Part shown: in pieces, positions 1 to 64,000 of the stretch
Position numbering within the stretch: the stretch's first letter is position 1
Layout of the letters: every line of letters starts with the position of its first letter
Source: Streptomyces sp. GQFP
Lineage (GTDB): Bacteria; Actinomycetota; Actinomycetes; Streptomycetales; Streptomycetaceae
Direction of reading: 5' to 3'
DNA length: 64,000 bases
Assembly: GCF_021545335.1 (NCBI RefSeq)
Contig: NZ_CP089312.1
Span: 6,572,001 to 6,636,000 of the forward strand
The notes under the pieces: model-generated
Seen by the model: the letters and a program-made list of their open reading frames with translations, nothing else
What the model was told of the DNA's origin: nothing
Databases searched by the model: none
Translations under genes and position numbers: made by a program

Positions 1-1
1 C

Positions 2-613
2 TCCCAGCACGCGGAATCCCTCTACCGGGAGTGGCGCCAACGCGTACGCACGGGACTGCAGAAGCTCCAGGACAGCTACGTGGAGCTGTACAGGTCGACG
101 AGCCTGCTGCGCGTGTACTCGCCGGTGCTGATCCCGGGACTACTGCAAACCGAGGGATACGCGCAGGCTTTGCTGAGCACCAACGCCCGCCTTCTCGCAG
201 TTCCCGACGACTCGGCCGAGGCCGCAGCTGCACGCCTCCAGCGCTCACAGATCATCCACGAGGCAGGGCACCGCTTCGTGATGGTCATTGAGGAAGCGGT
301 GCTCTACTACCAGCTTGGCAATTCGGACGCGATGGCTGCGCAGTTGGGCTATCTGCTCACTGCGGGGGCGCTTCCGGCGGTGTCGTTCGGCATCATCCCC
401 ATGTCGACGCGTGAGCGTGCCTTGTGGCCACAGGAGACCTTCGACGTGCACGACGACACACTTGTGTCCGTGGAACTGCTCTCGGCGGAGGTGAACATCA
501 CGCAGCCCTCCGAGATTGCCCTGTACATCAAGGCTTTTGAGCAGCTCCGGGGTATGGCTGTGTATGGGGCGGAGGCACGGGCGCTGATTGTGAAAGCCAT
601 CGAGGCGCTGTAG
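2..613 (+). CDS. DUF5753-domain regulator, C-terminal part (5' truncated by window)
   Basis: The frame is open from base 2, so the N-terminal helix-turn-helix lies outside the window. What remains, about 203 residues, is the DUF5753 domain. The hallmark stretch YSPVLIPGLLQTEGYAQALL is followed by the region that chooses ligand or partner in these proteins, with QIIHEAGHRF and ALPAVSFGIIPMS. Such proteins usually pair an N-terminal XRE helix-turn-helix with this domain and are encoded beside small DUF397 proteins in Streptomyces (WhiJ/AbaA-like sets). A related full-length protein is encoded at 835-1680 on the other strand, so this is a paralogous pair. The internal ATG at base 80 is not the true start because the frame continues upstream with good coding character. 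Confidence 0.85.
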   Translation, partial: SQHAESLYREWRQRVRTGLQKLQDSYVELYRSTSLLRVYSPVLIPGLLQTEGYAQALLSTNARLLAVPDDSAEAAAARLQRSQIIHEAGHRFVMVIEEAVLYYQLGNSDAMAAQLGYLLTAGALPAVSFGIIPMSTRERALWPQETFDVHDDTLVSVELLSAEVNITQPSEIALYIKAFEQLRGMAVYGAEARALIVKAIEAL

Positions 614-628
614 TGACTGTGCGGGCCC

Positions 629-835
629 TCATTCTTCAAATCTCAGGTCGTTCAATGCCCCTATGAACACCCGCCACGCCTGCCTTCGAACAGCAACTAC
701 GGGCCCTCTGACGCACTTTGAGTCGCGTACGAAGGTGCCGTCTGCCGACCTAACGCACTCAACGCACTCCGTCCCACTTCCCCCGCTGTAAGAGGACTTG
801 AACCACGAAAGAGCGGGCGCGGACGGTGCGGTCAT
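629..835 (-). CDS. DUF397 family small protein
   Basis: This 68-residue protein has the DUF397 pattern: WFKSSYSGGSGTECVECV near the N-terminus, then VRDSKCVRGPVVAV and a terminal segment with W and F. DUF397 proteins are small, often acidic partners of XRE-DUF5753 regulators in actinomycetes, and some behave like toxin/antitoxin-type pairs; no activity can be read here. The ATG at 835-833 shares one base with the TGA stop of the upstream regulator and has AAGGAG five bases before it, so the two are translationally coupled. A GTG three bases further upstream is a less well spaced alternative. The gene converges with the DUF5753 fragment ending at 613. Confidence 0.85.
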   Translation of the reverse strand: MTAPSAPALSWFKSSYSGGSGTECVECVRSADGTFVRDSKCVRGPVVAVRRQAWRVFIGALNDLRFEE

Positions 836-1680
836 CACGTCTCCTTGCTTATACGGGCGATGAGGGCTGCCGAAGACTCAAGGTCGAGCGCCTGTGCGCT
901 CAGGTACTCGAACGCCAACCTATAGCGGTCCAGTTCCTGGGGCTTCTCCATGAAGAGTCCGCCGCCGAGGAGGTCCACGTAGACCACATCCAAGTCGGGC
1001 TGCGGCCCGCGCAAGACGGCGAAGCTGCCAACCGCCGCTGCGTGGGCTCCTGTTGAGAAGGGGAGCACTTGGACGGTGATGTTCGGGCGCTCGCACATGG
1101 TGAGCAGGTGTCGCAACTGTTCGCCCATGACCTCACGCCCCCCGACGCTGCGTCGGACTGCGGCTTCGTCGATCACAGACCAGATGTGCGGCGGCTCCTC
1201 CCGCTCAAGGAGTTCCTGTCGCTTCATGCGGATGTCCACCATGTGCTGCACTTCCCGCTCCGCGCACTGAACCTCCGAGGCCCGGTGAACGGCCTCGGCG
1301 TACTTGCGGGTCTGGAGAAGCCCAGGGATGTACATGCAGGCGTAGTGATCCTCGCGTACGACCTCGTCCTCAAGCGTGAGCATGAGGTTCATGGAGTCGG
1401 GGATGGGGTCGGCGAGTGATCGCCACCAGCCCTGAATCCTGGCCCCCTTGGCGAGTTCGACCAGGGCCAGCCGCTCTTCATCGGTCGCTCCGTATTCGCG
1501 ACAAAGCGCGTCCACGGCCGGCCACTTGACCGTGCCTTCCTTCGTCTCGTAGCGACTCAGCGTTGCCTTGGAGATGCCGACGCGCGCGCCTGCTTCCTCA
1601 AGGGTCAGACTCTTGAGTTCGCGTAGGCGGCGCAGATCCGCGCCCAGTTGGCGCCTTCGCGTGGTGGGTCCAATCGGCAT
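835..1680 (-). CDS. XRE family transcriptional regulator with DUF5753 domain
   Basis: The product has 281 residues. Residues about 10-65 form a helix-turn-helix (LRRLRELKSLTLEEAGARVG then ISKATLSRYE), and the rest is DUF5753, with YIPGLLQTRKYAEAV and PNITVQVLPFSTGA. This architecture is shared with WhiJ-like developmental regulators. The ATG at 1680 is preceded by GAAGGG; an ATG at 1707 and a TTG at 1740 are alternatives. The gene is coupled to the DUF397 gene downstream and is divergent from an RsbW-like ATPase gene. The 200-bp gap between them contains repeated TGAGAGTTCCA boxes that are plausible binding sites for this protein. Confidence 0.88.
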   Translation of the reverse strand: MPIGPTTRRRQLGADLRRLRELKSLTLEEAGARVGISKATLSRYETKEGTVKWPAVDALCREYGATDEERLALVELAKGARIQGWWRSLADPIPDSMNLMLTLEDEVVREDHYACMYIPGLLQTRKYAEAVHRASEVQCAEREVQHMVDIRMKRQELLEREEPPHIWSVIDEAAVRRSVGGREVMGEQLRHLLTMCERPNITVQVLPFSTGAHAAAVGSFAVLRGPQPDLDVVYVDLLGGGLFMEKPQELDRYRLAFEYLSAQALDLESSAALIARISKET

Positions 1681-1787
1681 GCCTACAAGCCCTTCGTGTC
1701 GATCCATCAGATCGTCCTGGTTGCGTGCGCAGGTCGGCAAGGCGGTGTGCGCTGGGGGCGTGAGATTTGGCGGTGCGCTCCTCCTCG

Positions 1788-1819
1788 ACTCTCATGAGAG
1801 TTCCATTTTGAGAGTTCCA
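1788..1819. promoter_or_regulatory. Candidate operator: palindrome and direct repeats between divergent genes
   Basis: A perfect 14-bp palindrome ACTCTCATGAGAGT (1788-1801) overlaps the first of two direct repeats of TGAGAGTTCCA (1795-1805 and 1809-1819), which are 14 bp apart. The site lies between the divergent XRE regulator and the ATPase gene. A role as an operator for the regulator is inference. Confidence 0.45.
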
Positions 1820-1850
1820 ATGCAACTCTAGGTGCGTGGCCGAGTGCGCT

Positions 1851-1883
1851 GTGCAACTCGGCGGGGGTGAGAAGGAGTTGCAC
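1851..1883 (+). promoter_or_regulatory. Inverted repeat covering the ribosome binding site
   Basis: GTGCAACTC (1851-1859) and GAGTTGCAC (1875-1883) are perfect 9-bp arms with a 15-base loop. The 3' arm directly abuts the ATG at 1884 and includes part of the AAGGAG ribosome binding site (1872-1877). In RNA the hairpin would hide the start. The same GCAACTC heptamer also occurs at 1822-1828, so it could instead be a protein-binding site. Confidence 0.45.
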
Positions 1884-2552
1884 ATGGACTGCACCACCTG
1901 CATGCCAAGGAAGCCCTGGGACCTTCACTTTCTGGCGGAGCCCGAGGAAGTCGCAGGCCTACGGCGCGTACTTCGGATCCATCTCGGGCTCTGGGGCTTG
2001 GACGAGCTCATCGACGCGGCCCAACTCTGCGTCAGCGAACTCGTCTCCAACGTGATCACGCACGTCGGTCCCGGCACCCCCACGACCCTCGCGGTCTCCA
2101 TGAAGGACACCCGCCTTCGGATCGAGGTCTACGACCCCGACACCCGGGCTCTGCCCACGCTCCTCAACCAAGGCGTCAACTCCGAATCCGGACGAGGGAT
2201 GGAGCTCATCACCTGCATCTCTGACCGTTGGGGCGTGCAGCTTCTCGCCGACCGCAAGATGACGTGGTGCGAGCTCTCCACCACGCTGACCTCCCCTAAC
2301 GGCCACCGCGGCGGACCCCGCATCACAAGAGCGGAGGAGGTGCTCGACCTCTACAGCGAGGGGAAGCTGGTGCCCGCGGGCAACTCAGGTCGGCTGGGCG
2401 CAGCCTTGGCGGAAGAGGCAGCAATCGGTGCGATTGCTGACCTCCTCCACTGGCTCCGAGCGCACGGCCGTGATGCCGATGATGCGTTGGATCGTGCGCA
2501 GATGCACTTCGAAGCCGAAGTGGAAGCGGGGGTGGTGGGCGGCTCGGTGTGA
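1884..2552 (+). CDS. RsbW-like ATP-binding protein (HATPase_c_2)
   Basis: This 222-residue protein carries a GHKL-type ATP-binding fold. The N-box is CVSELVSNVITH, the G1-like motif is YDPDTRALP, and the glycine-rich lid is ESGRGMELI. These are the features of anti-sigma-factor kinases of the RsbW/SpoIIAB kind and their many stand-alone relatives in Streptomyces. The last 75 residues are an extra helical tail not needed for the ATPase fold. The start is the ATG after AAGGAG; an upstream ATG at 1836 lacks a ribosome site. Such ATPases often lie beside XRE-DUF5753/DUF397 genes, as here. The partner protein cannot be predicted. Confidence 0.85.
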   Translation: MDCTTCMPRKPWDLHFLAEPEEVAGLRRVLRIHLGLWGLDELIDAAQLCVSELVSNVITHVGPGTPTTLAVSMKDTRLRIEVYDPDTRALPTLLNQGVNSESGRGMELITCISDRWGVQLLADRKMTWCELSTTLTSPNGHRGGPRITRAEEVLDLYSEGKLVPAGNSGRLGAALAEEAAIGAIADLLHWLRAHGRDADDALDRAQMHFEAEVEAGVVGGSV

Positions 2553-2556
2553 AGCG

Positions 2557-5500
2557 CTACCCCGCTTTGATCGTCGAGTACGTCCAGACATCCGCCGGGA
2601 TCTCGTGCTTCAGCATCCACGTGATCGCCATCGGCTTGCTACCCGTGTGCTTCTCGTACTCCGCAGGGCCGAGCAGTATCCACGGCTGGGCACCGCCGAT
2701 GTCGGTGCTCTTGTAGCGGCGTACGAAGAGCAGGACATGGCTTCCCTCAGCGACGTGACGCTGATAGCGAAGGCCAGTGGGGGAGGTCTCGGACGTCTGG
2801 TTCTGGGACTCCCAGTGGAAGAGAGTCTCGCTCTGCGCGTAGTCGTGATACCGGGTCTGCGGTGAGAAGTCCTTCTCGTCCTTCTCCAGCGTGATGAGGA
2901 GAGCATCCGTCTTGATCGAGTCGCACCACTTCACACCCTCGCGGAAATCGGCCGGCATGAAGCCCCCGATGTACGACTGCCCCAGCGCAGGCAGGATCTC
3001 CTCGCGGCTGTACGAGGCGTGCACGGTGAGGGGGACGCCACTCGGACCGCCCAAGCCCAAGAGAGGGATCGGCACGTGCTCGGTGTGAGCGAGGTTGTAC
3101 TCCAGCACCTGGCGCAGCTCACTTCGGAAAGCGTGCTGCTTACGCAGGGTGGCAAATCCGGCGTCGTAGTTTGCGTACCCCTTGCGGACAATGCCGCCGA
3201 GTGGCCACAACTGGAAGAACAGCATGCGGGCGTAGGCCTGTCCCTGCTCATCGAGGGTGCTGTAGGCAGGTGCGTCGTCTTCCAACATCCGCGTGTACGC
3301 AGCAACCCGGACCGGGTCGTCTACGTGTAGGAACGCGGAGACGCGCTTGAGGAGTGAGCTCTCTCCTTCCGGCGCCTCTCCCTTCAGGAGGCCGGAGCGG
3401 CGGAGTAGACCCGTCCAAGAGTTCCCGTTGCCCCGGTAGAGCTCCTTGAGCTCGCGTCCGCTCTCGTCCAGGTATTGGCTGAGCTTCAGTTCGGCGTAGT
3501 CCGCCACCTCGCGGGCCAGGGCAGTGACGTTGACGCCGATCTGGTCCTTGATGTTGGCGATGATGGTTTTCTTGGCCTTCTCCTCAAGGAGGATCTCGCA
3601 GCCGGACGGGAGTTGCGGGAAGTCATGCTCGATGTTGTCCAAGAGCCGCTTGCGGGTCAGATTCGTCAGAGCGCGGAACTGGTTCTCGAAGCGGAACTCC
3701 TTACGGTGCTGCCCGATGAAGTCGAGCACGGTCAGCACCGCCTTGTTCTCGGTACGCCGGAGCCCTCGGCCGAGCTGCTGCAAGAACACAGTTGAGCTGG
3801 ACGTGGGGCGCAGCAGGAGTAGGGTGTCTACGTCAGGGATGTCGAGGCCCTCGTTGAAGAGGTCGACCGAGAAGATCACCTGCAACGCCCCGGACTTGAG
3901 GTCATCCAGCGCCTGCTTGCGCTCATCGGCAGGGGTTCCGCCAGACAGGGCAACGGCGTTGAGGCCGGCCTTGCGGAAGGACTCCGCCATGAAGTGCGCG
4001 TGCTCGACAGAAACGCAGAAGCCCAAGGCGCGCATGGCACTTGGATCGGCCACCTTCTCCTCAACGGCCTTCAAGACCAACAGCGCCCGCGCATGATTGG
4101 CGGACAGCACCTCACTCAGCGCGCTTGCGTCGTACGCCCCGCGATGCCACTTCACCGCGCTCAGATCGGTGTTGTCGCTGATACCGAGGTAGTGGAAGGG
4201 GCTCAGTAGGTCGTTCTCCAAGGCTTCCCACAGCCGCATCTCGGCAGCGATGCGCCCATCGAAGAACTCGTCCTGGATGTTCTTACCGTTCATGCGCTCG
4301 GGAGTCGCGGTCAGTCCGAGCAGTTCCAGCGGCTCGAAGTGATCGAGGATCTTTCGGTACGTCGGTGAAGTCCCGTGGTGGAACTCATCGATCACGATCA
4401 CATCGAAGTGATCAGCAGCGACGCGCTCCAGCGTGCGCGCGTTCAGTGACTGCACGCTGGCGAAGACATGCGTCCAGCGCTCAGGGATCTCTCCGCTGTG
4501 CAGGGACTCGCCGAAGTTCGCGTCTACCAAGACGTCTTGGTAGGTCCGCAGGGACTGCTGGAGGATCTCCTTGCGGTGAGCGACGAACAGCAGCCGTAGG
4601 TCGCGCCCGTGCTTCTTCCGCAATTGCTTGTAGTCCAGCGCTGCCATCACAGTCTTGCCGGTGCCCGTCGCCGCAACCAGCAGGTTCTGATGCCGGTCAT
4701 GCACCTCCCGCTCGACTTCGAGGCGCTCCAGCATGTCGCGCTGGTGCGGATAGGGGCGTACTTCGAGGCCGGACAAGGTGATTCTGCGATCCGCAGCGGA
4801 GGTAGCGGAGGAGCCTCCAGCGATCGCCAACGCTTCCTGGAGCCGAGCCCCGTCGGCATCGGGGTCGTACAACTCGAAGGACGGATCACTCCAGTACGCC
4901 TCGAAGGTCGCGTCGAACTTGCGCAGTACGTCAGGCGTGGCGATGGACGACAGCCGGACGTTCCACTCCAAGCCATCGAGCAGCGCGGCCTTGGAGAGGT
5001 TGGAGCTGCCGACGTACGCGGTGTCGTAACCACTGTTCCGACGGAACAACCATGCCTTGGCGTGGAGTCGCGTCGACCGCGTCTCGTAGCTGACCTTGAC
5101 CTCGGCGTTGAAGTCCTGCACCAGTCGATCCAGCGCGCGCCGCTCGGTCGCCCCGATGTAGGTCGTCGTGATGACGCGTATCGGCACGCCTCGGTCACGA
5201 GCGGCTTGGAGCGACTGCTCGATGATGCGCAGGCCGTGCCACTTCACAAAGGCGCAGAGCAGGTCGACGCGATCAGCGGTGGCGAGCTCGGCTCGCAACT
5301 CGAAGCCGAGGCTGGGGTCATCGGGTGAGTTGGTGATGAGCGCGGTGTCGGAGAGCGGGATGCCTGGGCGTACAGCGAAGACGCCGGGGGCCTCTTGCCT
5401 TGTCAGCGCCAGGAGTTGGCGTGGTCCCTCTGCCACCAATTCCACCCACTCCAGCGCTCCCTCAAGAGTGCTGATGGAGTCCAAGATGTGGTTCGTCGCG

Positions 5501-5718
5501 TATACCCGCTCCTCGGCGGGGATGTTCTGCAGTACGCGGCGCACCGTCCGGGCGATGTGTCTTGACAGGACATAGGGAACGGACTCGTCTCCCACTGTGT
5601 CGCTCACGGGACGCCACCCGAGGCTCGCGAACTCCTTCAGCTTCTGCTCGAAGCGCACCGTGATGAGCTCCTCGTACAGACCCACGGCAGGCTGCGCGAA
5701 ATCCCCCGACTCAGACAC
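2557..5718 (-). CDS. PLD-like nuclease/helicase with DUF3427 C-terminus
   Basis: The product is a 1053-residue three-part protein. Residues about 135-285 form a phospholipase D-like domain with H219-A-K221 and GSSNLS at 237-242. Residues about 320-660 form a superfamily 2 helicase: ATGTGKT at 350-356, IDEFHH around 443-448, TATPER at 470-475 and QQLGRGLRR at 647-655. The remainder, ending near residue 1050, corresponds to DUF3427. This architecture is known among DNA-repair or phage-defence-associated helicases, and the PLD part may cut DNA or only bind it. The stop lies four bases from the convergent ATPase stop. The gene is divergent from a DUF6602 gene, and with the nuclease at 6741-7856 it suggests a defence island. 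Confidence 0.9.
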   Translation of the reverse strand: MSESGDFAQPAVGLYEELITVRFEQKLKEFASLGWRPVSDTVGDESVPYVLSRHIARTVRRVLQNIPAEERVYATNHILDSISTLEGALEWVELVAEGPRQLLALTRQEAPGVFAVRPGIPLSDTALITNSPDDPSLGFELRAELATADRVDLLCAFVKWHGLRIIEQSLQAARDRGVPIRVITTTYIGATERRALDRLVQDFNAEVKVSYETRSTRLHAKAWLFRRNSGYDTAYVGSSNLSKAALLDGLEWNVRLSSIATPDVLRKFDATFEAYWSDPSFELYDPDADGARLQEALAIAGGSSATSAADRRITLSGLEVRPYPHQRDMLERLEVEREVHDRHQNLLVAATGTGKTVMAALDYKQLRKKHGRDLRLLFVAHRKEILQQSLRTYQDVLVDANFGESLHSGEIPERWTHVFASVQSLNARTLERVAADHFDVIVIDEFHHGTSPTYRKILDHFEPLELLGLTATPERMNGKNIQDEFFDGRIAAEMRLWEALENDLLSPFHYLGISDNTDLSAVKWHRGAYDASALSEVLSANHARALLVLKAVEEKVADPSAMRALGFCVSVEHAHFMAESFRKAGLNAVALSGGTPADERKQALDDLKSGALQVIFSVDLFNEGLDIPDVDTLLLLRPTSSSTVFLQQLGRGLRRTENKAVLTVLDFIGQHRKEFRFENQFRALTNLTRKRLLDNIEHDFPQLPSGCEILLEEKAKKTIIANIKDQIGVNVTALAREVADYAELKLSQYLDESGRELKELYRGNGNSWTGLLRRSGLLKGEAPEGESSLLKRVSAFLHVDDPVRVAAYTRMLEDDAPAYSTLDEQGQAYARMLFFQLWPLGGIVRKGYANYDAGFATLRKQHAFRSELRQVLEYNLAHTEHVPIPLLGLGGPSGVPLTVHASYSREEILPALGQSYIGGFMPADFREGVKWCDSIKTDALLITLEKDEKDFSPQTRYHDYAQSETLFHWESQNQTSETSPTGLRYQRHVAEGSHVLLFVRRYKSTDIGGAQPWILLGPAEYEKHTGSKPMAITWMLKHEIPADVWTYSTIKAG

Positions 5719-5865
5719 TCTGGCTCCCTTGATCGCTCATCAACTGTGCTCATGTGTAACAGAGGGCACTGACAGTGCGCAGGCGATGGCCGCCTGCCGG
5801 ATCGGGAGAGCGCGACTTGTCTGCCATAGCTGCAGCGGCTTGTTGCACTGCCCTAGAGTTGTTTC

Positions 5866-6711
5866 ATGCCTCAAGAGAAACTTGGAAGAATCCTCAGCTC
5901 AGTTGCCATGCGGATGCGTGCAGACTTCGAGCAGTCAAGAAACTTCAGTCACAACGGCGAAGCGGGAACTTCTAGAGAAGCTCTTGTTCGCGAGTTTCTC
6001 GCTAGCTATCTACCATCCCATGTGGAAACGATACATAATGCCGAGATCGTCACGGCTTCAGGTGAAACATCTCCCCAGTGTGACATCGTTCTCGCGGATC
6101 GAGGAACTCCGCCTTTTACAACCCTGAACGGGTATCGGATCCTTCCGAACGAGTGCGTTTATGGTGTTGTCGAAGTGAAGACCAAACTGGATAAGGAGAA
6201 GCTCTTGGATGCTTGCGGCAAGATTAGTAAGCTGCGGCGCATGTCGAAGGATTCGTATCGCCCGACGCCCGGACTTGTACCGCGAAAGACATCGGCTTAC
6301 GGGAAAACCTACGACTTCTTCCCAACTTCTGGAATCGTCATTGCTTTTGATGGTCTCAAGCTAGAGACCATCGGTAATCATCTTATGGAATGGTGTCAAA
6401 GTCGGCCGCCAGTCGAGTGGCCTGATAGCGTGTGGGTGCTAGGTAAGGGTCACCTGCAATGGCAGAATCCTCGTAGTCACCTTCTTGAGCGCTCACCCGA
6501 GCCGGGGTCTCTATTGGTGCAAATAGATACAGATGTATCTCAGGATATTCTATTAGCTCTCGCGTTGCACTTGAACATTCACTTCTCTGACGCGTGGATG
6601 AATCCTCTAGACCTCGTACCGTATGCGGGAGCCACTCGGCTTGGTGTCATTTCACGTCGATGGCGTATGACTCCCGCAGGCCAGCCACTCAAGATGCTGG
6701 AAGGTCCGTGA
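5866..6711 (+). CDS. DUF6602 family protein, probable PD-(D/E)XK-type nuclease fold
   Basis: This 281-residue protein matches what I know of DUF6602. It has GEAGTSREALVREFL at 31-45, CDIVLADRG at 72-80 and YGVVEVKTKLDKE at 99-111. Asp73, Glu103 and Lys105 are arranged as in PD-(D/E)XK nuclease folds, which fits the general picture of DUF6602 but is not proof of activity. The gene uses many A/T-ending codons (for example around 6520-6570), unlike its neighbours, which suggests recent transfer. It sits between the large helicase gene (divergent) and an SRA/PD-(D/E)XK gene (convergent). A role in DNA restriction or immunity is inferred from this setting. Confidence 0.7.
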   Translation: MPQEKLGRILSSVAMRMRADFEQSRNFSHNGEAGTSREALVREFLASYLPSHVETIHNAEIVTASGETSPQCDIVLADRGTPPFTTLNGYRILPNECVYGVVEVKTKLDKEKLLDACGKISKLRRMSKDSYRPTPGLVPRKTSAYGKTYDFFPTSGIVIAFDGLKLETIGNHLMEWCQSRPPVEWPDSVWVLGKGHLQWQNPRSHLLERSPEPGSLLVQIDTDVSQDILLALALHLNIHFSDAWMNPLDLVPYAGATRLGVISRRWRMTPAGQPLKMLEGP

Positions 6712-6740
6712 GGGAGAAGGGATTAAGGATGTTCAAGGAT

Positions 6741-7856
6741 CTATTCAAGTGGTACTGATTCTCCGATGAAGCTGCCATTTTCCGATCTGTAAACTATTTC
6801 CACCCCGTATGATTCGCACAGGTCAAACATGTCTAGGTCGGGCTTCGCGGGGAGAAGGATGACGCGCTTGGGCGGCTCGGGATGGTCCTCGGTTCGCACG
6901 TAGCGGCTGTAGTCCAGAATTTGGCCTAGGGCCATCCTTACTTCCTCGCGTGCGCTAGAACCCTTAGCTTCGTAGAGTACATGTTCCGTTGCGTCATAGA
7001 GGTCTGTCTTTAGGGTGGATGTGAGGCCCTTGACTTTAATTTGGAAGGCGCCAGTTTTGCGCCCGACGGCTTTGAGATAGGCCATGTAGGTACTGGTCAA
7101 CTCGGCTTCATGACGCACGGCGATGTAGGCTGCGGCTGACGAGCGGAGACTCATCTTCTTGTTAAATTTCTCTGATGCGACGAACGTGCCGCTGGTGGCG
7201 GCATTCGCTGCAGCTTTTCGTAGAGAGCTCGCCTTTTTCCTGCGCTTGCTGGGACCTTCCAGTGCGCCGGTAGTCGCAGGGTCAGTGTGAAGATTGGCCG
7301 TTGTAACTACCTCGAAGGGGACAAGTTCCCACGTGGTCTCTGTCGCGGCTGGGATCAAGTTCTTTGATGACTTTTGGAATTCTCCATCCGGTCGAAGGCG
7401 AAAAACAATTACATTGCGCTCCTTGCGGTCCTCGCCGTGCACTCTGCGCCATACGTAAGGTTCCAGCGCATCCAGAGTGAATTCCCCGATGTATTCATGA
7501 GTCTTGGTGCCACTATTGGGCATAAAGCCGACCTGAGTGAATACTCGTAGCGTGCGGTCCTGTTCAGCGTGGCGGAGGATGGCTCGGTTGCCCGAGCCTG
7601 CGGCTCCGGCGAACGTCTGATTGCCGGACTTCCCTGCCCCTGTGTACTCGAAAATGGGCCCCAGTTCGTCTTCCTCAGCCAGCCAACCGTCGTAATATCC
7701 ATTGACTTCTCCGACGGTGGGGTCCGAATAGAGGTTGACGCTCCGCTTTTCAACGGAGGAGCATATGCCGCCCTGCCCGCTTCCTCCGAATACCTTCCTG
7801 ATCTCCGCTCGTGTGCGTATGTCGCCGGAAACGATCGTGTCAGTCCTCGTCGTCAT
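6741..7856 (-). CDS. SRA-like/PD-(D/E)XK fusion, probable modification-dependent endonuclease
   Basis: The product has 371 residues. The N-terminal half (about 35-155) resembles the SRA-like (YDG) domain of ScoMcrA-type enzymes: SVNLYSDPTVGEVNGYYDGW, then an FEYTGAGKSGNQ stretch and AILRHAEQDRTLRVF. The C-terminal half (about 240-345) looks like a PD-(D/E)XK nuclease. It has an upstream acidic helix RHEAEL, Asp285 or Asp288 in KTDLYDATEH, Glu296-Ala-Lys298, then Gln312 in ALGQILDYSRYV. SRA domains flip out modified cytosines in McrBC, MspJI and ScoMcrA relatives, so this protein would be expected to cut modified DNA. It ends 30 bases from the convergent DUF6602 gene. An alternative reading is an inactive DNA-binding relative; the catalytic triad appears complete. 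Confidence 0.72.
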   Translation of the reverse strand: MTTRTDTIVSGDIRTRAEIRKVFGGSGQGGICSSVEKRSVNLYSDPTVGEVNGYYDGWLAEEDELGPIFEYTGAGKSGNQTFAGAAGSGNRAILRHAEQDRTLRVFTQVGFMPNSGTKTHEYIGEFTLDALEPYVWRRVHGEDRKERNVIVFRLRPDGEFQKSSKNLIPAATETTWELVPFEVVTTANLHTDPATTGALEGPSKRRKKASSLRKAAANAATSGTFVASEKFNKKMSLRSSAAAYIAVRHEAELTSTYMAYLKAVGRKTGAFQIKVKGLTSTLKTDLYDATEHVLYEAKGSSAREEVRMALGQILDYSRYVRTEDHPEPPKRVILLPAKPDLDMFDLCESYGVEIVYRSENGSFIGESVPLE

Positions 7857-8060
7857 GTCATGACCCTAACAAGTGTCAACGCGGTGACTTTGAGGGGGTG
7901 ATGATGAGCGAGCGGGCGATTTTGAGGAAGGCTCGTTGATGTCGGCGCATGGTTCCCACCGCACGCGCCGGTGCCAAAGGCTATGCAGTTGGATGCAGCC
8001 CTTCAAGGCCTGCACGTACCTGGAACCGGCCAAGTAGTGAGGCTAGTCAAGGTGACCTGT

Positions 8061-8160
8061 TTGCCCTGGATAGGCAGCCACCAGCTCCGCCAGTTCGTCC
8101 GCCGGCCAGTGCAGTACCGTCGCTAGGAACGGGAGGGGCAGCGTCTCCCTGAACTCGCCG
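8061..8160 (-). pseudogene. Fragment related to the SEC-C protein gene at 28269-29306
   Basis: Reading leftward, this stretch encodes GEFRETLPLPF, then VLHWPADELAELVAAYP, and then stops. It is almost the same as GAFREALSRPF and AVLHWPADELAELVEAYP inside the SEC-C protein encoded at 28269-29306. The DNA is also nearly identical over about 80 bases. No flanking homology or start is seen, so this is a gene scrap within the 325-base gap between 7857 and 8181, in which I see nothing else. Confidence 0.65.
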
Positions 8161-8181
8161 GTTCCTCGGTGGGGAGCGGCC

Positions 8182-8652
8182 ATGACGACCGGTATGCGCA
8201 TGACCTGGGTGCTCGACGGACGTGGGTGGGTCACGTGCACCGTCGAAGATCACCAGGCGAAGGCAGAGTTCAGCGTCTCCTACATCACCAGCGCTCCCGA
8301 GGATCTGCTGACGGCCGTGGCTCGACTCGTCTCCGGCGAAGCGGAGACTCGCGTGCAGTTCGAGGCAGAACCCACCGCCTACCGCTGGATCCTCTACCGG
8401 CGGGCCGATGACGTTTGGATCCGGGTGCTGGAACTGCGCGACGGCCGCGACCACGACAACAAGGGTACGGAGATCTGGTCGGGTCAGCTTGGCATCGACG
8501 TACTCGGTCGATCCGTGATCCGCTGCTTCGACGAGGTGGCTCGGACCTACGGCGAGAGCGGCTACCGAGGCAAGTGGGGCGAGCACTTCCCCCGAACCGA
8601 GCTCGAAGCCCTGAGACGCCTCTGGCGCGCCCACCGCTCCGACGAGTCATAG
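8182..8652 (+). CDS. Hypothetical protein
   Basis: This 156-residue protein is not assigned to a family I can name with confidence. It starts MTTGMRMTWVLDGRGW, has no signal peptide or membrane segment, and is a mixed alpha/beta sequence with regular charged residues and strong third-position GC. GGGGAG five bases before the ATG supports the start. Its composition is typical of small Streptomyces cytoplasmic proteins found in variable regions. It lies between a defence-like island and a glyoxalase-fold gene, transcribed alone. Confidence 0.7.
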   Translation: MTTGMRMTWVLDGRGWVTCTVEDHQAKAEFSVSYITSAPEDLLTAVARLVSGEAETRVQFEAEPTAYRWILYRRADDVWIRVLELRDGRDHDNKGTEIWSGQLGIDVLGRSVIRCFDEVARTYGESGYRGKWGEHFPRTELEALRRLWRAHRSDES

Positions 8653-8722
8653 CCCGCCACCACCGGCTCCGCCACTGGCCTTTGCAGTTCCGCTATCGGG
8701 AACGGGCAGGACAGTTTCCCGC

Positions 8723-9070
8723 CTACTTCGACTGCGAGACCTCGCCTCCGATCCCCGTCTCATTGCCGTCAGAGTCGCGAAACACCCACTTGCACACGTT
8801 CCCGTGCCGCTCCACCTCCACCGGCCGCAGACCCCGCTCAGCGATCCGTGCGATTTCGGAACCGGGATCGTCCATCCAGACCATGCTCACAGCGCCTCCG
8901 GCCCGCTCGGCGTCTTCGACGATGTACATGTACCGGTCCTCGGCCAACTGCCACACCGCTTCGACGTCGTTGGGGTAGAACGTCGGCTCCGCGCCGAACA
9001 ACTGCTTGTACCACTCCAGAGCGCTCGCATAGTTGCGCACTGCAATCCCCGCGAAGATGCCTACAGACAC
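8723..9070 (-). CDS. VOC family (glyoxalase/bleomycin-resistance fold) protein
   Basis: This 115-residue single-domain protein has the paired beta-alpha-beta-beta-beta pattern of the vicinal oxygen chelate fold. It begins VGIFAGIAVRNYASALEWYK, followed by LFGAEP, RYMYIVEDAERAG and the closing WVFRDSDGNETGI. The last segment (FRDPDGN-like) is diagnostic of the superfamily. Substrates range from methylglyoxal to antibiotics, so the function is unassigned. The start is taken as the GTG at 9070, preceded by CGGGAG; a TTG nine codons upstream is possible. Confidence 0.82.
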   Translation of the reverse strand: MSVGIFAGIAVRNYASALEWYKQLFGAEPTFYPNDVEAVWQLAEDRYMYIVEDAERAGGAVSMVWMDDPGSEIARIAERGLRPVEVERHGNVCKWVFRDSDGNETGIGGEVSQSK

Positions 9071-9340
9071 GACCGACTCCCGTTCTCGCAAGAGCAACCC
9101 TGGGCGGACAGCTGCTCGTCAGAAGGCAGACTCCACCGAGTGGCAAGACTCATCGGGTGACGGCACTACGACGGCGACACACAGCACGGGTGAGAACGCC
9201 GTCGGCCTTCGCCAGGTAAGGAACCGCAGCGGCACATGAGTTCTATCCGCGGTCACTGAGCGTTTCAGCAGCCCGGGCACAGGGTGGGGACGGTTGCACC
9301 CGGCCCCACCGTCTCAACCCCACCTCACCGAGCCCCACAC

Positions 9341-10543
9341 CTACCTCGGCGAAATCGCCCCGTCATACACATTCCCCGGAGTAACAACCCCCGTGACCGC
9401 CCGAGCAATAAGCGTGGACGGCTCCTGCCCCCCACTCGTGATGTCCGTGTTGATCATGATGACCAGGGTGGCCTTCTTCGAAGGCAGATAGACGGTCACC
9501 GTCTCGTAGCCCGGGATGGAGCCGTTGTGCCCGATCCAGCCGCCGGTCTCGAAGATGCCGAGGCCGTAGCTGAGGCCGGGGAGGCCGGTCGGCAGTGTCC
9601 TCAGGCGCTGGGCCTGGGTCTCGGGGCTCAGCAGCTTGCCGGTGGCGACGATTTCCGCCCAGTGGCGCAGGTCGTGCAGGTTGGAGATCATCGCCCCGGC
9701 CGCCCAGGCCCAGCTGGGGTTCCAGTCCGTGGCGTCGGCGACCGCGCCGGTCAGCGTCTGGTTCGTGTAGCCGCGCGGGTGCGGCTCGGGGAATTCGGGT
9801 CCCTGCGGGAACAGCGTGTGGTCCAGGTGGGAGGGCCGTAGGACCCGCTTGTCGATGACGTCGGCGAGCCGCTGACCGCTGACCTTCTCGATCACCAGGC
9901 CGAGCAGGACGAGGTTGGTGTTGGAGTACTGGAACTCCGTTCCCGGCGCGAAGGTGTTCTTGTGCTTGAAGCCGTACGCGAGCACTTCCCGAGGTGTGAA
10001 GGAGCGCTGCGGGTCGCTCAGCAGGTCCTGGACGAAGCCCGGATCGGAGGTGTACGGGAACAGGCCGCTGCGCATCTCCGCGAGGTGGCGCAGGGTGATC
10101 CGGTCACCGTTCGGTACGCCGCGCACGTAACGCGAGATCGGGTCGTCCAGCCGGATCCGGTGGTCGTCGACGAGTTCGAGCAGCGCGGTGACCGTGAAGG
10201 TCTTGGTCTCGCTGCCGATCCGTACGAAGCCGTCGGTGGTCATCGGGCGGCGGGTGGCGGTGTCGGCGACGCCGGTCGCGCGGACGTAGCTTCCCTTGCC
10301 GGGCATCCACACCCCGACGACGACACCGGGGATGCCGGCCTGTCGACGGACATCCTCGATCGCCTTGTCCAGCTGTGCGGTCACCTCGGGGCCGAGGCCG
10401 CCCGGAGGGCAGTCGTCCTGGTGGTGCCGGTCGATCCTTGGGGTCTGGACGGCCGCTGCGGGAGCCGCTGCCATCGGGACCAGAGCAGCACACGCCACGA
10501 ACAGCGTTGCGGCGAGCATCCGGAGGTGTGGGGTACGTCGCAT
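9341..10543 (-). CDS. Secreted serine hydrolase, class C beta-lactamase / D-alanyl-D-alanine carboxypeptidase family
   Basis: This 400-residue protein has a signal peptide (residues 1-32, ending in an alanine-rich AAAPAAAV). The active-site motif Ser111-E-T-Lys114 lies in RIGSETKTFTVTALLELV. The YSN motif is in EFQYSNTNLVLLG near residue 200, and the third motif HNG is near residue 355. This matches extracellular DD-peptidases such as the Streptomyces R61 type and related esterases. It should act outside the membrane on peptidoglycan stem peptides or esters; the exact substrate is not readable. It is transcribed alone, with a 690-base empty region upstream. Confidence 0.9.
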   Translation of the reverse strand: MRRTPHLRMLAATLFVACAALVPMAAAPAAAVQTPRIDRHHQDDCPPGGLGPEVTAQLDKAIEDVRRQAGIPGVVVGVWMPGKGSYVRATGVADTATRRPMTTDGFVRIGSETKTFTVTALLELVDDHRIRLDDPISRYVRGVPNGDRITLRHLAEMRSGLFPYTSDPGFVQDLLSDPQRSFTPREVLAYGFKHKNTFAPGTEFQYSNTNLVLLGLVIEKVSGQRLADVIDKRVLRPSHLDHTLFPQGPEFPEPHPRGYTNQTLTGAVADATDWNPSWAWAAGAMISNLHDLRHWAEIVATGKLLSPETQAQRLRTLPTGLPGLSYGLGIFETGGWIGHNGSIPGYETVTVYLPSKKATLVIMINTDITSGGQEPSTLIARAVTGVVTPGNVYDGAISPR

Positions 10544-11231
10544 CTGGGGGTGCCTCTTCCAGTCACGGCAGTCACGGGCTCGGACGGCAACATCACCATC
10601 GGCGGCTCGTCGCTAACGTCCCCATCCGATCGCGTACCGGTGAGTCCACTCGTTCGGAGCCGCGCGGGTGGCTGAGGCGGCCCTGCCCCAGGGCTGTGGC
10701 GGGGTTCGCTGACAACTGCTGTGGGTCTCGCCCGCGTTGCCCGGCCGTGCGCACGACCTCAGCGCGGCCCGCATCCACCGGATCATCCGGGTGATCCGGA
10801 TCTGCGAATGCCAAGGCGTCCCGTCCTCGCCGACCGTGCCTGTCCGGGAGCCGGCCCGGGGGCATCGGTCCCCCTGCTCCCCGGCGGGCATGGTTCCGAA
10901 CGTTGTGCGATCGAACCGCGCTGCCACACCGAGGCGAGGCGTACGAGGCGGAACTCGCCGAGGAGTATCCCCAGACCGACCGCCCCGGCGTCCCCGCCCG
11001 CTCCACCTGCCGTGACGCCCCTGCTGGGCTAGCCTGGGACGAGGACGGGCCCCCGCGTACGGGGCCACACAAACCGGGGCAACGACAGCGAGCCGCCGCT
11101 GACACATCGCGTCGGGCGCGTGGGACCGGGGGCTCCTCCTCATCACGCCATTTACGTCGGACGTGTCCGTGCCTACCCGTGACCCCGGCCATCGTCACCC
11201 ACCCTGACCTCCCCGCAAGGAGGGAAGCAGT
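10544..11231. other. Intergenic region with no supportable gene
   Basis: This 690-base gap separates the divergent serine hydrolase gene and a secreted-protein gene. Open frames exist on both strands, but they overlap one another and show no family signature, signal peptide or convincing ribosome site. I see no RNA gene and no clear repeat. Confidence 0.5.
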
Positions 11232-11948
11232 ATGAATCGTCACGGACGTTACGCACTCCTCACCCCGCTCCTGGCCTCCGCGCTGGCTATGCCGCCTGCG
11301 ATGGCCGCCCAGGCGGCTCCTGCAGACGAGCTGGGCGTCGCGCTCGCCGCGCCCTTCAACCCGTCGTGCAAGTTGGTGAAGGCGCCAGATGCCCCAGGCG
11401 AATTCGACCTCGTCCTTGCCGGGTTCAAGCCGAGGCAGGAGGTGAGAATCAGCGGCCCCGAGAAGTTCACACGTCAGGTCAACAAGCAGGGTTCCTTCAC
11501 CGAGCAGGACGTGAAGAAGGGGACGTACACCGCGACAGTCCAGGTGAAGAAAAAGAAGGTGTCGGTCCCCTGCACGAAGCCGCCCAGGTCGCCGGCCGTC
11601 GACATCACAGAGGCGAGCGCGAATCTGGTCAGCCCCGGCCGTAGCCAAAGTGTCGACTGCCGTAGGCGCCAACGTGCGACGTTCGGGGGCACGCTCACCG
11701 GGAAGGGAACCGGATCGGTGAAGTACGTGTGGACCAGCAGCGACGGCAAGCGTGCTGAGCGCACCCTCAACTTCACGGGCCCCACTGCCACGGTCGAACA
11801 GTTCTCCGTGACGATCCCAGCCCGCGAGAAGCGTTCGGACCCTCGCCCCAGAGTGACCGTCCAGCTCAGGGTGCCCAAGCAGCAAGGCCAGGAGGGAGTC
11901 TCGTCGAGCAACGTGACGCTCGTCCTCAAGTGCAGGTTCCCCTCGTGA
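11232..11948 (+). CDS. Secreted protein of unknown function, beta-rich
   Basis: This 238-residue protein has a clear signal peptide (residues 1-29, ending AMAAQA). The mature part carries two beta-sandwich-like segments: about 35-115, with FDLVLAGFKPRQEVRISG and a lysine-rich VQVKKKKVSVPC, and about 120-238, with VKYVWTSSDGKRAERTLNF and FSVTIPAREK. Four cysteines (CKLV, VPCTK, VDCRR, LKCRF) could form two disulfides. The AAGGAGGGA ribosome site before the ATG is strong. A 20-bp terminator hairpin follows the stop directly. No enzyme motif is seen. Confidence 0.75.
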   Translation: MNRHGRYALLTPLLASALAMPPAMAAQAAPADELGVALAAPFNPSCKLVKAPDAPGEFDLVLAGFKPRQEVRISGPEKFTRQVNKQGSFTEQDVKKGTYTATVQVKKKKVSVPCTKPPRSPAVDITEASANLVSPGRSQSVDCRRRQRATFGGTLTGKGTGSVKYVWTSSDGKRAERTLNFTGPTATVEQFSVTIPAREKRSDPRPRVTVQLRVPKQQGQEGVSSSNVTLVLKCRFPS

Positions 11949-11953
11949 TCGAC

Positions 11954-11994
11954 GTCAGGCGGCTCGTACGGAGGCTCCGTACGAGCCGCCTGAC
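11954..11994 (+). terminator. Long perfect hairpin terminator
   Basis: GTCAGGCGGCTCGTACGGAG (11954-11973) and its exact complement (11975-11994) form a 20-bp inverted repeat just after the stop of the secreted-protein gene. It lies between convergent genes and could serve both. Confidence 0.8.
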
Positions 11995-12041
11995 GGAGGA
12001 GACCGGCTGCTGGGGGTGAGGGCCGCACCCCCAGCGCACCC

Positions 12042-14144
12042 TCACGGAGAAGAAACCCTCAACCCCCGAAGCCGTCCCGTGTTGTCGAACGACCCGAAGC
12101 CCACCCTCCCGGAGGCGAGCGTCGTGTCCACGGCCGTCATCAGTGGCCGTTTCGAGCCGTCGACGTAGACCGCGATCTCGCCCGTGCCCGCGCAGCGCAC
12201 CACCCGCACCTTGTGCCAGGCCGTGTCGGTGATGGCCGGCGGGGCGCCCGTCGTGCCGTTCCACTGGTCGTCGATGCGTAGGCGGTCGGAGTCGTCGACC
12301 ACGAAGATGCCGTTGTGCGGGTAGATCGTGTTGTCCTGGGACAGGTGGGCGTAGGAGAACTTCGTGTCCGACTGGTAGTCGAAGACGATGATCACGTCTC
12401 GGTTCGGAGTGTCGACGGGGGTGTCTATGCGGACTTCCGCGTCGATCCGTACGTCGCCGTACGCCGCCGGGCCCGCCGTCAGTACCGCGTACTCGTACGG
12501 GCGGCGCGGGCCCGGGCGCTGGACCCCGGCCTCCGCGAGGACGGCCTCGCGGCCCGGGAAGCGCCACTTGGACGGGGTGACGGGAGCCCAGTTCCGGCCG
12601 TCCATGACGTGGGTGAGCTGGGAGCCGGTGGTGTCGCAGGACGCGAACTCGCGCGTGCCGGTGATCTTCCAGATCCTGCCGTTGGCCTTCGACAACAAAT
12701 ACAACTCACCTTCGGCGTCCCGGCCGAAGTGCAGGTCCACCCGGGGGTCCTCGGCCAGGTCTCGCATCGTGACGCGCTTGCCGCTCGCGTCGTACAGCAT
12801 CAGGTCGTACAGCTGCGCCAGTTGCCCGCTGCCGCGCCGCATGTCCTTGGTGTCGGCGAAGAGCAGACGTCCGTCGACGATGTCCCCGAAGACGTATTTG
12901 CCGCGCAGTGCGGGCAAGTCACTGCCCCGGTAGACGAAGCCGCCGACTACCGCCCGGCCGACGTCGGAGGTGCAGTCCCAGTCGGCGGGCGGGTCGTGGT
13001 CGTAGGCGACCACGGGGTAGACGTAGCCGTACTTCTCGTCGTCCTCGGGGAGCGGGAGGATCTGGTCGCAGGGGTCGGTGGCCGTCTTGTCGAAGACGAA
13101 CGGGCCTTCGCGTTCGCTCCAGCCGAAGTTGTCGCCCGCGCGCACCTCGTAGACCGACTCGACGGCGTGCTGGCCGATGCTGCCGACGTACATACGGTGG
13201 CTGCCCGCCGGGTCCCAGCTGAAGCGGTGCGGGTCGCGCAGGCCGTACGCGTAGATCTCGCCCAGCGCTCCGGGAGTGGCGGTGAACGGGTTCTGCGCCA
13301 GGATTCCGTACTTGCCGTTCGCGCTGTTCGTGCCTCGCGGGTCTATGCGCAGGATCTTGCCGTGCGGGAGGGAGAGGGTCTGCGGCTCGGTGTTCCTTAC
13401 GCCCTGGCCGCCGTCGCCGACTGCCAGGTAGAGCAGACCGCGGTCGGGGTCGTGGGGCAGGGCCGTCGGGTTGAAGTCGATCTGCTGGATGCCGTGGATC
13501 GTGCCCGCGAAACCGATGCGGAGGATTTCGCGGCGGGTGCCGCTGAAGGTGTCCGCCGAGGGGTCGGCGGCGGTCCACTCGGTGACGATGCCGTGGTAGA
13601 CGGTGGAGGCCTGCTGGCGGTAGTCGGGTACGGCCGTGGTGGCGGAGGCCAGTTCGGTGTGCACGGTGTAGAAGCGGCCGTTGCGGCGGAAGTCGGGGTC
13701 GAAGGTGACGAAACCGAAGCCCTGGCCCAGACCCCGGCTGGCGAAGAACGCGGGGGAGAAGGTGGCGGCGATGTCCAGGTAGAGCGCGGGGCTGCTGCCG
13801 TCCTTTACCAGGTACAGCTTGCCGTTTAGGTCGGGCACCGCCTTTCGGCCCGAGCGGTCGGGGAGTTCGCTGAGGTAGTTGATGCGGGCCTGCCGCATCA
13901 GCCGGGGATCGGTGACCGGGCCGGGCGGCGGATCGGTCTTCGGGAAGGAGGCGTACTCCTCCACGGTCAGCCCGATGCCGGAGGCGGCGGGGCGCTCGGG
14001 GATGGGGTCGGTGAGGGGGCCGGTGGCAGCCGCCGCGAGCGCTCTGCCGGGGAGTGCGACCAGGGCCGACAGCAGCAGGGCCAGGGCGATCAGAAGGATC
14101 AGAGGGGCGTGGGCTCCGGGTCTGGTGCCGGGAGATGTGGCCAT
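12042..14144 (-). CDS. Secreted PQQ-type glucose/sorbosone dehydrogenase with C-terminal LamG-like domain
   Basis: This 700-residue protein has an N-terminal signal sequence or anchor (residues 15-38). Residues about 100-490 form the six-bladed glucose/sorbosone dehydrogenase propeller: GFGFVTFDPDFRRNGRFYTV, VGDGGQGVRNTEPQTL, IYAYGLRDPHRFSWDPAG and DNFGWSEREGPFVFD. Residues about 500-700 are a concanavalin-like (LamG/DUF1080-type) domain with VYVDGSKRPL and RVGFGSFDNTGRLRGLRV. The family oxidises aldose sugars or related alcohols using PQQ. It is the last gene of the minus-strand run that begins with pqqA, 34 bases after a LamG protein gene, so cofactor and enzyme are encoded together. The true substrate is unknown, and whether this member binds PQQ is inferred from context. 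Confidence 0.85.
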   Translation of the reverse strand: MATSPGTRPGAHAPLILLIALALLLSALVALPGRALAAAATGPLTDPIPERPAASGIGLTVEEYASFPKTDPPPGPVTDPRLMRQARINYLSELPDRSGRKAVPDLNGKLYLVKDGSSPALYLDIAATFSPAFFASRGLGQGFGFVTFDPDFRRNGRFYTVHTELASATTAVPDYRQQASTVYHGIVTEWTAADPSADTFSGTRREILRIGFAGTIHGIQQIDFNPTALPHDPDRGLLYLAVGDGGQGVRNTEPQTLSLPHGKILRIDPRGTNSANGKYGILAQNPFTATPGALGEIYAYGLRDPHRFSWDPAGSHRMYVGSIGQHAVESVYEVRAGDNFGWSEREGPFVFDKTATDPCDQILPLPEDDEKYGYVYPVVAYDHDPPADWDCTSDVGRAVVGGFVYRGSDLPALRGKYVFGDIVDGRLLFADTKDMRRGSGQLAQLYDLMLYDASGKRVTMRDLAEDPRVDLHFGRDAEGELYLLSKANGRIWKITGTREFASCDTTGSQLTHVMDGRNWAPVTPSKWRFPGREAVLAEAGVQRPGPRRPYEYAVLTAGPAAYGDVRIDAEVRIDTPVDTPNRDVIIVFDYQSDTKFSYAHLSQDNTIYPHNGIFVVDDSDRLRIDDQWNGTTGAPPAITDTAWHKVRVVRCAGTGEIAVYVDGSKRPLMTAVDTTLASGRVGFGSFDNTGRLRGLRVSSP

Positions 14145-14178
14145 GCGTACGTCACTACTCCTATGTCGACGTGGGCCG

Positions 14179-15132
14179 TCAGCGGGCGGCCATCAGGCGG
14201 TACTGGGCCCGTATCCGGTCGCCGCCCACCGCGCTGTCCAGGAACATCAGGCTGTCCATGCGGCAGTCGCAGGGATTGCGTTCGACGGTGTTCTGCGGGA
14301 AGCTGCCGCCGATCTTGATGCCCCGGGGGTCGGTGGGTGAGGTGCGGTGCGGGCCCGGGGCCGCGAGGTCCCAGGGGTCGCCGGGGACGGTGTAGGAGCC
14401 GTCCAGCGGCCGGCCGTTGCGGTACAGCGCCATCGCCCCCGTGTCGAAGTCGAAGGTGGCGGCCAGGAAGACCCACTCGCCGATCGGCAGCAGCGTGCGC
14501 CAGTCCTGGGATGCGGCGAACGTCTGCGAAGCCGCTCCGTCGACGCGCCGGCCCAGGGCTACGAGTTTCAGCTCGCCGTTCACCTCGATGATCTCCAGCA
14601 GGCCCCGCACCGCGTGGCCGTCGGAGTCACCCGACAGCACTCCGGCCAGGCCCACGGCACCGTAACGGTCGTCCGGGGCGGCCGTGTTGGTGTTGAGGGC
14701 CGGGTTCGGGCCGCTCATCTTGAACCAGCCCATCACCGTCATCCCCTCAACCCCTTTGAACGCCCGGAGAGTTGGCACGCCGGACGGCCCGTACACCCCC
14801 GCCTTCCAGTCGTCGTTGCCCTTCGCGTCCGGGGTGATCTGCCGTACCTGGAGCGAGGTCCGGCTGCCCCGGTGCGCTCCGTCGTCCGTGCGCATCCGCG
14901 CCCCGCCGCCGATCAGGTCGATGTCGGTACGGGAGAAGCCCAGGTCACGTTCGCGCGCCGGGTTGCCGCGGACCGGGTGCTCGAAGTCGTAGTACGCCGC
15001 CAGGTGGGGGCGTAGGGAGGGGAGTACGCTCCCTTCTCCTCTTCCTCCGCCTGCGGGTGCCGCTGCTGTGGTGGCCAGGGCGGTCAGCAGTGCGGCGACT
15101 GCTGCCGCGAGCGTGTTCCGTCTGCTGCGCAT
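14179..15132 (-). CDS. Secreted LamG/concanavalin-like domain protein
   Basis: This 317-residue protein has a signal peptide (residues 1-26). The body is a single concanavalin-like jelly roll: LAAYYDFEHPVRG near the start, MTVMGWFKMSG, GEWVFLAATFDFDTGAMALY, YRNGRPLDGSY and a closing CDCRMDSLMFLDSAVGGDRI. Such domains bind carbohydrate or are accessory to secreted enzymes. It lies between the importer genes and the LamG-tailed dehydrogenase, with 34- and 17-base gaps, so it probably belongs to the same transcript. It may present substrate to that enzyme; this is inference. Confidence 0.82.
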   Translation of the reverse strand: MRSRRNTLAAAVAALLTALATTAAAPAGGGRGEGSVLPSLRPHLAAYYDFEHPVRGNPARERDLGFSRTDIDLIGGGARMRTDDGAHRGSRTSLQVRQITPDAKGNDDWKAGVYGPSGVPTLRAFKGVEGMTVMGWFKMSGPNPALNTNTAAPDDRYGAVGLAGVLSGDSDGHAVRGLLEIIEVNGELKLVALGRRVDGAASQTFAASQDWRTLLPIGEWVFLAATFDFDTGAMALYRNGRPLDGSYTVPGDPWDLAAPGPHRTSPTDPRGIKIGGSFPQNTVERNPCDCRMDSLMFLDSAVGGDRIRAQYRLMAAR

Positions 15133-15149
15133 CTACGTTCTCCTTGGAG

Positions 15150-15935
15150 TCATCGGCGTGCGGGCCTGCCGCCCAGATACAGCTCGCCCAGCTGTGGGTC
15201 CGCGAGCAACTCCCGTGCCGGGCCCGCGATATGGACCCGGCCGAGGTCGAGGACACAGCCGGTGTCGGCGGCCTCCAGGGCGCGCCGCGCGTTCTGTTCG
15301 ACCAGCAGTACGGCGGTCCCCGCGTCCCGCATCCGGACGATCTGCTCGAAGACCACCCCGGTCGCCTTGGGATCGAGCCCCATCGACGGCTCGTCAAGGA
15401 GCACGACCCGGGGCTCGACCATCAGCGAACGCGCGAACTCCACCTGCTTCTGCTGCCCGCCGGAGAGCAGCCCGGCCAGGCTCGTCCACCGCTCGGCCAC
15501 GACCGGGAACAACTCCCGTACGAAGTCGGCCCGTTCGGCGACGAGCGCCTTGTCCCGCAGGGTGTAGCCGCCGAGCAGGACGTTCTCGGCGACCGTCATC
15601 TCCCTGAACACGCTGTGGCCTTGGAGGACATGGGCGACTCCGGCCGCCAGCATCCGCTGCGGTCCACGGCCGGTGACGTCCTCGCCGTCGACGAGGATCC
15701 GGCCCGAGCGTGGGGTGAGGAGACCGCTGGCCACCTTCAACACGGTGGACTTTCCTGCCCCGTTGGGCCCGACCAGGCAGACGATCGCCCCGGCCGGTAC
15801 GCGGACCGTCAGCCCGCGCAGGACCAGCGCCGCCCGGCCGTATCCGGCGCGGATGTCGTCGAGTTCGAGAAGGAAGGCCGGGTCGGTGCCGGAGCTGGCC
15901 CCCGAGCCCGGGTCGGTGTGCGCGTCAGACGCCAA
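15150..15935 (-). CDS. ABC transporter ATP-binding protein, LivF type
   Basis: This 261-residue ATPase has Walker A GPNGAGKS, signature LLSGGQQKQVEFARSL, Walker B VVLLDEPSMGLDP and the switch His in LLVEQNARRALE. The short length and LDEPSMGL signature are typical of LivF in branched-chain amino-acid-type importers. The start is TTG, overlapping the LivG-type stop by 11 bases, with no ATG or GTG nearby. It is the second ATPase of a complete importer encoded behind pqqE. Confidence 0.9.
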   Translation of the reverse strand: MASDAHTDPGSGASSGTDPAFLLELDDIRAGYGRAALVLRGLTVRVPAGAIVCLVGPNGAGKSTVLKVASGLLTPRSGRILVDGEDVTGRGPQRMLAAGVAHVLQGHSVFREMTVAENVLLGGYTLRDKALVAERADFVRELFPVVAERWTSLAGLLSGGQQKQVEFARSLMVEPRVVLLDEPSMGLDPKATGVVFEQIVRMRDAGTAVLLVEQNARRALEAADTGCVLDLGRVHIAGPARELLADPQLGELYLGGRPARR

Positions 15936-16722
15936 GGTATGCCCCGAGTACTCGTTCGTCGGACTGGATCAGGGAGGGCGGGCCCTGTGCGATCGGCCTG
16001 CCGCGGTCGAACACGACGACGTGGTCACTGAGGCTCATGACCATGTCCATGTTGTGCTCGACGATCAGGAACGTCCGTCCCTCGGCGTTGAGTTCGCGCA
16101 CCAGGTCGCCGATGCGGTCGATGAGCGCCGGGTTGACCCCGCCCGCCGGCTCGTCCAGCAGGATCAGCTCCGGCTCGCTGGTCAGTACGCCCGCCAGCTC
16201 CAGCAACTTCTGCTGCCCCCAGGAGAGTTGGCGGGCCTCGGCCTGCTCCAGGTGCTCGATGCCCATCCGGGTCAGCCAGTAACGGGCCCGCTCGGTCTCC
16301 GCACGCGTGCCCGAGCGTCCGAGCTGTCCGGTGAGACCGTGCGGCCGGACGGCGGCCAGGAGGTTGTCCAGCACGGTCATCCGGGGGAAGACCCGGCAGA
16401 GCTGGAAGGAACGCCCGATGCCGGCGCGGGCGATCCGGTGCGGGGGCCTGCCCGTGAGGTCGCGTCCTCGGTACGTGACGCGACCGGAGTCCGGGCGGAT
16501 CATCCCGGTGACACAGTTGAAGAAGGTCGTCTTGCCCGAACCGTTGGGCCCGATCAGGGCGTTGACCTTGCCGTGGTGGAAGGTCACGCTGGCCGAGTCG
16601 AGTGCGGTGACTCCGCCGAAGGCCTTGGTGAGCCCGGTGGTCGCGAGGCTCGGCTCGGGCTCCGCGTCGGACTCCGCGTCGGGCTCCACCTCGGGTGCCC
16701 TGTCAGGTGCCGCTTCGTTCAC
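15925..16722 (-). CDS. ABC transporter ATP-binding protein, LivG type
   Basis: The product has 265 residues. After a 28-residue acidic leader it shows LTKAFGGVTALDSASVTFHH, Walker A GPNGSGKTT, NCVTGMIRPDSG, GRSFQLCRVFPRMTV, signature LSWGQQKLLELAGVL, Walker B LILLDEPAGGVNP and IVEHNMDMVMSLSDHV, the last being LivG-specific. It starts with GTG and overlaps the permease gene upstream by 20 bases, so it is translationally coupled. Confidence 0.92.
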   Translation of the reverse strand: MNEAAPDRAPEVEPDAESDAEPEPSLATTGLTKAFGGVTALDSASVTFHHGKVNALIGPNGSGKTTFFNCVTGMIRPDSGRVTYRGRDLTGRPPHRIARAGIGRSFQLCRVFPRMTVLDNLLAAVRPHGLTGQLGRSGTRAETERARYWLTRMGIEHLEQAEARQLSWGQQKLLELAGVLTSEPELILLDEPAGGVNPALIDRIGDLVRELNAEGRTFLIVEHNMDMVMSLSDHVVVFDRGRPIAQGPPSLIQSDERVLGAYLGV

Positions 16723-17818
16723 TGTTCCTCACCTCCGTCGTGTCGCGCCCGTCGGTCTCCTCGAACTCCCCGCCCCGCTCCCGCAGTTCGGCCGCGGTCA
16801 CCTCCCGTATGGAGGCGTCGCCGGTCCGGCGGAACCGGCCGAGCAGGGCGCCGGCGGCCGGGATGACGCCGTCCGGCATGAACGTCACGACGACGCCGAG
16901 GAGCAGCCCCGCCACGACCAGATGCAGAGGTGTGTCCCCGTACTCGACCTTGGAGTACTCCAGGGCGTACCCGACGATCAGCGCTCCCAGCAACGGCCCG
17001 TACAACTGGCGTACGCCACCGAGCAACGCCATCAGCACCATGTACGACCCGCTGAGGATGGAGAACTGGAAGACCGGGTCGAGGTCGCCGAACCACAGGG
17101 CGTACAACCCGCCGGCCAGCGAGGTGAAGGCGGCGGAGACGACGAAGACCACCAGCTTGTACGTGAACGTGGGGATGCCGAGCGACTGCGCCTTGTCCTC
17201 GTCCTCGCGGATCGCCTTCAGGCCCATGCCGAACCGTGAGCGGTCGATGACCCACCAGACCAGCAGGGCCAGCGCGAGCAGGGAGAGGAAGAGGAAGTAG
17301 AAGGTGCGGTGGTGCTCGGCACGCAGCATGCCGGGGAAGGGCCGGGGTACGACCAGGCCGCGCGAGCCGCCGGTGAGGGAGGCCCAGCTCTGGAAGACCA
17401 GCAGCAGGATGAGGACGAGGGCGATGGAGACGATGACGAAGGAGGCACCGCGTACCCGCAGGGCGGCGTAGCCGACCGGGACGGCGAGCGCCGCCACCAG
17501 CACGGCGGCCACGAACAGCGCGGCGAAGGGCGGGAGTTCGCCCTTGGCGACCAGCAGTCCGGTCCCGTACGCCCCGAGTCCGGCGAACGCCCCATGTCCC
17601 AGGGAGACATAGCCCGTGAAGCCGCCGACGAAGTTCCAGGAGGTGGACAGCACCGCGTAGTTGAGGATGGCGATGCCCACGGTGATCTCGTAGGGGCTCG
17701 GGGCCATGGACGGGAAGGAGAGCGCCACGGCGGCTGCCAGGAGCAGGACGCCGAGATGGACGTACCGGGGATGGACGAGTCTGGACCTGAAGTCAGAAGA
17801 ATCAGAACCGTTGCGCAA
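16703..17818 (-). CDS. ABC transporter permease, LivM type
   Basis: This 371-residue integral membrane protein has about nine hydrophobic segments, from VHLGVLLLAAAVALSF to VVAGLLLGVVVTFMP. It carries the LivM signatures NFVGGFTGYVSLGHGAFAGL and the coupling loop KAIREDEDKAQSLGIPTF. The last 45 residues are a charged cytoplasmic tail. The start is a TTG that overlaps the LivH-type gene by 17 bases. It forms the membrane pore with the next-upstream permease. Confidence 0.9.
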   Translation of the reverse strand: MRNGSDSSDFRSRLVHPRYVHLGVLLLAAAVALSFPSMAPSPYEITVGIAILNYAVLSTSWNFVGGFTGYVSLGHGAFAGLGAYGTGLLVAKGELPPFAALFVAAVLVAALAVPVGYAALRVRGASFVIVSIALVLILLLVFQSWASLTGGSRGLVVPRPFPGMLRAEHHRTFYFLFLSLLALALLVWWVIDRSRFGMGLKAIREDEDKAQSLGIPTFTYKLVVFVVSAAFTSLAGGLYALWFGDLDPVFQFSILSGSYMVLMALLGGVRQLYGPLLGALIVGYALEYSKVEYGDTPLHLVVAGLLLGVVVTFMPDGVIPAAGALLGRFRRTGDASIREVTAAELRERGGEFEETDGRDTTEVRNSERSGT

Positions 17819-18689
17819 GCCGCCCCCCGAAGAATCCCTGCGGCCTGACGGCCAGCGTGGCGAAGAGCGCGACGTAGAAGACGGTCTGCGCCCAGGTGGT
17901 GGACAGTTCCAGTTGCAGCAGGCTCTGCAGGATGCCCAGCGTCATGGCGGCGATGGCGGCGCCCGGCACACTGCCGAGTCCGCCGACGACGATGATGGCC
18001 ATCAGCGGGCCGATCCAGTGCCAGTGCAGCGAGGGGTAGATGGTGGTGTCGAGGGCGAGTGCCGTGCCGCCGACGGCCGCCGTGGCGAGACCGAGGCCGA
18101 ACCCGTAACCGGCGATCCGGTCGGTGTCGATGCCCAACAGCCGGGCGGCGTCCGGGTGTTGGATGGTGGCGCGCAGGGCCTGGCCGAACCGGCTGTGCTT
18201 CATGAGGAGGTAGAGGCCGAGCAGGGCGAGTGCGGCCATGCCGAAGGCGATCAGCTTCACCACCGCCACGCGTGCCCCGAGGAACTCGATGCTCGCGGAG
18301 CTGTAGCCGAGCCGGACCCGGCGCTGGGTGCCGCTGAACGCGTACCCGAGCAGCCCCTCGATGACCAGCGCCACCGCGAACGTGAGCAGCACGGACATCA
18401 TGGTGAGCGTCGCCGGGCGGAGCCGGGTCAAGAGCAGCCGTTGCAGGGCGACGCCCGCGGCGAAGAACAGGGGCACGGTGACGACCAGGGTGAGGAGCGG
18501 GTCGACGCCGGTCTCCCGGTGCGCGAACCAGGCGAGGTAGGCGGCCAGGATCAGAAAGGCGGAGTGGGCGATCATCACGACGCGCATCACGCCGAAGTAG
18601 AGGGTGAGGCCCGCCGCCAGGAGGGCGTACAGCCCACCCAGCAGCACGCCGAGGACAAGGCTCTGGAAGACGAGGCTCGCGGAGGGCAC
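17802..18689 (-). CDS. ABC transporter permease, LivH type
   Basis: This 295-residue membrane protein starts VFQSLVLGVLLGGLYALLAA, the LivH opening with the GxxYALxA pattern. It contains the coupling loop SRFGQALRATIQHPDAARLL and the conserved GIDTDRIAGYGFGLGLATA. Seven to eight transmembrane segments are visible. It has a GTG start and follows the binding-protein gene by seven bases. The importer class is the branched-chain amino acid/urea/aromatic acid family; the cargo here is not readable from the permease. Confidence 0.9.
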   Translation of the reverse strand: MPSASLVFQSLVLGVLLGGLYALLAAGLTLYFGVMRVVMIAHSAFLILAAYLAWFAHRETGVDPLLTLVVTVPLFFAAGVALQRLLLTRLRPATLTMMSVLLTFAVALVIEGLLGYAFSGTQRRVRLGYSSASIEFLGARVAVVKLIAFGMAALALLGLYLLMKHSRFGQALRATIQHPDAARLLGIDTDRIAGYGFGLGLATAAVGGTALALDTTIYPSLHWHWIGPLMAIIVVGGLGSVPGAAIAAMTLGILQSLLQLELSTTWAQTVFYVALFATLAVRPQGFFGGRLAQRF

Positions 18690-18696
18690 GCCGGCC

Positions 18697-19935
18697 TCAC
18701 CACTCCGGCTTCGGATAGACCAGACCGGTTTCCTTCTGCGCCTCGGGGAGCACGATCTGGATCTCGCCGCCGACCCACTGCTGGATCATGTGCGCGCTCT
18801 GCGGCCGGCCCTTGTCGTCCCACTTCAACGGGCCCACGACGGTGTCCACTTGATTGCCGCGGAGCCACTCCACCAGCTTGCTCTGGCAGTCCGGGTCCTG
18901 GGAGGCGCACTGGGCGGCCTCGACGGCGGCGGCCACCACCTGACCGGTCGTGTAGGCGTTGGCCTCGTCCTCCTCCGGCGCCTTGCCGAACTGCTCGGTG
19001 TACTTCTCGACGAACTCCTTGTTGGACGGGTAGTCGGCCTTCTGGGTGTAGCCGGTGGGCGCGAGGATGCCCTCGGTCTTGTCGCCGATGGCCTTGGCGA
19101 ACTCCGGCTGGGTGGGCGCGGTGGAGAAGGCGGCCAACTTCGGCTGGTAGTCGAGCTGTTGGAGGGCGACGATCAGGTTGACGCCGTCCTGGTACTGGGT
19201 GCCGCCCACCACCATGTCGGCCTTCGAGTCGGCGATCTGGGCGGCGATGCTGCCGAAGTCGGTGGTGTTGGGCGGGTAGACCTCGTCGGCGACGGTCCTG
19301 ACGCCGCCCTTCTCCAGCTTCTCCTTCAGCCCGTACGCGGTTCCCTGGGCGAAGGGGTCGTCCATGGCGGCGTACGCGACCGTCTTGGGACGCTCGCTCG
19401 CCGGCATGGCCAGGATGTGGTCGGCCAGGAGGTTGTAGTGGTCGTCGGCGACGGCCGGAGCGGCGTAGAAGAGGTTCTTGAAGCCCTGCTCGAAGACCTC
19501 CGGGGCCGCGCCCGCCGGTTCGACGAAGAGCATCCCGTACTCCTCGGCCAGCCGCGCGGACGGGACGACGAGCCGGGTGGAGAACGGCCCGAAGAGCAGG
19601 TCGACCTCGTCTCTGCCGATGAGTTGCTCGTAGTCGGAGACGACGCGGTCGGCGTTGGACTGGTCGTCGAGGATCTTCAACTCGACCTCGCGGCCCAGCA
19701 GTCCGCCCTTGTCGTTGACGATCGTCGCCCAGGCCTTGTAGCCCCGTTCGACACCCTTGCCGGGTTCGGAGAAGTCGCCGGTGAGCGGTAAGGAGACACC
19801 GATGACGATGGGGTCGTCGGCGGAGTCCTGGGAACCGGCGCCCGAGCCGCAGGCACTGGCGGCGAGTAACAGGGCGAGGGTGCCGGCGGTGATCCCTGCT
19901 TGTCTACGGCCTTGTTTGCGGTGCGTTCTGGTCAT
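18697..19935 (-). CDS. ABC transporter substrate-binding lipoprotein, LivK-like (PQQ-operon linked)
   Basis: This 412-residue protein has a lipoprotein signal (LAASAC, lipidated Cys29). A type I periplasmic-binding fold follows: IVIGVSLPLTGDFSEPGKGV, VELKILDDQSNADR, VDLLFGPFSTRLVVPSA and YTTGQVVAAAVEAAQ. Two cysteines in CASQDPDC may form a disulfide. Its ATG overlaps the pqqE stop in an ATGA, so it is translated directly after the PQQ enzymes. That coupling argues that the importer brings in a substrate of PQQ metabolism or of a PQQ enzyme rather than amino acids; this is inference. Confidence 0.88.
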   Translation of the reverse strand: MTRTHRKQGRRQAGITAGTLALLLAASACGSGAGSQDSADDPIVIGVSLPLTGDFSEPGKGVERGYKAWATIVNDKGGLLGREVELKILDDQSNADRVVSDYEQLIGRDEVDLLFGPFSTRLVVPSARLAEEYGMLFVEPAGAAPEVFEQGFKNLFYAAPAVADDHYNLLADHILAMPASERPKTVAYAAMDDPFAQGTAYGLKEKLEKGGVRTVADEVYPPNTTDFGSIAAQIADSKADMVVGGTQYQDGVNLIVALQQLDYQPKLAAFSTAPTQPEFAKAIGDKTEGILAPTGYTQKADYPSNKEFVEKYTEQFGKAPEEDEANAYTTGQVVAAAVEAAQCASQDPDCQSKLVEWLRGNQVDTVVGPLKWDDKGRPQSAHMIQQWVGGEIQIVLPEAQKETGLVYPKPEW

Positions 19936-21071
19936 CGCTTGACACCCCTCGTGACTTCCGTGTGGTGGCGATCGAGCCCGCGGTAGACGTAGTGCGGGGC
20001 GTCGGTCCTCGACGCTCGCGACAAGGTGCGTACGAGAGCGTGGTCGGGGGAGAGCGCGCAGGCGGGGTCGGTGCGGGCGGCGTCACCGGTGAGCGCGTGG
20101 GCCTGACAGCGGCAGCCGCCGAAGTCGATCTCGCGGCGGGGACAGCCACCGCAGGGTCCGGTCACCATCCACTCGGTGCCGCGATAGCGCTCGAAGGCCG
20201 GGGAACTGGTCCAGATCCACTCCAGGGACCGGTCGCGTACGTTCGGTACGTCGTCCGGGCCCAGCAGGTCCCGGGACGCGGGGCAGGGCAGGACGGCGCC
20301 GTCCGGGGCGACGGTCAGCGACACCGCGCCCCAGCCGCCCATGCACGGCTTCGGCACCCCGTCGAAGTGGTCCGGTATGACCCACACCAGCTCGGTGGTG
20401 CCCGCCAGTTGCTCCCGCCGGCGCTCGACCGCCTCCCGGGCGCGGGACAGCTGGTCGCGGGTGGGCAGCAGCGCGGTGCGGTTGCGCAGGGCCCACCCGT
20501 GGAACTGGACGTTGGCCAGCTCGATCCGCTCGGCACCCCAGGCCACACCCAGGTCCACGATGTCGTCGACGGCGTCGAGGTTGTCGCGGTGCAGAACGAC
20601 GTTGAGGCCCAGCGGCAGACCCGCGTCCCGTACGAGACCGGCGGCCCGTTCCTTCGCTCCGAACGACCGGTGACCGCCGATCCGGTCCGACGCCACCGGA
20701 TCCGCGTGCTGCACCGACAGCTGCACGCTGCGCAGTCCGGCGGACACGAGCGCGGACATCCTCGCCGCGCTCAACCCGACGCCACTGGTGACCAGTTGGG
20801 TGTAGATCCCGGCTCCCTCGGCAGCGGCGACGACAGCCGTGAGATCGCGGCGGAGCAGCGGCTCGCCACCGGAGAGATGCGTGGTTACGACGCCGAGGTC
20901 CGCCGCCTGCCGGAACACGTCGGCCCATTCCTCGGCGGAGAGTTCGTGTGAACGGCGCGTGAGTTCCAGGGGGTTGGAGCAGTAGGGGCAGTGCAGCGGG
21001 CAGGCGTGGGTGAGTTCGGCCAGCAGGGCCCAGGGAGGCGGCGGAGCCGTATCCGGAGGTGGGCTCGTCAT
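19932..21071 (-). CDS. pqqE: PQQ biosynthesis radical SAM enzyme PqqE
   Basis: This 379-residue radical SAM/SPASM enzyme cross-links Glu and Tyr of the PqqA peptide carbon-to-carbon, the first step of PQQ formation. The radical SAM cluster motif Cys24-PLH-Cys28-PY-Cys31 is followed by THLSGGEPLLR. The C-terminal SPASM region holds the auxiliary-cluster cysteines in KPCMGGWG, LPCPAS, CGGCPRREIDFGGCRCQ. The opening WALLAELTHACPLHCPYCSN is typical of PqqE. The ATG at 21071 overlaps the pqqD stop (ATGA); upstream readings in the same frame lie over pqqD and are not used. It is coupled to the binding-protein gene downstream. Confidence 0.95.
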   Translation of the reverse strand: MTSPPPDTAPPPPWALLAELTHACPLHCPYCSNPLELTRRSHELSAEEWADVFRQAADLGVVTTHLSGGEPLLRRDLTAVVAAAEGAGIYTQLVTSGVGLSAARMSALVSAGLRSVQLSVQHADPVASDRIGGHRSFGAKERAAGLVRDAGLPLGLNVVLHRDNLDAVDDIVDLGVAWGAERIELANVQFHGWALRNRTALLPTRDQLSRAREAVERRREQLAGTTELVWVIPDHFDGVPKPCMGGWGAVSLTVAPDGAVLPCPASRDLLGPDDVPNVRDRSLEWIWTSSPAFERYRGTEWMVTGPCGGCPRREIDFGGCRCQAHALTGDAARTDPACALSPDHALVRTLSRASRTDAPHYVYRGLDRHHTEVTRGVKR

Positions 21072-21361
21072 CTCAGCCAGCCCTCCTCGCGTACCCGGTC
21101 CAGGAACCGGGGTACCTCCTCCGCCACGGGGGCGCCCGGGAAGCGTGCCGCCAACGCGTCGACGATCTCGCCGACCTGTCGGTGCCCGTCGCAGAGCCGC
21201 AGGACATCCGCCGCCCGGCCGCTGAGGACCACTACCCGCTCCGGCAGGACCAACAGTTCCGCCTGGCGCACCCGGTCGTGGCGGAGCACCACCGAGCGCG
21301 CCAGCGCCGGCCGCCACCCGGTCCCAGCCAAAGTCCCAGTCCCAGTCCCAGTCACCGTCAT
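21068..21361 (-). CDS. pqqD: PqqA peptide chaperone PqqD
   Basis: This 97-residue peptide-chaperone protein has a winged-helix RRE fold. After a Gly/Thr-rich leader it shows WRPALARSVVLRHDRVRQAE, LLVLPERVVVLSGRAADVLR and a terminal FLDRVREEGWL. PqqD binds PqqA and presents it to PqqE. It is encoded between pqqC and pqqE with four-base overlaps on both sides. The leader, TVTGTGTGTLAGTG, comes from a short GT-rich repeat and is probably disordered. Confidence 0.92.
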   Translation of the reverse strand: MTVTGTGTGTLAGTGWRPALARSVVLRHDRVRQAELLVLPERVVVLSGRAADVLRLCDGHRQVGEIVDALAARFPGAPVAEEVPRFLDRVREEGWLR

Positions 21362-22188
21362 ACGCGCTCCTTTCGCTCACCGTGTTCGATCGCGTCGAGC
21401 AGCGACCACAGCACGTCGCACTTGAAGGCGAGGGCCGCCACGGCACGCTCCTGGTCGGCCTCGGTGCGGGCCCAGTCCAGGACGAGGCCCAGTGCCTCGC
21501 CGCTGTCCTGTCGGCCCTGGGTCTCGCGAGTACGGAAGTACGCGAGCCCGTCGGCGTCGATCCACCGGTAGTGACGCTCGAACGCGGCGATGCGCGTGCG
21601 CATGATGCCCGGCGCGGACAACTCGGTGAGGGACGCCGCGACGGCCTCCAACGGGGAGCGGAGCCGGCAGAAGTTGACGTATCCGTCCACCGCCAGCCGT
21701 ACGCCGGGCAGTACTCCCTCGCCGGACAGCAGCTCGGCCCGGTCGAGCCCGGCGGCCTCGCCCAGCCGCAGCCACCGCTCGATGCCGCCCTCTCCCTCGG
21801 CCCGGCCGTCGTGCTCCTCGATCCGCCGCAGCCACATCCGGCGCAGTTGCGGGGTGCCCAGCTTGGCCAGGACCAGGGCGTCCTTGACGGGGATGTGCCG
21901 CTGGTAGTGGAACCGGTTGAGGATCCAGCGGCGCAGCTCGTCAGGGGTCAACTCCCCTTGATGCATACGTATGTTGAAGGGGTGACGGTCGTGGTAGTGG
22001 TCGCGGGCCACGGCTCTCAGCCGATCCTCGAAGTGCCGATCCTCGAAGTGCCGATCCTCGAAGTGCCGATCCTCGAAGTGCCGATCCTCGAAGTGCCGAT
22101 CCTCGAAGTGCCGATCCTCGAAGTGCCGGTCCGCGAAGTGCCGGTCCTCGAAGCCCCTCGCGGCACCCAAGCCGCTGTCTGTGCTCAC
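21358..22188 (-). CDS. pqqC: Pyrroloquinoline-quinone synthase PqqC with N-terminal pentapeptide repeats
   Basis: This 276-residue protein is a cofactor-free oxidase that closes the ring and carries out the last eight-electron oxidation in PQQ synthesis. The core begins at about residue 57: DHYHDRHPFNIRMHQG, RWILNRFHYQRHIPVKDALV, then GEGGIERWLRLGEAAGL and FERHYRWIDADGLAYF. Before it, residues 12-56 are nine copies of an HFEDR-like pentapeptide, which makes the protein longer than the usual 230-250 residues. The start is a GTG overlapping the pqqB stop (GTGA). The repeats pass smoothly into the native FEDRLRAV helix, so they probably extend that helix. Confidence 0.93.
   Translation of the reverse strand: MSTDSGLGAARGFEDRHFADRHFEDRHFEDRHFEDRHFEDRHFEDRHFEDRHFEDRLRAVARDHYHDRHPFNIRMHQGELTPDELRRWILNRFHYQRHIPVKDALVLAKLGTPQLRRMWLRRIEEHDGRAEGEGGIERWLRLGEAAGLDRAELLSGEGVLPGVRLAVDGYVNFCRLRSPLEAVAASLTELSAPGIMRTRIAAFERHYRWIDADGLAYFRTRETQGRQDSGEALGLVLDWARTEADQERAVAALAFKCDVLWSLLDAIEHGERKERV
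22021..22153 (-). repeat. 15-bp in-frame tandem repeat in pqqC
   Basis: On the plus strand CCGATCCTCGAAGTG is repeated seven times without a mismatch (22021-22125). A variant with two changes follows (22126-22140), then a partial ninth unit with one change (22141-22153). On the coding strand each unit reads His-Phe-Glu-Asp-Arg. The exact identity of the copies, including third codon positions, points to recent slippage. Confidence 0.97.
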
Positions 22189-23093
22189 AGTTGGATCACC
22201 ATTCCGTCTCCGGCCACCTCGATGCCCCGGTCGGCCAGCTGCTTGTACTGCGGTGCGTTCGGATCGACGAGGGGATTGGTGTTGTTGAGATGGGTGTAGA
22301 GACAGCGGGCGCGAAGTGGCACCAGGCGCTCGGCGGTGCCGCCCGGTCCCTCGATCGGGAGGTGCCCCATACCGGTCGCGGTGCGGGTGGAGATGCCCGT
22401 GCGCCGGGGCTCCTCGTCGTCCCAGAACGTGCCGTCGACGATCACGCAGTCGGCTTGCTCGGCAGCGGTCTGCAGAGCGTCGGGCCAGGCGGCCAGCGCG
22501 GGGGCGTAGACGACCGTCGTCCCGTTGGCGCGATCGGTGAGAAGCAGGGCCACGACCCAGGAATCACCGTCGGGCACGGGCAACTCGGCCGCGTAACGGG
22601 GGCGTTTGGCGGAGACGGGGATCGCGCTGATCGTGAGGGACGAGTCCTCGGTGAGCGGTACGGGCCGCTCCGGGGGCAGTTCGCGCCAGGTGAGGGGGGT
22701 GTACGGGCCGAGGATGGCCTCCAGGCGCAGCCCGGTGAGCAGTGCCTCGCGTACGGGGTCGGTGGCGAGCAACTCCAGTCCGCCGGCGCCGGCTTCGCGC
22801 AGCCGGGCGATGCCGAGGGTGTGGTCGAGTTCGGCGTCGGTCAGGATCAGCCCGTCGATCGGGGTCCGCCGCGAACCGGGACCGGGCTGCAGGGCCGGGC
22901 AGTCCTCGATCTGGTCGCCGATGTCGGGGGTGGCGTTGATCAGATACCAGTGGTCGTCGGACGCCTGTACGGCGAGAGAGGCGTGGCGGCGGCGCCAGTG
23001 CGGGTGTGCACGTGCCCCGGAGCAACCGGGACACGCACAGTTCCACTGGGGTACGCCACCGCCCGCCGCGCTGCCGAGCACGTGCAGCAGCAC
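22185..23093 (-). CDS. pqqB: PQQ biosynthesis protein PqqB
   Basis: This 302-residue metallo-beta-lactamase-fold protein is thought to hydroxylate the cross-linked tyrosine during PQQ synthesis. It has HVLGSAAGGGVPQWNC at residue 4 onward and a zinc-binding CACPGC. The metal motif is LTDAELDHTLG, and further typical segments are INATPDIGDQI and VYAPALAAWPDAL. The start is a GTG 10 bases after the pqqA stop, and the gene overlaps pqqC by four bases. Confidence 0.94.
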   Translation of the reverse strand: MLLHVLGSAAGGGVPQWNCACPGCSGARAHPHWRRRHASLAVQASDDHWYLINATPDIGDQIEDCPALQPGPGSRRTPIDGLILTDAELDHTLGIARLREAGAGGLELLATDPVREALLTGLRLEAILGPYTPLTWRELPPERPVPLTEDSSLTISAIPVSAKRPRYAAELPVPDGDSWVVALLLTDRANGTTVVYAPALAAWPDALQTAAEQADCVIVDGTFWDDEEPRRTGISTRTATGMGHLPIEGPGGTAERLVPLRARCLYTHLNNTNPLVDPNAPQYKQLADRGIEVAGDGMVIQL

Positions 23094-23102
23094 GGCGGCG
23101 GG

Positions 23103-23219
23103 CTAACGGTCGCTCAGGAAATACGCGGTGACCTCCAGCGCGGTCTCGATGACCACGTAGTCGGGGGTCTGCCAGCTCTGCGCCTCTTCGTCGACCTGCT
23201 GCTGTACGGATTCGGTCAT
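23103..23219 (-). CDS. pqqA: PQQ precursor peptide PqqA
   Basis: This 38-residue precursor begins MTESVQQQVDEEAQSW. It contains the EVTAY segment in which Glu29 and Tyr33 are joined by PqqE and become PQQ. It is longer than the 22-24 residues of many proteobacterial PqqA peptides because of an extended leader. An upstream in-frame extension exists, but the ATG at 23219 has a GGAAGGCAGG region before it and gives the normal peptide. It is the first gene of the pqqABCDE run. The 293-base gap upstream, to the divergent dehydrogenase gene, should hold both promoters. Confidence 0.92.
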   Translation of the reverse strand: MTESVQQQVDEEAQSWQTPDYVVIETALEVTAYFLSDR

Positions 23220-23512
23220 GTGCCGTACCTGCCTTCCGAGGGGGGAACCTGTGGTGCAGCATCGCCAGCATCTGCCAGCCGGGTCAATGGGTCGGCGGCA
23301 AAGTGATCCGATCTCTAGTTGGCTGAAAATGCGAACCCCAAGGTCGGCTGCTGTCGGGTCTGTTGGCAAATATGCTGTTGAGATGGTAATGGCAAAGGGA
23401 TTCGTCAGGTGAAGGTATGAACCTTTGGCTTTAACCGTCCTTGGCCCTCGACCACATACCTCCTACCTTCCGGAGGGCTCTCCCCGACACCCCCACAGCG
23501 AGGAGTTCGCCC

Positions 23513-24568
23513 ATGCGCGCATTCCGAACCATCGCAACGGCCGCTGCCGTGGCCGCCCTCACCACCGGTCTCCTCGGCGCCGACAGCGGCACCGCCTCGG
23601 TCCCGTCGGCCATCCGAACCGTCTCGTCCGGCTGGACCGTTCCCTGGGGCCTGAGCTGGCTGCCCGACGGGTCGGCGCTCGTCACCGAACGGGACTCCTT
23701 CAAGCTCTTCAAGCTCACCCGGGCGGGCACGAGGACCGAGATCGGCAAGGTGCCCAATGCCGTGACCACCAGCGGCGAGGGCGGTCTCCTCGGCGTCGCG
23801 GTCTCACCGAACTGGAACAGCGACCACTACGTCTACCTCATGCACTCGGCGGCCTCCGACAACCGCATCGTCCGGATGACGTACGACGGCACCTCGCTCG
23901 GCGGCTACACGGTCCTCGTCACCGGCATCGCCAAGAGCAAGTACCACAACGGCGGTCGCATCAAGTTCGGCCCGGACGGCCACCTCTACGCCACCACGGG
24001 CGACGCGCAGAACAGCAGCCTCGCCCAGGACCGGAACTCCCTCAACGGGAAGATCCTGCGGATGACGAAGGACGGCAAGCCCGCACCCGGCAACCCGTTC
24101 GGCACACTCGTCCTCTCCCTCGGCCACCGCAACCCCCAGGGCATCACCTGGGACGCCCAAGGCAGGCTCTGGGAAGCCGAGTTCGGCAACAGCCAGTACG
24201 ACGAGCTCAATCTGATCGAGTCCGGCAAGAACTACGGCTGGCCGGTCTGCGAGGGCACCTGCTCCACCGCCGGCATGACCAGCCCCAAGCGGCAGTGGAC
24301 CGTCAGCGAGGCCTCCCCGAGCGCGGTCGCGTACGCCGACGGAGCCCTGTACATGGCGGCACTGCGCGGCGAGAGGCTGTGGCGCATCCCGGTCAGCGGC
24401 ACCAGCGCCGGCACCCCCACCGCGTACTACACCACCCAGTACGGCCGACTGCGCACGGTGGAGAAGCTCCCCGGCAAGAACAGCCTGTGGCTGGCCACCA
24501 CCAACGCCGACAACAACGGAGGCGAGCCGGACGGCGCGGACAAGGTGTTCCAGGTCGATCTGCAGTAG
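23513..24568 (+). CDS. Secreted PQQ-type sugar dehydrogenase (glucose/sorbosone dehydrogenase family)
   Basis: This 351-residue protein has a signal peptide (residues 1-29) and a single glucose/sorbosone dehydrogenase propeller. Visible motifs are WTVPWGLSWLPDGSALVTER, GEGGLLGVAVSPNW, the sugar-site region YHNGGRIKFGPDGHLYATTG, LGHRNPQGITWD and YGWPVCEG. Compared with the 700-residue enzyme at 12042-14144 it is a minimal form close to soluble aldose sugar dehydrogenases. The ATG at 23513 has GAGGAG before it. It is divergent from pqqA across one intergenic region, so enzyme and cofactor are probably co-regulated. Confidence 0.9.
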   Translation: MRAFRTIATAAAVAALTTGLLGADSGTASVPSAIRTVSSGWTVPWGLSWLPDGSALVTERDSFKLFKLTRAGTRTEIGKVPNAVTTSGEGGLLGVAVSPNWNSDHYVYLMHSAASDNRIVRMTYDGTSLGGYTVLVTGIAKSKYHNGGRIKFGPDGHLYATTGDAQNSSLAQDRNSLNGKILRMTKDGKPAPGNPFGTLVLSLGHRNPQGITWDAQGRLWEAEFGNSQYDELNLIESGKNYGWPVCEGTCSTAGMTSPKRQWTVSEASPSAVAYADGALYMAALRGERLWRIPVSGTSAGTPTAYYTTQYGRLRTVEKLPGKNSLWLATTNADNNGGEPDGADKVFQVDLQ

Positions 24569-24667
24569 GACGCCGGCCGGCCGTAACCGGGTGGTGCAGT
24601 AGGCGGCGGGTCCCCCGAATGGCTCGCCGATGCGACAGGCGTCGGGGCTGGGCCTTCACTGGAGAGC

Positions 24668-26305
24668 ATGTCCCGCCTCGACCAGGCGCGCGCCCGGCGC
24701 CTTCGCTCCGCTGTGGGCCTGGGCCTGATCGCGGCCCTGGCCGGCGGCGGCTGCACGGGCCCCGCCGACACCTCCTCCGCCGCCATCCATAAGGTGGCCG
24801 CCCCGACGTCGCCGCTGCCCACCGTCCCGCCGGCCCAGCCGCCGCCGCGCCTCACACGGGCCAAGGTCGACGCAGCGGTGGACCGGCTCGACGGAGTGGT
24901 ACGGGACGCCATGCGCAGGACCGGTGTGCCGGGGGTCGCCGTCGGTGTCGTCCATGACGACGAGGTGCTGTATCTGAAGGGCTTCGGCGAACGGAAGGCG
25001 GGCGCGGAGGGCAAGGTCGGACCCGACACCGTCTTCCAGCTCGCCTCGGTCTCCAAGCCGGTCGCCTCGACGGTGGTCGCCGCGGCCGTGGGCGAGAAGA
25101 CCGTCGGCTGGGACGACCCGGTCGTCGAGCACAGTCCCGGCTTCGCCCTCAAGGACCCCTGGGTCACCCGCCATGTCACGCTCGCCGACCTGTTCTCGCA
25201 CCGCAGCGGGCTGCCCGACCACTCCGGGGACCTCCTGGAGGACCTCGGCTACGACCGCTCGTACATCCTGGGGCATCTGCGGTACGAGCCGCTGGCTCCG
25301 TTCCGCGCCAGTTACGCGTACACCAACTTCGGGCTGACCGAAGCCGCGGTCGCCGTCGCGCGGGCGGCGGGCACCAGCTGGGAGAACCTGTCCGCCGACA
25401 AGCTGTACCGGCCGCTGGGCATGGACTCCACCAGCTCCTCCTTCGCCGACTACGAGAAAGCCGGGAACAAGGCCGTCACCCATGTGAAGCAGGGCGACAC
25501 CTGGCAGGCCGAGTTCGTACGGGACGCCGACGCCCAGAGCCCGGCGGGCGGGGCCAGCTCCACCGTCCGGGACATGACGAAGTGGCTGCGCCTGCAACTC
25601 GGCAACGGCGAGTTCGAGGGGCGGCAGGTCGTCGACGCCGACGCGCTGGACGAGACGCACCTCCCGCACATCGTCTCCGAGCCGCCGCACGCGCCGGCGG
25701 GCAGGACCGGGTTCTACGGGCTCGGCTGGAACGTCGGCTACGACGACCAGGGCAGGCTGAAACTCGGCCACTCCGGCGCCTTCGCGCTGGGCGCGGCCAC
25801 CAGTGTCACGCTGCTGCCCTCGGAGAACCTCGGCATCGTCGTCCTCACCAACGGCGCGCCCATCGGCGTACCGGAGGCGATCGTCAGTACCTTCCTCGAC
25901 ACCGCGCAGACGGGCGGGCCCACGGTCGACTGGCTGACGTTCATCGGCCCGCTCATCCAACAGGCGGCGGCGGGCGACCGCTCCGAGACCGACTACACCA
26001 AGCCTCCGGCACCGCGCGCACCGGCCAGGGCGGACGGCGCCTACACCGGAACGTACGCCAACGACTTCTACGGCCCGATGACCGTGAGCGCCCAGGGCGA
26101 CGACCTCGTCATGCAACTGGGGCCGAAGAAACAGCGGTTCACCCTGCGGCACTACGACGGCGACACCTTCAGCTACCGCACCACGGGCGAGAACGCCGTC
26201 GGGCTGTCCGGCGTGACCTTCGGCGTCGGGTCCGACGGACGCGCCGACAAGGTCCGGGTCGAGAACCTCGACACGACCGGCCTCGGCACCTTCACCAAAA
26301 AATGA
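24668..26305 (+). CDS. Serine hydrolase lipoprotein (beta-lactamase family) with C-terminal DUF3471-like domain
   Basis: This 545-residue protein has a lipobox LAGGGC (Cys29). The serine hydrolase domain (about 70-420) has Ser-Val-Ser-Lys in FQLASVSKPVAS, YTN in YAYTNFGLTEAAV and a third motif in KLGHSGAFALG. The last 100 residues (YTGTYANDFYGPMTV onwards) resemble the small beta-barrel DUF3471 that often follows these domains. It should be tethered outside the membrane and hydrolyse a peptide or ester. It is 100 bases after the sugar dehydrogenase gene but is not clearly coupled to it. Confidence 0.9.
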   Translation: MSRLDQARARRLRSAVGLGLIAALAGGGCTGPADTSSAAIHKVAAPTSPLPTVPPAQPPPRLTRAKVDAAVDRLDGVVRDAMRRTGVPGVAVGVVHDDEVLYLKGFGERKAGAEGKVGPDTVFQLASVSKPVASTVVAAAVGEKTVGWDDPVVEHSPGFALKDPWVTRHVTLADLFSHRSGLPDHSGDLLEDLGYDRSYILGHLRYEPLAPFRASYAYTNFGLTEAAVAVARAAGTSWENLSADKLYRPLGMDSTSSSFADYEKAGNKAVTHVKQGDTWQAEFVRDADAQSPAGGASSTVRDMTKWLRLQLGNGEFEGRQVVDADALDETHLPHIVSEPPHAPAGRTGFYGLGWNVGYDDQGRLKLGHSGAFALGAATSVTLLPSENLGIVVLTNGAPIGVPEAIVSTFLDTAQTGGPTVDWLTFIGPLIQQAAAGDRSETDYTKPPAPRAPARADGAYTGTYANDFYGPMTVSAQGDDLVMQLGPKKQRFTLRHYDGDTFSYRTTGENAVGLSGVTFGVGSDGRADKVRVENLDTTGLGTFTKK

Positions 26306-26359
26306 GCCCCAGCCCGCCGGGCGGTCTCCCCTTTACCCCCGGCGGCTACCTTGTCCGCC

Positions 26360-27145
26360 ATGACGCGCACCCCACAAAGCGACGACCAGTCCCCCCGCCC
26401 CCTCACCGGCAAGGTCGTCGTCATCACCGGCGCCGCCCGAGGCCAGGGCGCCGCAGAGGCCCAAGCCCTTACGCAGGCCGGAGCCACGGTCATCGCAACC
26501 GACGTACGCCCGGACGGAGTTGGAGACTGCCGGAAGCTCGACGTCTCCAGCGAGGCCGACTGGGCCGCCCTCGCCGCCGAACTCCGTGACACCTACGGCG
26601 ACATCCACGGCCTCGTCAACAACGCCGGCGTCATTCAGCGGGACCGCCTCGGCGACGTACGTCCGGACGACTTCGCGTACGTCCAGTCGGTGAACACCGT
26701 CGGGCCGCTGCTCGGCATCCAGTACCTCGCGCCGCTGATGCCGCCGGGCTCGTCCATAGTGAACGTCGGGTCGTCCGCCGCGCTCACCGCGTACTACCCC
26801 GTGGCGTACACCGCGAGCAAGTGGGCCCTGCGCGGGGTTTCGAAGATCGCGGCGACCGAGTTGGGGCCGCGAGGCATCCGCGTCAACACCGTGCACCCGG
26901 GCTACATCGAGACCGAGATGACCGCGACCGCCACCCCCGCCTTCCGGGAGGCGATGTTCCGCGAGACGCCGCTCGGGCGCAGCGGCACGGTCGACGACAT
27001 CGCGCCCCTCGTCGTCTTCCTGCTCTCCGACGCGTCGTCGTTCATCAGTGGAGCGGAGATCCCCGTGGACGGAGGCCTCACCGCGCACGGCGGGGTCAAG
27101 TCCGTCTCGGACGCGATGAGGCCGGACGCGCCGGACCAGTCGTAG
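26360..27145 (+). CDS. Short-chain dehydrogenase/reductase (SDR)
   Basis: This 261-residue classical SDR has the cofactor motif TGAARGQG in VVVITGAARGQGAAEA, NNAG in GLVNNAGVIQRD, and catalytic Ser in VNVGSSAALTAY with Tyr and Lys in YTASKWAL. The C-terminal GAEIPVDGGLTAHGG is typical. Asp in ATDVRPDG after the second strand suggests NAD preference. It resembles hydroxysteroid-type or FabG-like reductases; the substrate is unknown. The ATG at 26360 is chosen over a TTG nine bases upstream. Confidence 0.92.
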   Translation: MTRTPQSDDQSPRPLTGKVVVITGAARGQGAAEAQALTQAGATVIATDVRPDGVGDCRKLDVSSEADWAALAAELRDTYGDIHGLVNNAGVIQRDRLGDVRPDDFAYVQSVNTVGPLLGIQYLAPLMPPGSSIVNVGSSAALTAYYPVAYTASKWALRGVSKIAATELGPRGIRVNTVHPGYIETEMTATATPAFREAMFRETPLGRSGTVDDIAPLVVFLLSDASSFISGAEIPVDGGLTAHGGVKSVSDAMRPDAPDQS

Positions 27146-27204
27146 TCGACGCCGACCCGACGCCGACCCGACGCTCCGTCAGGCGTGCGATAGGTTCGTC
27201 CGCC

Positions 27205-27744
27205 ATGACCGGACTCGGAACCGTCGCCTGGCCACCTGCCCCGATAAAGACCGAACGGCTCGTGCTCCGCGAGTCCGAGGCCCGGGACCGTACGGCGTTC
27301 ATCGAACTGCACGCCTCGCCGGAGGTGCACACCTACCTCGGCGGTCCCCGGTCGCGTGACGAGCTCGAACGCGAGATGCCCGAGGTGCCCGAGCAGTGGC
27401 CCGGGAGCTTCGTCGTCGATCTCGACGGAGCGATGATCGGCCAGATCCTGCTCAGGAGAGCGACGGAGCACCGCCGCCCGGCAGCCGCCGGGAAGGCCGA
27501 TCTCGGCTACCTCTTCCTGCCGTCCGCGTGGGGATTCGGGTACGCGGCCGAGGCGTGCGCGGCGGCACTCGGCTGGCTCGCCGGCGCGCTTCCCGGCGAG
27601 CCGGTGGTGCTCACCACCCAGACCGCCAACGTCAGCTCGATGCGTCTCGCGGCGAAGCTGGGGTTCACCGAGGTGGAGCGGTTCGAGGCGTGGGACGCCG
27701 AGCAGTGGCTCGGCATGCGGTCCCCGGTCACGCCGTCGGGCTGA
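27205..27744 (+). CDS. GNAT family N-acetyltransferase
   Basis: This 179-residue protein is of the RimJ/RimL-like acetyltransferase_3 type. It opens with IKTERLVLRESEARDRTAFI, then LGYLFLPSAWGFGYAAEACA, which holds the acetyl-CoA-binding motif, and ends with NVSSMRLAAKLGFTEVERF. It transfers an acetyl group to an unknown acceptor. It starts at an ATG 60 bases after the SDR gene and is probably cotranscribed with it. Confidence 0.9.
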   Translation: MTGLGTVAWPPAPIKTERLVLRESEARDRTAFIELHASPEVHTYLGGPRSRDELEREMPEVPEQWPGSFVVDLDGAMIGQILLRRATEHRRPAAAGKADLGYLFLPSAWGFGYAAEACAAALGWLAGALPGEPVVLTTQTANVSSMRLAAKLGFTEVERFEAWDAEQWLGMRSPVTPSG

Positions 27745-27920
27745 GCCGCCATTACGCCGTCCCACCGATGTCCCGTCAGACCGGCACAAACACGAGGTCA
27801 CCATACGTCCCAGTGTCCCGGCGTCCCACCGGGCGCCGATTCCTTGCCGGGCGCCGAAGCCTCCTGCCAGCGTCGCCATCGTTCGCGTCGCCGGACTGGA
27901 ACTGGAAGGGGAACACCACC

Positions 27921-28284
27921 GTGAAACGACTACGCCGTATCTGTCTCGCCCTGGCCCTCACAACGGGCCTGTCGCTCACCACCGCCGGCGTCTCGACGGC
28001 GGCACCCGAGGCCGCGGCCGCCTGCCCGGGTCTTCCTGGTCGGTCCGTCGGATTTTCTGTACTACATCCCCAACGAGACCGTCTACTTCAAGCTGTGGCG
28101 GACCGGGGACGGCATCGCCACCATCAACCGGTCGGCCTGCAACAAGACCGAGTACGCGCTGACCAATGGCCACATCCGTAGGTGGCCCGGCGGCGGGGCC
28201 AACGTCTACACCTGGAGGGCGGACGGGGTGCTTCCCCACAGGGGAGGGAAGCACCCCGTCAGACCGACCTACAGCCGCCCGTGA
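27921..28284 (+). pseudogene. Small secreted protein gene with apparent frameshift
   Basis: A GTG start after GGAAGGGG opens a signal peptide (KRLRRICLALALTTGLSL to TAAPEAAAAC). In that frame the rest is nonsense. A shift of one base at the CCCGGG near 28030 gives a sensible frame: VFLVGPSDFLYYIPNETVYF, then KLWRTGDGIATINRSACNKT, then EYALTNGHIRRWPGGG. Removing one G gives a 120-residue secreted protein. This is either a mutation or a base-call error. The 3' end runs through a 15-bp hairpin (28222-28260) and overlaps the convergent SEC-C gene by 16 bases. No family is recognised. Confidence 0.65.
28222..28260 (+). terminator. Hairpin terminator inside the shifted reading frame
   Basis: GACGGGGTGCTTCCC (28222-28236) and GGGAAGCACCCCGTC (28246-28260) form a perfect 15-bp stem with a nine-base loop. 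It lies between convergent genes and is probably a transcription terminator. In the restored frame it would be translated as the protein tail. Confidence 0.7.
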
Positions 28285-29306
28285 CACCCCTCATAAGCCG
28301 CCCCCGACCCACACCAGCAAACCGCTCCCCGCTGAGGAGGCCACCCCACAGCCTTCCCCCGGGCCGCCAGCGTCGTCGCGTACTGCGGCAGCAGTTCCGC
28401 CTCCCCCGGAGACGCCCCCTCCGAGGCCGCGAAGGCCTCGTACGACGGCACCGTCCCCGTGACGATCCCCAGGTTCGCCGTGCCGGAGGCAGCTAGCTCC
28501 CTCAGCGAGGCCTCTATCGTCGCGAGGTGCTCCTCGTGCGAGGGGTACTCGTCCGCCAGGGCCGGGTACGCCTCCACCAGCTCCGCCAGTTCGTCCGCCG
28601 GCCAGTGCAGTACCGCCACCGGGAACGGGCGGGACAGCGCCTCCCGGAACGCGCCCAGTTCCGCCCGTAGCCGGGAGATCTCCGCCTCCAGCTCCGCCGG
28701 GTTGTCCGAGCCGAGGGACCAGACCCGCTTCGGGTCGTGCAGCTCGTCCAGCGACACCGACGACGAGTGCAGCGTGTCCGCCAGGGTGTCCCACTCGTCG
28801 TGGGGCACGCCCAGCATCCGGCGTACGCGGTGGCGGCCGTACAACAACGGATGCGTCGAGTACGGGGGTTCCTGCGCGTCCGAGACCAGCAGACGGGCCG
28901 CTTCCGTGAACGTCTCCTGCGCCGCCTCCAGCTCGTCGTGCGATTCCAGGGACTCCGCGACGATCACCCAGGGCGCCGGGTCGCGCGGGGCCTCGGCGCG
29001 GACGCCGTCGATGATCGCCCGGGCCTCCGCCTCGTGGCCGTACTCCCACAGGTTCGAGGCCTTCAGGGCCCGGACGAGATGGGGGTTCTCCAGGGAGCCG
29101 GAGCCGGAACCGGAGTCGGAGTCGGAGGATTGGAGCAGACGGTCGTACAGGGCCGTCGCGGCGGGGCGGTCGCCGGCCAGTTCCAAGTGGGCCGAGGCCT
29201 GCAGGAGCAGGTGTTCGGCGTCCTCGGGATAGAGGCCGGCGGTCCGCTCCAGGCGGGCCGCTTCGGCGACGTGGTCGACGTTTTCCGCAGGCGTGTCGGG
29301 GCGCAT
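28269..29306 (-). CDS. SEC-C zinc-motif protein with tetratricopeptide-like helices
   Basis: The product has 345 residues. The N-terminal two thirds are helical repeats of TPR character (LYPEDAEHLLLQASAHLELA, ALYDRLLQSS, APWVIVAESLESHDELEAAQ). An SDSDSGSGSGS linker lies near residue 65. The C-terminus has the SEC-C zinc motif CWCGSGAAYEGCHG, as in the SecA tail, where it binds ribosome or partner. A middle segment, VLHWPADELAELVEAYP, is duplicated as a scrap at 8061-8160. The ATG at 29306 is chosen over an upstream in-frame start. Function unknown; probably a protein-protein adaptor. Confidence 0.82.
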   Translation of the reverse strand: MRPDTPAENVDHVAEAARLERTAGLYPEDAEHLLLQASAHLELAGDRPAATALYDRLLQSSDSDSGSGSGSLENPHLVRALKASNLWEYGHEAEARAIIDGVRAEAPRDPAPWVIVAESLESHDELEAAQETFTEAARLLVSDAQEPPYSTHPLLYGRHRVRRMLGVPHDEWDTLADTLHSSSVSLDELHDPKRVWSLGSDNPAELEAEISRLRAELGAFREALSRPFPVAVLHWPADELAELVEAYPALADEYPSHEEHLATIEASLRELAASGTANLGIVTGTVPSYEAFAASEGASPGEAELLPQYATTLAARGKAVGWPPQRGAVCWCGSGAAYEGCHGRL

Positions 29307-29368
29307 GAGATCACCGTACTGCCGACGACCGACAAAGAAGAGGGGCGGCCGAGGAGCGGTCACCGTGC

Positions 29369-29396
29369 GGGGAGGTGCCGGGAACGGCGCCTCCCC
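29369..29396 (-). terminator. Hairpin terminator after the GH30 gene
   Basis: GGGGAGG...GCCG and CGGC...CCTCCCC pair around a GGAA loop (29369-29396). It is placed just downstream of the minus-strand GH30 stop at 29434. Confidence 0.7.
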
Positions 29397-29433
29397 TCAG
29401 CAGTGGCTCAGCGCTCGCCGCTACGCCCGGCCC

Positions 29434-30909
29434 TCAGATCGTCACCCCGTCCACCTGCAACGTCTGCACCGCCCCCGCCGCGAACGGCACCGCCACCGTC
29501 TTTCCGCTCAGATACGTGTCCGAGCGGGCCGTGTAGAGGTCGCCGCCGCCTCCCGTCACCGTGTTCCAGCGCGGGACCAGCCCGCCCGAACCGCCCGTCA
29601 CCGTCGTGAAGTTGGACAGGTTGAAGGTGAAGGTCTGGGCCGAGGTGGACGTGTTCACGGCCACTATCACCAGGCGCTTCGCGCTCGCGTCGTACGCCGC
29701 CACCGCGTAGCTGACCCCCGTGTCGAGGATCGTCATGCCCGGGCGGATGTGCCGGCTGAACTGGGCCATCACATAGTGCTTCGTCTGGACCGTGGTCGGC
29801 TGGAGCGTGCTCGGGTTGTAGGCGATCATCGCCCAGCCCGCCGTCGGGTCCATGACCTGCCAGTAGACCCAGGCCGTGGGGTGCAGCCAGCGGAAGTCGT
29901 AGCAGAGGTTCGACGCCAGGGTCAGCCCGGTGCCGTCGCTGTCGCCCGTCTCCGAGTTCCACAGCTTCTTGCCGGACGTCGTCACCACGTCCGTGTAGAG
30001 GAGGTCCCGGCGGCCACCTGACCCCTGGTAGCCGTGCACGTTCACCTGGTTCACCAGGGCCTTCGTCGACGAGCCGAAGGCCGCCCAGGTCGAGCGGGCC
30101 ACGTCGTAGTTCGTCTCGTCCGAGGCCGAGATCCTGACCCCCGTCAGGCCCCGGGCGTCCAACTCGCTTCTCATGTACGGGAGTACGGCCGCCTGCACCG
30201 CCGCGTCCATGTGGCAGCCCTCCTGCGTACCGGTGGCCGTCCACCAGCTCGCCGAGGGCTCGTTGAACGGGTCCACCGTCGCGAAGTTCACGCCCCAGTT
30301 GTTCTTCGCGTACAGCGCCACGGCCGCCAGATGCGAGGCGTGCTGGCGGTAGTTCCAGGTCTGGAGGTTGTTGCCGCCGCCCGAGGCGCCCGACGGGTTG
30401 TGGTTCGAACACATCCACCACATCGGAGAGTTAGCGAACAGCTCGGTCGTCGCCCCGCGCGCCACCGCCTTCGTCAGCGCCGCCCGCTGCGTCGCGTCCG
30501 CCGACCAGTCCCAGGCCGAGGACGTCGGGTCCTCGTTGTTCCAGTCCTGCCAGTAGCCCTCGATCTGCTTGTACGCCGGGATGTTGGCCGACGCCACCAT
30601 GCTCTCGCCGTTGACACTGTTCCAGCTGCACGCGCCGAGGTTGTAGCGGGCGATGTTCAGGCCCAGGCCGGGCAGCGAAGTCCCGTTGTACGTCACCGAC
30701 TTGGTGGTGAAGAAGAGGTCCGCGAAGTCGTCCCGGGCGCCGAACACATTCGCCCACCAGGCGAGCGAGGTGCCCCACCCCTCCCAAGTCCCGTACGTCG
30801 TACCGGGGGTGACCGCGATGGTGGCGTCGGCTCGCGCGGTGCCCGTGGCCAGGGCACTGCCGAGGACCGTGCCCCCTGCCGCGGCCAGCAGGGATCTGCG
30901 TCGGATCAT
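29434..30909 (-). CDS. Secreted GH30 family glycoside hydrolase (endo-beta-1,6-galactanase-like)
   Basis: This 491-residue protein has a Tat-type signal (RRRSLLAAAGG, cleaved near ATGTARA). The catalytic barrel shows GTWEGWGTSLAWWANVFG near the start and the acid/base Glu in VDPFNEPSASWW. The probable nucleophile Glu is in KLWNSETGDSDGTG, and the aromatic WVYWQVMDPTAGW follows. A terminal beta-sandwich (VIVAVNTSTSAQTFTFNLS) is usual in GH30. The motifs resemble endo-1,6-galactanases, enzymes that degrade arabinogalactan side chains. GGAG six bases before the ATG supports the start. It is monocistronic and divergent from sortase E. Confidence 0.87.
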   Translation of the reverse strand: MIRRRSLLAAAGGTVLGSALATGTARADATIAVTPGTTYGTWEGWGTSLAWWANVFGARDDFADLFFTTKSVTYNGTSLPGLGLNIARYNLGACSWNSVNGESMVASANIPAYKQIEGYWQDWNNEDPTSSAWDWSADATQRAALTKAVARGATTELFANSPMWWMCSNHNPSGASGGGNNLQTWNYRQHASHLAAVALYAKNNWGVNFATVDPFNEPSASWWTATGTQEGCHMDAAVQAAVLPYMRSELDARGLTGVRISASDETNYDVARSTWAAFGSSTKALVNQVNVHGYQGSGGRRDLLYTDVVTTSGKKLWNSETGDSDGTGLTLASNLCYDFRWLHPTAWVYWQVMDPTAGWAMIAYNPSTLQPTTVQTKHYVMAQFSRHIRPGMTILDTGVSYAVAAYDASAKRLVIVAVNTSTSAQTFTFNLSNFTTVTGGSGGLVPRWNTVTGGGGDLYTARSDTYLSGKTVAVPFAAGAVQTLQVDGVTI

Positions 30910-31119
30910 GGCTTCTCCGTCCGGATACTGACTTGTCCCGTTCATGCCATCAGGAAGCATCAGGCGTGGTGGGCGAGGTTGTCGAGAGTTGTGACACCCC
31001 TTTCTAAAACCACTGGACAAAGGGGGCTCACGGGGAGCGGACGGACAGGCCTGGCTACTTGGCGGGGTCTGCCCTATCGTGCGGGCCGGCGTCCCCATCG
31101 TCGCGAAGGAGGCGTACGC

Positions 31120-31881
31120 ATGTGGGCTCGGGCTCGTCGTCGCGTGATGTGGACCTGCGGCGAACTCCTCGTCACCCTCGGTACCGTCCTCGCGCTGCTC
31201 GTCGTCCACCAGCTGTGGTGGACCAACCATCAGGCCGAGCGGGGAGCCCAGCGGGAGGTGCGGGCACTGGAGAGGGAGTGGGAGGAACCCGGCCTCCCGA
31301 AGAGCGGCTCCGGATCCAGTTCCGGCTCCGGGTCCCTCGACTCCGCACAGCAGTCGCCCGACTCCTCCAGCGCCGCCGAGTCGTCCGGCCCCGCCCGCGC
31401 CACCAACTCCCGTTCCTCCACCCATAGTTGGTCCCAGGCGTACGCCATCCTCAGCATCCCCCGCCTCGGCCTCCGCGTCCCCGTCGCCGAAGGCGTCAGC
31501 AAGTCGCGCGTCCTCAACAGGGGTTACGCCGGCCACTACCCCGGCACCCAACAGCCGGGCCAGGCAGGGAACTTCGCCCTCGCCGGGCACCGCAACACCC
31601 ACGGCGAGCCCTTCCGGTACATCAACCGCCTGCGGCGCGGCGACGCCGTCCAGGTCGAGACGGTCGACGCGGTCTACTCGTACACCGTCGACCGCACGCT
31701 CCCCCAGACCTCCGCCCGGGACGACGGCGTGATCAGTCCCGTACCCCGCTCCACCGTCAGGCCGGCCTACGGCTACCGCACCCCCGGCTACTACCTCACC
31801 CTCACCACCTGCACCCCTGAGTACACGTCCCGCCACCGTCTGGTCGTGTGGGGCAGGCTCACATCGATGCGCCCCCGCTGA
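31120..31881 (+). CDS. Class E sortase
   Basis: The product is a 253-residue transpeptidase. An N-terminal membrane anchor (residues about 10-30, TCGELLVTLGTVLALLVVHQ) is followed by a Ser/Gly-rich linker. The sortase barrel shows YAILSIPRLGLRVPV, catalytic His in ALAGHRNTHGEPFR, catalytic Cys in YLTLTTCTPEY and Arg in SRHRLVVWGRL. Class E sortases anchor LAxTG proteins such as long chaplins in Streptomyces. A candidate substrate with LAGTG is encoded at 43422-44162. GAAGGAGG precedes the ATG. Confidence 0.92.
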   Translation: MWARARRRVMWTCGELLVTLGTVLALLVVHQLWWTNHQAERGAQREVRALEREWEEPGLPKSGSGSSSGSGSLDSAQQSPDSSSAAESSGPARATNSRSSTHSWSQAYAILSIPRLGLRVPVAEGVSKSRVLNRGYAGHYPGTQQPGQAGNFALAGHRNTHGEPFRYINRLRRGDAVQVETVDAVYSYTVDRTLPQTSARDDGVISPVPRSTVRPAYGYRTPGYYLTLTTCTPEYTSRHRLVVWGRLTSMRPR

Positions 31882-31967
31882 GTCAGAGGCTTCCTGTATA
31901 ACGAACAGAACGAACAGCAGGACAAACGACTGTGCGAGAAGCGACTGTGTGAGAGGAGGGCGTGGAC

Positions 31968-32294
31968 ATGATCCGGAGCTGCAATCCGGTCGTCCGGTTG
32001 AACCCGCGTGCCGCCGCCGCGCTCTTCCTGCTCCTCGTCGAGGTCGTGCTGCTCGACTCCGGCAGCCTCTCCGCCGCCGTCGCCCTCGCCGCGACCGCCG
32101 CGGCCGGGTCCGCGTTCGCCGCCTGTTCGCTCATCGCCTCGCGCTGTGCGCCCGCCGTACCGCCCACCCGGGTCCGTACGGCCATCCGCGACCGGGCCCG
32201 CCGTACCGCCTTCCTGCCGCAACGGGACCCCGACGCCCGTGGCCGCACCCGCCCCCGCGCCCCGGGACTCGCCCTCCCGACGGCCGCCGCGTAG
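31968..32294 (+). CDS. Small membrane protein (DUF6412-like)
   Basis: The product has 108 residues with two hydrophobic segments: about 17-35 (AAAALFLLLVEVVLLDSG) and about 38-60 (AAVALAATAAAGSAFAACS). A basic, proline-rich cytoplasmic tail follows. It stands 130 bases before a YidC paralogue on the same strand; in Streptomyces this small protein is commonly beside such an insertase gene (recalled, not checked). GAGAGGAGGG before the ATG is strong; a GTG six bases earlier is possible. Confidence 0.75.
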   Translation: MIRSCNPVVRLNPRAAAALFLLLVEVVLLDSGSLSAAVALAATAAAGSAFAACSLIASRCAPAVPPTRVRTAIRDRARRTAFLPQRDPDARGRTRPRAPGLALPTAAA

Positions 32295-32427
32295 GGCACA
32301 GCAGCACCGACAGCCGGCATCCCCAGCTGACATCCCCGCGCGGGCCGTCATGCCGATCTCCGTACGCCGCATCCGCGCATCCACGGAATCCCCGGTACGA
32401 CGAGACCCCCGGAGGGCTCACCTCACC

Positions 32428-33195
32428 ATGTCCGCGTTCCTGTCCGCTTTCGCCAGCCTGGTCGGCCACCTCGCCGACCTCCTCCAGCCCCTCTTCCACA
32501 CCTCCTCGGCCGCCGCCGCGATCGTCCTGTTCACCGCGTTCGTACGACTCCTCGTGCACCCCCTGTCCCGTGCGGCGGCGCGCGGACAGCGGGCGCGAGC
32601 CGCGCTGCAGCCGAAGGTCGCCGAACTGCGCAAACGGCACGCGAAGGACCCCAAGAAGCTCCAGCAGGCCGTCATGGCACTGCACGCCGAGGAGAAGGTC
32701 TCGCCGCTGTCGGGATGCTTCCCGAGCCTGTTCCAGCTGCCCGCGTTCTTCCTGCTCTACCACCTGTTCTCCAACCCGGAGATCGGCGGCGAGGCCAACG
32801 GACTCCTCACCCACCGGCTCTTCGCCGCACCCCTCGGCGACCGGTGGGCCGACGCGCTAGGCGGCGACGGGATCTTCGGGGCCGCCGGGCTCGTCTACGT
32901 CGGACTGTTCGCCCTTGTCGCCGCCGTCGCCACCTTCAACTACCGGCGTATGAAGCGCGTGATGGCCGTCAACCCGGTGTCGGTGGACGCCGGTGGTGGC
33001 GAGGCGGTGCCCGGGCTCGCCTCCGCCACCAAGTTCATGCCGTTCATGTCCTTCTTCACACTCTTCTCCGTGGCCGTGATGCCGCTGGCCGCCGCGCTGT
33101 ACATGGTGACCAGTACGACGTGGAGCGCCGTCGAGCGGGCGGTGCTGTACCGCTGGCAGCTGGCGCCGCGGGCCGGCGCGCAGTCCAGTACGTGA
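32428..33195 (+). CDS. YidC/Oxa1 family membrane protein insertase (paralogue)
   Basis: This 255-residue protein has YidC-family segments: AAAIVLFTAFVRLLVHPLSR (TM1, with the hydrophilic-groove Arg), a cytoplasmic hairpin LQPKVAELRKRHAKDPKKLQ, FQLPAFFLLYHLFSN, and KFMPFMSFFTLFSVAVMPLA. It lacks a lipobox and the long C-terminal tail of the housekeeping enzyme, and it is not in the rnpA-jag context, so it is a second copy. It would insert proteins into the cell membrane alongside or after SecYEG. Confidence 0.9.
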   Translation: MSAFLSAFASLVGHLADLLQPLFHTSSAAAAIVLFTAFVRLLVHPLSRAAARGQRARAALQPKVAELRKRHAKDPKKLQQAVMALHAEEKVSPLSGCFPSLFQLPAFFLLYHLFSNPEIGGEANGLLTHRLFAAPLGDRWADALGGDGIFGAAGLVYVGLFALVAAVATFNYRRMKRVMAVNPVSVDAGGGEAVPGLASATKFMPFMSFFTLFSVAVMPLAAALYMVTSTTWSAVERAVLYRWQLAPRAGAQSST

Positions 33196-33274
33196 ACCGG
33201 GTATTGCGGACCGCACGCCGACCTTGGAGGATCGACCAGTCCTCCGATGACTGGTGACCGAGGGAGAGAGCGAC

Positions 33275-34132
33275 ATGAAGCTGCTGCGAGTCGGTACGGC
33301 GGGTGCGGAGCGGCCCGCGCTGCTCGACGCCGAGGGAACCCTGCGGGACCTCTCGGGGGTCGTCCCGGACATCGACGGGCCGCTGCTCGCCGACGACGCG
33401 GCGCTCGGCCGGATCCGGGCCGCCGCCGACGCCGGTGAGCTGCCCGCGCTGGACGCCACCGGGCTGCGGATCGGGCCGCCGCTGACCGGCATCGGCAAGG
33501 TCGTGTGCATCGGGCTCAACTACCACGACCACGCCCGCGAGACCGGCGCCGAGCCGCCCGCCGAGCCGGTGATCTTCTTCAAGGCGGCGGACACGGTCGT
33601 CGGGCCGTACGACACGGTGCTCGTGCCGCGCGCCTCGACGAAGACCGACTGGGAGGTCGAGCTGGCGGTTGTCATCGGACGTACGGCCCGCTACCTCGGC
33701 TCGCACGAGGAGGCGCTCGCGCATGTCGCCGGGTACGCGGTCGCGCACGACGTGTCCGAGCGGGAGTTCCAGCTGGAGCGGGGCGGGACGTGGGACAAGG
33801 GGAAGAACTGCGAGACGTTCAACCCGCTGGGGCCGTGGCTTGTCACCTCGGACGAGGTGGGGGATCCGCAGGGGTTGGCTCTGCGGTTGTGGGTGAACGG
33901 GGAGTTGAAGCAGGACGGGACGACTGCGGAGCAGATTTTCGGCGTTGCCGAAGTTGTGCGGTATGTCAGTCAGTTCATGACCTTGTATCCGGGGGATGTG
34001 ATCAATACGGGGACGCCGGCGGGGGTTGCGTTGGGGGCGCCCGAGCCTAAGCCGTTCCTGCGGGCTGGGGATGTGGTGGAGCTGGAGATCGAGGGGCTCG
34101 GGCGTCAGCGGCAGGAGTTCAAGGACGCGTGA
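33275..34132 (+). CDS. Fumarylacetoacetate hydrolase family protein
   Basis: This 285-residue protein has the FAH fold: IGKVVCIGLNYHDHARETGA, EPVIFFKAADTVVGP, the metal ligands in TDWEVELAVVIG, HDVSEREFQLERGGTWDKGK and INTGTPAGVALG. Members cleave or hydrate beta-diketo or 2-oxo acids (for example acylpyruvates, 2-keto-3-deoxy-sugar acids) with Mg or Mn. Near its 3' end the codon use becomes T-ending, and the gene overlaps by 14 bases the convergent condensation-protein gene. Confidence 0.9.
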   Translation: MKLLRVGTAGAERPALLDAEGTLRDLSGVVPDIDGPLLADDAALGRIRAAADAGELPALDATGLRIGPPLTGIGKVVCIGLNYHDHARETGAEPPAEPVIFFKAADTVVGPYDTVLVPRASTKTDWEVELAVVIGRTARYLGSHEEALAHVAGYAVAHDVSEREFQLERGGTWDKGKNCETFNPLGPWLVTSDEVGDPQGLALRLWVNGELKQDGTTAEQIFGVAEVVRYVSQFMTLYPGDVINTGTPAGVALGAPEPKPFLRAGDVVELEIEGLGRQRQEFKDA

Positions 34133-35600
34133 GGGTTCCTGTGGGTTGGTTGTCGGCCGCGCGCCGGTGGGGGCTGATCGCGCAGTTCCCCGCGCCCCTA
34201 AAAGGTGCCTGCCGCGCCGCCGTTGAGATGATCAGGTCCTTCAGCCGGCTGACGTACAACCGCATGTTCTTCTCTGCGATGTCCGTGTCGGGGTAGCGGG
34301 CCGCGAACTGGAGGCCCTCGTGGAGGCGGGTGGTCCAGGCGCAGACCTGGTCGCCGTAGGACACCCGGATCAGGCCGTACGCGTTGAGGTTCTGCCAGTG
34401 TTCCGAGCCCGGTACGGCACGTGTGTCCACGAAGGAGACGATCGAGTACAGGTCCGGTGAGGTGGGCCGGAAGTCGGAGCCCAGGAGCTTCAGTACGCGG
34501 GCGATGGGCATCCTCGACAGGGGCCGTTTCGCCCGCAGTGCGGTGCGGACCAGGTCAAGGGCGCCGTCGAAGTCCGACACCTGGCCCACCGGGATCTCGA
34601 TCGGCGCGCCGCCCACGTACCAGCCCACCGAGTCCGACCACTCCGACCTGGCCCGGGTGTGGAAGGGCACGACCGTGCGGTAGACCTGTACGCCGCTGAT
34701 CTCGCGCACGATGAGCGCGGTGGCCGCGAGGATGCCGATCATGCTGCCGCCGTACGGACGGCAGTACGCCTCGAAGGCCGCCGCGTCCGCGTCGTCCGTG
34801 AGCCACTCCTGCATCAACTTCTGGGTGGGCAGCGGCCCTTCGGGGTCGAGGCCGAGGTCGACGGGGAAGTTGGGCAGCTTGCCGTCGCAGCGGGCGATGA
34901 ACTTCCGCCAGTCGGCGACGATCGCGTGCGTCTCGTCGATCCCGTCGGCGTGTGTACGTTCGGTCGCGCAGAAGTCGACGTAACTGGCGACCGGCGCCGA
35001 GTCCACCGTCCTGCCGTCGAGGCCGGCCGTGTAGAGCTGGTGGATCTCGGCGGGGATGCGACAGATCGAGTACGAGTCGACGTTGGTGTGGTCGAACGCC
35101 ATGTAGACGCTGGTGCTGTCGTCCCTGACGACCGCGCTGTAGATGAAGTTCGGCCAGGTCAGCGCGTCCGCCGCGATGTCGAACCGGTCCTGCAGATAGC
35201 GCGGGAGTGCCGCCCCGTCCTGGAAGTCGCCGACATCCTCGCGGTGCAGGACGACGGCCTCGGGGGAGAGGGTGAAGCGCCGCAGCTCGTCGGGGCCGTC
35301 CGCCCAGCGGAAGCCGCTGCGCAGGGTCTCGTGGCGCAGCGTCCAGGCCCGCAACGCGCCCTGGAGGACGTCGAGATCGACCCGCCCGGGGATGTCGAAG
35401 GCCGTGCCGAGCCAGGTCGGTACGAACAGGCCGTCCTCGCGCACCGATCGTGCGGTCCGGACGTGGGCCTCCTGTACGTACGCGGGTGGGCGGGCATCCT
35501 CGGGCAGCCCGGCCACGGTCTCGACGGTCGTCGGATGCAGGGTCCAGGTCACGAGCCGTCCGGGCCGGATCTCGCAACGCTGGATATCGGTGATTCGCAC
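34119..35600 (-). CDS. Stand-alone condensation-domain (NRPS-like/acyltransferase) protein
   Basis: The product is a 493-residue single condensation domain without carrier or adenylation domains. The active-site motif appears as MAFDHTNVDSYS, so the second catalytic-type His and Asp of HHxxxDG are present but the first His is Asp. Other condensation features are LRHETLRSGFRW, SDSVGWYVGGAPIEIPV and YGLIRVSYGD. Free-standing members transfer acyl groups in lipid or small-molecule tailoring; the product is unknown. The GTG start has GGAG seven bases before it. The last 30 residues are translated from an intergenic repeat (34150-34204), so the original stop may be lost. Confidence 0.8.
   Translation of the reverse strand: MRITDIQRCEIRPGRLVTWTLHPTTVETVAGLPEDARPPAYVQEAHVRTARSVREDGLFVPTWLGTAFDIPGRVDLDVLQGALRAWTLRHETLRSGFRWADGPDELRRFTLSPEAVVLHREDVGDFQDGAALPRYLQDRFDIAADALTWPNFIYSAVVRDDSTSVYMAFDHTNVDSYSICRIPAEIHQLYTAGLDGRTVDSAPVASYVDFCATERTHADGIDETHAIVADWRKFIARCDGKLPNFPVDLGLDPEGPLPTQKLMQEWLTDDADAAAFEAYCRPYGGSMIGILAATALIVREISGVQVYRTVVPFHTRARSEWSDSVGWYVGGAPIEIPVGQVSDFDGALDLVRTALRAKRPLSRMPIARVLKLLGSDFRPTSPDLYSIVSFVDTRAVPGSEHWQNLNAYGLIRVSYGDQVCAWTTRLHEGLQFAARYPDTDIAEKNMRLYVSRLKDLIISTAARQAPFRGAGNCAISPHRRAADNQPTGTLTRP
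34150..34204 (+). repeat. GC-rich intergenic repeat element
   Basis: CCGGTGGGGGCTGATCGCG then CAGTTCCCCGCGCCCCTAAA is one copy of an element seen again at 39549-39740, 43280-43315 and 53291-53545. GGGGC/GCCCC and CGCG/CGCG can pair. It lies at the convergent ends of two genes and inside the tail of one. Confidence 0.85.
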
Positions 35601-35766
35601 GGGACTTCTCCGTTCGCATGCGTGTCCCCGGGCTCCTGGCTCTCGCCCGATGACACGTGCAGACCAACGACCGGAGACATCCGGAGGAAACGCCACCGCT
35701 TCAGGGTTGGGCAGATCCCCTCCAGTCACCCTTCAGTCCCTTACGTCTCTCTCACGTCCCTCCCGG

Positions 35767-36630
35767 TTACTTCAGGAGGTCGGCCAGGCGGCGCCAGCCG
35801 TCGCGGGGGAGGACGTCCCGGGGTCGGTCCTCGACGACTTGGAGGGTGACGTGGTCCGCGCCCGCGGTGAGGAAGGCGTCGATCCGGCCGCGGATCCGGT
35901 CGTCGTCGCCCCAGGCGTACACCGCGTCGATCAGCCGGTCGCTGCCGCCGTCCGTGAAGTCGCTCTCCGTGAAGCCGATGCGCAGGAAATTGTTGGTGTA
36001 GTTCGGCAGTCCCAGGTACATGGAGAGGTAGTCGCGGGCGGTCGCGCGGGCCCGGTCCGGGTCCGAGTCCAGGACCACCTTCAACTCCGGTGCCAGCAGC
36101 GGGAGTTCGCCCAGCGCCTCGCGGGCCTGGGCGGTGTGTTCGGGGGTCACGAGGTACGGGTGCGAGCCGGCCGCGCGGTCCCGGGAGAGCCTCAGCATCT
36201 TCGGGCCCAGCGCGGCCAGCACCCGGCGTTCGGCGGGGTGTCCGGCCGCGTCCAGGGCGTCCAGGTACTCGACCATCGTGGCGTACGGGCGGCGGTACCG
36301 CTCCGTCAGCGGGGCGTGGCTCACGCCGAGGCCGAGCAGGAAGCGGCCGGGGTGGGCTGCCTCCAACTCCGCGGCCTCGGACGCCGTTTCGGTGGCCCCG
36401 TACTGCCAGATGCTCTGGATGCCGGTCGCCACGACGAGCCGCGAGGTCGCCTCGACGAGCGGAACGGCGTGCCGTACGCCCGGGCTGCCGCCCAACCAGA
36501 GGGCGCCGAAGCCCAGTTCCTCCAGTTCGGCGGTGGCCTCCGCCCGTTCGGTGAGCCCGTCGGGGTCCTCCGCGCGCAGCCCGCCGCTCCAGATGCCGTA
36601 CCGCCCGAGGGTTTCCTTCAATGACGTCAT
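35767..36630 (-). CDS. LLM-class F420-dependent oxidoreductase (TIGR03620-like)
   Basis: This 287-residue protein is related to the luciferase-like monooxygenase barrel. It opens RYGIWSGGLRAEDPDGLTE, then ELEELGFGALWLGGSPG, VVATGIQSIWQYGA, RFLLGLGVSHAPLTERY, LAALGPKMLRLSRDRAAG and GADHVTLQV. These match F420-dependent oxidoreductases of actinobacteria. The substrate is unknown. The ATG at 36630 is chosen; an in-frame upstream start at 36675 adds 15 basic residues. It is transcribed in the same direction as a heme-degrading-domain gene 65 bases upstream. Confidence 0.88.
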   Translation of the reverse strand: MTSLKETLGRYGIWSGGLRAEDPDGLTERAEATAELEELGFGALWLGGSPGVRHAVPLVEATSRLVVATGIQSIWQYGATETASEAAELEAAHPGRFLLGLGVSHAPLTERYRRPYATMVEYLDALDAAGHPAERRVLAALGPKMLRLSRDRAAGSHPYLVTPEHTAQAREALGELPLLAPELKVVLDSDPDRARATARDYLSMYLGLPNYTNNFLRIGFTESDFTDGGSDRLIDAVYAWGDDDRIRGRIDAFLTAGADHVTLQVVEDRPRDVLPRDGWRRLADLLK

Positions 36631-36694
36631 GTGCAGTCCCAACCGGAGGCTCCCTCGGGATAATTCCCGACGCACGAGCTCCGCTGCACCGTGG

Positions 36695-37240
36695 CTACAC
36701 CTTGAGGAACGTCTCCAGTGCCTCCACCACCAGCCGGTGGTCCTGGAGTTGGGGCAGCCCGGACACCGTCACCGACCCGATGACACCCACGCCCTCGACG
36801 GTGATCGGGAAGGAGCCGCCATGGGCCGCATAGACGTCCGGGTCGAGGCGCGAGTCGTCCTCGAACGTCGTGCCCTTGGCGCGGAACCGGGCGCCCACCA
36901 GGTAGGAGGAGGCGCCGTAGCGCGCCACGACCCGGCGCTTGCGGTCGATCCAGGCGTCGTTGTCGGGGGTCGAGCCGGGCAGAGCGGCGTGGAAGAGCTG
37001 CTGACCGGCCCGGTGGATGTCGATCGCCACCGGCGCCTGCCGCTCCCGCGCCAGCTCCACCAGCAGCGAACCCAGCGCCCACGCGTCCTCGTGACCGAAC
37101 TGCCGGAACACCAAGTGCCGTTCCTGCGCTTCGAGTTCCTCGACGCTCGGGGTGAGTTCGGGTGCGATGCGCGGCCCGAGCGAGGGCTGTCCGCCCGCCT
37201 TGTGCCCGCCGGCCTTCTGGCTGTGGCTGTGGCTGGTCAT
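36695..37240 (-). CDS. UPF0303 / heme-degrading-domain (GlcG-HbpS type) protein
   Basis: This 181-residue protein has a disordered His/Gly/Lys-rich start (SHSHSQKAGGHKAGG). The DUF336-like fold follows: RHLVFRQFGHEDAWALGSLL, ERQAPVAIDIHRAGQQLFHA, RKRRVVARYGASSYLVG, YAAHGGSFPITVEGVGVIG and VSGLPQLQDHRLVVEAL. Relatives bind or degrade heme or cobalamin-like cofactors, but many have no known activity. Its ATG overlaps the stop of the Gfo/Idh oxidoreductase in an ATGA, so the two are coupled and probably handle the same substrate. Confidence 0.87.
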   Translation of the reverse strand: MTSHSHSQKAGGHKAGGQPSLGPRIAPELTPSVEELEAQERHLVFRQFGHEDAWALGSLLVELARERQAPVAIDIHRAGQQLFHAALPGSTPDNDAWIDRKRRVVARYGASSYLVGARFRAKGTTFEDDSRLDPDVYAAHGGSFPITVEGVGVIGSVTVSGLPQLQDHRLVVEALETFLKV

Positions 37241-38319
37241 CGCAGGGTCACCGTCACCTTCTCGTTCGCGGAACGCCGGGCCGCTTCCAGTACGTCGAGG
37301 GCGGCAGCCGCCTCCAGGGCGGTCACCGGGTTGGGGCCACCGTCGCGCAGGGCGGCGGCGATCGCCGAGTAGTACTTCTCGTACGAGCCGGGCAGCGTCG
37401 GCTCCGGCCGCCCGCCACCCGTGAGCGGGGACTCGCCGGCCCCGACCCGCCCCCACATGCTCTCGGGTTCGAGCCCCCAACCGGCGTCACCAGGGCCCCC
37501 GCCCGCCTTCAGGGTGTCCTCCTGCGGATCGAGGCCGTACTTCACGTATCCGGCGCGCGAGCCCAACACCCGGAAGCGCGGCCCGAGTTGCGCGGTGGTC
37601 GCCGACACGTACAGATGACTGCGGACACCGCTCGTGTGGGTGAGCGCGATGAACGTGTCGTCGTCGGTCTCGGCGCCCTCGCGGCGGATGTCCGTCTCGG
37701 CGTAGACGGAGTCGACGGGTCCGAAGAGGACGAGAGCCTGGTCGACGACATGACTGCCCAGGTCGTACAGGAGCCCGCCGATCTCCGCCGGATCGCCGGA
37801 CTCGCGCCAGCCACCCTTGGTCTGGGGCCGCCACCGCTCGAACCGCGACTCGAACCGCCACACGTCACCCAGCTCGCCCTCGGCGATCAGCTTGCGGAGC
37901 GTCCGGAAGTCATGATCCCAGCGGCGGTTCTGGAAGACGGAGAGGAGCAGTCCCTGCTGGTCGGCGAGGGCGGCCAGCTCACGCGCCTCGGCGGCCGTGC
38001 CCGCGACCGGCTTGTCGACCACGACGGGGAGGCCTGCCTTGAGGGCGGTGGTCGCCAGGGGTACGTGCGTCTTGTTCGGGGACGCGATGACGACCAGGTC
38101 CAGCTCGGCGGCGCGGGCGAACAGGTCTTCGGGCGTCGCGGCGATCCGTACGTCCGGGAAACCGGCGCGGGCCTGGGCCTGCCGCTCGGGGTTGGCGGTG
38201 ACGACCGTGTCGAGGACGAGGCCCTCGGTGGCGGCGATCAGCGGGGCGTGGAAGACGGAGCCCGCGAGGCCGTAGCCGACGAGGCCGATGCGCAGGGGAG
38301 TGCCAGTCGTACCAGTCAT
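37237..38319 (-). CDS. Gfo/Idh/MocA family oxidoreductase
   Basis: This 360-residue NAD(P)-dependent sugar or inositol-type dehydrogenase has the Rossmann motif GLVGYGLAGSVFHAPLI, the family EKP equivalent VVDKPVAGTAAEA, and FQNRRWDHDFRTLRKLI with the probable catalytic His-containing GGLLYDLGSHVVDQALVL. The ATG at 38319 lies just inside the operator region; a longer reading from 38355 would run through the operator and is rejected. It is divergent from a ROK repressor gene and coupled to the UPF0303 gene. Confidence 0.92.
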   Translation of the reverse strand: MTGTTGTPLRIGLVGYGLAGSVFHAPLIAATEGLVLDTVVTANPERQAQARAGFPDVRIAATPEDLFARAAELDLVVIASPNKTHVPLATTALKAGLPVVVDKPVAGTAAEARELAALADQQGLLLSVFQNRRWDHDFRTLRKLIAEGELGDVWRFESRFERWRPQTKGGWRESGDPAEIGGLLYDLGSHVVDQALVLFGPVDSVYAETDIRREGAETDDDTFIALTHTSGVRSHLYVSATTAQLGPRFRVLGSRAGYVKYGLDPQEDTLKAGGGPGDAGWGLEPESMWGRVGAGESPLTGGGRPEPTLPGSYEKYYSAIAAALRDGGPNPVTALEAAAALDVLEAARRSANEKVTVTLR

Positions 38320-38326
38320 GGTGTCC

Positions 38327-38351
38327 ACTTTGGCAACGCTGTTGCCAAAGT
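38327..38351. promoter_or_regulatory. Perfect palindromic operator, probably for the ROK regulator
   Basis: ACTTTGGCAAC (38327-38337), a three-base centre and GTTGCCAAAGT (38341-38351) form a perfect 25-bp palindrome between the divergent oxidoreductase and ROK genes. Palindromes of this size next to a ROK gene are normally autoregulatory operators. Confidence 0.8.
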
Positions 38352-38375
38352 GCAAGCAGCGGGGAGAATGGTTCT

Positions 38376-39524
38376 GTGAACAGGACGAGTGCCGCAGCCA
38401 CGGCCATCACCGGCACCACAGGCACCACCGGCACCACAGGCATCGCCACGGCTCCCGGGGCGAATCTGCTGGCCCTGCGCAGTCACAACACCGCGCTGGT
38501 GCTCGACCTGCTCCGGACGGCGGGCCCGGACGGCATCAGCCGCCTCGAACTGGCCGAGCGCACCGGTCTCACCCCCCAGGCGGTCAGCAAGATCACCGCC
38601 CGGCTGCGTACGGAGGGCCTGGCCGCGGAAGCGGGCCACCGCGCGTCGACGGGCGGCAAGCCGCGCACGGTGCTGCGCCTGGTCCCAGGGGCGGGGCACG
38701 CGATCGGCGTCCACCTGGACCGTGACGAGGTACGGACCCTGCTGGTCGACCTCACGGGCGCGGTGGTGGCGGAGCGGCTGTCCCCGCTGGACCTCGGCGC
38801 GGGTGCGGACGTGGTGGTGGAGAGGGTGGCCAGGGAGGTGGAGGCGCTGCTCGACGGCGGTCCGGAGGACGTCCTGGGGGTCGGCGTCGCGCTCCCGGGC
38901 CCGCTGGACCACGCGCGGGGCGTACTACACCGGGTGACGGGATTCCCCGAGTGGGACGGATTCCCGCTACGGGATGAGCTGGCGGGGCGGCTCGGGGTGC
39001 CGGTGGCCGTAGACAAGGACACCAACGCGGCGGCGCTTGGGCTGGCGGTCGGGGGCGAGGACGGCTCCTTCGCGTACCTGCACCTCGGTACGGGGCTCGG
39101 GGCGGGGCTGGTGATCGGCGGGGCGTTGCACCGGGGGGCGCGGACGGGCGCGGGTGAGTTCGGCCACCAGGTCATCCAGTTGGACGGACCACTGTGCGGG
39201 TGCGGGGACCGGGGGTGCATTGAGGCGCTGTGTCTGGGGGCGGTGGCTCGGGGGGAGCTGGACGAGGCGGCGCGTGTGTTGGGGGCTGGGGCGGCGAATC
39301 TGGTGGGGCTGCTTGATATCGACCGGGTGCTGTTGGGGGGTCGCACGGTGGCTGCGGATCCGGAGCGTTTTGTGCGGGGGGTCGCGGCGGTTGTCGCCGA
39401 GCGGGCTCGGCGGGAGGGGGTGGAGGTGGCGGTGCCTGTGGGGGTTGCTTCTGGTGGGGTGCGGGGGGTTGCGGTGGGGGCGGCCCAGTTGCTCCTTGCG
39501 CCGCTGTTCGGGCGGGCCGACTAG
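38376..39524 (+). CDS. ROK family transcriptional repressor
   Basis: The product has 382 residues. A short Thr/Gly repeat (residues 12-22, from a 9-bp DNA repeat) precedes a MarR-like winged helix (LRSHNTALVLDLLRTAGPDG, ISRLELAERTGLTPQAVSKI). The ROK sugar-kinase-like part has DKDTNAAALGLAVGG, HLGTGLGAGLVIGGALHRGA, GEFGHQVIQ and the zinc motif CGCGDRGCIEAL. Such proteins usually sense a sugar. It starts with GTG and is divergent from the Gfo/Idh gene across a palindromic operator. It is followed directly by a tandem repeat array. Confidence 0.92.
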   Translation: MNRTSAAATAITGTTGTTGTTGIATAPGANLLALRSHNTALVLDLLRTAGPDGISRLELAERTGLTPQAVSKITARLRTEGLAAEAGHRASTGGKPRTVLRLVPGAGHAIGVHLDRDEVRTLLVDLTGAVVAERLSPLDLGAGADVVVERVAREVEALLDGGPEDVLGVGVALPGPLDHARGVLHRVTGFPEWDGFPLRDELAGRLGVPVAVDKDTNAAALGLAVGGEDGSFAYLHLGTGLGAGLVIGGALHRGARTGAGEFGHQVIQLDGPLCGCGDRGCIEALCLGAVARGELDEAARVLGAGAANLVGLLDIDRVLLGGRTVAADPERFVRGVAAVVAERARREGVEVAVPVGVASGGVRGVAVGAAQLLLAPLFGRAD

Positions 39525-39548
39525 GGGGTTGTTGGTTGGGTGCGGGCC

Positions 39549-39740
39549 GGTGGGGGCTGGTCGCGGAGTTTCCCGCGCCCCTAAAAGCGGCCGGTGGGGG
39601 CTGGTCGCGGAGTTTCCCGCGCCCCTAAAAGCGGCCGGTGAGGGTGATCGCGGAGTTTCCCGCGTCCCTAAAAGCGGCCGGTGGGGGTGATCGCGGAGTT
39701 TCCCGCGTCCCTGAAGGACGGGCCGGTGGGGGCTGGTCGC
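39549..39740 (+). repeat. Tandem array of the GC-rich intergenic element
   Basis: Four complete units of about 44 bp begin at 39549, 39593, 39637 and 39680, each with GGTG(G/A)GGG, then GCGGAGTTTCCCGCG, then CCCCTAAAA or a close variant. A fifth, partial unit begins at 39725. The array fills the gap between the convergent ROK and GNAT genes. Units differ from the dispersed copies by CGGAGTTTCCC in place of CGCAGTTCCCC. Confidence 0.92.
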
Positions 39741-39759
39741 CCGCCACCCCCGGTATCGG

Positions 39760-40329
39760 TCAGGCGGCGGGGTGGACCCGGAGAAGGAGCAGGTCATACT
39801 CCGGGCCGTCGGCGCTGTTGCGGTACGGGCCGGCGTACTCGTACCCGAGCCGGTCGTACAGACCGCGACCGCCGGTGTTGTCAGGGCGGACCAACAGGGA
39901 GGACCACTCGGGGTTGATGGCCTTGAGCAGCTCGGCGTGCAGCCGTGAGCCGATGCCCTGGGACTGCCACGAGGGACTGACGGCCAGTTCGCACAGCCCC
40001 ATGAGACGGCCTGCGCGGACGTGCTCGGGGATGTCCGGCAACAGGGTGGGCCCGTACCAATATTCCGGCGTGCATGGGAACGCGTAGCCGAATCCCACCA
40101 TCGTGCCGTGCGCGTACGCGGCGACCAGGGTGAAGCCCTCGTGCCGGAGGTGGCCGACGACCTGGCGGCGCAGCGCGGCGGCGGACAGGCCGTCGGTGGA
40201 TGCGCCCGGGGTGTTGACGAGTTCGGGGTGAGCGTCGGCCCAGATGTCGGCGATGGTGTCGAGCAGGGGCGGGACCTGGCCGGTCCCGTAGGTGCGGATC
40301 ACGACGTCTGTGCGGGTGCTCGGGGTCAC
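39760..40329 (-). CDS. GNAT family N-acetyltransferase
   Basis: This 189-residue protein has the acetyl-CoA-binding pattern LCELAVSPSWQSQGIGSRLH and the final GRGLYDRLGYEYAGPYRNSA. The upstream part (VAAYAHGTMVGFGYAFPC) is the usual beta hairpin. The GTG start has GGAGGAGG seven bases before it and overlaps the end of a decayed regulator (GTGA), showing that the two once formed an operon. In Streptomyces such acetyltransferases often sit behind an XRE regulator. The acceptor is unknown. Confidence 0.88.
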   Translation of the reverse strand: MTPSTRTDVVIRTYGTGQVPPLLDTIADIWADAHPELVNTPGASTDGLSAAALRRQVVGHLRHEGFTLVAAYAHGTMVGFGYAFPCTPEYWYGPTLLPDIPEHVRAGRLMGLCELAVSPSWQSQGIGSRLHAELLKAINPEWSSLLVRPDNTGGRGLYDRLGYEYAGPYRNSADGPEYDLLLLRVHPAA

Positions 40330-40911
40330 GGCCGTCCTCCTCCGGTGGCGGTGGTGGTGGTGCGGTACTCCTCGATCCAGCTCGCGACCGCGGGGACGCG
40401 GTTGTGCCGCTGGAGCGCGCCCGCGACGCTGTGCAGCGATTGCAGCAGCCGGTCGGAACGCACTTCGGGGAGAAACTGCAGGAGTCGGCCCGCGGCCTCG
40501 GCGGCTGCCTCCGGCTCGGGTCGCTCCCTCACCGAATGCTGGATGGCGATGTCGGCGGTGTACAGAGCGCGGTTTCGGGCGAACGCCGTCCCGGCGTCTG
40601 TTTCTCGGCACCGAGACGCAGAGACAGGACCGCGCATGCGCCGTCCAGCAGGAACGTGCGCCGTTCCACCCAGCCACCCTCCTGCTCCAGCCCGTACGTG
40701 CCGGCGGCCGGTGGTATGGACAGTGCTGTTGCTCCCATGCGGCCACCAACCGTGCGTTGCACCCGACCGCCTCGCCCAGCGAGGTATCCACTTCGACGAT
40801 GCGTTTCGCGAACTCCTGGCGAGACATCTGGAATTCGTCCACGCGCACGGCGCGCAGTTGGACGTTGGGGCTATGGCGACGGTCGGCCATACCGGGCTCC
40901 GGTGGCAGCAT
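40326..40911 (-). pseudogene. Decayed XRE-type regulator gene (at least two frameshifts)
   Basis: Three frames each carry one part of a Streptomyces regulator. From 40911: HSPNVQLRAVRVDEFQMSRQ and EFAKRIVEVDTSLGEAVGCN, the helix-turn-helix end. From about 40700: GLEQEGGWVERRTFLLDGAC. From about 40580 to the stop at 40326: RNRALYTADIAIQHSV and LLQFLPEVRSDRLLQSLHSV, the helical C-terminus. The frames do not join, so at least two indels are present. The stop still overlaps the GTG of the acetyltransferase. Confidence 0.75.
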
Positions 40912-40968
40912 CCGTGTGTCGACAGGGGTGCGGAGACCGTGCCGCTCCCGTCTCCGTCATGCCCCGAT

Positions 40969-41279
40969 CTTGAGGCCGGATCACCCGCGCCGGCGGGAGC
41001 GCGGCGGATCTGCTGTTCCCCCGCATCGACCCCTCCGCCGTCCCGGCCGTGGTCGACGGCGACTGCGCCCTTGGCGAGGACGACTTCATGAGCGGTGCCA
41101 CGGAGGACCGTTACCCGGACCACTTCGGCCTCGCACCCGGTATCAACGGCGGCGGGGACGACATCGCCCGTGCCACCGTCGCCGACCGGCTCGCCAGGCT
41201 CCCGCACCACCAGATCGTCCTCGGCCACGACGTGACGGCGAACGCGGACTTCCTCGCCAAGCTGGCGGGCGTCCAGTAA
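40969..41279 (+). pseudogene. Coding relic, 5' end missing
   Basis: An open frame with strong third-position GC begins right after a TGA near 40967 and ends at 41279. It reads ITRAGGSAADLLFPRIDPSA, then GDCALGEDDFMSGATEDRYP, then PGINGGGDDIARATVADRLA and a final GHDVTANADFLAKLAGVQ. It has no good start codon or ribosome site, so it appears to be the tail of a lost gene. I do not recognise the family. Confidence 0.45.
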
Positions 41280-41439
41280 CCGACCTCTCCGGGAACGTCG
41301 TTCAGCGCCATCCCCCGTGCTTGGGCCTGGACGACGTCGGAGGCCTGGCAGCTGCCTCGACCGCAGCCGCTGGGGCTCCGTTGCGTGTACGTGCCCGTGC
41401 GCGTGGACCTGGGCAAGAACTCGTCGATACGCCCGCGGA

Positions 41440-41763
41440 GATGCGGGGGTCGATGGTGGACGGCGCGGTGAAGGTTCCCGTCTTCGACCCGGCCCGGGTC
41501 CACAGCCACTCGACGAACATCACCATCGCGCCCGGGGTGACGGCGAGCAGCGGCACGCCGCTCTCGTTGCAGAACTTTGTCCAGCTCGCCCACTCCTGGG
41601 GGTAGCCGCTGCGGGTCCGTTCCGAGCGGCCGTCGGCGACGGTGCGCACGGCCCGGTGGTCGATGTGCTCCTGCACGGCCCGGGTCGCGGCGTCGTAATC
41701 CTCGGGCCCGGCCGGCGCCGCCGGGATGAAGCCCCCTTCGACCGCCTTCAGGCTGTCTGGCAT
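41440..41763 (-). pseudogene. Truncated tyrosine recombinase (integrase), N-terminal part
   Basis: The frame opens at ATG 41763 (MPDSLKAVEGGFIPAAPAGP). It continues with the SAM-like N-terminal domain of phage-type integrases: TRSGYPQEWASWTKFCNESG, VPLLAVTPGAMVMFVEWLWT and APSTIDPRISAGVS. Homology stops near 41450; the frame then continues as arginine-rich nonsense to 41302. The whole catalytic domain with R-H-R-Y is missing. It marks a lost mobile element. Confidence 0.65.
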
Positions 41764-41942
41764 GATTCGCCCTGTTCACCCGAGATCGGCCCTCATCTGG
41801 ACTCCGGATATGGGGAGCTTGTCCGGGAACCACGGAACGGGCGGGGACGCGGCGCTCTCCTCGACGCAGTGCGGTCGGTTCAGCCCGCGCACCGCGCCGA
41901 AATTCCGCGTCGGCCGATCAACGCCCGCACTACGATGCGCGG

Positions 41943-42950
41943 ATGAGCGAGCTGGTGCCGGCCGGACGGCGCACCCTGTACCAACGCGGGCCGCTGCGTC
42001 GCGTGCTGCTGGACACCTCCGTATTGACCACGGACATCGTCGCGGCCACCCGGCGGCGGGACCCGTCGTCATTCGTCGCCGGGGCGCGGGCGGGGACCGT
42101 GCGGTGCCTGATCCCGGTTCACGTGTGGGAGGAGGTGCCACGCGTGCTGGCCGACCGGCACCACGAGGGCGGCCAGTTCGACCTGGGGCGGGCACTGGAG
42201 CTGTGGCAGTCCCGGTACGCTCCCGTCCTGTACGTCGTGGACACCTCCGGCCTGCCGATGACCCCGGAGGCTGACGTCCTCGCGGGACGGGACGCCTCCG
42301 ACGTGCCGATGCTGCTGCTGGCCGGGGTGATCGCCCCGGTGGTCATCATCGGGACCGACCCGGACCTGGTCGACAGCGGGCTCGCGGTCGACAACTGGGT
42401 CGCCCTGCGCTCGGCTCTGGGGGACGTGGGGGTGACGGAGGGTCGGATGGCCGACCTGGAGCGGCAGACCAGTGCCTTGGCGAACCTGACCGGCAACTTG
42501 GCCGGCGCGGCGGCACGGCTCGGCGATCCGAAGCGGCTGGCGGTCGCGGCGTTGGTGGGCACGGTGGCGATCGGGGCACTGTACTGGCGGCGCCGGCAGC
42601 GCCCGCGCGTCCCCTCGAAGCGGCAGCCGGTGCTGCCTGTGATGCTGGAGCGCGCCTCGACGCAGATGGCCGCGCTCACCGCGCGGCACACGCGGGGTGA
42701 GGACCTGTGGCGGCAGGCGGAGCTGGGGACGCCCGGCGACACACTGCTGCACCGGGTCGCCCGGACGCTGGTCAGGGCCCGGGAGCCCCTGACCCGCACG
42801 GCGATCGTGGAGCGCCTGGGCGAGGCCATCCCCGGTGCCGGGCACACCGGGCGGATGGCGGCCGTCCTGGACGTGCTGACCGCCCACGCGATGTTCGTGG
42901 ACGTCACAGGCCGGGGGCACTGGCAGGTCGGCCGCCTCGGTGGCCGGTAA
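41943..42950 (+). CDS. PIN-domain protein with transmembrane segment and C-terminal winged-helix-like region
   Basis: The product has 335 residues. The N-terminal PIN nuclease fold shows RRVLLDTSVLTTDIV (first acidic residue), HVWEEVPRVLADRHHEGG, and DASDVPMLLLAGVIAPVVII with further acidic residues. A linker with a polar helix (RMADLERQTSALANLTGNLA) leads to one hydrophobic segment at about 198-216 (RLAVAALVGTVAIGALYW) followed by RRRQR. The last 100 residues resemble a winged helix (LTRTAIVERLGEAIPGAGHT, VLDVLTAHAMFVDVTGRG). No antitoxin gene is adjacent, so it is not a plain VapC. Membrane-tethered RNase activity is inference. Confidence 0.7.
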   Translation: MSELVPAGRRTLYQRGPLRRVLLDTSVLTTDIVAATRRRDPSSFVAGARAGTVRCLIPVHVWEEVPRVLADRHHEGGQFDLGRALELWQSRYAPVLYVVDTSGLPMTPEADVLAGRDASDVPMLLLAGVIAPVVIIGTDPDLVDSGLAVDNWVALRSALGDVGVTEGRMADLERQTSALANLTGNLAGAAARLGDPKRLAVAALVGTVAIGALYWRRRQRPRVPSKRQPVLPVMLERASTQMAALTARHTRGEDLWRQAELGTPGDTLLHRVARTLVRAREPLTRTAIVERLGEAIPGAGHTGRMAAVLDVLTAHAMFVDVTGRGHWQVGRLGGR

Positions 42951-42989
42951 CCCGGCGCCCGCGCCCGTGGGACGAACCGCCCAGGCCCC

Positions 42990-43021
42990 GGGTGGGCCAG
43001 CCATTACCTGCTGGCCCACCC
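42990..43021 (+). terminator. Hairpin terminator after the PIN gene
   Basis: GGGTGGGCCAGC (42990-43001) and GCTGGCCCACCC (43010-43021) form a perfect 12-bp stem with an eight-base loop, 40 bases after the stop. Confidence 0.8.
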
Positions 43022-43421
43022 TTCGCCGTACTCAGAGGCGGTGCTGGACCCGCAGCACGGTCACGTTGACACAGGCCATTCCGGATGCGGACGCCACCTT
43101 CACTTTGCCCGCGTGAGCGGCCGGACCATGTCCAGTGCTCGTAGCTATGGCCAGGTGGTGAGTAACGAAACGCCGGATTTACTGCGGCAGTGAGCCCGGA
43201 AGGCTACTCGCGGGTTACTTGCCACCTGGTTCGCCGTTCGTTCACGGCACCTCAACTCCGGTAGCCCGGGGCGCCCCCTAGGGGCGCGGGGAACTGCGCG
43301 ACCAGCCCCCACCGGGCCGCAGCCAAACACTCAAAGCCCCTGCGCCGATCAGGCGCATTCGTGCGGTCGTTCGGAGCGGTGCCGTCCGCTGACACCGTTG
43401 CCCCGGCATGGTCATGTGTTC
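43022..43421. other. Intergenic region holding one GC-rich repeat copy
   Basis: Apart from the repeat element at 43280-43315 I see no gene or RNA here. Short open frames lack ribosome sites and overlap the repeat. Confidence 0.5.
43280..43315 (-). repeat. GC-rich intergenic repeat element
   Basis: AGGGGCGCGGGGAACTGCGC then GACCAGCCCCCACCGG is the reverse-orientation copy of the element described at 34150-34204, upstream of the surface-protein gene. Confidence 0.9.
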
Positions 43422-44162
43422 ATGCGACTGTGTACCTGTGTGATCGTGACTGTCCTTCTTGTCGTGCCCGGAGGCCTGTCCGCCGGCCCCGCCCACGCGG
43501 CCACCTGCGCCGCCACCACCCCCACCGACCGCACCTTCCCCCTCACCACCCGCATCCAAGGCGGCCCCGCCGCCTACGAAGCCGGTGGTCAACACCGGAC
43601 CTGGCGGCTCGACCTCACCAACAACACCGCTCACCCCTGCACGGACATCCACCCCGTCCTCGTACTCGTCGACAAGCGTCGCGCCCTGACGCCGGCTCAG
43701 GCGCGGCTGGAGTTCTACGACGGGAAGCGCGCCCGCCCCTACCCCGTGCGGTTCGAGGTCACCGACGCCGACGAGACCATCGGGGTCTTCGACGGGGACG
43801 GGTTTCCCGGGTTCACCGTCGGGCCCGGGCGGACTCTCTCCGTGAAGGTGCGGCTCGCGATCCGTGCCGGGGCCGTGGCCAACGACGTCGTCGCCAACGC
43901 CGCCGTCGTCCAGCGGCACGCCGATGACGGCGACTGGGTCGGGCAGTCCAACGACTACCGGTTCAGGGTCGTCGCCCCCGGACCGGCGGAGGCGGAGACG
44001 ACAGTCCCCGGCGCACAGTCCGCCTCGCCGTACGACGGTGAGCTCGCCGGTACCGGGCGCCGCGCCGCCGGTATCCGCCTCGCGGGCATCGCGCTCGCGC
44101 TCCTGCTGACCGGCGGCGGAGTCCTGCTGCTCGCCCGGGTCCGCGGGGCGGGGCGGACGTAA
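43422..44162 (+). CDS. LAxTG-type sortase-anchored secreted protein
   Basis: The product has 246 residues. It has a signal peptide (residues 1-27, LVVPGGLSAGPAHA) and a beta-sandwich body with paired cysteines (AATCAAT, HPCTDIH). The classic wall-anchor tail is DGELAGTGRRA, a hydrophobic stretch (LAGIALALLLTGGGVLLLA) and RVRGAGRT. LAGTG fits the LAxTG signal of class E sortases. No strong ribosome site is visible; ATG 43422 gives the best signal peptide, and a GTG at 43416 is an alternative. Function at the surface is unknown. Confidence 0.85.
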   Translation: MRLCTCVIVTVLLVVPGGLSAGPAHAATCAATTPTDRTFPLTTRIQGGPAAYEAGGQHRTWRLDLTNNTAHPCTDIHPVLVLVDKRRALTPAQARLEFYDGKRARPYPVRFEVTDADETIGVFDGDGFPGFTVGPGRTLSVKVRLAIRAGAVANDVVANAAVVQRHADDGDWVGQSNDYRFRVVAPGPAEAETTVPGAQSASPYDGELAGTGRRAAGIRLAGIALALLLTGGGVLLLARVRGAGRT

Positions 44163-44284
44163 ACCGGCCATTCCCTCAAGATCCGGGCTGTGACAGGCTG
44201 GGCCCACGCGGCATCTCGTACGCGTGTACGGCAGCGCAGGAAACGCAGCGCGAAGCAACGCAGTGCAGGAGCAGGAGACCGGAC

Positions 44285-45064
44285 ATGGCAGACCGCAAGC
44301 CCATCGACTCGTGGCTCACCGACATGGACGGTGTGCTCATTCACGAGGGCGTGCCGATCCCCGGCGCCGACGCCTTCATCAAGAAGCTGCGCGAGTCGGG
44401 CAAGCCCTTCCTGGTGCTCACCAACAACTCGATCTACACCCCGCGCGACCTGCACGCCCGGCTGCGCCGCATGGGCCTGGAGGTGCCCGTCGACAACATC
44501 TGGACCTCGGCGCTCGCCACCGCCAAGTTCCTCGACGACCAGCGCCCCGGCGGCACGGCGTACGTCATCGGCGAGGCCGGCCTGACCACCGCCCTGCACG
44601 ACATCGGCTACATCCTCACCGACCACGAGCCCGACTACGTCGTCCTCGGCGAGACCCGTACGTACTCCTTCGAGGCCATGACCAAGGCCGTACGCCTGAT
44701 CGAGGGCGGCGCCCGTTTCATCGCCACCAACCCGGACGAGACCGGCCCCTCCGCCGAGGGCCCGCTCCCCGCGACCGGTGCCGTGGCCGCGCTGATCACC
44801 AAGGCGACCGGCAGGAAGCCGTACTTCGCGGGCAAGCCGAACCCCCTCATGATGCGCACCGGCCTGAACGCGATCGGCGCCCACTCCGAGACCAGCGCGA
44901 TGATCGGCGACCGGATGGACACCGACGTCCTGGCCGGCATCGAGGCCGGGATGCGGACCTTCCTGGTGCTCACCGGCCTGACCGGACCCGACCAGGTCGA
45001 GAACTTCCCGTACCGCCCGTCCGAGATCGTCGACTCCATCGCGGACCTCGTCGACCGTATTTGA
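44285..45064 (+). CDS. HAD-IIA family hydrolase (NagD-like phosphatase)
   Basis: This 259-residue haloacid dehalogenase-type phosphatase has motif I Asp-x-Asp in SWLTDMDGVLIHEG, motif II VLTNNSIYTPRDL, the C2 cap and motif IV in MIGDRMDTDVLAGIEAG. It resembles NagD and 4-nitrophenyl phosphatases that hydrolyse sugar or nucleotide phosphates. CAGGAG precedes the ATG. It is a single gene between two cell-surface genes. Confidence 0.93.
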   Translation: MADRKPIDSWLTDMDGVLIHEGVPIPGADAFIKKLRESGKPFLVLTNNSIYTPRDLHARLRRMGLEVPVDNIWTSALATAKFLDDQRPGGTAYVIGEAGLTTALHDIGYILTDHEPDYVVLGETRTYSFEAMTKAVRLIEGGARFIATNPDETGPSAEGPLPATGAVAALITKATGRKPYFAGKPNPLMMRTGLNAIGAHSETSAMIGDRMDTDVLAGIEAGMRTFLVLTGLTGPDQVENFPYRPSEIVDSIADLVDRI

Positions 45065-45180
45065 GCCCGCCCTCAGGCACGCCCTCAAACCCTTCGGCAC
45101 CCGTACGGAGCAGTCGTACCCGCTCCGGAGATGCGAACCGGCGTCCGGAGGAGGAGTCTCCAGGTGTCTGGAGGTTCACG

Positions 45181-45771
45181 ATGGGTTCCATGCGGATCAC
45201 TCTCTGTGCCGGCGTCGCGGTCGCCGCCGCGCTCACCCCTGCCACCCTGGCGTACGCCGCCGACGGGGGCGTCACGGTGACCCCGGCGTCCCCGGCCCCC
45301 GGCAGCGACGTACGGCTGGTCGTGCGCGGCTGTACGGGGAAGACGGGGACCGCGAAGTCGGAGGCGTTCGTCGCCGATGTGCTGCTCGCGGGGGAGGGGC
45401 AGGGCGGGGCGCTCGTCGGCGGGTCCCGCGTCCGCTCCTCGCTGGTCCCGGGCACGTACAACGTCACCGTCGGCTGCGACGGGCAGAACGGCAAGGTGAA
45501 GGGCACGATCGCCGTCACCGAAAAGTCGTCCAACACACCTGAGGCGTCCAAGAAGCCCGCGAAGCCCTCCGTGGCTGCCTCCGCTCCCGCTCCCGCCTCG
45601 CCCGTCGCCCCCGTGCCCGCCGGTGGCGGTGGCGCGGCCGACGAGCTGGCCGCCGACGCGCGGGGTGCCGGTCCCGGTACCCGGCAGGCCGTGGTCGGGC
45701 TGGTCCTCGCCGGTGTGGCGGCGGTCGTCGTGGCGGTGCGCAGTGTCCGCCGGGGCCGTGGGAGGGACTGA
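45181..45771 (+). CDS. Secreted, membrane-anchored protein encoded with sortase F
   Basis: The product has 196 residues. A signal peptide (residues 1-27) is followed by an Ig-like domain (GVTVTPASPAPGSDVRLVVR, with Cys in RGCTGK and VGCDGQ), an Ala/Pro-rich stalk (residues about 118-150) and a C-terminal membrane helix (AVVGLVLAGVAAVVVAVRSV) ending RRGRGRD. No LPxTG motif is visible. Its stop is six bases before the sortase F start, so the two are cotranscribed and may work together. GGAGG before the ATG is strong. Confidence 0.83.
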   Translation: MGSMRITLCAGVAVAAALTPATLAYAADGGVTVTPASPAPGSDVRLVVRGCTGKTGTAKSEAFVADVLLAGEGQGGALVGGSRVRSSLVPGTYNVTVGCDGQNGKVKGTIAVTEKSSNTPEASKKPAKPSVAASAPAPASPVAPVPAGGGGAADELAADARGAGPGTRQAVVGLVLAGVAAVVVAVRSVRRGRGRD

Positions 45772-45777
45772 ACCGCC

Positions 45778-46449
45778 ATGTCCGACGACGACCGTGTACG
45801 GTCCTCCGGCACCGGGCGGCTCACCACCGGCGTGGCCTGGGCCCTGCTGCTCCTCGGGCTGTGGCTGTGGGGCCGCGAGGTGACCGACGTACGCCATGGC
45901 ACAGCCACGCCGACCACCGGTGACATCGCCGCGGTCGGCCGCCCCCCGGACCCCGAACTCCCGCCCGCGCACCAGCCGTTGAGCGGCGCCCTGCCGCAGC
46001 GCGTCGACATACCCCAACTGGGCGTGCAGGCCCCGGTGGTGGCCCGCGGCCTCGACCGGCTCGGGGCGGTCGACCCGCCGCCCTTCGACCAGGCGGGCGT
46101 CGTGGGCTGGTACGGCTCCGGCACCCGGCCAGGCGCCGTCGGCACCGCCCTCCTCGTCGGACACGTCGACACCGAGACCAGGCCCGCCGTCTTCTACAAG
46201 GTCAGCACCCTGCGCCCGGGCGCGACGATCCGGGTCGCCCGCGCCGACGGCAAGGTCGCCGAGTTCACCGTCGACGACGTACGGGTCCTGCACCGCGACA
46301 GCTTCGACGCCCGACAGGCGTACGGCACCCGGCAGTCGGGCCGCGCGGAACTCCGGCTCATCACCTGCGGCGGTACGTTCGACCACGCCACCCGTACCTA
46401 CACGTCGAACGTGATCGTGTCGGCGTACCTCACCGGCGCGGCCGTCTGA
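45778..46449 (+). CDS. Class F sortase
   Basis: The product is a 223-residue transpeptidase with one N-terminal membrane segment (TTGVAWALLLLGLWLWG). The sortase barrel shows RVDIPQLGVQAPVVARGLD, catalytic His in LLVGHVDTETRPAVF, catalytic Cys in LRLITCGGTFDHATRT and Arg in the following RTYTSNVIVSAYL. The short spacing between Cys and Arg and the TCGG motif are class F features. Class F sortase substrates are poorly known; the preceding gene is the obvious candidate. Confidence 0.92.
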   Translation: MSDDDRVRSSGTGRLTTGVAWALLLLGLWLWGREVTDVRHGTATPTTGDIAAVGRPPDPELPPAHQPLSGALPQRVDIPQLGVQAPVVARGLDRLGAVDPPPFDQAGVVGWYGSGTRPGAVGTALLVGHVDTETRPAVFYKVSTLRPGATIRVARADGKVAEFTVDDVRVLHRDSFDARQAYGTRQSGRAELRLITCGGTFDHATRTYTSNVIVSAYLTGAAV

Positions 46450-46901
46450 CCCCGCCCTGCCCGGCCGACGACCCGCTCCCCCCAGAGCCGTCGACCGGGC
46501 TGGTCCTCGACCGCGCGCGCACGGGCTGCGGGAGTAACCCGGCGACCGGCGCGGGAGGTTCGGTGCCGCCCCTCACTTGCGGACGGTGAAGCATTGGCCG
46601 GGGCTGGGGCCGTCTGAGACGACTGTAGAACGGATGTGCGCCCAGGCCTAGAGGGGGAATGACGCCAAGTCCCGGTCCGTGGCTCTGTGTTATCGACGCA
46701 GGTCGTAGATAGTTCTATGCCCTGTGCCGCTGCTGGTGTTCCGGCCTTCGGTGGTCGTGCTCCGACCATGACCGAACAGGGTGTAACAGCTAGCCGACAA
46801 GGTACTGGTGAACTCGTGGGCCCCGGCCGTGTATGTCAGGATTGAGGCTTACGCCACTGCATCCAGGGGGGACCAGGACAGTGCACCCGAGGGGGAGTTC
46901 G
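46450..46901. other. Intergenic region upstream of the GH6 gene
   Basis: This 450-base gap is richer in A/T than its neighbours between about 46600 and 46850 and should hold the promoter of the GH6 gene. I see no open frame with coding character and no RNA gene. Confidence 0.5.
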
Positions 46902-47933
46902 ATGTTCGGCAGTAAGGGGGCGTCCTGGGGGAGGGCGTCCATGGCGGTGCTGGGGGCGGCACTGCTGCTCACCAGTTGTTCCTCGTCCTCGGACAACGGG
47001 GACGGCGACGAGCCGGCCAAGGAACCGGAAGCCCTGATCACCCAACAGCCCAAGGGCACCAACCCGTTCTGGGTGAACCCGGACGGCAACGCGGCGGAAC
47101 AGGTCGCCACGTACGTCAAGCAGGACAAGACCGCGGACGCCGAGCAGATCCGGAAGATCGCCGAGCAGCCCACCGGCGAGTGGATCAGCCCGGAGAACCC
47201 GGAAGCGGAGGCCAGAGGCTTCACGGAGGCCGCGCAGAAGGCGGACCGCTCCGCACTCCTCGTCCTCTACAACATCCCGCACCGCGACTGCGGCCAGTAC
47301 TCCAGCGGAGGCGCCGCCGACGGCGACAGCTACCGCGCCTGGATCGACGGCGTCGCCAAGGGCATCGGCGACCGCGCGGCCACGGTGATCCTCGAACCGG
47401 ACGCGGTCCTCCACCTCGTGGACGGCTGCACCCAGGACGAGTTCCACGAGGAGCGGTACGACCTGCTGAGCGGGGCGATCGACACCCTGTCCGCGCTGAA
47501 GAACACGAAGGTGTATCTGGACGCGGGGAACGCGGGATGGGGACACCCCGACCAGATCTTCGAGCCGCTCCAGTGGGCCGGGATCGAGAAGGCCGACGGG
47601 TTCTCCGTCAACGTGTCCAACTTCTACTCGACCGCCGAATCCATCGCGTACGGCAAGGAGTTGTCGGCGAAGGTGAACGGCAAGCACTTCGTCGTTGACA
47701 CGTCCCGCAATGGGAACGGGCCCTACACCGGGGGCAAGGCGGACGAGAACTGGTGCAATCCGCCCGGGCGTTCGCTGGGCGAGACCCCGACCGTGAAGAC
47801 GGCCGATCCGTTGGTGGACGCCTATCTGTGGGTGAAGCGGCCCGGGGAGTCCGACGGGGAGTGCAAGGGCGGGCCCAAGGCCGGGCAATGGTGGGTCGAT
47901 TACGCGCTGAAGCTCGCGAAAGCGAGCAGCTGA
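46902..47933 (+). CDS. cslZ: GH6 family glycoside hydrolase lipoprotein (CslZ-like)
   Basis: This 343-residue protein has a lipobox (LLLTSC). The GH6 barrel shows LVLYNIPHRDCGQYSSGG with the acid-helper Asp, VILEPDAVLHLVDG with the catalytic acid Asp, TKVYLDAGNAGWGHPDQ, and AYLWVKRPGESDGECKGG. GH6 enzymes cut beta-1,4-glucans. In Streptomyces coelicolor and S. lividans the GH6 gene cslZ is next to glxA and cslA and acts on the tip glycan. Here the same genes are present but separated by 5.6 kb. GGGGGAG lies before the ATG and a strong terminator after the stop. Confidence 0.88.
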   Translation: MFGSKGASWGRASMAVLGAALLLTSCSSSSDNGDGDEPAKEPEALITQQPKGTNPFWVNPDGNAAEQVATYVKQDKTADAEQIRKIAEQPTGEWISPENPEAEARGFTEAAQKADRSALLVLYNIPHRDCGQYSSGGAADGDSYRAWIDGVAKGIGDRAATVILEPDAVLHLVDGCTQDEFHEERYDLLSGAIDTLSALKNTKVYLDAGNAGWGHPDQIFEPLQWAGIEKADGFSVNVSNFYSTAESIAYGKELSAKVNGKHFVVDTSRNGNGPYTGGKADENWCNPPGRSLGETPTVKTADPLVDAYLWVKRPGESDGECKGGPKAGQWWVDYALKLAKASS

Positions 47934-47954
47934 CCACGACCGGGTGAGACGTTC

Positions 47955-47992
47955 TTGCCCGGGGGCGGTGGTCGAACACCGCCCCGGGCAAG
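47955..47992 (+). terminator. Hairpin terminator after the GH6 gene
   Basis: TTGCCCGGGGGCGGTG and CACCGCCCCGGGCAA form a 15-bp stem with one bulged G around a GTCGAA loop. Confidence 0.85.
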
Positions 47993-48016
47993 ACCCGTTG
48001 AGAGAAATGCGTCAGA

Positions 48017-48985
48017 TCACTTGGTGGTGAGGTAGGCGCGCTCGATCGTCTGGACCAGCGTGTTGCCCGAGTCGTCGGTCAGCTCGGCCCGCAGGGAGAC
48101 GGAGCCGGGCTCGGCCGGGTGCTCCAGCGACAGATGGGTGCCGTCGACGGCCTCGGCCGACTGCCAGGTGGCGCCTTCGTCGTAGGAGACCTCGAAGGCG
48201 AGCTTCGCGGGCTGTTGGCCGGCCGCCGCGCCCTCGATGGTGAAGGGCACCTCGAACCGCTCGCCCGCCTTCGCCGTGCTGTCCAGGGACAGTTCGGGGG
48301 AGTAGCGGATCACCGACACCGGCAGTGCGGCCGGCTCGTCCTCGGGGGTCTCGGCTGAGCGGAAGGTCCACTCCGCCCTGACGCGCGTGCTGACCGACGA
48401 GAGCCCCGGGTCACGGGAGTTGTCCAGGGTCAGCTTGTAGGTGCCGGCCTGGTCGGGAACAGTGACTTCGGTGATGGTGTCGGCCGGGGAGGAGCTGAGA
48501 GGGATCTCCTCGCCGTCGACCTGGAGCGAGCTCTGGGCCGAGGCGGATCCACCGCCGCTGTCGTAGTGCCCGGCGCCGGTATCGGTCACGGTGTCCTAGA
48601 AGTCGGTGCCGCGCTTCTTGACGGACCGCATCGCCTTCCCGTTGACGGCGGGCAGCGCCCGGCCCATCTTCGCCCCGGCCCCGGTGAACGGGGTCATCGA
48701 GGGCGCCTTCTTGCCTTTGAACGTGACGATCAGCGGTACGTCGGTACGGCCCGCGTCGTCGTACCCGTCGGCGGCCAGCTGGGTCACGTCGAACAGCCGG
48801 GCGTCCAACTTGCCCTGCGCCAGCAGCAGTTCGGCGTCACCGGGCACGACCCGGGTGTGTCCGTCGACCATCTGGACGGAGAACGGCATCCGCTCCCGGC
48901 CCTCCGCCCGCACCACGCCGGTGACTTTTCCGGCACCGTCCACCGTGACCTGGTCACCGGTGATCAGGGTGACCGTCTTCAGCGG
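48017..48985 (-). pseudogene. Relic of a secreted S8 (subtilisin-like) peptidase lacking its catalytic core
   Basis: The upstream part (48985-48599) reads KTVTLITGDQVTVDGAGKVT, ERMPFSVQMVDGHTRVVPGD and KLDARLFDVTQLAADGYDDA, the pro-region of long Streptomyces S8 peptidases, ending SVKKRGTDF and a TAG (48596-48598). The same frame then continues DTVTDTGAGHYDSGG, EIPLSSSPADTITEVTVPDQ, PAALPVSVIRYSPELSLDST and VSYDEGATWQ to the stop at 48017, which is the C-terminal beta region of the same family. The Asp/His/Ser catalytic domain between them is absent. The downstream part could still be translated as 190 residues. Confidence 0.72.
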
Positions 48986-49424
48986 ACCGAACTGGGGCCC
49001 AGGTCCGTCCGGCGGTCCAGCCGCTGTCGGCGGTGCGGCGCTCGTACAGCACCACCCGCGACTGCGAGGAGTCCTTGTCCTTCCCGGTGACGATCAGGAC
49101 CTGCCGGGCGTTGTCGGGGACCTCGGCGAGCGTCCGGGGGCCGAGACCCGGCAACTCGGCCGGGTCGGAAGGGCTCGGGGCCGGGGAACTGGTGGCCGTG
49201 CCGATCTCGCCGGTCTCGCCTGCCGGGTTCGGCCCGGATCCGGTGGGAGCCGTGACGGGCGCGACAGCCCGGACGTCCTGCGCACCGGCGGCTGCCGGGG
49301 CGACGCCCCCCGCCGCCCCGGTGTCGGCGCCGGGGCCGCCGCACCCGGCCAGGGCGAGAGCAAGGACCAGGACCGCGACGGGAACCGGCACACGGGAGCC
49401 CACCGAGGAGAAGCGGTGCCTCAT
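48954..49424 (-). pseudogene. Truncated lipoprotein, N-terminal part of an L,D-transpeptidase-like protein
   Basis: The product would have 156 residues. It has a lipobox (LALALAGC) and a Pro/Ala linker. It then shows LPGLGPRTLAEVPDNARQVL and DSSQSRVVLYERRTADSGWT, which resembles the N-terminal segment of Streptomyces YkuD-family proteins. The match breaks off near 48990, where the DNA becomes the S8-peptidase relic read in another frame. The catalytic HxxxSHGC part is missing. Its ATG overlaps the stop of the intact L,D-transpeptidase gene (ATGA), so it was once a coupled second gene. The truncated lipoprotein may still be made. Confidence 0.6.
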
Positions 49425-50665
49425 CGCGCCGACCCCGCCGTCCACTCGCCCCACGGCATGTTCCAGCCGTTGAGCCCGTTGTCGGGGGCGATCACCTTGT
49501 CGTCGGAGTTCTTCACCACGACTACGTCGCCGACGAGGGAGTTGTCGTAGAACCAGGCGCCGTCCTGACCGGAGTCGCCGCCGCCCTTGGTGTCGTTGAG
49601 CCCCACACAGCCGTGGCTGATGTTGGACCGGCCGAAGACCGAGTCGTCCCCCCAGTAGTTGCCGTGGATGAAGGTGCCCGAGGTGGACAGCCGCATCGCG
49701 TGCGGGACGTCGGGGATGTCGTACTGGCCGGCGAAACCGACCGTGGCGCCGTTCATCCGCGTCGAGATCAGCTTCTCGGAGATGACCATCCGTCCGTTCC
49801 AGGTGGGGGAGGAGGCGGCGCCCGCGGTGATCGGTATGGTCCGTACGGTGGTGCCGTCCCGGACGACCTTCATGGTGTGCGCGGCGGCGTCCACGGTGGA
49901 CACCTGACTGCGTCCGACCTTGAACCGCAGGGTCTTGTCCTGCTCGCCGTACGCGTCGGCGGCCCCCTTCACCCCGGCGAGGCGGATCCTCACGGTGACC
50001 GTGGAGTCGGTCTTCCAGTAGTCCTCCGGACGGAAGTCGAGACGCTGCCCGCCGAACCAGTGGCCCACGACCGTCTGTCCGCTGTCGGAACTGACCTCCA
50101 CGGCGGACTCGACGGCCTTCTTGTCGGTGATCGCCTTGTCGAAGGTGAACGAGACCGGCATGCCCACGCCCACCGTGGAGCCGTCCTCCGGGGTGTGGGT
50201 GCCGGTGAACCGGTCGGCCTCGGCAAGGGTCGTGAACGCCACGGTCCTGGTCGTGCGGTGGCCGCCGGCGTCGGTGGCCGTGGCGGTCAGCTGGTAGGCC
50301 GTCCCGTGCTTCAGGTCGCCCGAGGGAGCCCAGCTCCTCTTGTCCGGGGACCGTTCGCCGGGCACCGCCCGGCCGTCCGTGGTGGACAGGTACGCCTCGG
50401 AGATCGTGCCCCCTTCGACCGTGACCCGGCCTCCGGTGGTGACCGGGACGTGTTCCTGCCCGTCGGTGGCGTGCAGGTCAAGCCGGGGCCCCGTCGCCGC
50501 CCGGGCGACCTGAGCGGGTGTCTTCGCCGGGTCCGCGACGGGGTTCTTCGCGTCCGACGTCGTCGTCCCCGTGCTGCAGCCGGCCAGTAGGCACACCGAG
50601 ACGGCCAGCAGCGCCAGGGCGGACCGGGCCGGGCCGGTGTGATGGGTGGTTTCTCCGCTGTGCAT
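49421..50665 (-). CDS. L,D-transpeptidase lipoprotein (Ig-like plus YkuD domain)
   Basis: This 414-residue protein has a lipobox (VCLLAGC). Two Ig-like domains (about 60-260: VTVEGGTISEAYLSTTDGRA, DGSTVGVGMPVSFTFDKAIT) are followed by the YkuD catalytic domain with GTFIHGNYWGDDSVFG and SNISHGCVGLNDTKGG, including catalytic His and Cys. It makes 3-3 cross-links in peptidoglycan outside the membrane, important in the tip-growing wall of actinomycetes. The ATG at 50665 is chosen because it gives a normal lipoprotein signal. It is divergent from a two-component system 109 bases away. Confidence 0.92.
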   Translation of the reverse strand: MHSGETTHHTGPARSALALLAVSVCLLAGCSTGTTTSDAKNPVADPAKTPAQVARAATGPRLDLHATDGQEHVPVTTGGRVTVEGGTISEAYLSTTDGRAVPGERSPDKRSWAPSGDLKHGTAYQLTATATDAGGHRTTRTVAFTTLAEADRFTGTHTPEDGSTVGVGMPVSFTFDKAITDKKAVESAVEVSSDSGQTVVGHWFGGQRLDFRPEDYWKTDSTVTVRIRLAGVKGAADAYGEQDKTLRFKVGRSQVSTVDAAAHTMKVVRDGTTVRTIPITAGAASSPTWNGRMVISEKLISTRMNGATVGFAGQYDIPDVPHAMRLSTSGTFIHGNYWGDDSVFGRSNISHGCVGLNDTKGGGDSGQDGAWFYDNSLVGDVVVVKNSDDKVIAPDNGLNGWNMPWGEWTAGSAR

Positions 50666-50773
50666 GGGGCCAGCGTGGAACGCGGATATCAGGAAGTGGT
50701 CAGGGTGTGGGAAGGACCGCACGAGGCCTGTTCACCGTGCTGACGACGCCTCCGCACACCTAAGGTCACCTGC

Positions 50774-51475
50774 GTGTGCGCATATATTCTGGTCGCCGAA
50801 GACGACGGCATGCAGGCCGAGTTGATCCGCCGGCTCCTCGTCAGGGAAGGCCATACGGCCACCGTCGTCTTCGACGGACGGGCCGCTCTCGACGAGGCCC
50901 GCAACCGCCGGCCCGACCTCGTGATCCTCGACGTGATGCTGCCCGGCCTCGACGGGTTCGGCGTCTGCCGCGTCCTGCGCCGGGACGCGGACATCCCGGT
51001 GCTGATGCTCACGGCCCGCTCCGCCGAGGACGATCTGCTGCTCGGCCTCGACCTCGGCGCCGACGAATACATGACGAAGCCGTACAGCCCCCGGGAACTG
51101 CTGGCCCGCATCCGCATCGTGCTCCGCCGCACCCTGCTGCGTCCCGTCGAGGAGGAATCCCCCGTACTGCGCGTCGGGGGCGTCACCGTCGACCCCGTAC
51201 GGCACGAGGTCACCTGCGACGGCGCGGAGGTCGGCTGCACCCCGGGCGAGTTCGCCATCCTGAACGCCATGGCCGCCGAGCCCGAACGGGTCTTCTCGCG
51301 CCGCCAGTTGCTGGAACACACCCGAGGCCACGACCGGGCCTCCACCGAGCGCGCCATCGACATGCACATCCTCAACCTGCGCAAGAAGATCGAGCCCGAC
51401 CCGCGCACCCCCGCACGGCTGCTGACGGTGTTCGGGGTCGGCTACAAGCTCGTGGACGGAAAGGGTCCCGCATGA
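50774..51475 (+). CDS. OmpR-family response regulator
   Basis: This 233-residue protein has a receiver domain (acidic pair D10/D11, phospho-acceptor Asp53 in LVILDVMLPGLDGFG, Lys in YMTKPYSPRELLARI). A winged-helix domain follows (CTPGEFAILNAMAAEPERVF, ERAIDMHILNLRKKIEPD). The GTG start is followed directly by MCAYILVAED-type receiver sequence. Its stop overlaps the kinase ATG (ATGA). It is divergent from the L,D-transpeptidase gene, a likely target. Confidence 0.95.
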   Translation: MCAYILVAEDDGMQAELIRRLLVREGHTATVVFDGRAALDEARNRRPDLVILDVMLPGLDGFGVCRVLRRDADIPVLMLTARSAEDDLLLGLDLGADEYMTKPYSPRELLARIRIVLRRTLLRPVEEESPVLRVGGVTVDPVRHEVTCDGAEVGCTPGEFAILNAMAAEPERVFSRRQLLEHTRGHDRASTERAIDMHILNLRKKIEPDPRTPARLLTVFGVGYKLVDGKGPA

Positions 51476-53289
51476 CCCGCCCGGCCGGCGGGACACCCGT
51501 CGCCCGTATCCCCTGGCACAAGAGCCTGCTGGTACGGCTGCTGCTCACCTCCGTGGCGATCGCCGTACTGTCCGTCGGCGCCACCGCCTGGCTGGCCGTG
51601 CAGCTCACCACCCGGGCCATCCAGGAGGAGCGAGGGCAGGTGCTCTCCGACGACTCCGACATCCTGCGCCGGCTCAGCGGCTACGCCGCAGCCCATCCCG
51701 ACTGGGACGGCATAGGGCCCACCGTGCGCACACTCTCGCGCACGCTGGACCGCCGTATCACCCTGACCACCGCGGGCGGACGGCTCATCGCCGACTCCGC
51801 CGCGTCCGGCACCGCGCTGCCCGCCCGCGCCTCGGCCACCGTCGACCCGCTGCGTACGGACACCTACACCCAGCCCGGCGCCCAGCTCGCCGGCATCGAC
51901 CCACGGGCGGTGGGGCCCTATCGGTTGTCCTCCGGCGCGGTCAGTGAGGTGAACGCGGCGGCGCTACTGCGGGTGAAGTGCCTGACCCGGTTCGGCGGCG
52001 GTGGCCACACCGAGCGGATGCCCAGCGGTCGTACGGTCGCCGTCGCCGACGGCACCTCGGAGGACGTGGTCGCGAGATGCGCCGACGAGACGGACAACTC
52101 GGCGATGCCCAGCGAGCACACGGCGCTGGTGGCCCTCGGGAAGCTGATGACCGGCTGCCTCCAGGGCGACTTCAAGGAGATGCCCAAACTGGACCCCTCC
52201 CTGCGGACACTGTTCGGCGAAGACGTCGTTCCCGGGATATCCGACAGGACGTACGAAGACGAGCGGACGCAGAACTGCATCGACACGGCCCGCCGCACCC
52301 AGCTCGACCCCTACGTCGCCCCGCCGGCGGTCCTCTACCTCGGCGACCGTGACCAGCAGCGGACCGGCTTCGACCTCTCACCCGCCAACAAGACGAAGAT
52401 CGTCGGAGTCTCCGGTCTCGTCCTGGCCGTCACGATCGCCCTGACCGCCCTCGTCGCCGTACGTCTCGTCCGCCCTCTGCGCGCCCTGACCGCCGCCGCC
52501 CGGCAGCCGCCCCAGCACCACGCACGGGTCGCCGTCACCACCAAGGACGAGACAGGCTTCCTGGCCACCGCCTTCAACGACCTGACCGCCCGCCGGGAAC
52601 AGATGGAGGCCCAGCGCAAGGCCATGGTCAGCGACATCGCCCACGAACTGCGCACCCCGCTGACCAATATCCGCGGCTGGCTGGAGGTCACCCGCGACGG
52701 ACTGCTCGACCCCGACCCCGGGCTCATCGCCTCCCTGCACGACGAGGCACTTCAACTGCAGCACATCATCGACGACCTCCGCGACCTCTCCGCGGGCGAC
52801 GCCGGCACCTTGCGGCTGCACCGGGAGCCGCTGGCCGCCGACGAGTTGATCGGCCAGGTCGCCGCCGCGCATCGCAGCCGCGCCGAAGCGGGGGCCGTGT
52901 ATCTGGGGGCGGATGCCGATCCCGGGCTCTGGATCGACGCCGACCCGGTGCGGATGCGGCAGGTCCTGGGCAACCTCGTCTCCAACGCGCTGCGGCACAC
53001 TCCGGCGGGCGGAACGGTCACGCTCGGCGCGCGACGGATGGCGGACGAAGTTGTCCTGACCGTGCGGGACACGGGGGCGGGGATTTCCCCTTCTGACCTG
53101 CCCCATGTCTTCGAACGGTTCTGGCGGGTCGAGAAGTCGCGCAGTCGGCGTACGGGGGGTAGTGGGCTCGGGTTGTCCATCGTGCGGCAGTTTGTCGAGG
53201 CGCATGGGGGGAGTGTGGCGGTCGACAGCACGCCGGGCAGCGGGGCGGTGTTCACGGTGCGGCTGCCGCGGGTGCGTGAGCCGGACTAA
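51472..53289 (+). CDS. Membrane sensor histidine kinase
   Basis: The product has 605 residues. TM1 (about 20-43, LLLTSVAIAVLSVGATAWL) and TM2 (about 304-328) enclose a large extracellular sensor of about 260 residues with several cysteines (VKCLTRF, ARCADE, TGCLQGD, QNCIDT) that could form disulfides. HAMP is followed by the H-box SDIAHELRTPLTNIRG, N-box QVLGNLVSNALRH, DTGAGISPSDLPHVFERFW and GGSGLGLSIVRQF. It pairs with the preceding regulator. The sensor's signal is unknown. The gene ends in a repeat cluster shared with convergent glxA. Confidence 0.94.
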   Translation: MTRPAGGTPVARIPWHKSLLVRLLLTSVAIAVLSVGATAWLAVQLTTRAIQEERGQVLSDDSDILRRLSGYAAAHPDWDGIGPTVRTLSRTLDRRITLTTAGGRLIADSAASGTALPARASATVDPLRTDTYTQPGAQLAGIDPRAVGPYRLSSGAVSEVNAAALLRVKCLTRFGGGGHTERMPSGRTVAVADGTSEDVVARCADETDNSAMPSEHTALVALGKLMTGCLQGDFKEMPKLDPSLRTLFGEDVVPGISDRTYEDERTQNCIDTARRTQLDPYVAPPAVLYLGDRDQQRTGFDLSPANKTKIVGVSGLVLAVTIALTALVAVRLVRPLRALTAAARQPPQHHARVAVTTKDETGFLATAFNDLTARREQMEAQRKAMVSDIAHELRTPLTNIRGWLEVTRDGLLDPDPGLIASLHDEALQLQHIIDDLRDLSAGDAGTLRLHREPLAADELIGQVAAAHRSRAEAGAVYLGADADPGLWIDADPVRMRQVLGNLVSNALRHTPAGGTVTLGARRMADEVVLTVRDTGAGISPSDLPHVFERFWRVEKSRSRRTGGSGLGLSIVRQFVEAHGGSVAVDSTPGSGAVFTVRLPRVREPD

Positions 53290-53290
53290 C

Positions 53291-53545
53291 GGGTGCGTTG
53301 TCGGCTGAGGGCCGGTGGGGGCCGATCGCGCAGTTCCCCGCGCCCCTAGGTATGCGACCGGCGCCGATCGCTTTTAAGGGGCGCGGGGAACTGCACGACC
53401 AGCCCCCCACCGGCCCGCAGCCGACAACGCACCCCTAAAAGCGATTCGGCGCGCCCCTTTCAACGAGGGGCGCCGATCACCTACCCAGGGGCGCGGGGAA
53501 CTGCGCGACCAGCCCCCACCGGCCCGCAGCCGACAACGCACCCCT
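53291..53545. repeat. Cluster of three GC-rich elements in inverted arrangement
   Basis: One forward copy (53291-53349) and two reverse copies (53377-53436 and 53487-53545) of the element lie between the convergent kinase and glxA genes. Copies 1 and 2 are inverted repeats that include the outer GGGTGCGTTGTCGGCTG and CAGCCGACAACGCACCC. A second inverted pair, GCGCCGATCGCTTTTA/TAAAAGCGATTCGGCGC, flanks copy 2. The cluster could fold into large hairpins and end transcription from both sides. Confidence 0.9.
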
Positions 53546-53548
53546 GTA

Positions 53549-55486
53549 CTAGGGCACCTTGACCCACTGCGCCTTGCTAGGCGTCCCCTGATCATCCGTA
53601 ACGAACAGCATGTACCACCCCGACTCCACCAAATTCCGATTCTTCGGAACCGTCACCGTGACGCTGTCCTTCGTTTTCTTCAGGTCCAGGGCGATCGACC
53701 GCTGGTCCACATCCGTCACGTGCGTCGAGGCGCTCGGGCGGATCAGACGGGCCGTCTTGATCGTGGACGCGTGCTGGGACTTGAACGTCCCGGACGCGCC
53801 ACGGGCGATCGTCTGGGGGCCGCCCGTGAGGGAGGGCTGCGCGTCGCGGTACAGGTACGGCGGCGTGTAGATCTCGATGCGCTGTTCGAACTTGCCCGGC
53901 TTGGTGTTGGCCTTGTCCGCGTAGAGGGAGTCCGAGCCGAAGAACATGACCCGGCCGTCGGGCAGCAGGATCGAGCCCGAGTGGTAGTTCCGGCCCACCA
54001 GCGGATCGGCGACCCGGTTCAGCTTGCCGGTCTTCGCGTCGTACATATGGGCCTGGAGGATGTTGGAGTCGCCGCGCCCCCGGTAGTCCTCCGAGCCGCC
54101 CGAGATCATGACCGTGTCGTCCGGGAGGATCGAGTACTGCGGATAGCGCGTGCCCTTCTCCAGGGACGGGCCGTCCGTGAACTCCGGGTTGGGTGAGAGG
54201 AGATCGATCAGGCGGGTCTTCTTGCTGGAGAGCCTCGACTCACCCACTCCGCCCCCGCCGATCACCATGTACTTCTCGTCCTGCGCCGGCGGCAGCAGCA
54301 CCGTGCCCGCCGTCTCCAGCATGTTGGAGTCGCTCAGGCCCTTCAGCTTGGTGAACTTGTTGGTCCCCACGTCCCAGATGCCGGGGACACGGCCGACGTT
54401 GTCGGGGCCGTAGCCCGCGTTCGCGCCCGAGTAGAACATCTTGCCGTTCTGCATCAGGGAGATCGCCGGGTACGTCGGGAACTGCATGATCCCCTTGGTG
54501 TACGTCCACTTCTTGGTCTTCGGGTCGTACACCTCGTTCTTGCCCGGCACCAGCTGGCCGATCTCGTCCAGGCCGGAGAGGCTGAGGATCTTGCCGTCCG
54601 ACATGGTGGTCAGCGTCGGGTACCAGCGGGCCTCGTTCATCGGGTCGACCGTGATGTACTTCTCGGCGACCGGGTCGAACTCGAAGGCCTCCCGGATGCC
54701 CTGGAAGTCCTTCTTGTCCAGGGCGAGCTTCTCGGCGATGCCGTACGTGTTGCGGGAGTCGGCGCCCGACAGGCCCTGCACGCGGTAGTTGTCCTGCGTA
54801 CCGGTCTGGTACTTGGTGCCCTTCTTCTGCGCCTCCACGTAGATACGGCCGAGCCCGGGCGAGTTGCCCAGGAACTTGCCCGTCGCCTTGTCGAAGTTCT
54901 TCGTCGCCCGCTCCACCACGACCGGGTCCTTCGACACGAACGTCTTGCCGTTCTCCTTGCCGGTGAACTTGGTGCCCGCGGGCAGCGTGATCGGCTTGTC
55001 CGGGTTCTCGTTGTGCACCACCATCAGGCCGCCGGCCTTGGTGACATCACCCTTCAGCTTCTCGTACCGCTTCGTACCGCCCGCGATCAGCAGATTGCCG
55101 TTGGCGAGCTGGGTGTGGCCGGTGCAGAACAGGTCCTTCGGCGTGTCGATCTTCTTGATCGTGCCCTTGACCGGGTCCCAGAGGCGGGTGTCGAACTTCT
55201 TCGCGTCGAAGTTGTCCGCGTTGTTGCCGGAGCCCGCCACGAGCAGCACCTTGCCGGTGTGCAGCAGGGCCGCGTGGATGGTGTTCTGCCGGTACTCCTC
55301 CGGGAATTCCACCACCTCCCACTTGCCGTTCTCGGCCTTGTACTCCGGTCTGTTGATCTTGTAGTCGTGGTATTTCTCGGTACTGAAGCGGTACACCCAC
55401 GGCCCGTTCATCCCCGCCAACGCGAGGACCACCGCCGTGCCTATCGCGAGACGACGGGCGCGGCGGCGGCCTGCACGGTCTGTCAT
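53549..55486 (-). CDS. glxA: GlxA, galactose-oxidase-like radical copper oxidase
   Basis: The product is a 645-residue membrane-anchored (residues 12-28) mono-copper oxidase with a kelch propeller and C-terminal DUF1929. Visible active-site residues are Cys121 in LFCTGHTQ, Trp288-Tyr289 in EARWYPTLTTM (thioether Tyr-Cys cofactor with stacking Trp), Tyr-His in GRNYHSGSILLPDG and His in SASTHVTDVDQR. GlxA oxidises a glycan made by CslA at hyphal tips of Streptomyces and is needed for its deposition. Its ATG overlaps the cslA stop (ATGA), as expected for the coupled pair. Downstream, the usual GH6 neighbour is displaced. Confidence 0.95.
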   Translation of the reverse strand: MTDRAGRRRARRLAIGTAVVLALAGMNGPWVYRFSTEKYHDYKINRPEYKAENGKWEVVEFPEEYRQNTIHAALLHTGKVLLVAGSGNNADNFDAKKFDTRLWDPVKGTIKKIDTPKDLFCTGHTQLANGNLLIAGGTKRYEKLKGDVTKAGGLMVVHNENPDKPITLPAGTKFTGKENGKTFVSKDPVVVERATKNFDKATGKFLGNSPGLGRIYVEAQKKGTKYQTGTQDNYRVQGLSGADSRNTYGIAEKLALDKKDFQGIREAFEFDPVAEKYITVDPMNEARWYPTLTTMSDGKILSLSGLDEIGQLVPGKNEVYDPKTKKWTYTKGIMQFPTYPAISLMQNGKMFYSGANAGYGPDNVGRVPGIWDVGTNKFTKLKGLSDSNMLETAGTVLLPPAQDEKYMVIGGGGVGESRLSSKKTRLIDLLSPNPEFTDGPSLEKGTRYPQYSILPDDTVMISGGSEDYRGRGDSNILQAHMYDAKTGKLNRVADPLVGRNYHSGSILLPDGRVMFFGSDSLYADKANTKPGKFEQRIEIYTPPYLYRDAQPSLTGGPQTIARGASGTFKSQHASTIKTARLIRPSASTHVTDVDQRSIALDLKKTKDSVTVTVPKNRNLVESGWYMLFVTDDQGTPSKAQWVKVP

Positions 55487-57501
55487 TCCTTACGTCCCCC
55501 AAGTCCACCAAGGGCGATCTGCATGGTCTGGTCGTTGCCCTCGCTCCCTACGCTGCCCCCGCCGCTCCCGCCCGATGCGGCCCACTGGGGCTTGGGGCGC
55601 GGCGTGTGGGAGGAGTGAGGGGCGTGCGGGGCGTGTGGTGCGTGCTGGGCGGGCACGATCGGCTGTGGCGCGGGCGCCGCGTCCTGCGGTTCGCCGGCCG
55701 GGCGGGCGGCGAGCTTCTTCTTCTCCTGGCGCAGCATGTGCCGCCAGACGAAGATCGGCGTCGCGGTGATCGTCGTGGCGAACGTCGCCCAGATGATCAT
55801 CGCGGGGTGCGAGTGCCCGAAGTAGAAACCGGCCCCGATCGAGCCGCCGAAGATCAGGATGAAGTACCAGTGGTAGCGGAACGTCCCGAACCAGCGGTCC
55901 GGGCTCGCCGAGTCGCCCTTGGGCGTGACCACGAACTTGCTCTTGCGCCGCAGCGCCGAGTCGATCAGGGCCTTCGCGTAGAGCGGCGCGGACAGCGCCG
56001 ACATGACCATGCCCGCCACACCGCCGGAGCCCTCGGGCTCGTGCGGGGAGACGTTGTGCCGGCGGTTCCAGATGTACAGGCCGATCTGCAGCGCCGAGGC
56101 GTTGCCGTACAGCATCAGCCACACGGTCGGGTCGATGTTCACACCCGAGGCGCCGAGACCCAGGAACAGCGCACAACTCAGCGCCGCCAGGATCCAGTTG
56201 AGGGCGGACATCGGGTAGAAGATGATCATCATCGTGTAGTTGAAGAGCTTGCTCGGCGGCAGCGAGTAGAAGCCCTTCCAGTACTGCGTGAGGATCGTCT
56301 CGTACGTCCCGCGCGACCAGCGCATCTGCTGGGTGAAGAAGTCCGTCCAGGCACTGGGACCCTCACCGACCGCGAGCACGTCCGGCGTGTAGACCGAGCG
56401 CCACTTCTTGCCCGTCGCCGGGTTCTTGTGGCGGTGGATCTCGAAGCCGGTCGCCATGTCCTCGGTGATCGAGTCGTACAGCCCGCCGATCTGCTTCAGC
56501 GCCTTGATGCGTACGGCGTTGCTGGTCCCCACGAACATCGGCGAGCCGTAGCGGTTGCCGGCCCGCTGGATCAGGGCGTGGAAGAGGAACTGCTGCGACT
56601 CGGCGGCCTTGGTGACGAAGTTGTCGTAGTTCCCGTACACCTGCGGGCCGATGACGAAGCCGATGTTCGGGTCGCGGAAGAAGCCGAGCATCCGCTCCAG
56701 GTAGTTGGGCAGCGGCACGTGGTCGGTGTCGACGGAGGCGAAGAAGTCGTAGTCGTCGCCGTGCGCGTCGAGCCAGGCGTTGTAGTTGCCGTGCTTGGTC
56801 TTGGCGCGGTGCGGGCCCTTGGGCTGGTTCCACTTCGCGACGCCCTTGCGGGAGAAGTGGTGCACGCCGAGGCGCTCGCAGACCGCCTTCACGTCGGCGT
56901 CGTCGCCCTCGTCGAGGAGCCAGACATGCATGAGGCCGCGGTGCCGGATCCGGACCGCGGCTTCGAGTGTCTTCGTCACCATCTCCAGCGGTTCCTTGCC
57001 GGGCACGAAGGACGTGAGGAAGGCCACTCTCGTACCGGTCTCGGGCACCACCGGGATGGGGTCGCGGGCGACCAGGGTGGCGTGCGCGTTCGACAGCACG
57101 TTCAGGCAGCGGAACAGCTCGATCAGGCCGATCGACACGAGCATCACGATGTCGAGCGCGGGCAGGAAGTCGTAGGCCGGGTAGTCGCGTTCGGTCCAGT
57201 GCGCGGGCTGGAGCAGCCAGACGAGCAGGACGACGGAGAGCAGTGGTGCGGCGCCCAGCATCAGCGCTGCCCGCATGCGGTGCGGTTCCTGCGAGAGCAG
57301 GGAGCGGTATTTGACCGTGTAGGGCTTGTTCGGATCGGGTTGTGTGAGAGGTCCGGCCAGCCGGCTGTAGTGCTCGTAGTCGTACTTCGGCAAGCTCTTC
57401 TTGATGCGGCGGAAGCCCCCGGTCCGGTGTGATGGCAGCCTGAGCTGAGTCGTCTGTGATGCGTCGAAGTTCTGCCGGGCGCCCGTCGGCGTCGACGTCA
57501 T
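55483..57501 (-). CDS. cslA: CslA, cellulose synthase-like family 2 glycosyltransferase
   Basis: This 672-residue processive synthase has two N-terminal membrane helices (about 75-100 and 112-135) and a cytoplasmic GT2 domain with LLDEGDD, FASVDTDHVP, SITEDMATGFEIH and QQMRWSRGTYE (D, DxD, TED, QxxRW). At least four more helices and a disordered His/Pro-rich tail follow. It makes a beta-linked polysaccharide at the hyphal tip; cellulose-like glucan and N-acetylglucosamine polymers have both been proposed. It is coupled to glxA. A long open frame on the opposite strand is an antisense shadow. Confidence 0.95.
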   Translation of the reverse strand: MTSTPTGARQNFDASQTTQLRLPSHRTGGFRRIKKSLPKYDYEHYSRLAGPLTQPDPNKPYTVKYRSLLSQEPHRMRAALMLGAAPLLSVVLLVWLLQPAHWTERDYPAYDFLPALDIVMLVSIGLIELFRCLNVLSNAHATLVARDPIPVVPETGTRVAFLTSFVPGKEPLEMVTKTLEAAVRIRHRGLMHVWLLDEGDDADVKAVCERLGVHHFSRKGVAKWNQPKGPHRAKTKHGNYNAWLDAHGDDYDFFASVDTDHVPLPNYLERMLGFFRDPNIGFVIGPQVYGNYDNFVTKAAESQQFLFHALIQRAGNRYGSPMFVGTSNAVRIKALKQIGGLYDSITEDMATGFEIHRHKNPATGKKWRSVYTPDVLAVGEGPSAWTDFFTQQMRWSRGTYETILTQYWKGFYSLPPSKLFNYTMMIIFYPMSALNWILAALSCALFLGLGASGVNIDPTVWLMLYGNASALQIGLYIWNRRHNVSPHEPEGSGGVAGMVMSALSAPLYAKALIDSALRRKSKFVVTPKGDSASPDRWFGTFRYHWYFILIFGGSIGAGFYFGHSHPAMIIWATFATTITATPIFVWRHMLRQEKKKLAARPAGEPQDAAPAPQPIVPAQHAPHAPHAPHSSHTPRPKPQWAASGGSGGGSVGSEGNDQTMQIALGGLGGRKE

Positions 57502-57957
57502 GAGTCATCCCCCCACACGCAGGTCACCGCGTGTTTGTCGGTTCCTAACGCCTGCTGGGCCCCCCTCGGCCTTCACAAACGCATCAGCAATGGACCACTG
57601 CCGCCACATCGTCCACACTCTATAGACATGGAACAGTGCCCTTCCGGTTGCATGATGCCCCCCTCGGCATCTGTTCATGAACGGGGCCCCATCCCCGCGT
57701 CAGTGCAACCGGTCCGCCCCCAACTGCCGCGTATCCGCAGCATCTTGAAACCCAGGGTTCTACGCCGTTCAGCATGATCGCAAGATGCGAAACACGGTGT
57801 TTACCGGTCATACGCGCTCATTGTGACGGCTGATGAGTCCGGTTGGTGTGTTTGGGACCGGATGTGCACGGATGATGCCGGAGTGTTTACGTATCGTCTC
57901 TTCAGTGTTTTCGACGCGAACAGGCCCCCCGCCGGAGCGGAGGGCCTGCCGTGTGTC
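57502..57957. other. Region upstream of cslA
   Basis: This region is clearly lower in GC than its surroundings from about 57590 to 57900 and holds the cslA promoter region. I see no supportable gene in it. A hairpin occurs at 57921-57948. Confidence 0.5.
57921..57948 (-). terminator. Hairpin beside the duplicated tRNA 3' half
   Basis: CAGGCCC and GGGCCTG pair around a CCCGCCGGAGCGGA-type loop. It stands in the same relation to the tRNA fragment as the hairpin at 58089-58118 does to the intact tRNA, but has a different sequence. Confidence 0.6.
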
Positions 57958-57995
57958 TGTGCGCCGCCAGGGACTCGAACCCCGGACCCGCTGAT
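57958..57995 (-). other. Duplicate of the tRNA-Lys 3' half, candidate attachment site
   Basis: This 38-bp stretch is identical to 58127-58164, which covers the 3' half of tRNA-Lys from the anticodon stem to the discriminator base. The 5' half is absent, so it is not a gene. Such copies are left when an element integrates at a tRNA 3' end. Confidence 0.75.
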
Positions 57996-58088
57996 GCTGT
58001 GCCATCCGGGGGATAACCCCCGGACCCCCAGCCGCCTTTGCCGAACCCCCGGCCATCCCCGTGCGCCGGAGTGGCTCGTCTCAACGCC

Positions 58089-58118
58089 GAAGGCCCCCCG
58101 CTTCGGCAGGAGGCCTTC
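58089..58118 (-). terminator. tRNA-Lys terminator hairpin
   Basis: GAAGGCC (58089-58095) and GGCCTTC (58112-58118) form the outer stem of a hairpin directly downstream of the minus-strand tRNA. Confidence 0.75.
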
Positions 58119-58128
58119 GATCGTCGTG

Positions 58129-58202
58129 TGCGCCGCCAGGGACTCGAACCCCGGACCCGCTGATTAAGAGTCAGCTGCTCTAACCAACTGAGCTAGCGGC
58201 GC
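58129..58202 (-). tRNA. tRNA-Lys (anticodon CTT)
   Basis: The 74-base minus-strand sequence folds as a cloverleaf. Acceptor arms GCGCCGC and GCGGCGC pair fully, with A as discriminator. The D arm contains AGCTCAGTTGGTTAGAGC, the anticodon loop has CTT within GACTCTTAATC, and the T arm is CCGGGGTTCGAGTCCCTGG-like with GTTCGAGTC. The CCA end is not encoded. It serves the AAG lysine codon, the dominant one in GC-rich genomes. A partial copy of its 3' half lies 169 bases downstream. Confidence 0.97.
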
Positions 58203-58374
58203 GCGGTGACGTGGAGAACTCTACCCGACACCGGCGAGTGGTCAGGACCGCCGTGGTCCGCGCATCGGGCTTGTACATCATTCGGACCGTCAACATGCGA
58301 CAGCGGGTGACAGTTGAGAAACTGCGGACGTGCAGAAGCGCGCAAGTCATCGCCTGGAGTGTGAGGGGAATCGC

Positions 58375-59799
58375 ATGGCGACTCCGGTATTCGAGGAATT
58401 CGATCCCGCGAGCGACTGCGAATGCCCCGGATGCGTTCACTGGCGGGGCGTCAGACCGTATTCCGGACCGGTCTCGGGAACGGGTTCCGGACCCGCCCGT
58501 ACGGCGGTCGGACGGACCCTCGTCGTGGCCGCGGCGGCGTCCGCCGTGCTCGGCGCCGGCCACGCCCTGCCGGCCGCCGCGGCCCCGTACGCCCCCCACC
58601 GTCCGGGCGTACCCGCAGGTGACGAGCCCGAGACCCCGCAGGGCGGCAAAACCCCGCTGCACGGCCCGACCGGGAAACCGGCCACGGACAAGCTCCGGGC
58701 GACCACCCGCGCGGAGATCATCAACCGGGCCAGGACCTGGGTCGCCGCGCGGGTCCCGTACAGCATGAGCACGTACTGGCGGGACGGTTACCGCCAGGAC
58801 TGCTCGGGCTTCGTCTCGATGGCCTGGAATCTCGCCGGGAACGAATGGACCGGCAGCCTCGAGAAGTACGGCGTACGGATTCCCAAGGAGGATCTGCAAC
58901 CCGGCGACATTCTCCTCTTCCACAATCCGTCGGACCCTCAGAAGGGCTCGCACGTCGTCATTTTCGGCGGCTGGACGGACTACACGCACACCTATTACAT
59001 CGCCTACGAGGAGACCCGCCCGCACGCCCGCAGGCAGGCCACTCCGTACGCCTACTGGAGCCACTCGGACCGCTATCAGGCCTATCGCTACAAGGGCCTC
59101 GCCGCGAACACGGGCTCCACCGGGGACGGGAGCGACCCCGGTGGTACGGGTGGTACGGGAGGTACGGGTGACCCTGACGGCACGACAGGCGCGGCGCCCG
59201 GAGCCGCCCCTGACAAGGCGAGCAAGTTCCCGGGCGCGCGGTTCTTCGGCCCCGGTGCCAGCAACACGTACGTCACACAACTGGGCAGAATGCTCGTCCA
59301 GCGCGGCGGTGCCCGCTTCTACACCTCGGGTCCCGGCCCGCGCTGGTCGGACGCGGACCGCAGGGCGACCCGGGCGTTCCAGCAGGCCCAGGGCTGGAAG
59401 GGCTCGGCGGCGGACGGCCTGCCGGGACCGCGCACCTGGACGCTGCTGGTGAGCGGAACGGGCCGGGACATCGGGGGCGGCGCGGCTCCGGCGGCCCCGG
59501 CCCCGGCGCCGGTCCCCGGGCCGGTGGGCACGCCCGGCCCGCCCGCCGCGGGCAAGGCGGTCCCCGCGTTCCCCGGGCGGGGCGTGTTCCGGCCGGGCTC
59601 CAGCAGCCCGTACGTCGCCCAGCTCGGAAAACAGCTGGTGAAGAAGGGGTTCGGCCGGTACTACCCGACCGGGCCCAGCACCCGCTGGAGCGAGGCTGAC
59701 CGGCGCGCGGTGCAGGCCTTCCAGCGCGCCCAGGGCTGGCGGGGCGGCGCGGCCGACGGCTACCCGGGCCCGGAGACCTGGCGCCGCCTCTTCTCCTAG
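58375..59799 (+). CDS. Secreted NlpC/P60-like peptidase with two peptidoglycan-binding domains
   Basis: The product has 474 residues. The N-terminus has an unusual Cys cluster (DCECPGC, residues 14-20) before a hydrophobic signal-like segment (about 48-70). The peptidase-like domain (about 110-245) has Cys in YRQDCSGFVSMAWNL and His in KGSHVVIFGGW. A Gly/Thr/Asp linker follows, then two copies of a peptidoglycan-binding fold (YVTQLGRMLVQRGGARFY, RWSDADRRATRAFQQAQGW; the second from about 395). It should bind and perhaps cut peptidoglycan. The same gene order (this, cslA, glxA) is recalled from S. coelicolor. GAGGGGAA precedes the ATG. Confidence 0.87.
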   Translation: MATPVFEEFDPASDCECPGCVHWRGVRPYSGPVSGTGSGPARTAVGRTLVVAAAASAVLGAGHALPAAAAPYAPHRPGVPAGDEPETPQGGKTPLHGPTGKPATDKLRATTRAEIINRARTWVAARVPYSMSTYWRDGYRQDCSGFVSMAWNLAGNEWTGSLEKYGVRIPKEDLQPGDILLFHNPSDPQKGSHVVIFGGWTDYTHTYYIAYEETRPHARRQATPYAYWSHSDRYQAYRYKGLAANTGSTGDGSDPGGTGGTGGTGDPDGTTGAAPGAAPDKASKFPGARFFGPGASNTYVTQLGRMLVQRGGARFYTSGPGPRWSDADRRATRAFQQAQGWKGSAADGLPGPRTWTLLVSGTGRDIGGGAAPAAPAPAPVPGPVGTPGPPAAGKAVPAFPGRGVFRPGSSSPYVAQLGKQLVKKGFGRYYPTGPSTRWSEADRRAVQAFQRAQGWRGGAADGYPGPETWRRLFS

Positions 59800-59896
59800 T
59801 AACGCCGCCCCCGGCACATGCCGGTTGGCCGGTAACCACTGTCGTGACACGGCAACGCACGCATGAACGCATCTGGCGCGGAGGCTGGAGGCACAA

Positions 59897-61024
59897 ATGA
59901 CTACGACGACCGAACAGACACCGGAACCCGAGGGCCCCCCGGACAACGGCCCCCGGCCCGCCCGGCTCATCCAGAACGAGGCCACCACCGAGATCCCCGT
60001 CCACCTGCTGTTCCGCGACGAACCCGACCCGGTGTCGATGCCGCTGCGGCCGGCCGTCGTCGGGCGCAGGCAGGGTACGGGCGAGCAGCCGCGCGTCCGC
60101 AGACCCGCACCGGCCACGCCGCGCCCGGCGGTCCCGGCGGTCGACCCCGACCTGGTGGAGCGCCCGGCGCGGGTGCTGCCGGGCACGGTGGGCGTGCTCG
60201 CCGGTGTCACCGGGCTGGCCGGGGACGTGCTCACCTCCTGGTGGGCGGGCGCGCTGCCGCCCCTCGCGGTGGAGGCGCTGCGGCTCCCGGCGACCTACGC
60301 GGGCGCCGGTCCCGGTCCCGCCCAGTGGGCGGCGTACGCCGGGGCAGGCGCCCTCGGCCTGTTCGGCTTCGGCGGGCTGGCGCGCGGGCGGACCGGACGG
60401 GCCTGGGTGCTGGGCCTGTTCGGCCGCTACCGGGGGACGGTCCGGCGCACCGGCCTGCTGTGGGTCAACCCACTCCTCCTGCGCAACCGGGTCGACGTAC
60501 GGCTGCGGCACTGGCGCGGCGAGCCGATGCCGGCGGCCGACGCGAACGGGGTCGCGCTGCGGGTCGTCGTCCTGGTGGTGTGGCGGGTGCGGGACACCGC
60601 GCGGGCCACGCTCGGCGTCGAGGACCACGAGACGTATCTGCGCGAGTGCGTCGAGGCGGCGCTCGTGCGGGTGCCGGTGGAGATGCCGGGCGCTGGGCGG
60701 CGGGCGATGGAGGTAGCCGGGGAGGCGCTGACCAGGGTGGTCGCGGCGGACACGGCGCCGGTCGGCCTGGAGGTGTTCTCCGTACTGCCGGTCCGGGTCG
60801 AGTACGCGCCCGAGGTCGCCGCCGCGATGACCCGCCGCCGTATCGCCGCCCTGGACGCCCAGCACCGGGCCGCCGCGCTCACCTCGGTCGTCGACTCGGT
60901 GGAGGACACGGTGACCCGGCTGACCATGCGCGGCCTGGTCGAACTGGACGACTACGAACGCAAGGTGCTGGTGAAGGACCTGACGGTCGCGTTCTGCGCG
61001 GGGCGGAGCGAGCCGGGGCCGTGA
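59897..61024 (+). CDS. SPFH (band 7/stomatin-like) domain membrane protein
   Basis: The product has 375 residues. A basic proline-rich N-terminus is followed by two hydrophobic segments (about 95-115 and 140-160). The SPFH domain shows LLWVNPLLLRNRVDVRLRHW, VALRVVVLVVWRVRDTARAT and YLRECVEAALVRVPVEMPGA, followed by the helical EVAAAMTRRRIAALDAQHRA. SPFH proteins form membrane microdomain scaffolds, as FloT does. Its place between the peptidoglycan-binding protein and the LPMO in the csl region suggests organisation of the tip synthase complex; this is inference. GGAGG precedes the ATG. Confidence 0.88.
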   Translation: MTTTTEQTPEPEGPPDNGPRPARLIQNEATTEIPVHLLFRDEPDPVSMPLRPAVVGRRQGTGEQPRVRRPAPATPRPAVPAVDPDLVERPARVLPGTVGVLAGVTGLAGDVLTSWWAGALPPLAVEALRLPATYAGAGPGPAQWAAYAGAGALGLFGFGGLARGRTGRAWVLGLFGRYRGTVRRTGLLWVNPLLLRNRVDVRLRHWRGEPMPAADANGVALRVVVLVVWRVRDTARATLGVEDHETYLRECVEAALVRVPVEMPGAGRRAMEVAGEALTRVVAADTAPVGLEVFSVLPVRVEYAPEVAAAMTRRRIAALDAQHRAAALTSVVDSVEDTVTRLTMRGLVELDDYERKVLVKDLTVAFCAGRSEPGP

Positions 61025-61025
61025 T

Positions 61026-61037
61026 TGGTCTGGACAT
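61026..61037. promoter_or_regulatory. Chitinase/DasR-type box 1 before the LPMO gene
   Basis: TGGTCTGGACAT is a near match to TGGTCTAGACCA (DasR-responsive element) and to the TGGTCCAGACCT direct repeats before Streptomyces chitinase genes. It overlaps a possible -35 (TGGACA, 61031-61036) with TATTCT 17 bases further on (61054-61059). Confidence 0.6.
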
Positions 61038-61065
61038 GCCCAAGGGACGGTAATATTCTGATACT

Positions 61066-61077
61066 TGGTCTAGACCT
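61066..61077. promoter_or_regulatory. Chitinase/DasR-type box 2 before the LPMO gene
   Basis: TGGTCTAGACCT differs at one base from the DasR core TGGTCTAGACCA and contains the perfect palindrome GGTCTAGACC. It lies 40 bp after box 1, just downstream of the putative -10, and 46 bp before the ATG. Repression by a GntR-type regulator of N-acetylglucosamine use is expected. Confidence 0.75.
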
Positions 61078-61122
61078 GCACGCCTCACATGAACCTCCCC
61101 CACGTTCAGCAGGAGCGGCAGC

Positions 61123-61728
61123 ATGCGCAAAAAGACCAAGTTGTACGCCTCCGTGGTCGGTCTGGCCACGACCGGCGCCCTCGTCCTCACCACCGGGGGC
61201 GCCACCGGTCACGGCTACACCGACCTCCCGATCAGCAGGCAGAAGCTCTGTCAGAACGGCACCGTGACGGGCTGCGGCGACATCCAGTGGGAGCCGCAGA
61301 GCGTCGAGGGCCCCAAGGGCTTCCCGGCGGCCGGACCCGCCGACGGTCAGATCTGCTCGGCCAACCACACCAACTTCGGCGCGCTCAACCAGCCGAAGAC
61401 CCCGTCCGGCGGCACCTGGCCGGCGACGAAGGTGACGGGCGGTCAGAGCTACACCTTCCGCTGGCAGTTCACCGCCATGCACGCCACGACCGACTTCAAG
61501 TACTACGTCACGAAGTCGGGCTGGAACCAGAACCACGCCCTCGCCCGTTCGGACCTCAACCTGACCCCGTTCCTCACCGTCCCCTACAACGGCCAGCGGC
61601 CGCCGTCCACCCTCTCGCACGCGGGCACAGTGCCGTCCGGGCTCAGCGGCCGGCATGTGATCGTCGCGGTGTGGACGATCGCCGACACGGCCAACGCCTT
61701 CTACGCCTGCTCGGACGTCACGTTCTGA
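61123..61728 (+). CDS. lpmP: AA10 lytic polysaccharide monooxygenase (LpmP-like)
   Basis: The product is a 201-residue single-domain copper oxygenase. The signal peptide ends at ATG|HGYTDLP, leaving His30 as the mature N-terminus. His30 and His120 (in WQFTAMHATTDFKYYV) form the histidine brace, and Phe193 (TANAFYAC) fills the axial site. Cys43/Cys51 and Cys78/Cys196 probably pair. AA10 enzymes of this type oxidise chitin. In S. coelicolor the corresponding gene near cslA has been linked to tip-glycan deposition. GCAGGAG precedes the ATG, and two chitinase/DasR boxes lie upstream. Confidence 0.93.
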   Translation: MRKKTKLYASVVGLATTGALVLTTGGATGHGYTDLPISRQKLCQNGTVTGCGDIQWEPQSVEGPKGFPAAGPADGQICSANHTNFGALNQPKTPSGGTWPATKVTGGQSYTFRWQFTAMHATTDFKYYVTKSGWNQNHALARSDLNLTPFLTVPYNGQRPPSTLSHAGTVPSGLSGRHVIVAVWTIADTANAFYACSDVTF

Positions 61729-61767
61729 GCATTCCTTGAGCAAATCCCCGACCCCCCACGGGTACGT

Positions 61768-61806
61768 TCCCCGTACGCCCACAGGACCAGGTGAGGCGTA
61801 CGGGGA
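61768..61806 (+). terminator. Hairpin after the LPMO gene
   Basis: TCCCCGTACGCC (61768-61779) and GGCGTACGGGGA (61795-61806) form a perfect 12-bp stem with a 15-base loop, 40 bases after the stop. Confidence 0.75.
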
Positions 61807-61832
61807 GCAGTACTGAGAAACGGGGTACGGCC

Positions 61833-62375
61833 ATGGACTTCATGTTCTACGCGGGGCCGACGTTCATCATCGCGATCGCCGTCCTGATGGCGACGTTCGT
61901 GATCCGCCGGGTGCTGCGGATGCGCCGCGCCTGGAACAGCGGCCTGACCGCCGAGGCGCGCTGTCTGCGCACGTACACGACGACGAGCGGCGGCTCCGGC
62001 GACACCTCCGTGCACACGACCCTGCACCACGTCTACGAGTTCGTCGCCCGCGACGGCCGCACCGTCCGCTTCGACGAACCGCACGGCCCGGGCACGGTCA
62101 TCGAGGGCGACTACGTCACCGTCTTCTACAGCGAGGGCGAGCAGATCAACGCCACGGCACACCGCCCGAGCCCGGTCCGGCACGGGCTGGCCCTGGCCGG
62201 CGTCCTCGGGTTCCTGGGCGTGGTCGTGGTGTTCTGCGTCGGGTTCATGGTGACGTACAGCCAGGTCTTCGAGCCGATCGGCGACGTCTTCTTCGGTACG
62301 GACGACGGCGGGTACGTGGTCGACGAGCAGACGGGGGAGACGTTCCCGGCCGACGAGTTCGCGGAGATGCCGTGA
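61833..62375 (+). CDS. DUF3592-like membrane protein
   Basis: The product has 180 residues with two membrane segments: about 5-25 (YAGPTFIIAIAVLMATFVIR) and about 125-148 (LAGVLGFLGVVVVFCVGFMV). Between them lies a small extracytoplasmic or cytosolic beta domain (GLTAEARCLRTYTTTSGGSG, VYEFVARDGRTVRFDEP, VIEGDYVTVFYSEGEQINAT), the DUF3592 pattern. Function unknown. The weak GGGGTACGG region before the ATG may serve as its ribosome site. Confidence 0.8.
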   Translation: MDFMFYAGPTFIIAIAVLMATFVIRRVLRMRRAWNSGLTAEARCLRTYTTTSGGSGDTSVHTTLHHVYEFVARDGRTVRFDEPHGPGTVIEGDYVTVFYSEGEQINATAHRPSPVRHGLALAGVLGFLGVVVVFCVGFMVTYSQVFEPIGDVFFGTDDGGYVVDEQTGETFPADEFAEMP

Positions 62376-62415
62376 CCCTCCACATCTGACGGCACGTCAA
62401 TTATTGTGCGCGCTC

Positions 62416-64000
62416 ATGGAGTTCACGGAGAAGCGCACGGTCGCGGAACTCGTGGCGGCACGGTGGGGCGACCACCGTCCCGGGCTGTGGTGCGAGGACC
62501 GGACACTGACACACCACGAGGTGGCCGCGGGCGCGGCGGCCAGGGCGGCCCTGCTGAGGGACCTGCTGCCACCGTCCGCCGAACCGCATTCAGGCGTGTT
62601 GCTGGACAACACCCCTGAATATCCCCTCTGGTTGAGCGCGGCTGCCCTCGCCGGTGCCGCCGTCGCAGGCATCAACCCCACCCGCAGGGGCCCCGAGCTG
62701 GCCCGCGACATCCTGCACACCGAGTGCCCGCTCCTGATCACCACGAGCACCCACCTCCCACTTCTCACGGACCTCGAACTCCCCGGCGTACGCCTCCTGT
62801 TGACCGACACGGAGGAGTACGAGGACCTCCTGGCCCGGCATGCCGACGCCGAACCGGACCCGTCCCGCGCCACCCCCACCGACCGCCTCCTCCTCTACTT
62901 CACCTCGGGCTCGACCGGCGCGCCCAAGGCGGCGATCTGCACGCAGGGCAGACTGGCCGCCGCAGGCCAAACACTGGCCCGGACTTTCGGGGTGGGCCCG
63001 GACGACGTCCACTACATCTGCATGCCGATGTTCCACGGCAACGCGGTCATCGCGGACTGGGCCCCGGCCCTGGCGGCGGGCGCCGGGGTCGCGCTGCGCC
63101 ACCGCTTCTCGGCCTCCGGCTTCCTGACGGACGTACGCCGCTACCGGGCGACCTACTTCACGTACGTGGGCCGGGCCGTCCAGTACCTGCTGGCGACGCC
63201 CGCCCGTCCCGACGACCGGGACAACCCCCTCCGGCTGGGCTTCGGCACGGAGGCCGGGGCGGTGGACGCGGCGGCCTTCGAGCGGCGGTTCGGGGTGCGG
63301 CTGGTGGAGGGGTACGGGTCCTCGGAGGGCGGGGCGGCGGTGCGGTGGACGCCCGGGACGCCGTCCGGTGCCGTAGGCCGGGCGGCCCCGGACGACGACC
63401 TGGTCGTAGTCGACCCGGAGACCCGCACCGAGTGCCCGCCGGCCGTACTGGACGCCTCGGGCAGACTGCTCAACGGCACCGCTGCGATAGGGGAGTTGGT
63501 GAACCGGGGCCCGAACCCCTTCGAGGGCTACTGGCGCAACCCGGAGGCCGACGCGGCCCGCCGCAGGGACGGCTGGTACTGGACGGGCGACCTCTTCTAC
63601 CGCGACCCGGACGGCTTCCTCTACTTCGCGGGCCGCGCCGACGACCGGCTCCGCGTCGACAGCGAGAACCTGGCCGCCGCGACGATCGAGAACATCCTCG
63701 CCCGGTACGAGGGTGCGGTGGCCGTCGCCGTGTACGCGGTGCCGGACCCGGTCTCCGGCGACCAGGTCATGGCGACCCTGGCCGGCACGTTCGACCCCGC
63801 CGCCTTCACCGCCTTCCTGGCCGCGCAGCCCGACCTGGGGACGAAGATGGCACCCCGGTTCGTCCGGGTCGTACAGCGGATGCCGGTCACCGCGACCAAC
63901 AAGATCCACCGGGCGGGCCTCAGACGGGAGGGGTTCCGCTGCCCGGACCCGGTCTGGTGGCGCCCCTCGGAAGAGCCGACGTACCGCAGGCTGACCGGGG
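62416..64000 (+). CDS. AMP-binding acyl-CoA synthetase/ligase (3' end outside window)
   Basis: The frame opens at ATG 62416 (MEFTEKRTVAELVAARWGDH) and runs to the window edge, 528 codons, without a stop. Adenylation-domain motifs are LLLYFTSGSTGAPKAA (P-loop), MPMFHGNAVIADWAPALAAG, RLVEGYGSSEGG, WYWTGDLFYRDPDGFLYFAG with RADDRLRVDSENL, and the terminal TATNKIHRAGLR with the catalytic Lys. This fits medium/long-chain fatty acid-CoA ligases, which activate a carboxylic acid with ATP and CoA; the acid is unknown. No good ribosome site is seen before the ATG. Confidence 0.9.
   Translation, partial: MEFTEKRTVAELVAARWGDHRPGLWCEDRTLTHHEVAAGAAARAALLRDLLPPSAEPHSGVLLDNTPEYPLWLSAAALAGAAVAGINPTRRGPELARDILHTECPLLITTSTHLPLLTDLELPGVRLLLTDTEEYEDLLARHADAEPDPSRATPTDRLLLYFTSGSTGAPKAAICTQGRLAAAGQTLARTFGVGPDDVHYICMPMFHGNAVIADWAPALAAGAGVALRHRFSASGFLTDVRRYRATYFTYVGRAVQYLLATPARPDDRDNPLRLGFGTEAGAVDAAAFERRFGVRLVEGYGSSEGGAAVRWTPGTPSGAVGRAAPDDDLVVVDPETRTECPPAVLDASGRLLNGTAAIGELVNRGPNPFEGYWRNPEADAARRRDGWYWTGDLFYRDPDGFLYFAGRADDRLRVDSENLAAATIENILARYEGAVAVAVYAVPDPVSGDQVMATLAGTFDPAAFTAFLAAQPDLGTKMAPRFVRVVQRMPVTATNKIHRAGLRREGFRCPDPVWWRPSEEPTYRRLTG

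Follow-up and report, generated by a model that had tools for sequence, protein, structure and literature searches.

Streptomyces strongly restrict methylated DNA, which hampers their genetics. In the stretch of Streptomyces sp. GQFP DNA analysed here (64,000 nucleotides, hereafter the window), three adjacent genes encode proteins that look DNA-acting by both domain and fold matches, as the first-pass annotation had supposed. The question raised by this locus is whether the three genes form one new defence module or whether a smaller unit recurs beside an enzyme of a known kind. Judging from sequence and structure comparison, we give roughly even odds to a reading of the locus as a DNA restriction island that is layered and triggered by modification, consisting of a SauUSI-type enzyme and a strictly co-occurring convergent pair of nucleases.

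The three genes and the convergent pair

The three open reading frames are intact and lie at 2557–5718 (−), 5866–6711 (+) and 6741–7856 (−), divergent and then convergent, with the coordinates, strands and lengths originally given. Their products are referred to as P0001 (SauUSI-like), P0002 (NucC-like DUF6602 protein) and P0003 (SRA/PD-(D/E)XK nuclease). The features of the locus are:

835–1740, − strand: XRE/DUF5753 regulator, linked with SauUSI-like genes (Pfam; locus counts)
1836–2552, + strand: HATPase_c_2 protein, convergent with P0001; likewise linked with SauUSI-like genes (Pfam; locus counts)
2557–5718, − strand: P0001, predicted SauUSI-like type IV restriction enzyme, 1053 aa, GTG start (PADLOC, PDB, Pfam, ATPase motifs)
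2578–3174, − strand: DUF3427 region of P0001, residues 849–1047, where SauUSI has its SRA-fold target-recognition domain (PF11907, E = 3.6e-21)
5719–5865, no strand: divergent interval of 147 bp from the SauUSI-like to the NucC-like gene (ORF coordinates)
5866–6711, + strand: P0002, predicted NucC-like (DUF6602) PD-(D/E)XK nuclease, 281 aa (Pfam, PDB match, NucC fold)
6082–6084, 6172–6174 and 6178–6180, + strand: P0002 catalytic codons D73, E103 and K105 (read from the DNA)
6712–6740, no strand: interval of 29 bp separating the two convergent stop codons (ORF coordinates)
6741–7856, − strand: P0003, predicted SRA/PD-(D/E)XK nuclease, 371 aa (AF2 model, fold and profile matches)
7362–7844, − strand: SRA domain of P0003, residues 5–165, with YDG and YTG motifs (fold; ScoMcrA SRA profile match)
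6744–7145, − strand: PD-(D/E)XK domain of P0003, residues 238–371, with D285 and E296-A-K298 (fold matches)

The dN/dS values of 0.05–0.15 obtained against five relatives (dS was saturated for two more), together with the intact frames, make the observation more than chance. The GC content of the two small genes is 0.52 and 0.56; the AT-rich dip first ascribed to the middle gene is real but spans both of them.

Of 392 genomes of the genus, four (G000, G180, G311 and G336) have all three genes side by side, while the pair-type forms of P0002 and P0003 occur in the same six genomes and were never found apart there. SauUSI-like genes are present in 115 of the 392 genomes and adjoin 7 of the 16 pairs examined. 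The trio as one module, the original proposal, was therefore dropped: the co-occurrence suggested as a check failed for the trio and held for the DUF6602/SRA-nuclease pair, which is the recurring unit and has an optional SauUSI-like neighbour. All 16 pairs (G336, which shares a contig with L047, was counted once) are convergent with their stop codons 15–76 bp apart, and this order and spacing is constant across three genera with differing flanks. One further genome outside the 16 (G358) contains remnants of both pair genes, decayed together.

The locus is variable and lacks a core-gene distribution, which agrees with its earlier description as an island. In some genomes the pair looks as if it is carried by mobile elements, and in one lineage it lies beside a SauUSI-like gene. 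Two Kitasatospora contigs (L050 and L051) have the order tRNA-Thr, pair, integrase, RepSA-type gene; no second att copy or tRNA-Thr end repeat was found inside the fetched stretch of either. Nucleotide homology between G033 and the window breaks off at position 5682 of the window, which is only just within the SauUSI-like gene; in G033 the slot of that gene is filled by an MrcB_N-domain gene. Vsr, GmrSD_N, C5-methylase and AlbA_2 genes are among those found near other pairs.

Predicted functions of the encoded proteins

Among type IV restriction enzymes P0001 belongs to the SauUSI type, a known kind directed at methylated foreign DNA, with its activity predicted from sequence. It matches the PADLOC profile mREase_IV (PDLC03659) with 1484.6 bits over profile positions 1–940 of 945 and PDB entry 7clg with E = 2.8e-75, so that the helicase gene, once counted as part of a new module, is by itself a known system. 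As recognised at first pass, it is a PLD-like/SF2 helicase/DUF3427 protein, with Pfam matches to ResIII, Helicase_C, PLDc_2 and DUF3427. Its ATPase motifs are ATGTGKT (Walker A, residue 350), DEFH (444) and motif VI (647). PLD nuclease, SF2 ATPase, coupler and SRA-type DUF3427 reader are thus found in one chain, as in SauUSI-type enzymes of ≈950–1050 aa. The S. coelicolor protein ScoA3I/Sco2863, which we take to be a member of the SauUSI-type family, is probably the orthologue of P0001. In the available part of a review it is tabulated as m5C-restricting in vivo (PMC3874153). The target-recognition domain of SauUSI has an SRA fold according to the available part of the source (PMC7913695), and residues 694–952 of SauUSI chain 7clg_B align to the SRA domain of P0003 (Z 10.3).

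The regulator set next to P0001 had been described as flanking the three genes, and it is not unrelated to them. Relatives of the XRE-DUF5753 gene were found at 16 of the 22 SauUSI loci for which long flanks were available versus 0 of 28 other loci, and relatives of the HATPase gene at 16 of 22 versus 1 of 28 (the Fisher tests on these neighbours ignore relatedness). L048, where the SauUSI-like gene matches only to residue 735, was left out of the 22 because its contig ends just past SauUSI. Among 19 further SauUSI loci with a flank of just 1.5 kb, XRE-DUF5753 relatives occur in six and HATPase relatives in seven. A nearby precedent for SauUSI partners comes from Streptococcus, where, in the available part of the source, SauUSI homologues and adjacent MutT-like genes are among the variable neighbours of genes for EVE-domain proteins, which are modified-base readers (PMC7641849).

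Some SauUSI-like genes are followed downstream by a paralogue of P0003. The catalytic lysine is missing in 14 of 14 of these and the SRA signature is kept, which suggests that they are reader subunits. In the G009-type arrangement the SauUSI gene and its dead SRA neighbour are separated by 61 bp. Two of the 14 SauUSI neighbours (G464 and G348) are partial or broken, and the count excludes the dead SRA proteins of L203 and L225, both close to a contig end. A test of independent pairs for dead nuclease versus SauUSI yielded one or two pairs and has no power.

P0002 is a NucC homologue and, from its sequence, a predicted nuclease. Pfam DUF6602 is matched with E = 1.4e-27, and a single-sequence search of the PDB gave NucC with E = 8e-13; the fold aligns to NucC with Z 23.0 and 2.8 Å over 216 residues. 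The first-pass annotation had correctly named the DUF6602 domain and D73, E103 and K105, which fall on the invariant catalytic columns of canonical NucC, and had missed this kinship. A cyclase-linked nucC in one plasmid record is itself annotated as DUF6602. NucC-like relatives were collected with one peptide pattern, which gave 205 candidates, and the best 80 were kept. In an alignment of 56 rows, two of which (L061 and L006) belong to neither clade, the active-site D, E and K are present in 16/16 rows of the P0002 clade and 38/38 canonical NucC rows, and P0002 combines the NucC fold with this D/ExK active site. At the positions of E. coli NucC R53, Y81 and T226, which we take to be the residues contacting cyclic tri-adenylate (cA3), all 38 canonical rows have R, Y and T, whereas all 16 rows of the P0002 clade have H, a deletion and W, and none keeps any of the three contacts.

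A source of cA3 was searched for in the genomes that carry the pair. SMODS cyclases were detected in 3 of 13 pair genomes and not in the window genome; this probe matches 11 of 20 genomes with a more distant, canonical-looking nucC. As SMODS is thus a weak probe, a dedicated profile of nucC-operon-type cyclases was built, whose four positive controls sit inside the profile by construction, and it found such a cyclase in 0 of 13 pair genomes. Cas10 (PF22335) was found in 0 of 16. Of the 87 families matched in the pair neighbourhoods (80 of 172 neighbour ORFs, 14 loci), the 25 commonest include no cyclase, which leaves room for single cyclase matches beyond those 25. Around canonical nucC (18 loci), 14 cyclases and 13 TRIP13 proteins were seen in 52 neighbours (of 144). 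Membership in a CBASS operon was dropped, with no CD-NTase cyclase among those commonest neighbour families and no nucC-operon-type cyclase in the 13 pair genomes, and so was a type III CRISPR effector, given the Cas10 result and the replaced contact residues.

Three members of the NucC-like clade are unpaired. The genomes of two of them (L058 and L059) have SMODS matches, and in the Jiangella genome of L059 a different contig encodes a nucC-operon-type cyclase as well (E = 6.6e-101). These observations count against a reading free of cyclic nucleotides.

P0003 is an SRA/PD-(D/E)XK nuclease and a predicted reader of modified bases, as modelled from its structure prediction (AF2 pLDDT 75). The sequence alone matched nothing in Pfam, NCBIfam or PADLOC at E 1, and its best PDB match, UPF3A (E = 0.0035), is taken to be spurious, as neither structure nor profile searches support it. 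Foldseek aligned the model with AspBHI (E = 7.7e-8) and MspJI (E = 3.6e-7), with a whole-chain TM of just 0.27–0.28 because the domain arrangement differs. The SRA domain matched (VIA) the folds of the SUVH5 SRA (Z 12.5) and TagI (Z 10.8), and the nuclease domain those of Cdn1 (Z 10.0), VC1899 (Z 9.8) and EndoMS (Z 8.9). The family profile matches the ScoMcrA SRA with E = 2.6e-6, and Pfam SAD_SRA is matched by 8 of 35 family members, P0003 itself not among them. The folds of both domains and the ScoMcrA match bear out the earlier view of the third protein as an SRA reader nuclease. P0003 has both SRA motifs and a complete nuclease active site, and D285, E296 and K298 are kept in all 16 pair-member proteins. 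Among phage protein families it matches phrog_15103 of PHROGs, a family of unknown function (E = 2.5e-19).

The comparison with defence collections proposed at the outset gave a divided result: P0001 is PADLOC mREase_IV, P0002 was scored only as a NucC-like nuclease and P0003 has no match, so the pair has no entry of its own. The combination was not found in the libraries or literature searched, in line with the first impression that it has no system name, and by its sequence the pair looks like an uncatalogued defence unit.

Proposed mechanism and alternative explanations

In the mechanism we propose, the SRA nuclease would flip and read a cytosine modified as 5mC or 5hmC or hypermodified by a phage, and then cut the incoming DNA. 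The NucC-like protein would be a second nuclease, normally silent, that might be released by the SRA-nuclease event through the partner protein, DNA ends or another ligand in place of cyclic tri-adenylate, and it would either finish off the invader or kill the cell. Modified sites may be split, with SauUSI taking one set and the pair another. That the NucC-like protein is activated by its neighbour is a guess; since convergent genes are not transcribed together, the arrangement does not imply a complex of the two.

An unlikely alternative is that the pair is a derived restriction-modification set, in which the NucC-like protein is the site-specific enzyme, a C5-methylase protects the host and P0003 guards against phages that copy the host modification. 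After NucC, the closest folds to P0002 are indeed those of the type II enzymes NgoMIV (Z 9.8), SgrAI (Z 9.6) and Bse634I (Z 9.2). At three loci a C5-methylase gene and the NucC-like gene point away from each other: the methylase of L052 is open (348 aa), that of L055 is broken by a frame change, and in L198 an open methylase frame of 366 codons accompanies two decayed nucleases, as expected if the restriction enzyme was lost first. Vsr genes lie near the L052 and L054 pairs. Yet a methylase was found within the fetched stretch (7–9 kb on each side for most) at 2 of 16 intact pair loci, and 4 of 13 pair genomes, which are drafts, have no C5-methylase match. The search for C5-methylases showed none beside the nuclease in the window, as a type II system would have; the window genome's own lies ≈0.63 Mb away. 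In Streptomyces roseolus (L052) an intact C5-methylase adjoins the intact pair, so indiscriminate cutting of 5mC by the SRA nuclease is excluded.

It is rather improbable that the pair is a toxin and its keeper, one nuclease being toxic and the other protein restraining it, with defence secondary. The strict co-occurrence in the same 6 of 392 genomes, the fixed convergent order and the joint decay in G358 would suit such an arrangement, but both proteins have complete catalytic sites. SRA-nuclease relatives live alone in viral contigs and chromosomes, and more distant NucC-like relatives occur without P0003 (L058, L060 and two plasmid stretches); in L059 the absence of the SRA nuclease cannot be judged because the contig ends ≈500 bases downstream.

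We give equally little credence to independent nucleases gathered by mobile elements as functionally unlinked neighbours in a defence island. The orientation implies separate promoters, and the SauUSI-like gene, optional as it is and replaced in G033, may well be such an unlinked neighbour. The two small genes fit this explanation badly, given their 16/16 conserved arrangement amid different flanks and the fact that they are never apart in 392 genomes.

Finally, that P0002 is simply a CBASS or type III CRISPR effector supplied in trans by a cA3 cyclase is very improbable: the NucC fold with its intact active site, the three SMODS-positive pair genomes and the Jiangella cyclase speak for it, against the replaced contacts in all 16 rows, the lack of nucC-operon-type cyclase and Cas10 in the pair genomes and the window genome without a SMODS match.

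More speculatively, and as less likely than not, we suggest two linked ideas: a NucC lineage outside cyclic-nucleotide signalling coupled to a modified-base reader nuclease, and Streptomyces SauUSI enzymes with SRA/PD-(D/E)XK reader subunits. The first would be a compact two-gene module that senses phage DNA modification directly and answers with a NucC-type DNA-destroying response. NucC nucleases would then work outside cyclic-nucleotide immunity, with a modified-base reader wired directly to a NucC-type effector. Partner subunits would be added to type IV restriction, which is usually viewed as the work of single enzymes; the single-chain SauUSI enzyme would have turned into a multi-reader system, and nuclease activity would have been lost at least twice independently among the SauUSI-recruited SRA/PD-(D/E)XK readers.

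Comparison with known systems

P0001 shares the domain order of SauUSI (PLD, SF2 ATPase, SRA-type DUF3427), with a near full-length PADLOC match. It differs in that the genes of this genus are linked with the XRE-DUF5753/HATPase set and, in some genomes, also with dead SRA paralogues or the pair; the parts of the SauUSI literature available to the search contained no partner of any of these kinds.

ScoMcrA and the SRA-HNH enzymes (TagI, Sco5333) are single genes. They have an SRA domain in common with P0003, as seen from the ScoMcrA profile and TagI fold matches, but carry an HNH nuclease, according to the available parts of the sources, where P0003 has PD-(D/E)XK. The modification-dependent endonucleases MspJI, AspBHI and LpnPI have the same N-terminal SRA and C-terminal PD-(D/E)XK domains as P0003. 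The matches to MspJI and AspBHI are matches of fold, and these enzymes are not among the profile matches listed for the P0003 family at E 1; unlike them, P0003 has a strictly linked NucC-like partner.

Canonical nucC operons carry a cyclase and TRIP13, and no operon of this kind was seen among the neighbour families listed for the P0002 pairs. With NucC, the effector nuclease of CBASS and type III CRISPR, P0002 shares the fold and the D/E/K active site, whereas its clade has replaced the cA3 contacts and is partnered with an SRA nuclease.

The three genes and the recurring pair

The first-pass annotation had called three adjacent ORFs in this stretch, which covers bases 6,572,001–6,636,000 of one 8.31-Mb contig, and all three are present:

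2557–5718, minus strand: SauUSI-like protein, 1053 aa (P0001)
5866–6711, plus strand: NucC-like DUF6602 protein, 281 aa (P0002)
6741–7856, minus strand: SRA/PD-(D/E)XK nuclease, 371 aa (P0003)

P0001 is predicted to be a SauUSI-type enzyme, with a match of 1484.6 bits to the PADLOC profile mREase_IV (profile positions 1–940 of 945), a match to PDB entry 7clg (E 2.8e-75) and intact ATPase motifs. The C-terminal target-recognition domain of SauUSI has an SRA fold according to PMC7913695, and our structure search aligned SauUSI residues 694–952 with the P0003 SRA region (Z 10.3). DUF3427 has been predicted to bind modified DNA (eLife, PMC7159879). The two small genes are both AT-rich (GC 0.52 and 0.56) compared with the SauUSI-like gene (≈0.63).

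The recurring unit is the convergent P0002/P0003 pair. The named relatives whose P0002 is 89–92% identical are Streptomyces, evidently the genus of the window as well. When 14 close P0002 relatives in named genomes were examined for a P0003 neighbour, all 11 with at least 67.6% identity had a P0003 relative directly downstream and convergent. Two of the three at 42–57% (L058 and L060) had none, and the third (L059) could not be scored because its contig ends. Among 392 genomes of the genus, P0002 (≥69% identity) was found in six and P0003 (≥63%) in the same six, adjacent every time, and a seventh genome (G358) holds decayed pieces of both. All 16 examined pairs, the window's own included, are convergent, with 15–76 bp from stop to stop, and within this sample the pairing is strict. 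The pairs in named genomes come from Streptomyces, Kitasatospora and Actinacidiphila. Relative to the window, dN/dS is 0.05–0.08 for P0002 and 0.09–0.15 for P0003 (five relatives), and 0.06–0.10 for P0001 (six relatives). The same three-gene island is found in Streptomyces turgidiscabies Car8, a member of a scab-causing species.

Two Kitasatospora contigs (L050 and L051) have the order tRNA-Thr, pair, integrase and a 453-aa ORF. RepSA of pSAM2 was matched by two of 80 neighbour proteins, which we take to be these 453-aa ORFs. Because the pair lies between tRNA-Thr and integrase with this ORF next, it appears to be carried by an integrative element here; no second att copy was seen near these pairs in the fetched stretch.

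P0002 and the search for cyclic-nucleotide suppliers

The single P0002 sequence matches NucC structures (E 8e-13 to 3e-7), and its AF2 model (pLDDT 85, pTM 0.87) aligns with NucC at Z 23.0 (2.8 Å, 216 residues); the next family, the type II enzyme NgoMIV, scores 13 units lower (Z 9.8). Sixteen close P0002 relatives were aligned with 38 canonical-looking NucCs, and every sequence of either group has the catalytic D, E, and K. The cA3 contacts, which we take to be R53, Y81, and T226 of E. coli NucC (numbered from the alignment), read R, Y, and T in 38/38 canonical rows vs. H, deleted and W in 16/16 rows of the P0002 clade. They are likewise missing from two more distant plasmid copies (38–40% identical). 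By this alignment, P0002 is a predicted NucC without the usual pocket, having lost the conserved cA3 contacts at these presumed positions. The trypsin-like/AAA_16 and CHAT proteins near a 42–44% identical NucC-like DUF6602 protein (L060/L152:8713-16981) are possibly another trigger for the NucC lineage lacking cA3 contacts.

Of 52 neighbour proteins from 18 canonical nucC loci, 14 are cyclases and 13 are TRIP13 proteins, and in one plasmid record the gene adjoining a ‘DUF6602’ gene is annotated as a CBASS oligonucleotide cyclase. At the 14 P0002-clade loci, where 80 of 172 ORFs were searched, no cyclase was among the 25 commonest of the 87 families that these 80 proteins matched. A cyclase profile matched 0/13 pair genomes and a Cas10 family 0/16; the cyclase profile did match the genome of L059, the unpaired Jiangella relative, on another contig. 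SMODS, a weak probe that matches only 11/20 canonical nucC genomes, matched 3/13 pair genomes and gave no match in the window genome.

P0003 and its relatives beside SauUSI

The P0003 model (pLDDT 75; residues 183–246 below 50) is that of a putative SRA/PD-(D/E)XK nuclease with a predicted active site of D285, E296, and K298. Residues 5–165 match SRA folds (SUVH5, Z 12.5; ScoMcrA, 12.2; AspBHI and LpnPI, 11.1) and the C-terminus matches PD-(D/E)XK folds (Cdn1, Z 10.0). Foldseek ranked AspBHI first and MspJI second, with a whole-chain TM of only 0.27–0.28, and the SRA part of the family profile matches ScoMcrA (E 2.6e-6). The single sequence had no match at E 1 in Pfam, NCBIfam or PADLOC; in PHROGs it matches a family without known function (E 2.5e-19). 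Relatives with intact E and K occur in viral contigs and prophage-like regions (L132–L139, L226, L227), as read from neighbouring ORFs near head genes, and gp63 of Gordonia phage Sidious is a distant relative.

Within the 392 genomes the P0003 family (E ≤ 1e-20) occurs in 39 and SauUSI-like genes (E ≤ 1e-150) in 115. We placed 60 family members in context, taken from pairs, from 38 of these 39 genomes after the G358 remnant was set aside, and from viral contigs. Fourteen lie downstream of a SauUSI-like gene on the same strand, at distances of 58–2661 bp, and in two of these cases the SauUSI gene is partial or broken. All 14 lack the catalytic lysine and seven also the glutamate:

L148, L149, L150, L199–L202, L204, L206, L210–L213, L222: SRA/PD-(D/E)XK paralogues with a dead nuclease site, each downstream of a SauUSI-like gene

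E and K are kept in 44 others: 16 are pair members, 27 have no SauUSI within the stretch fetched, and one (L217) lies on the opposite strand to SauUSI, 163 bp apart. Two further dead members (L203 and L225) lie near contig ends, and the SauUSI match in their genomes also touches a contig end. The SRA signature (Y54, D56, G57, Y71, T72, G73, and N90) is retained in all 16 dead proteins, and dN/dS is 0.09–0.27 in both domains (eight chosen pairs, one C-terminal value saturated). These paralogues are candidate reader subunits. They fall into two clades, and a single-group constraint, named after the tree was seen, was rejected (p-AU 0.0012), which suggests that conversion to a reader-only SauUSI partner took place independently at least twice.

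A SauUSI-like gene adjoins 7/16 pairs (truncated in L048). In G033, where this gene is 87–88% identical, another gene replaces the pair in the divergent slot, and nucleotide homology to the window ends just inside the SauUSI-like gene start. This slot is a candidate hot spot for reader and nuclease genes. A regulator set also recurs near SauUSI-like genes:

L146:9526–10641 (G033): MrcB_N-domain protein, divergent from the SauUSI-like gene
Window 835–2552: XRE-DUF5753 and HATPase_c_2 gene set

XRE-DUF5753 relatives were found at 16/22 SauUSI loci vs. 0/28 loci without SauUSI, and HATPase relatives at 16/22 vs. 1/28 (Fisher p 1.5e-8 and 2e-7, ignoring relatedness); within 1.5 kb of 19 further SauUSI loci they were found at six and seven, respectively. 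As the set recurs beside SauUSI-like genes, it suggests dedicated regulation.

Possible mode of action and known systems

Comparison establishes what the proteins are, and their active sites are intact. SauUSI and the SRA nuclease would cut incoming DNA with modified cytosines, in different contexts, and the NucC-like protein would be a conditional second nuclease released from cyclic-nucleotide control. Since co-occurrence is strict, the simplest idea is that the SRA nuclease switches on the NucC-like protein.

A restriction-modification (R-M) origin of the pair has some support from C5-methylases divergent from the NucC-like gene at three pair loci:

L052:6819–7865: C5-methylase
L055:6862–7847: C5-methylase
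L198:10116–11213: C5-methylase, frame open over 366 codons, adjoining decayed nucleases

An intact methylase adjoins an intact pair in L052, so the SRA nuclease does not cut every 5mC context. C5-methylases, the sole methylase class sought, had no match in 4/13 pair genomes, and constitutive activity of the NucC-like protein without protection is therefore unlikely. Two further rival readings, a toxin with its keeper and neighbours brought together by chance, were also weighed and are less likely than the main one.

Novelty is provisional, as our literature search covered open papers. In these we found no mention of ‘DUF6602’, and among the papers listed on NucC in Streptomyces or as an orphan, on SauUSI in Streptomyces or with an accessory SRA protein, and on catalytically inactive SRA domains we saw no system of this kind. 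For reader genes close to SauUSI, Streptococcus offers a precedent: SauUSI homologues there are among the variable genes adjoining EVE-domain reader genes, according to PMC7641849.
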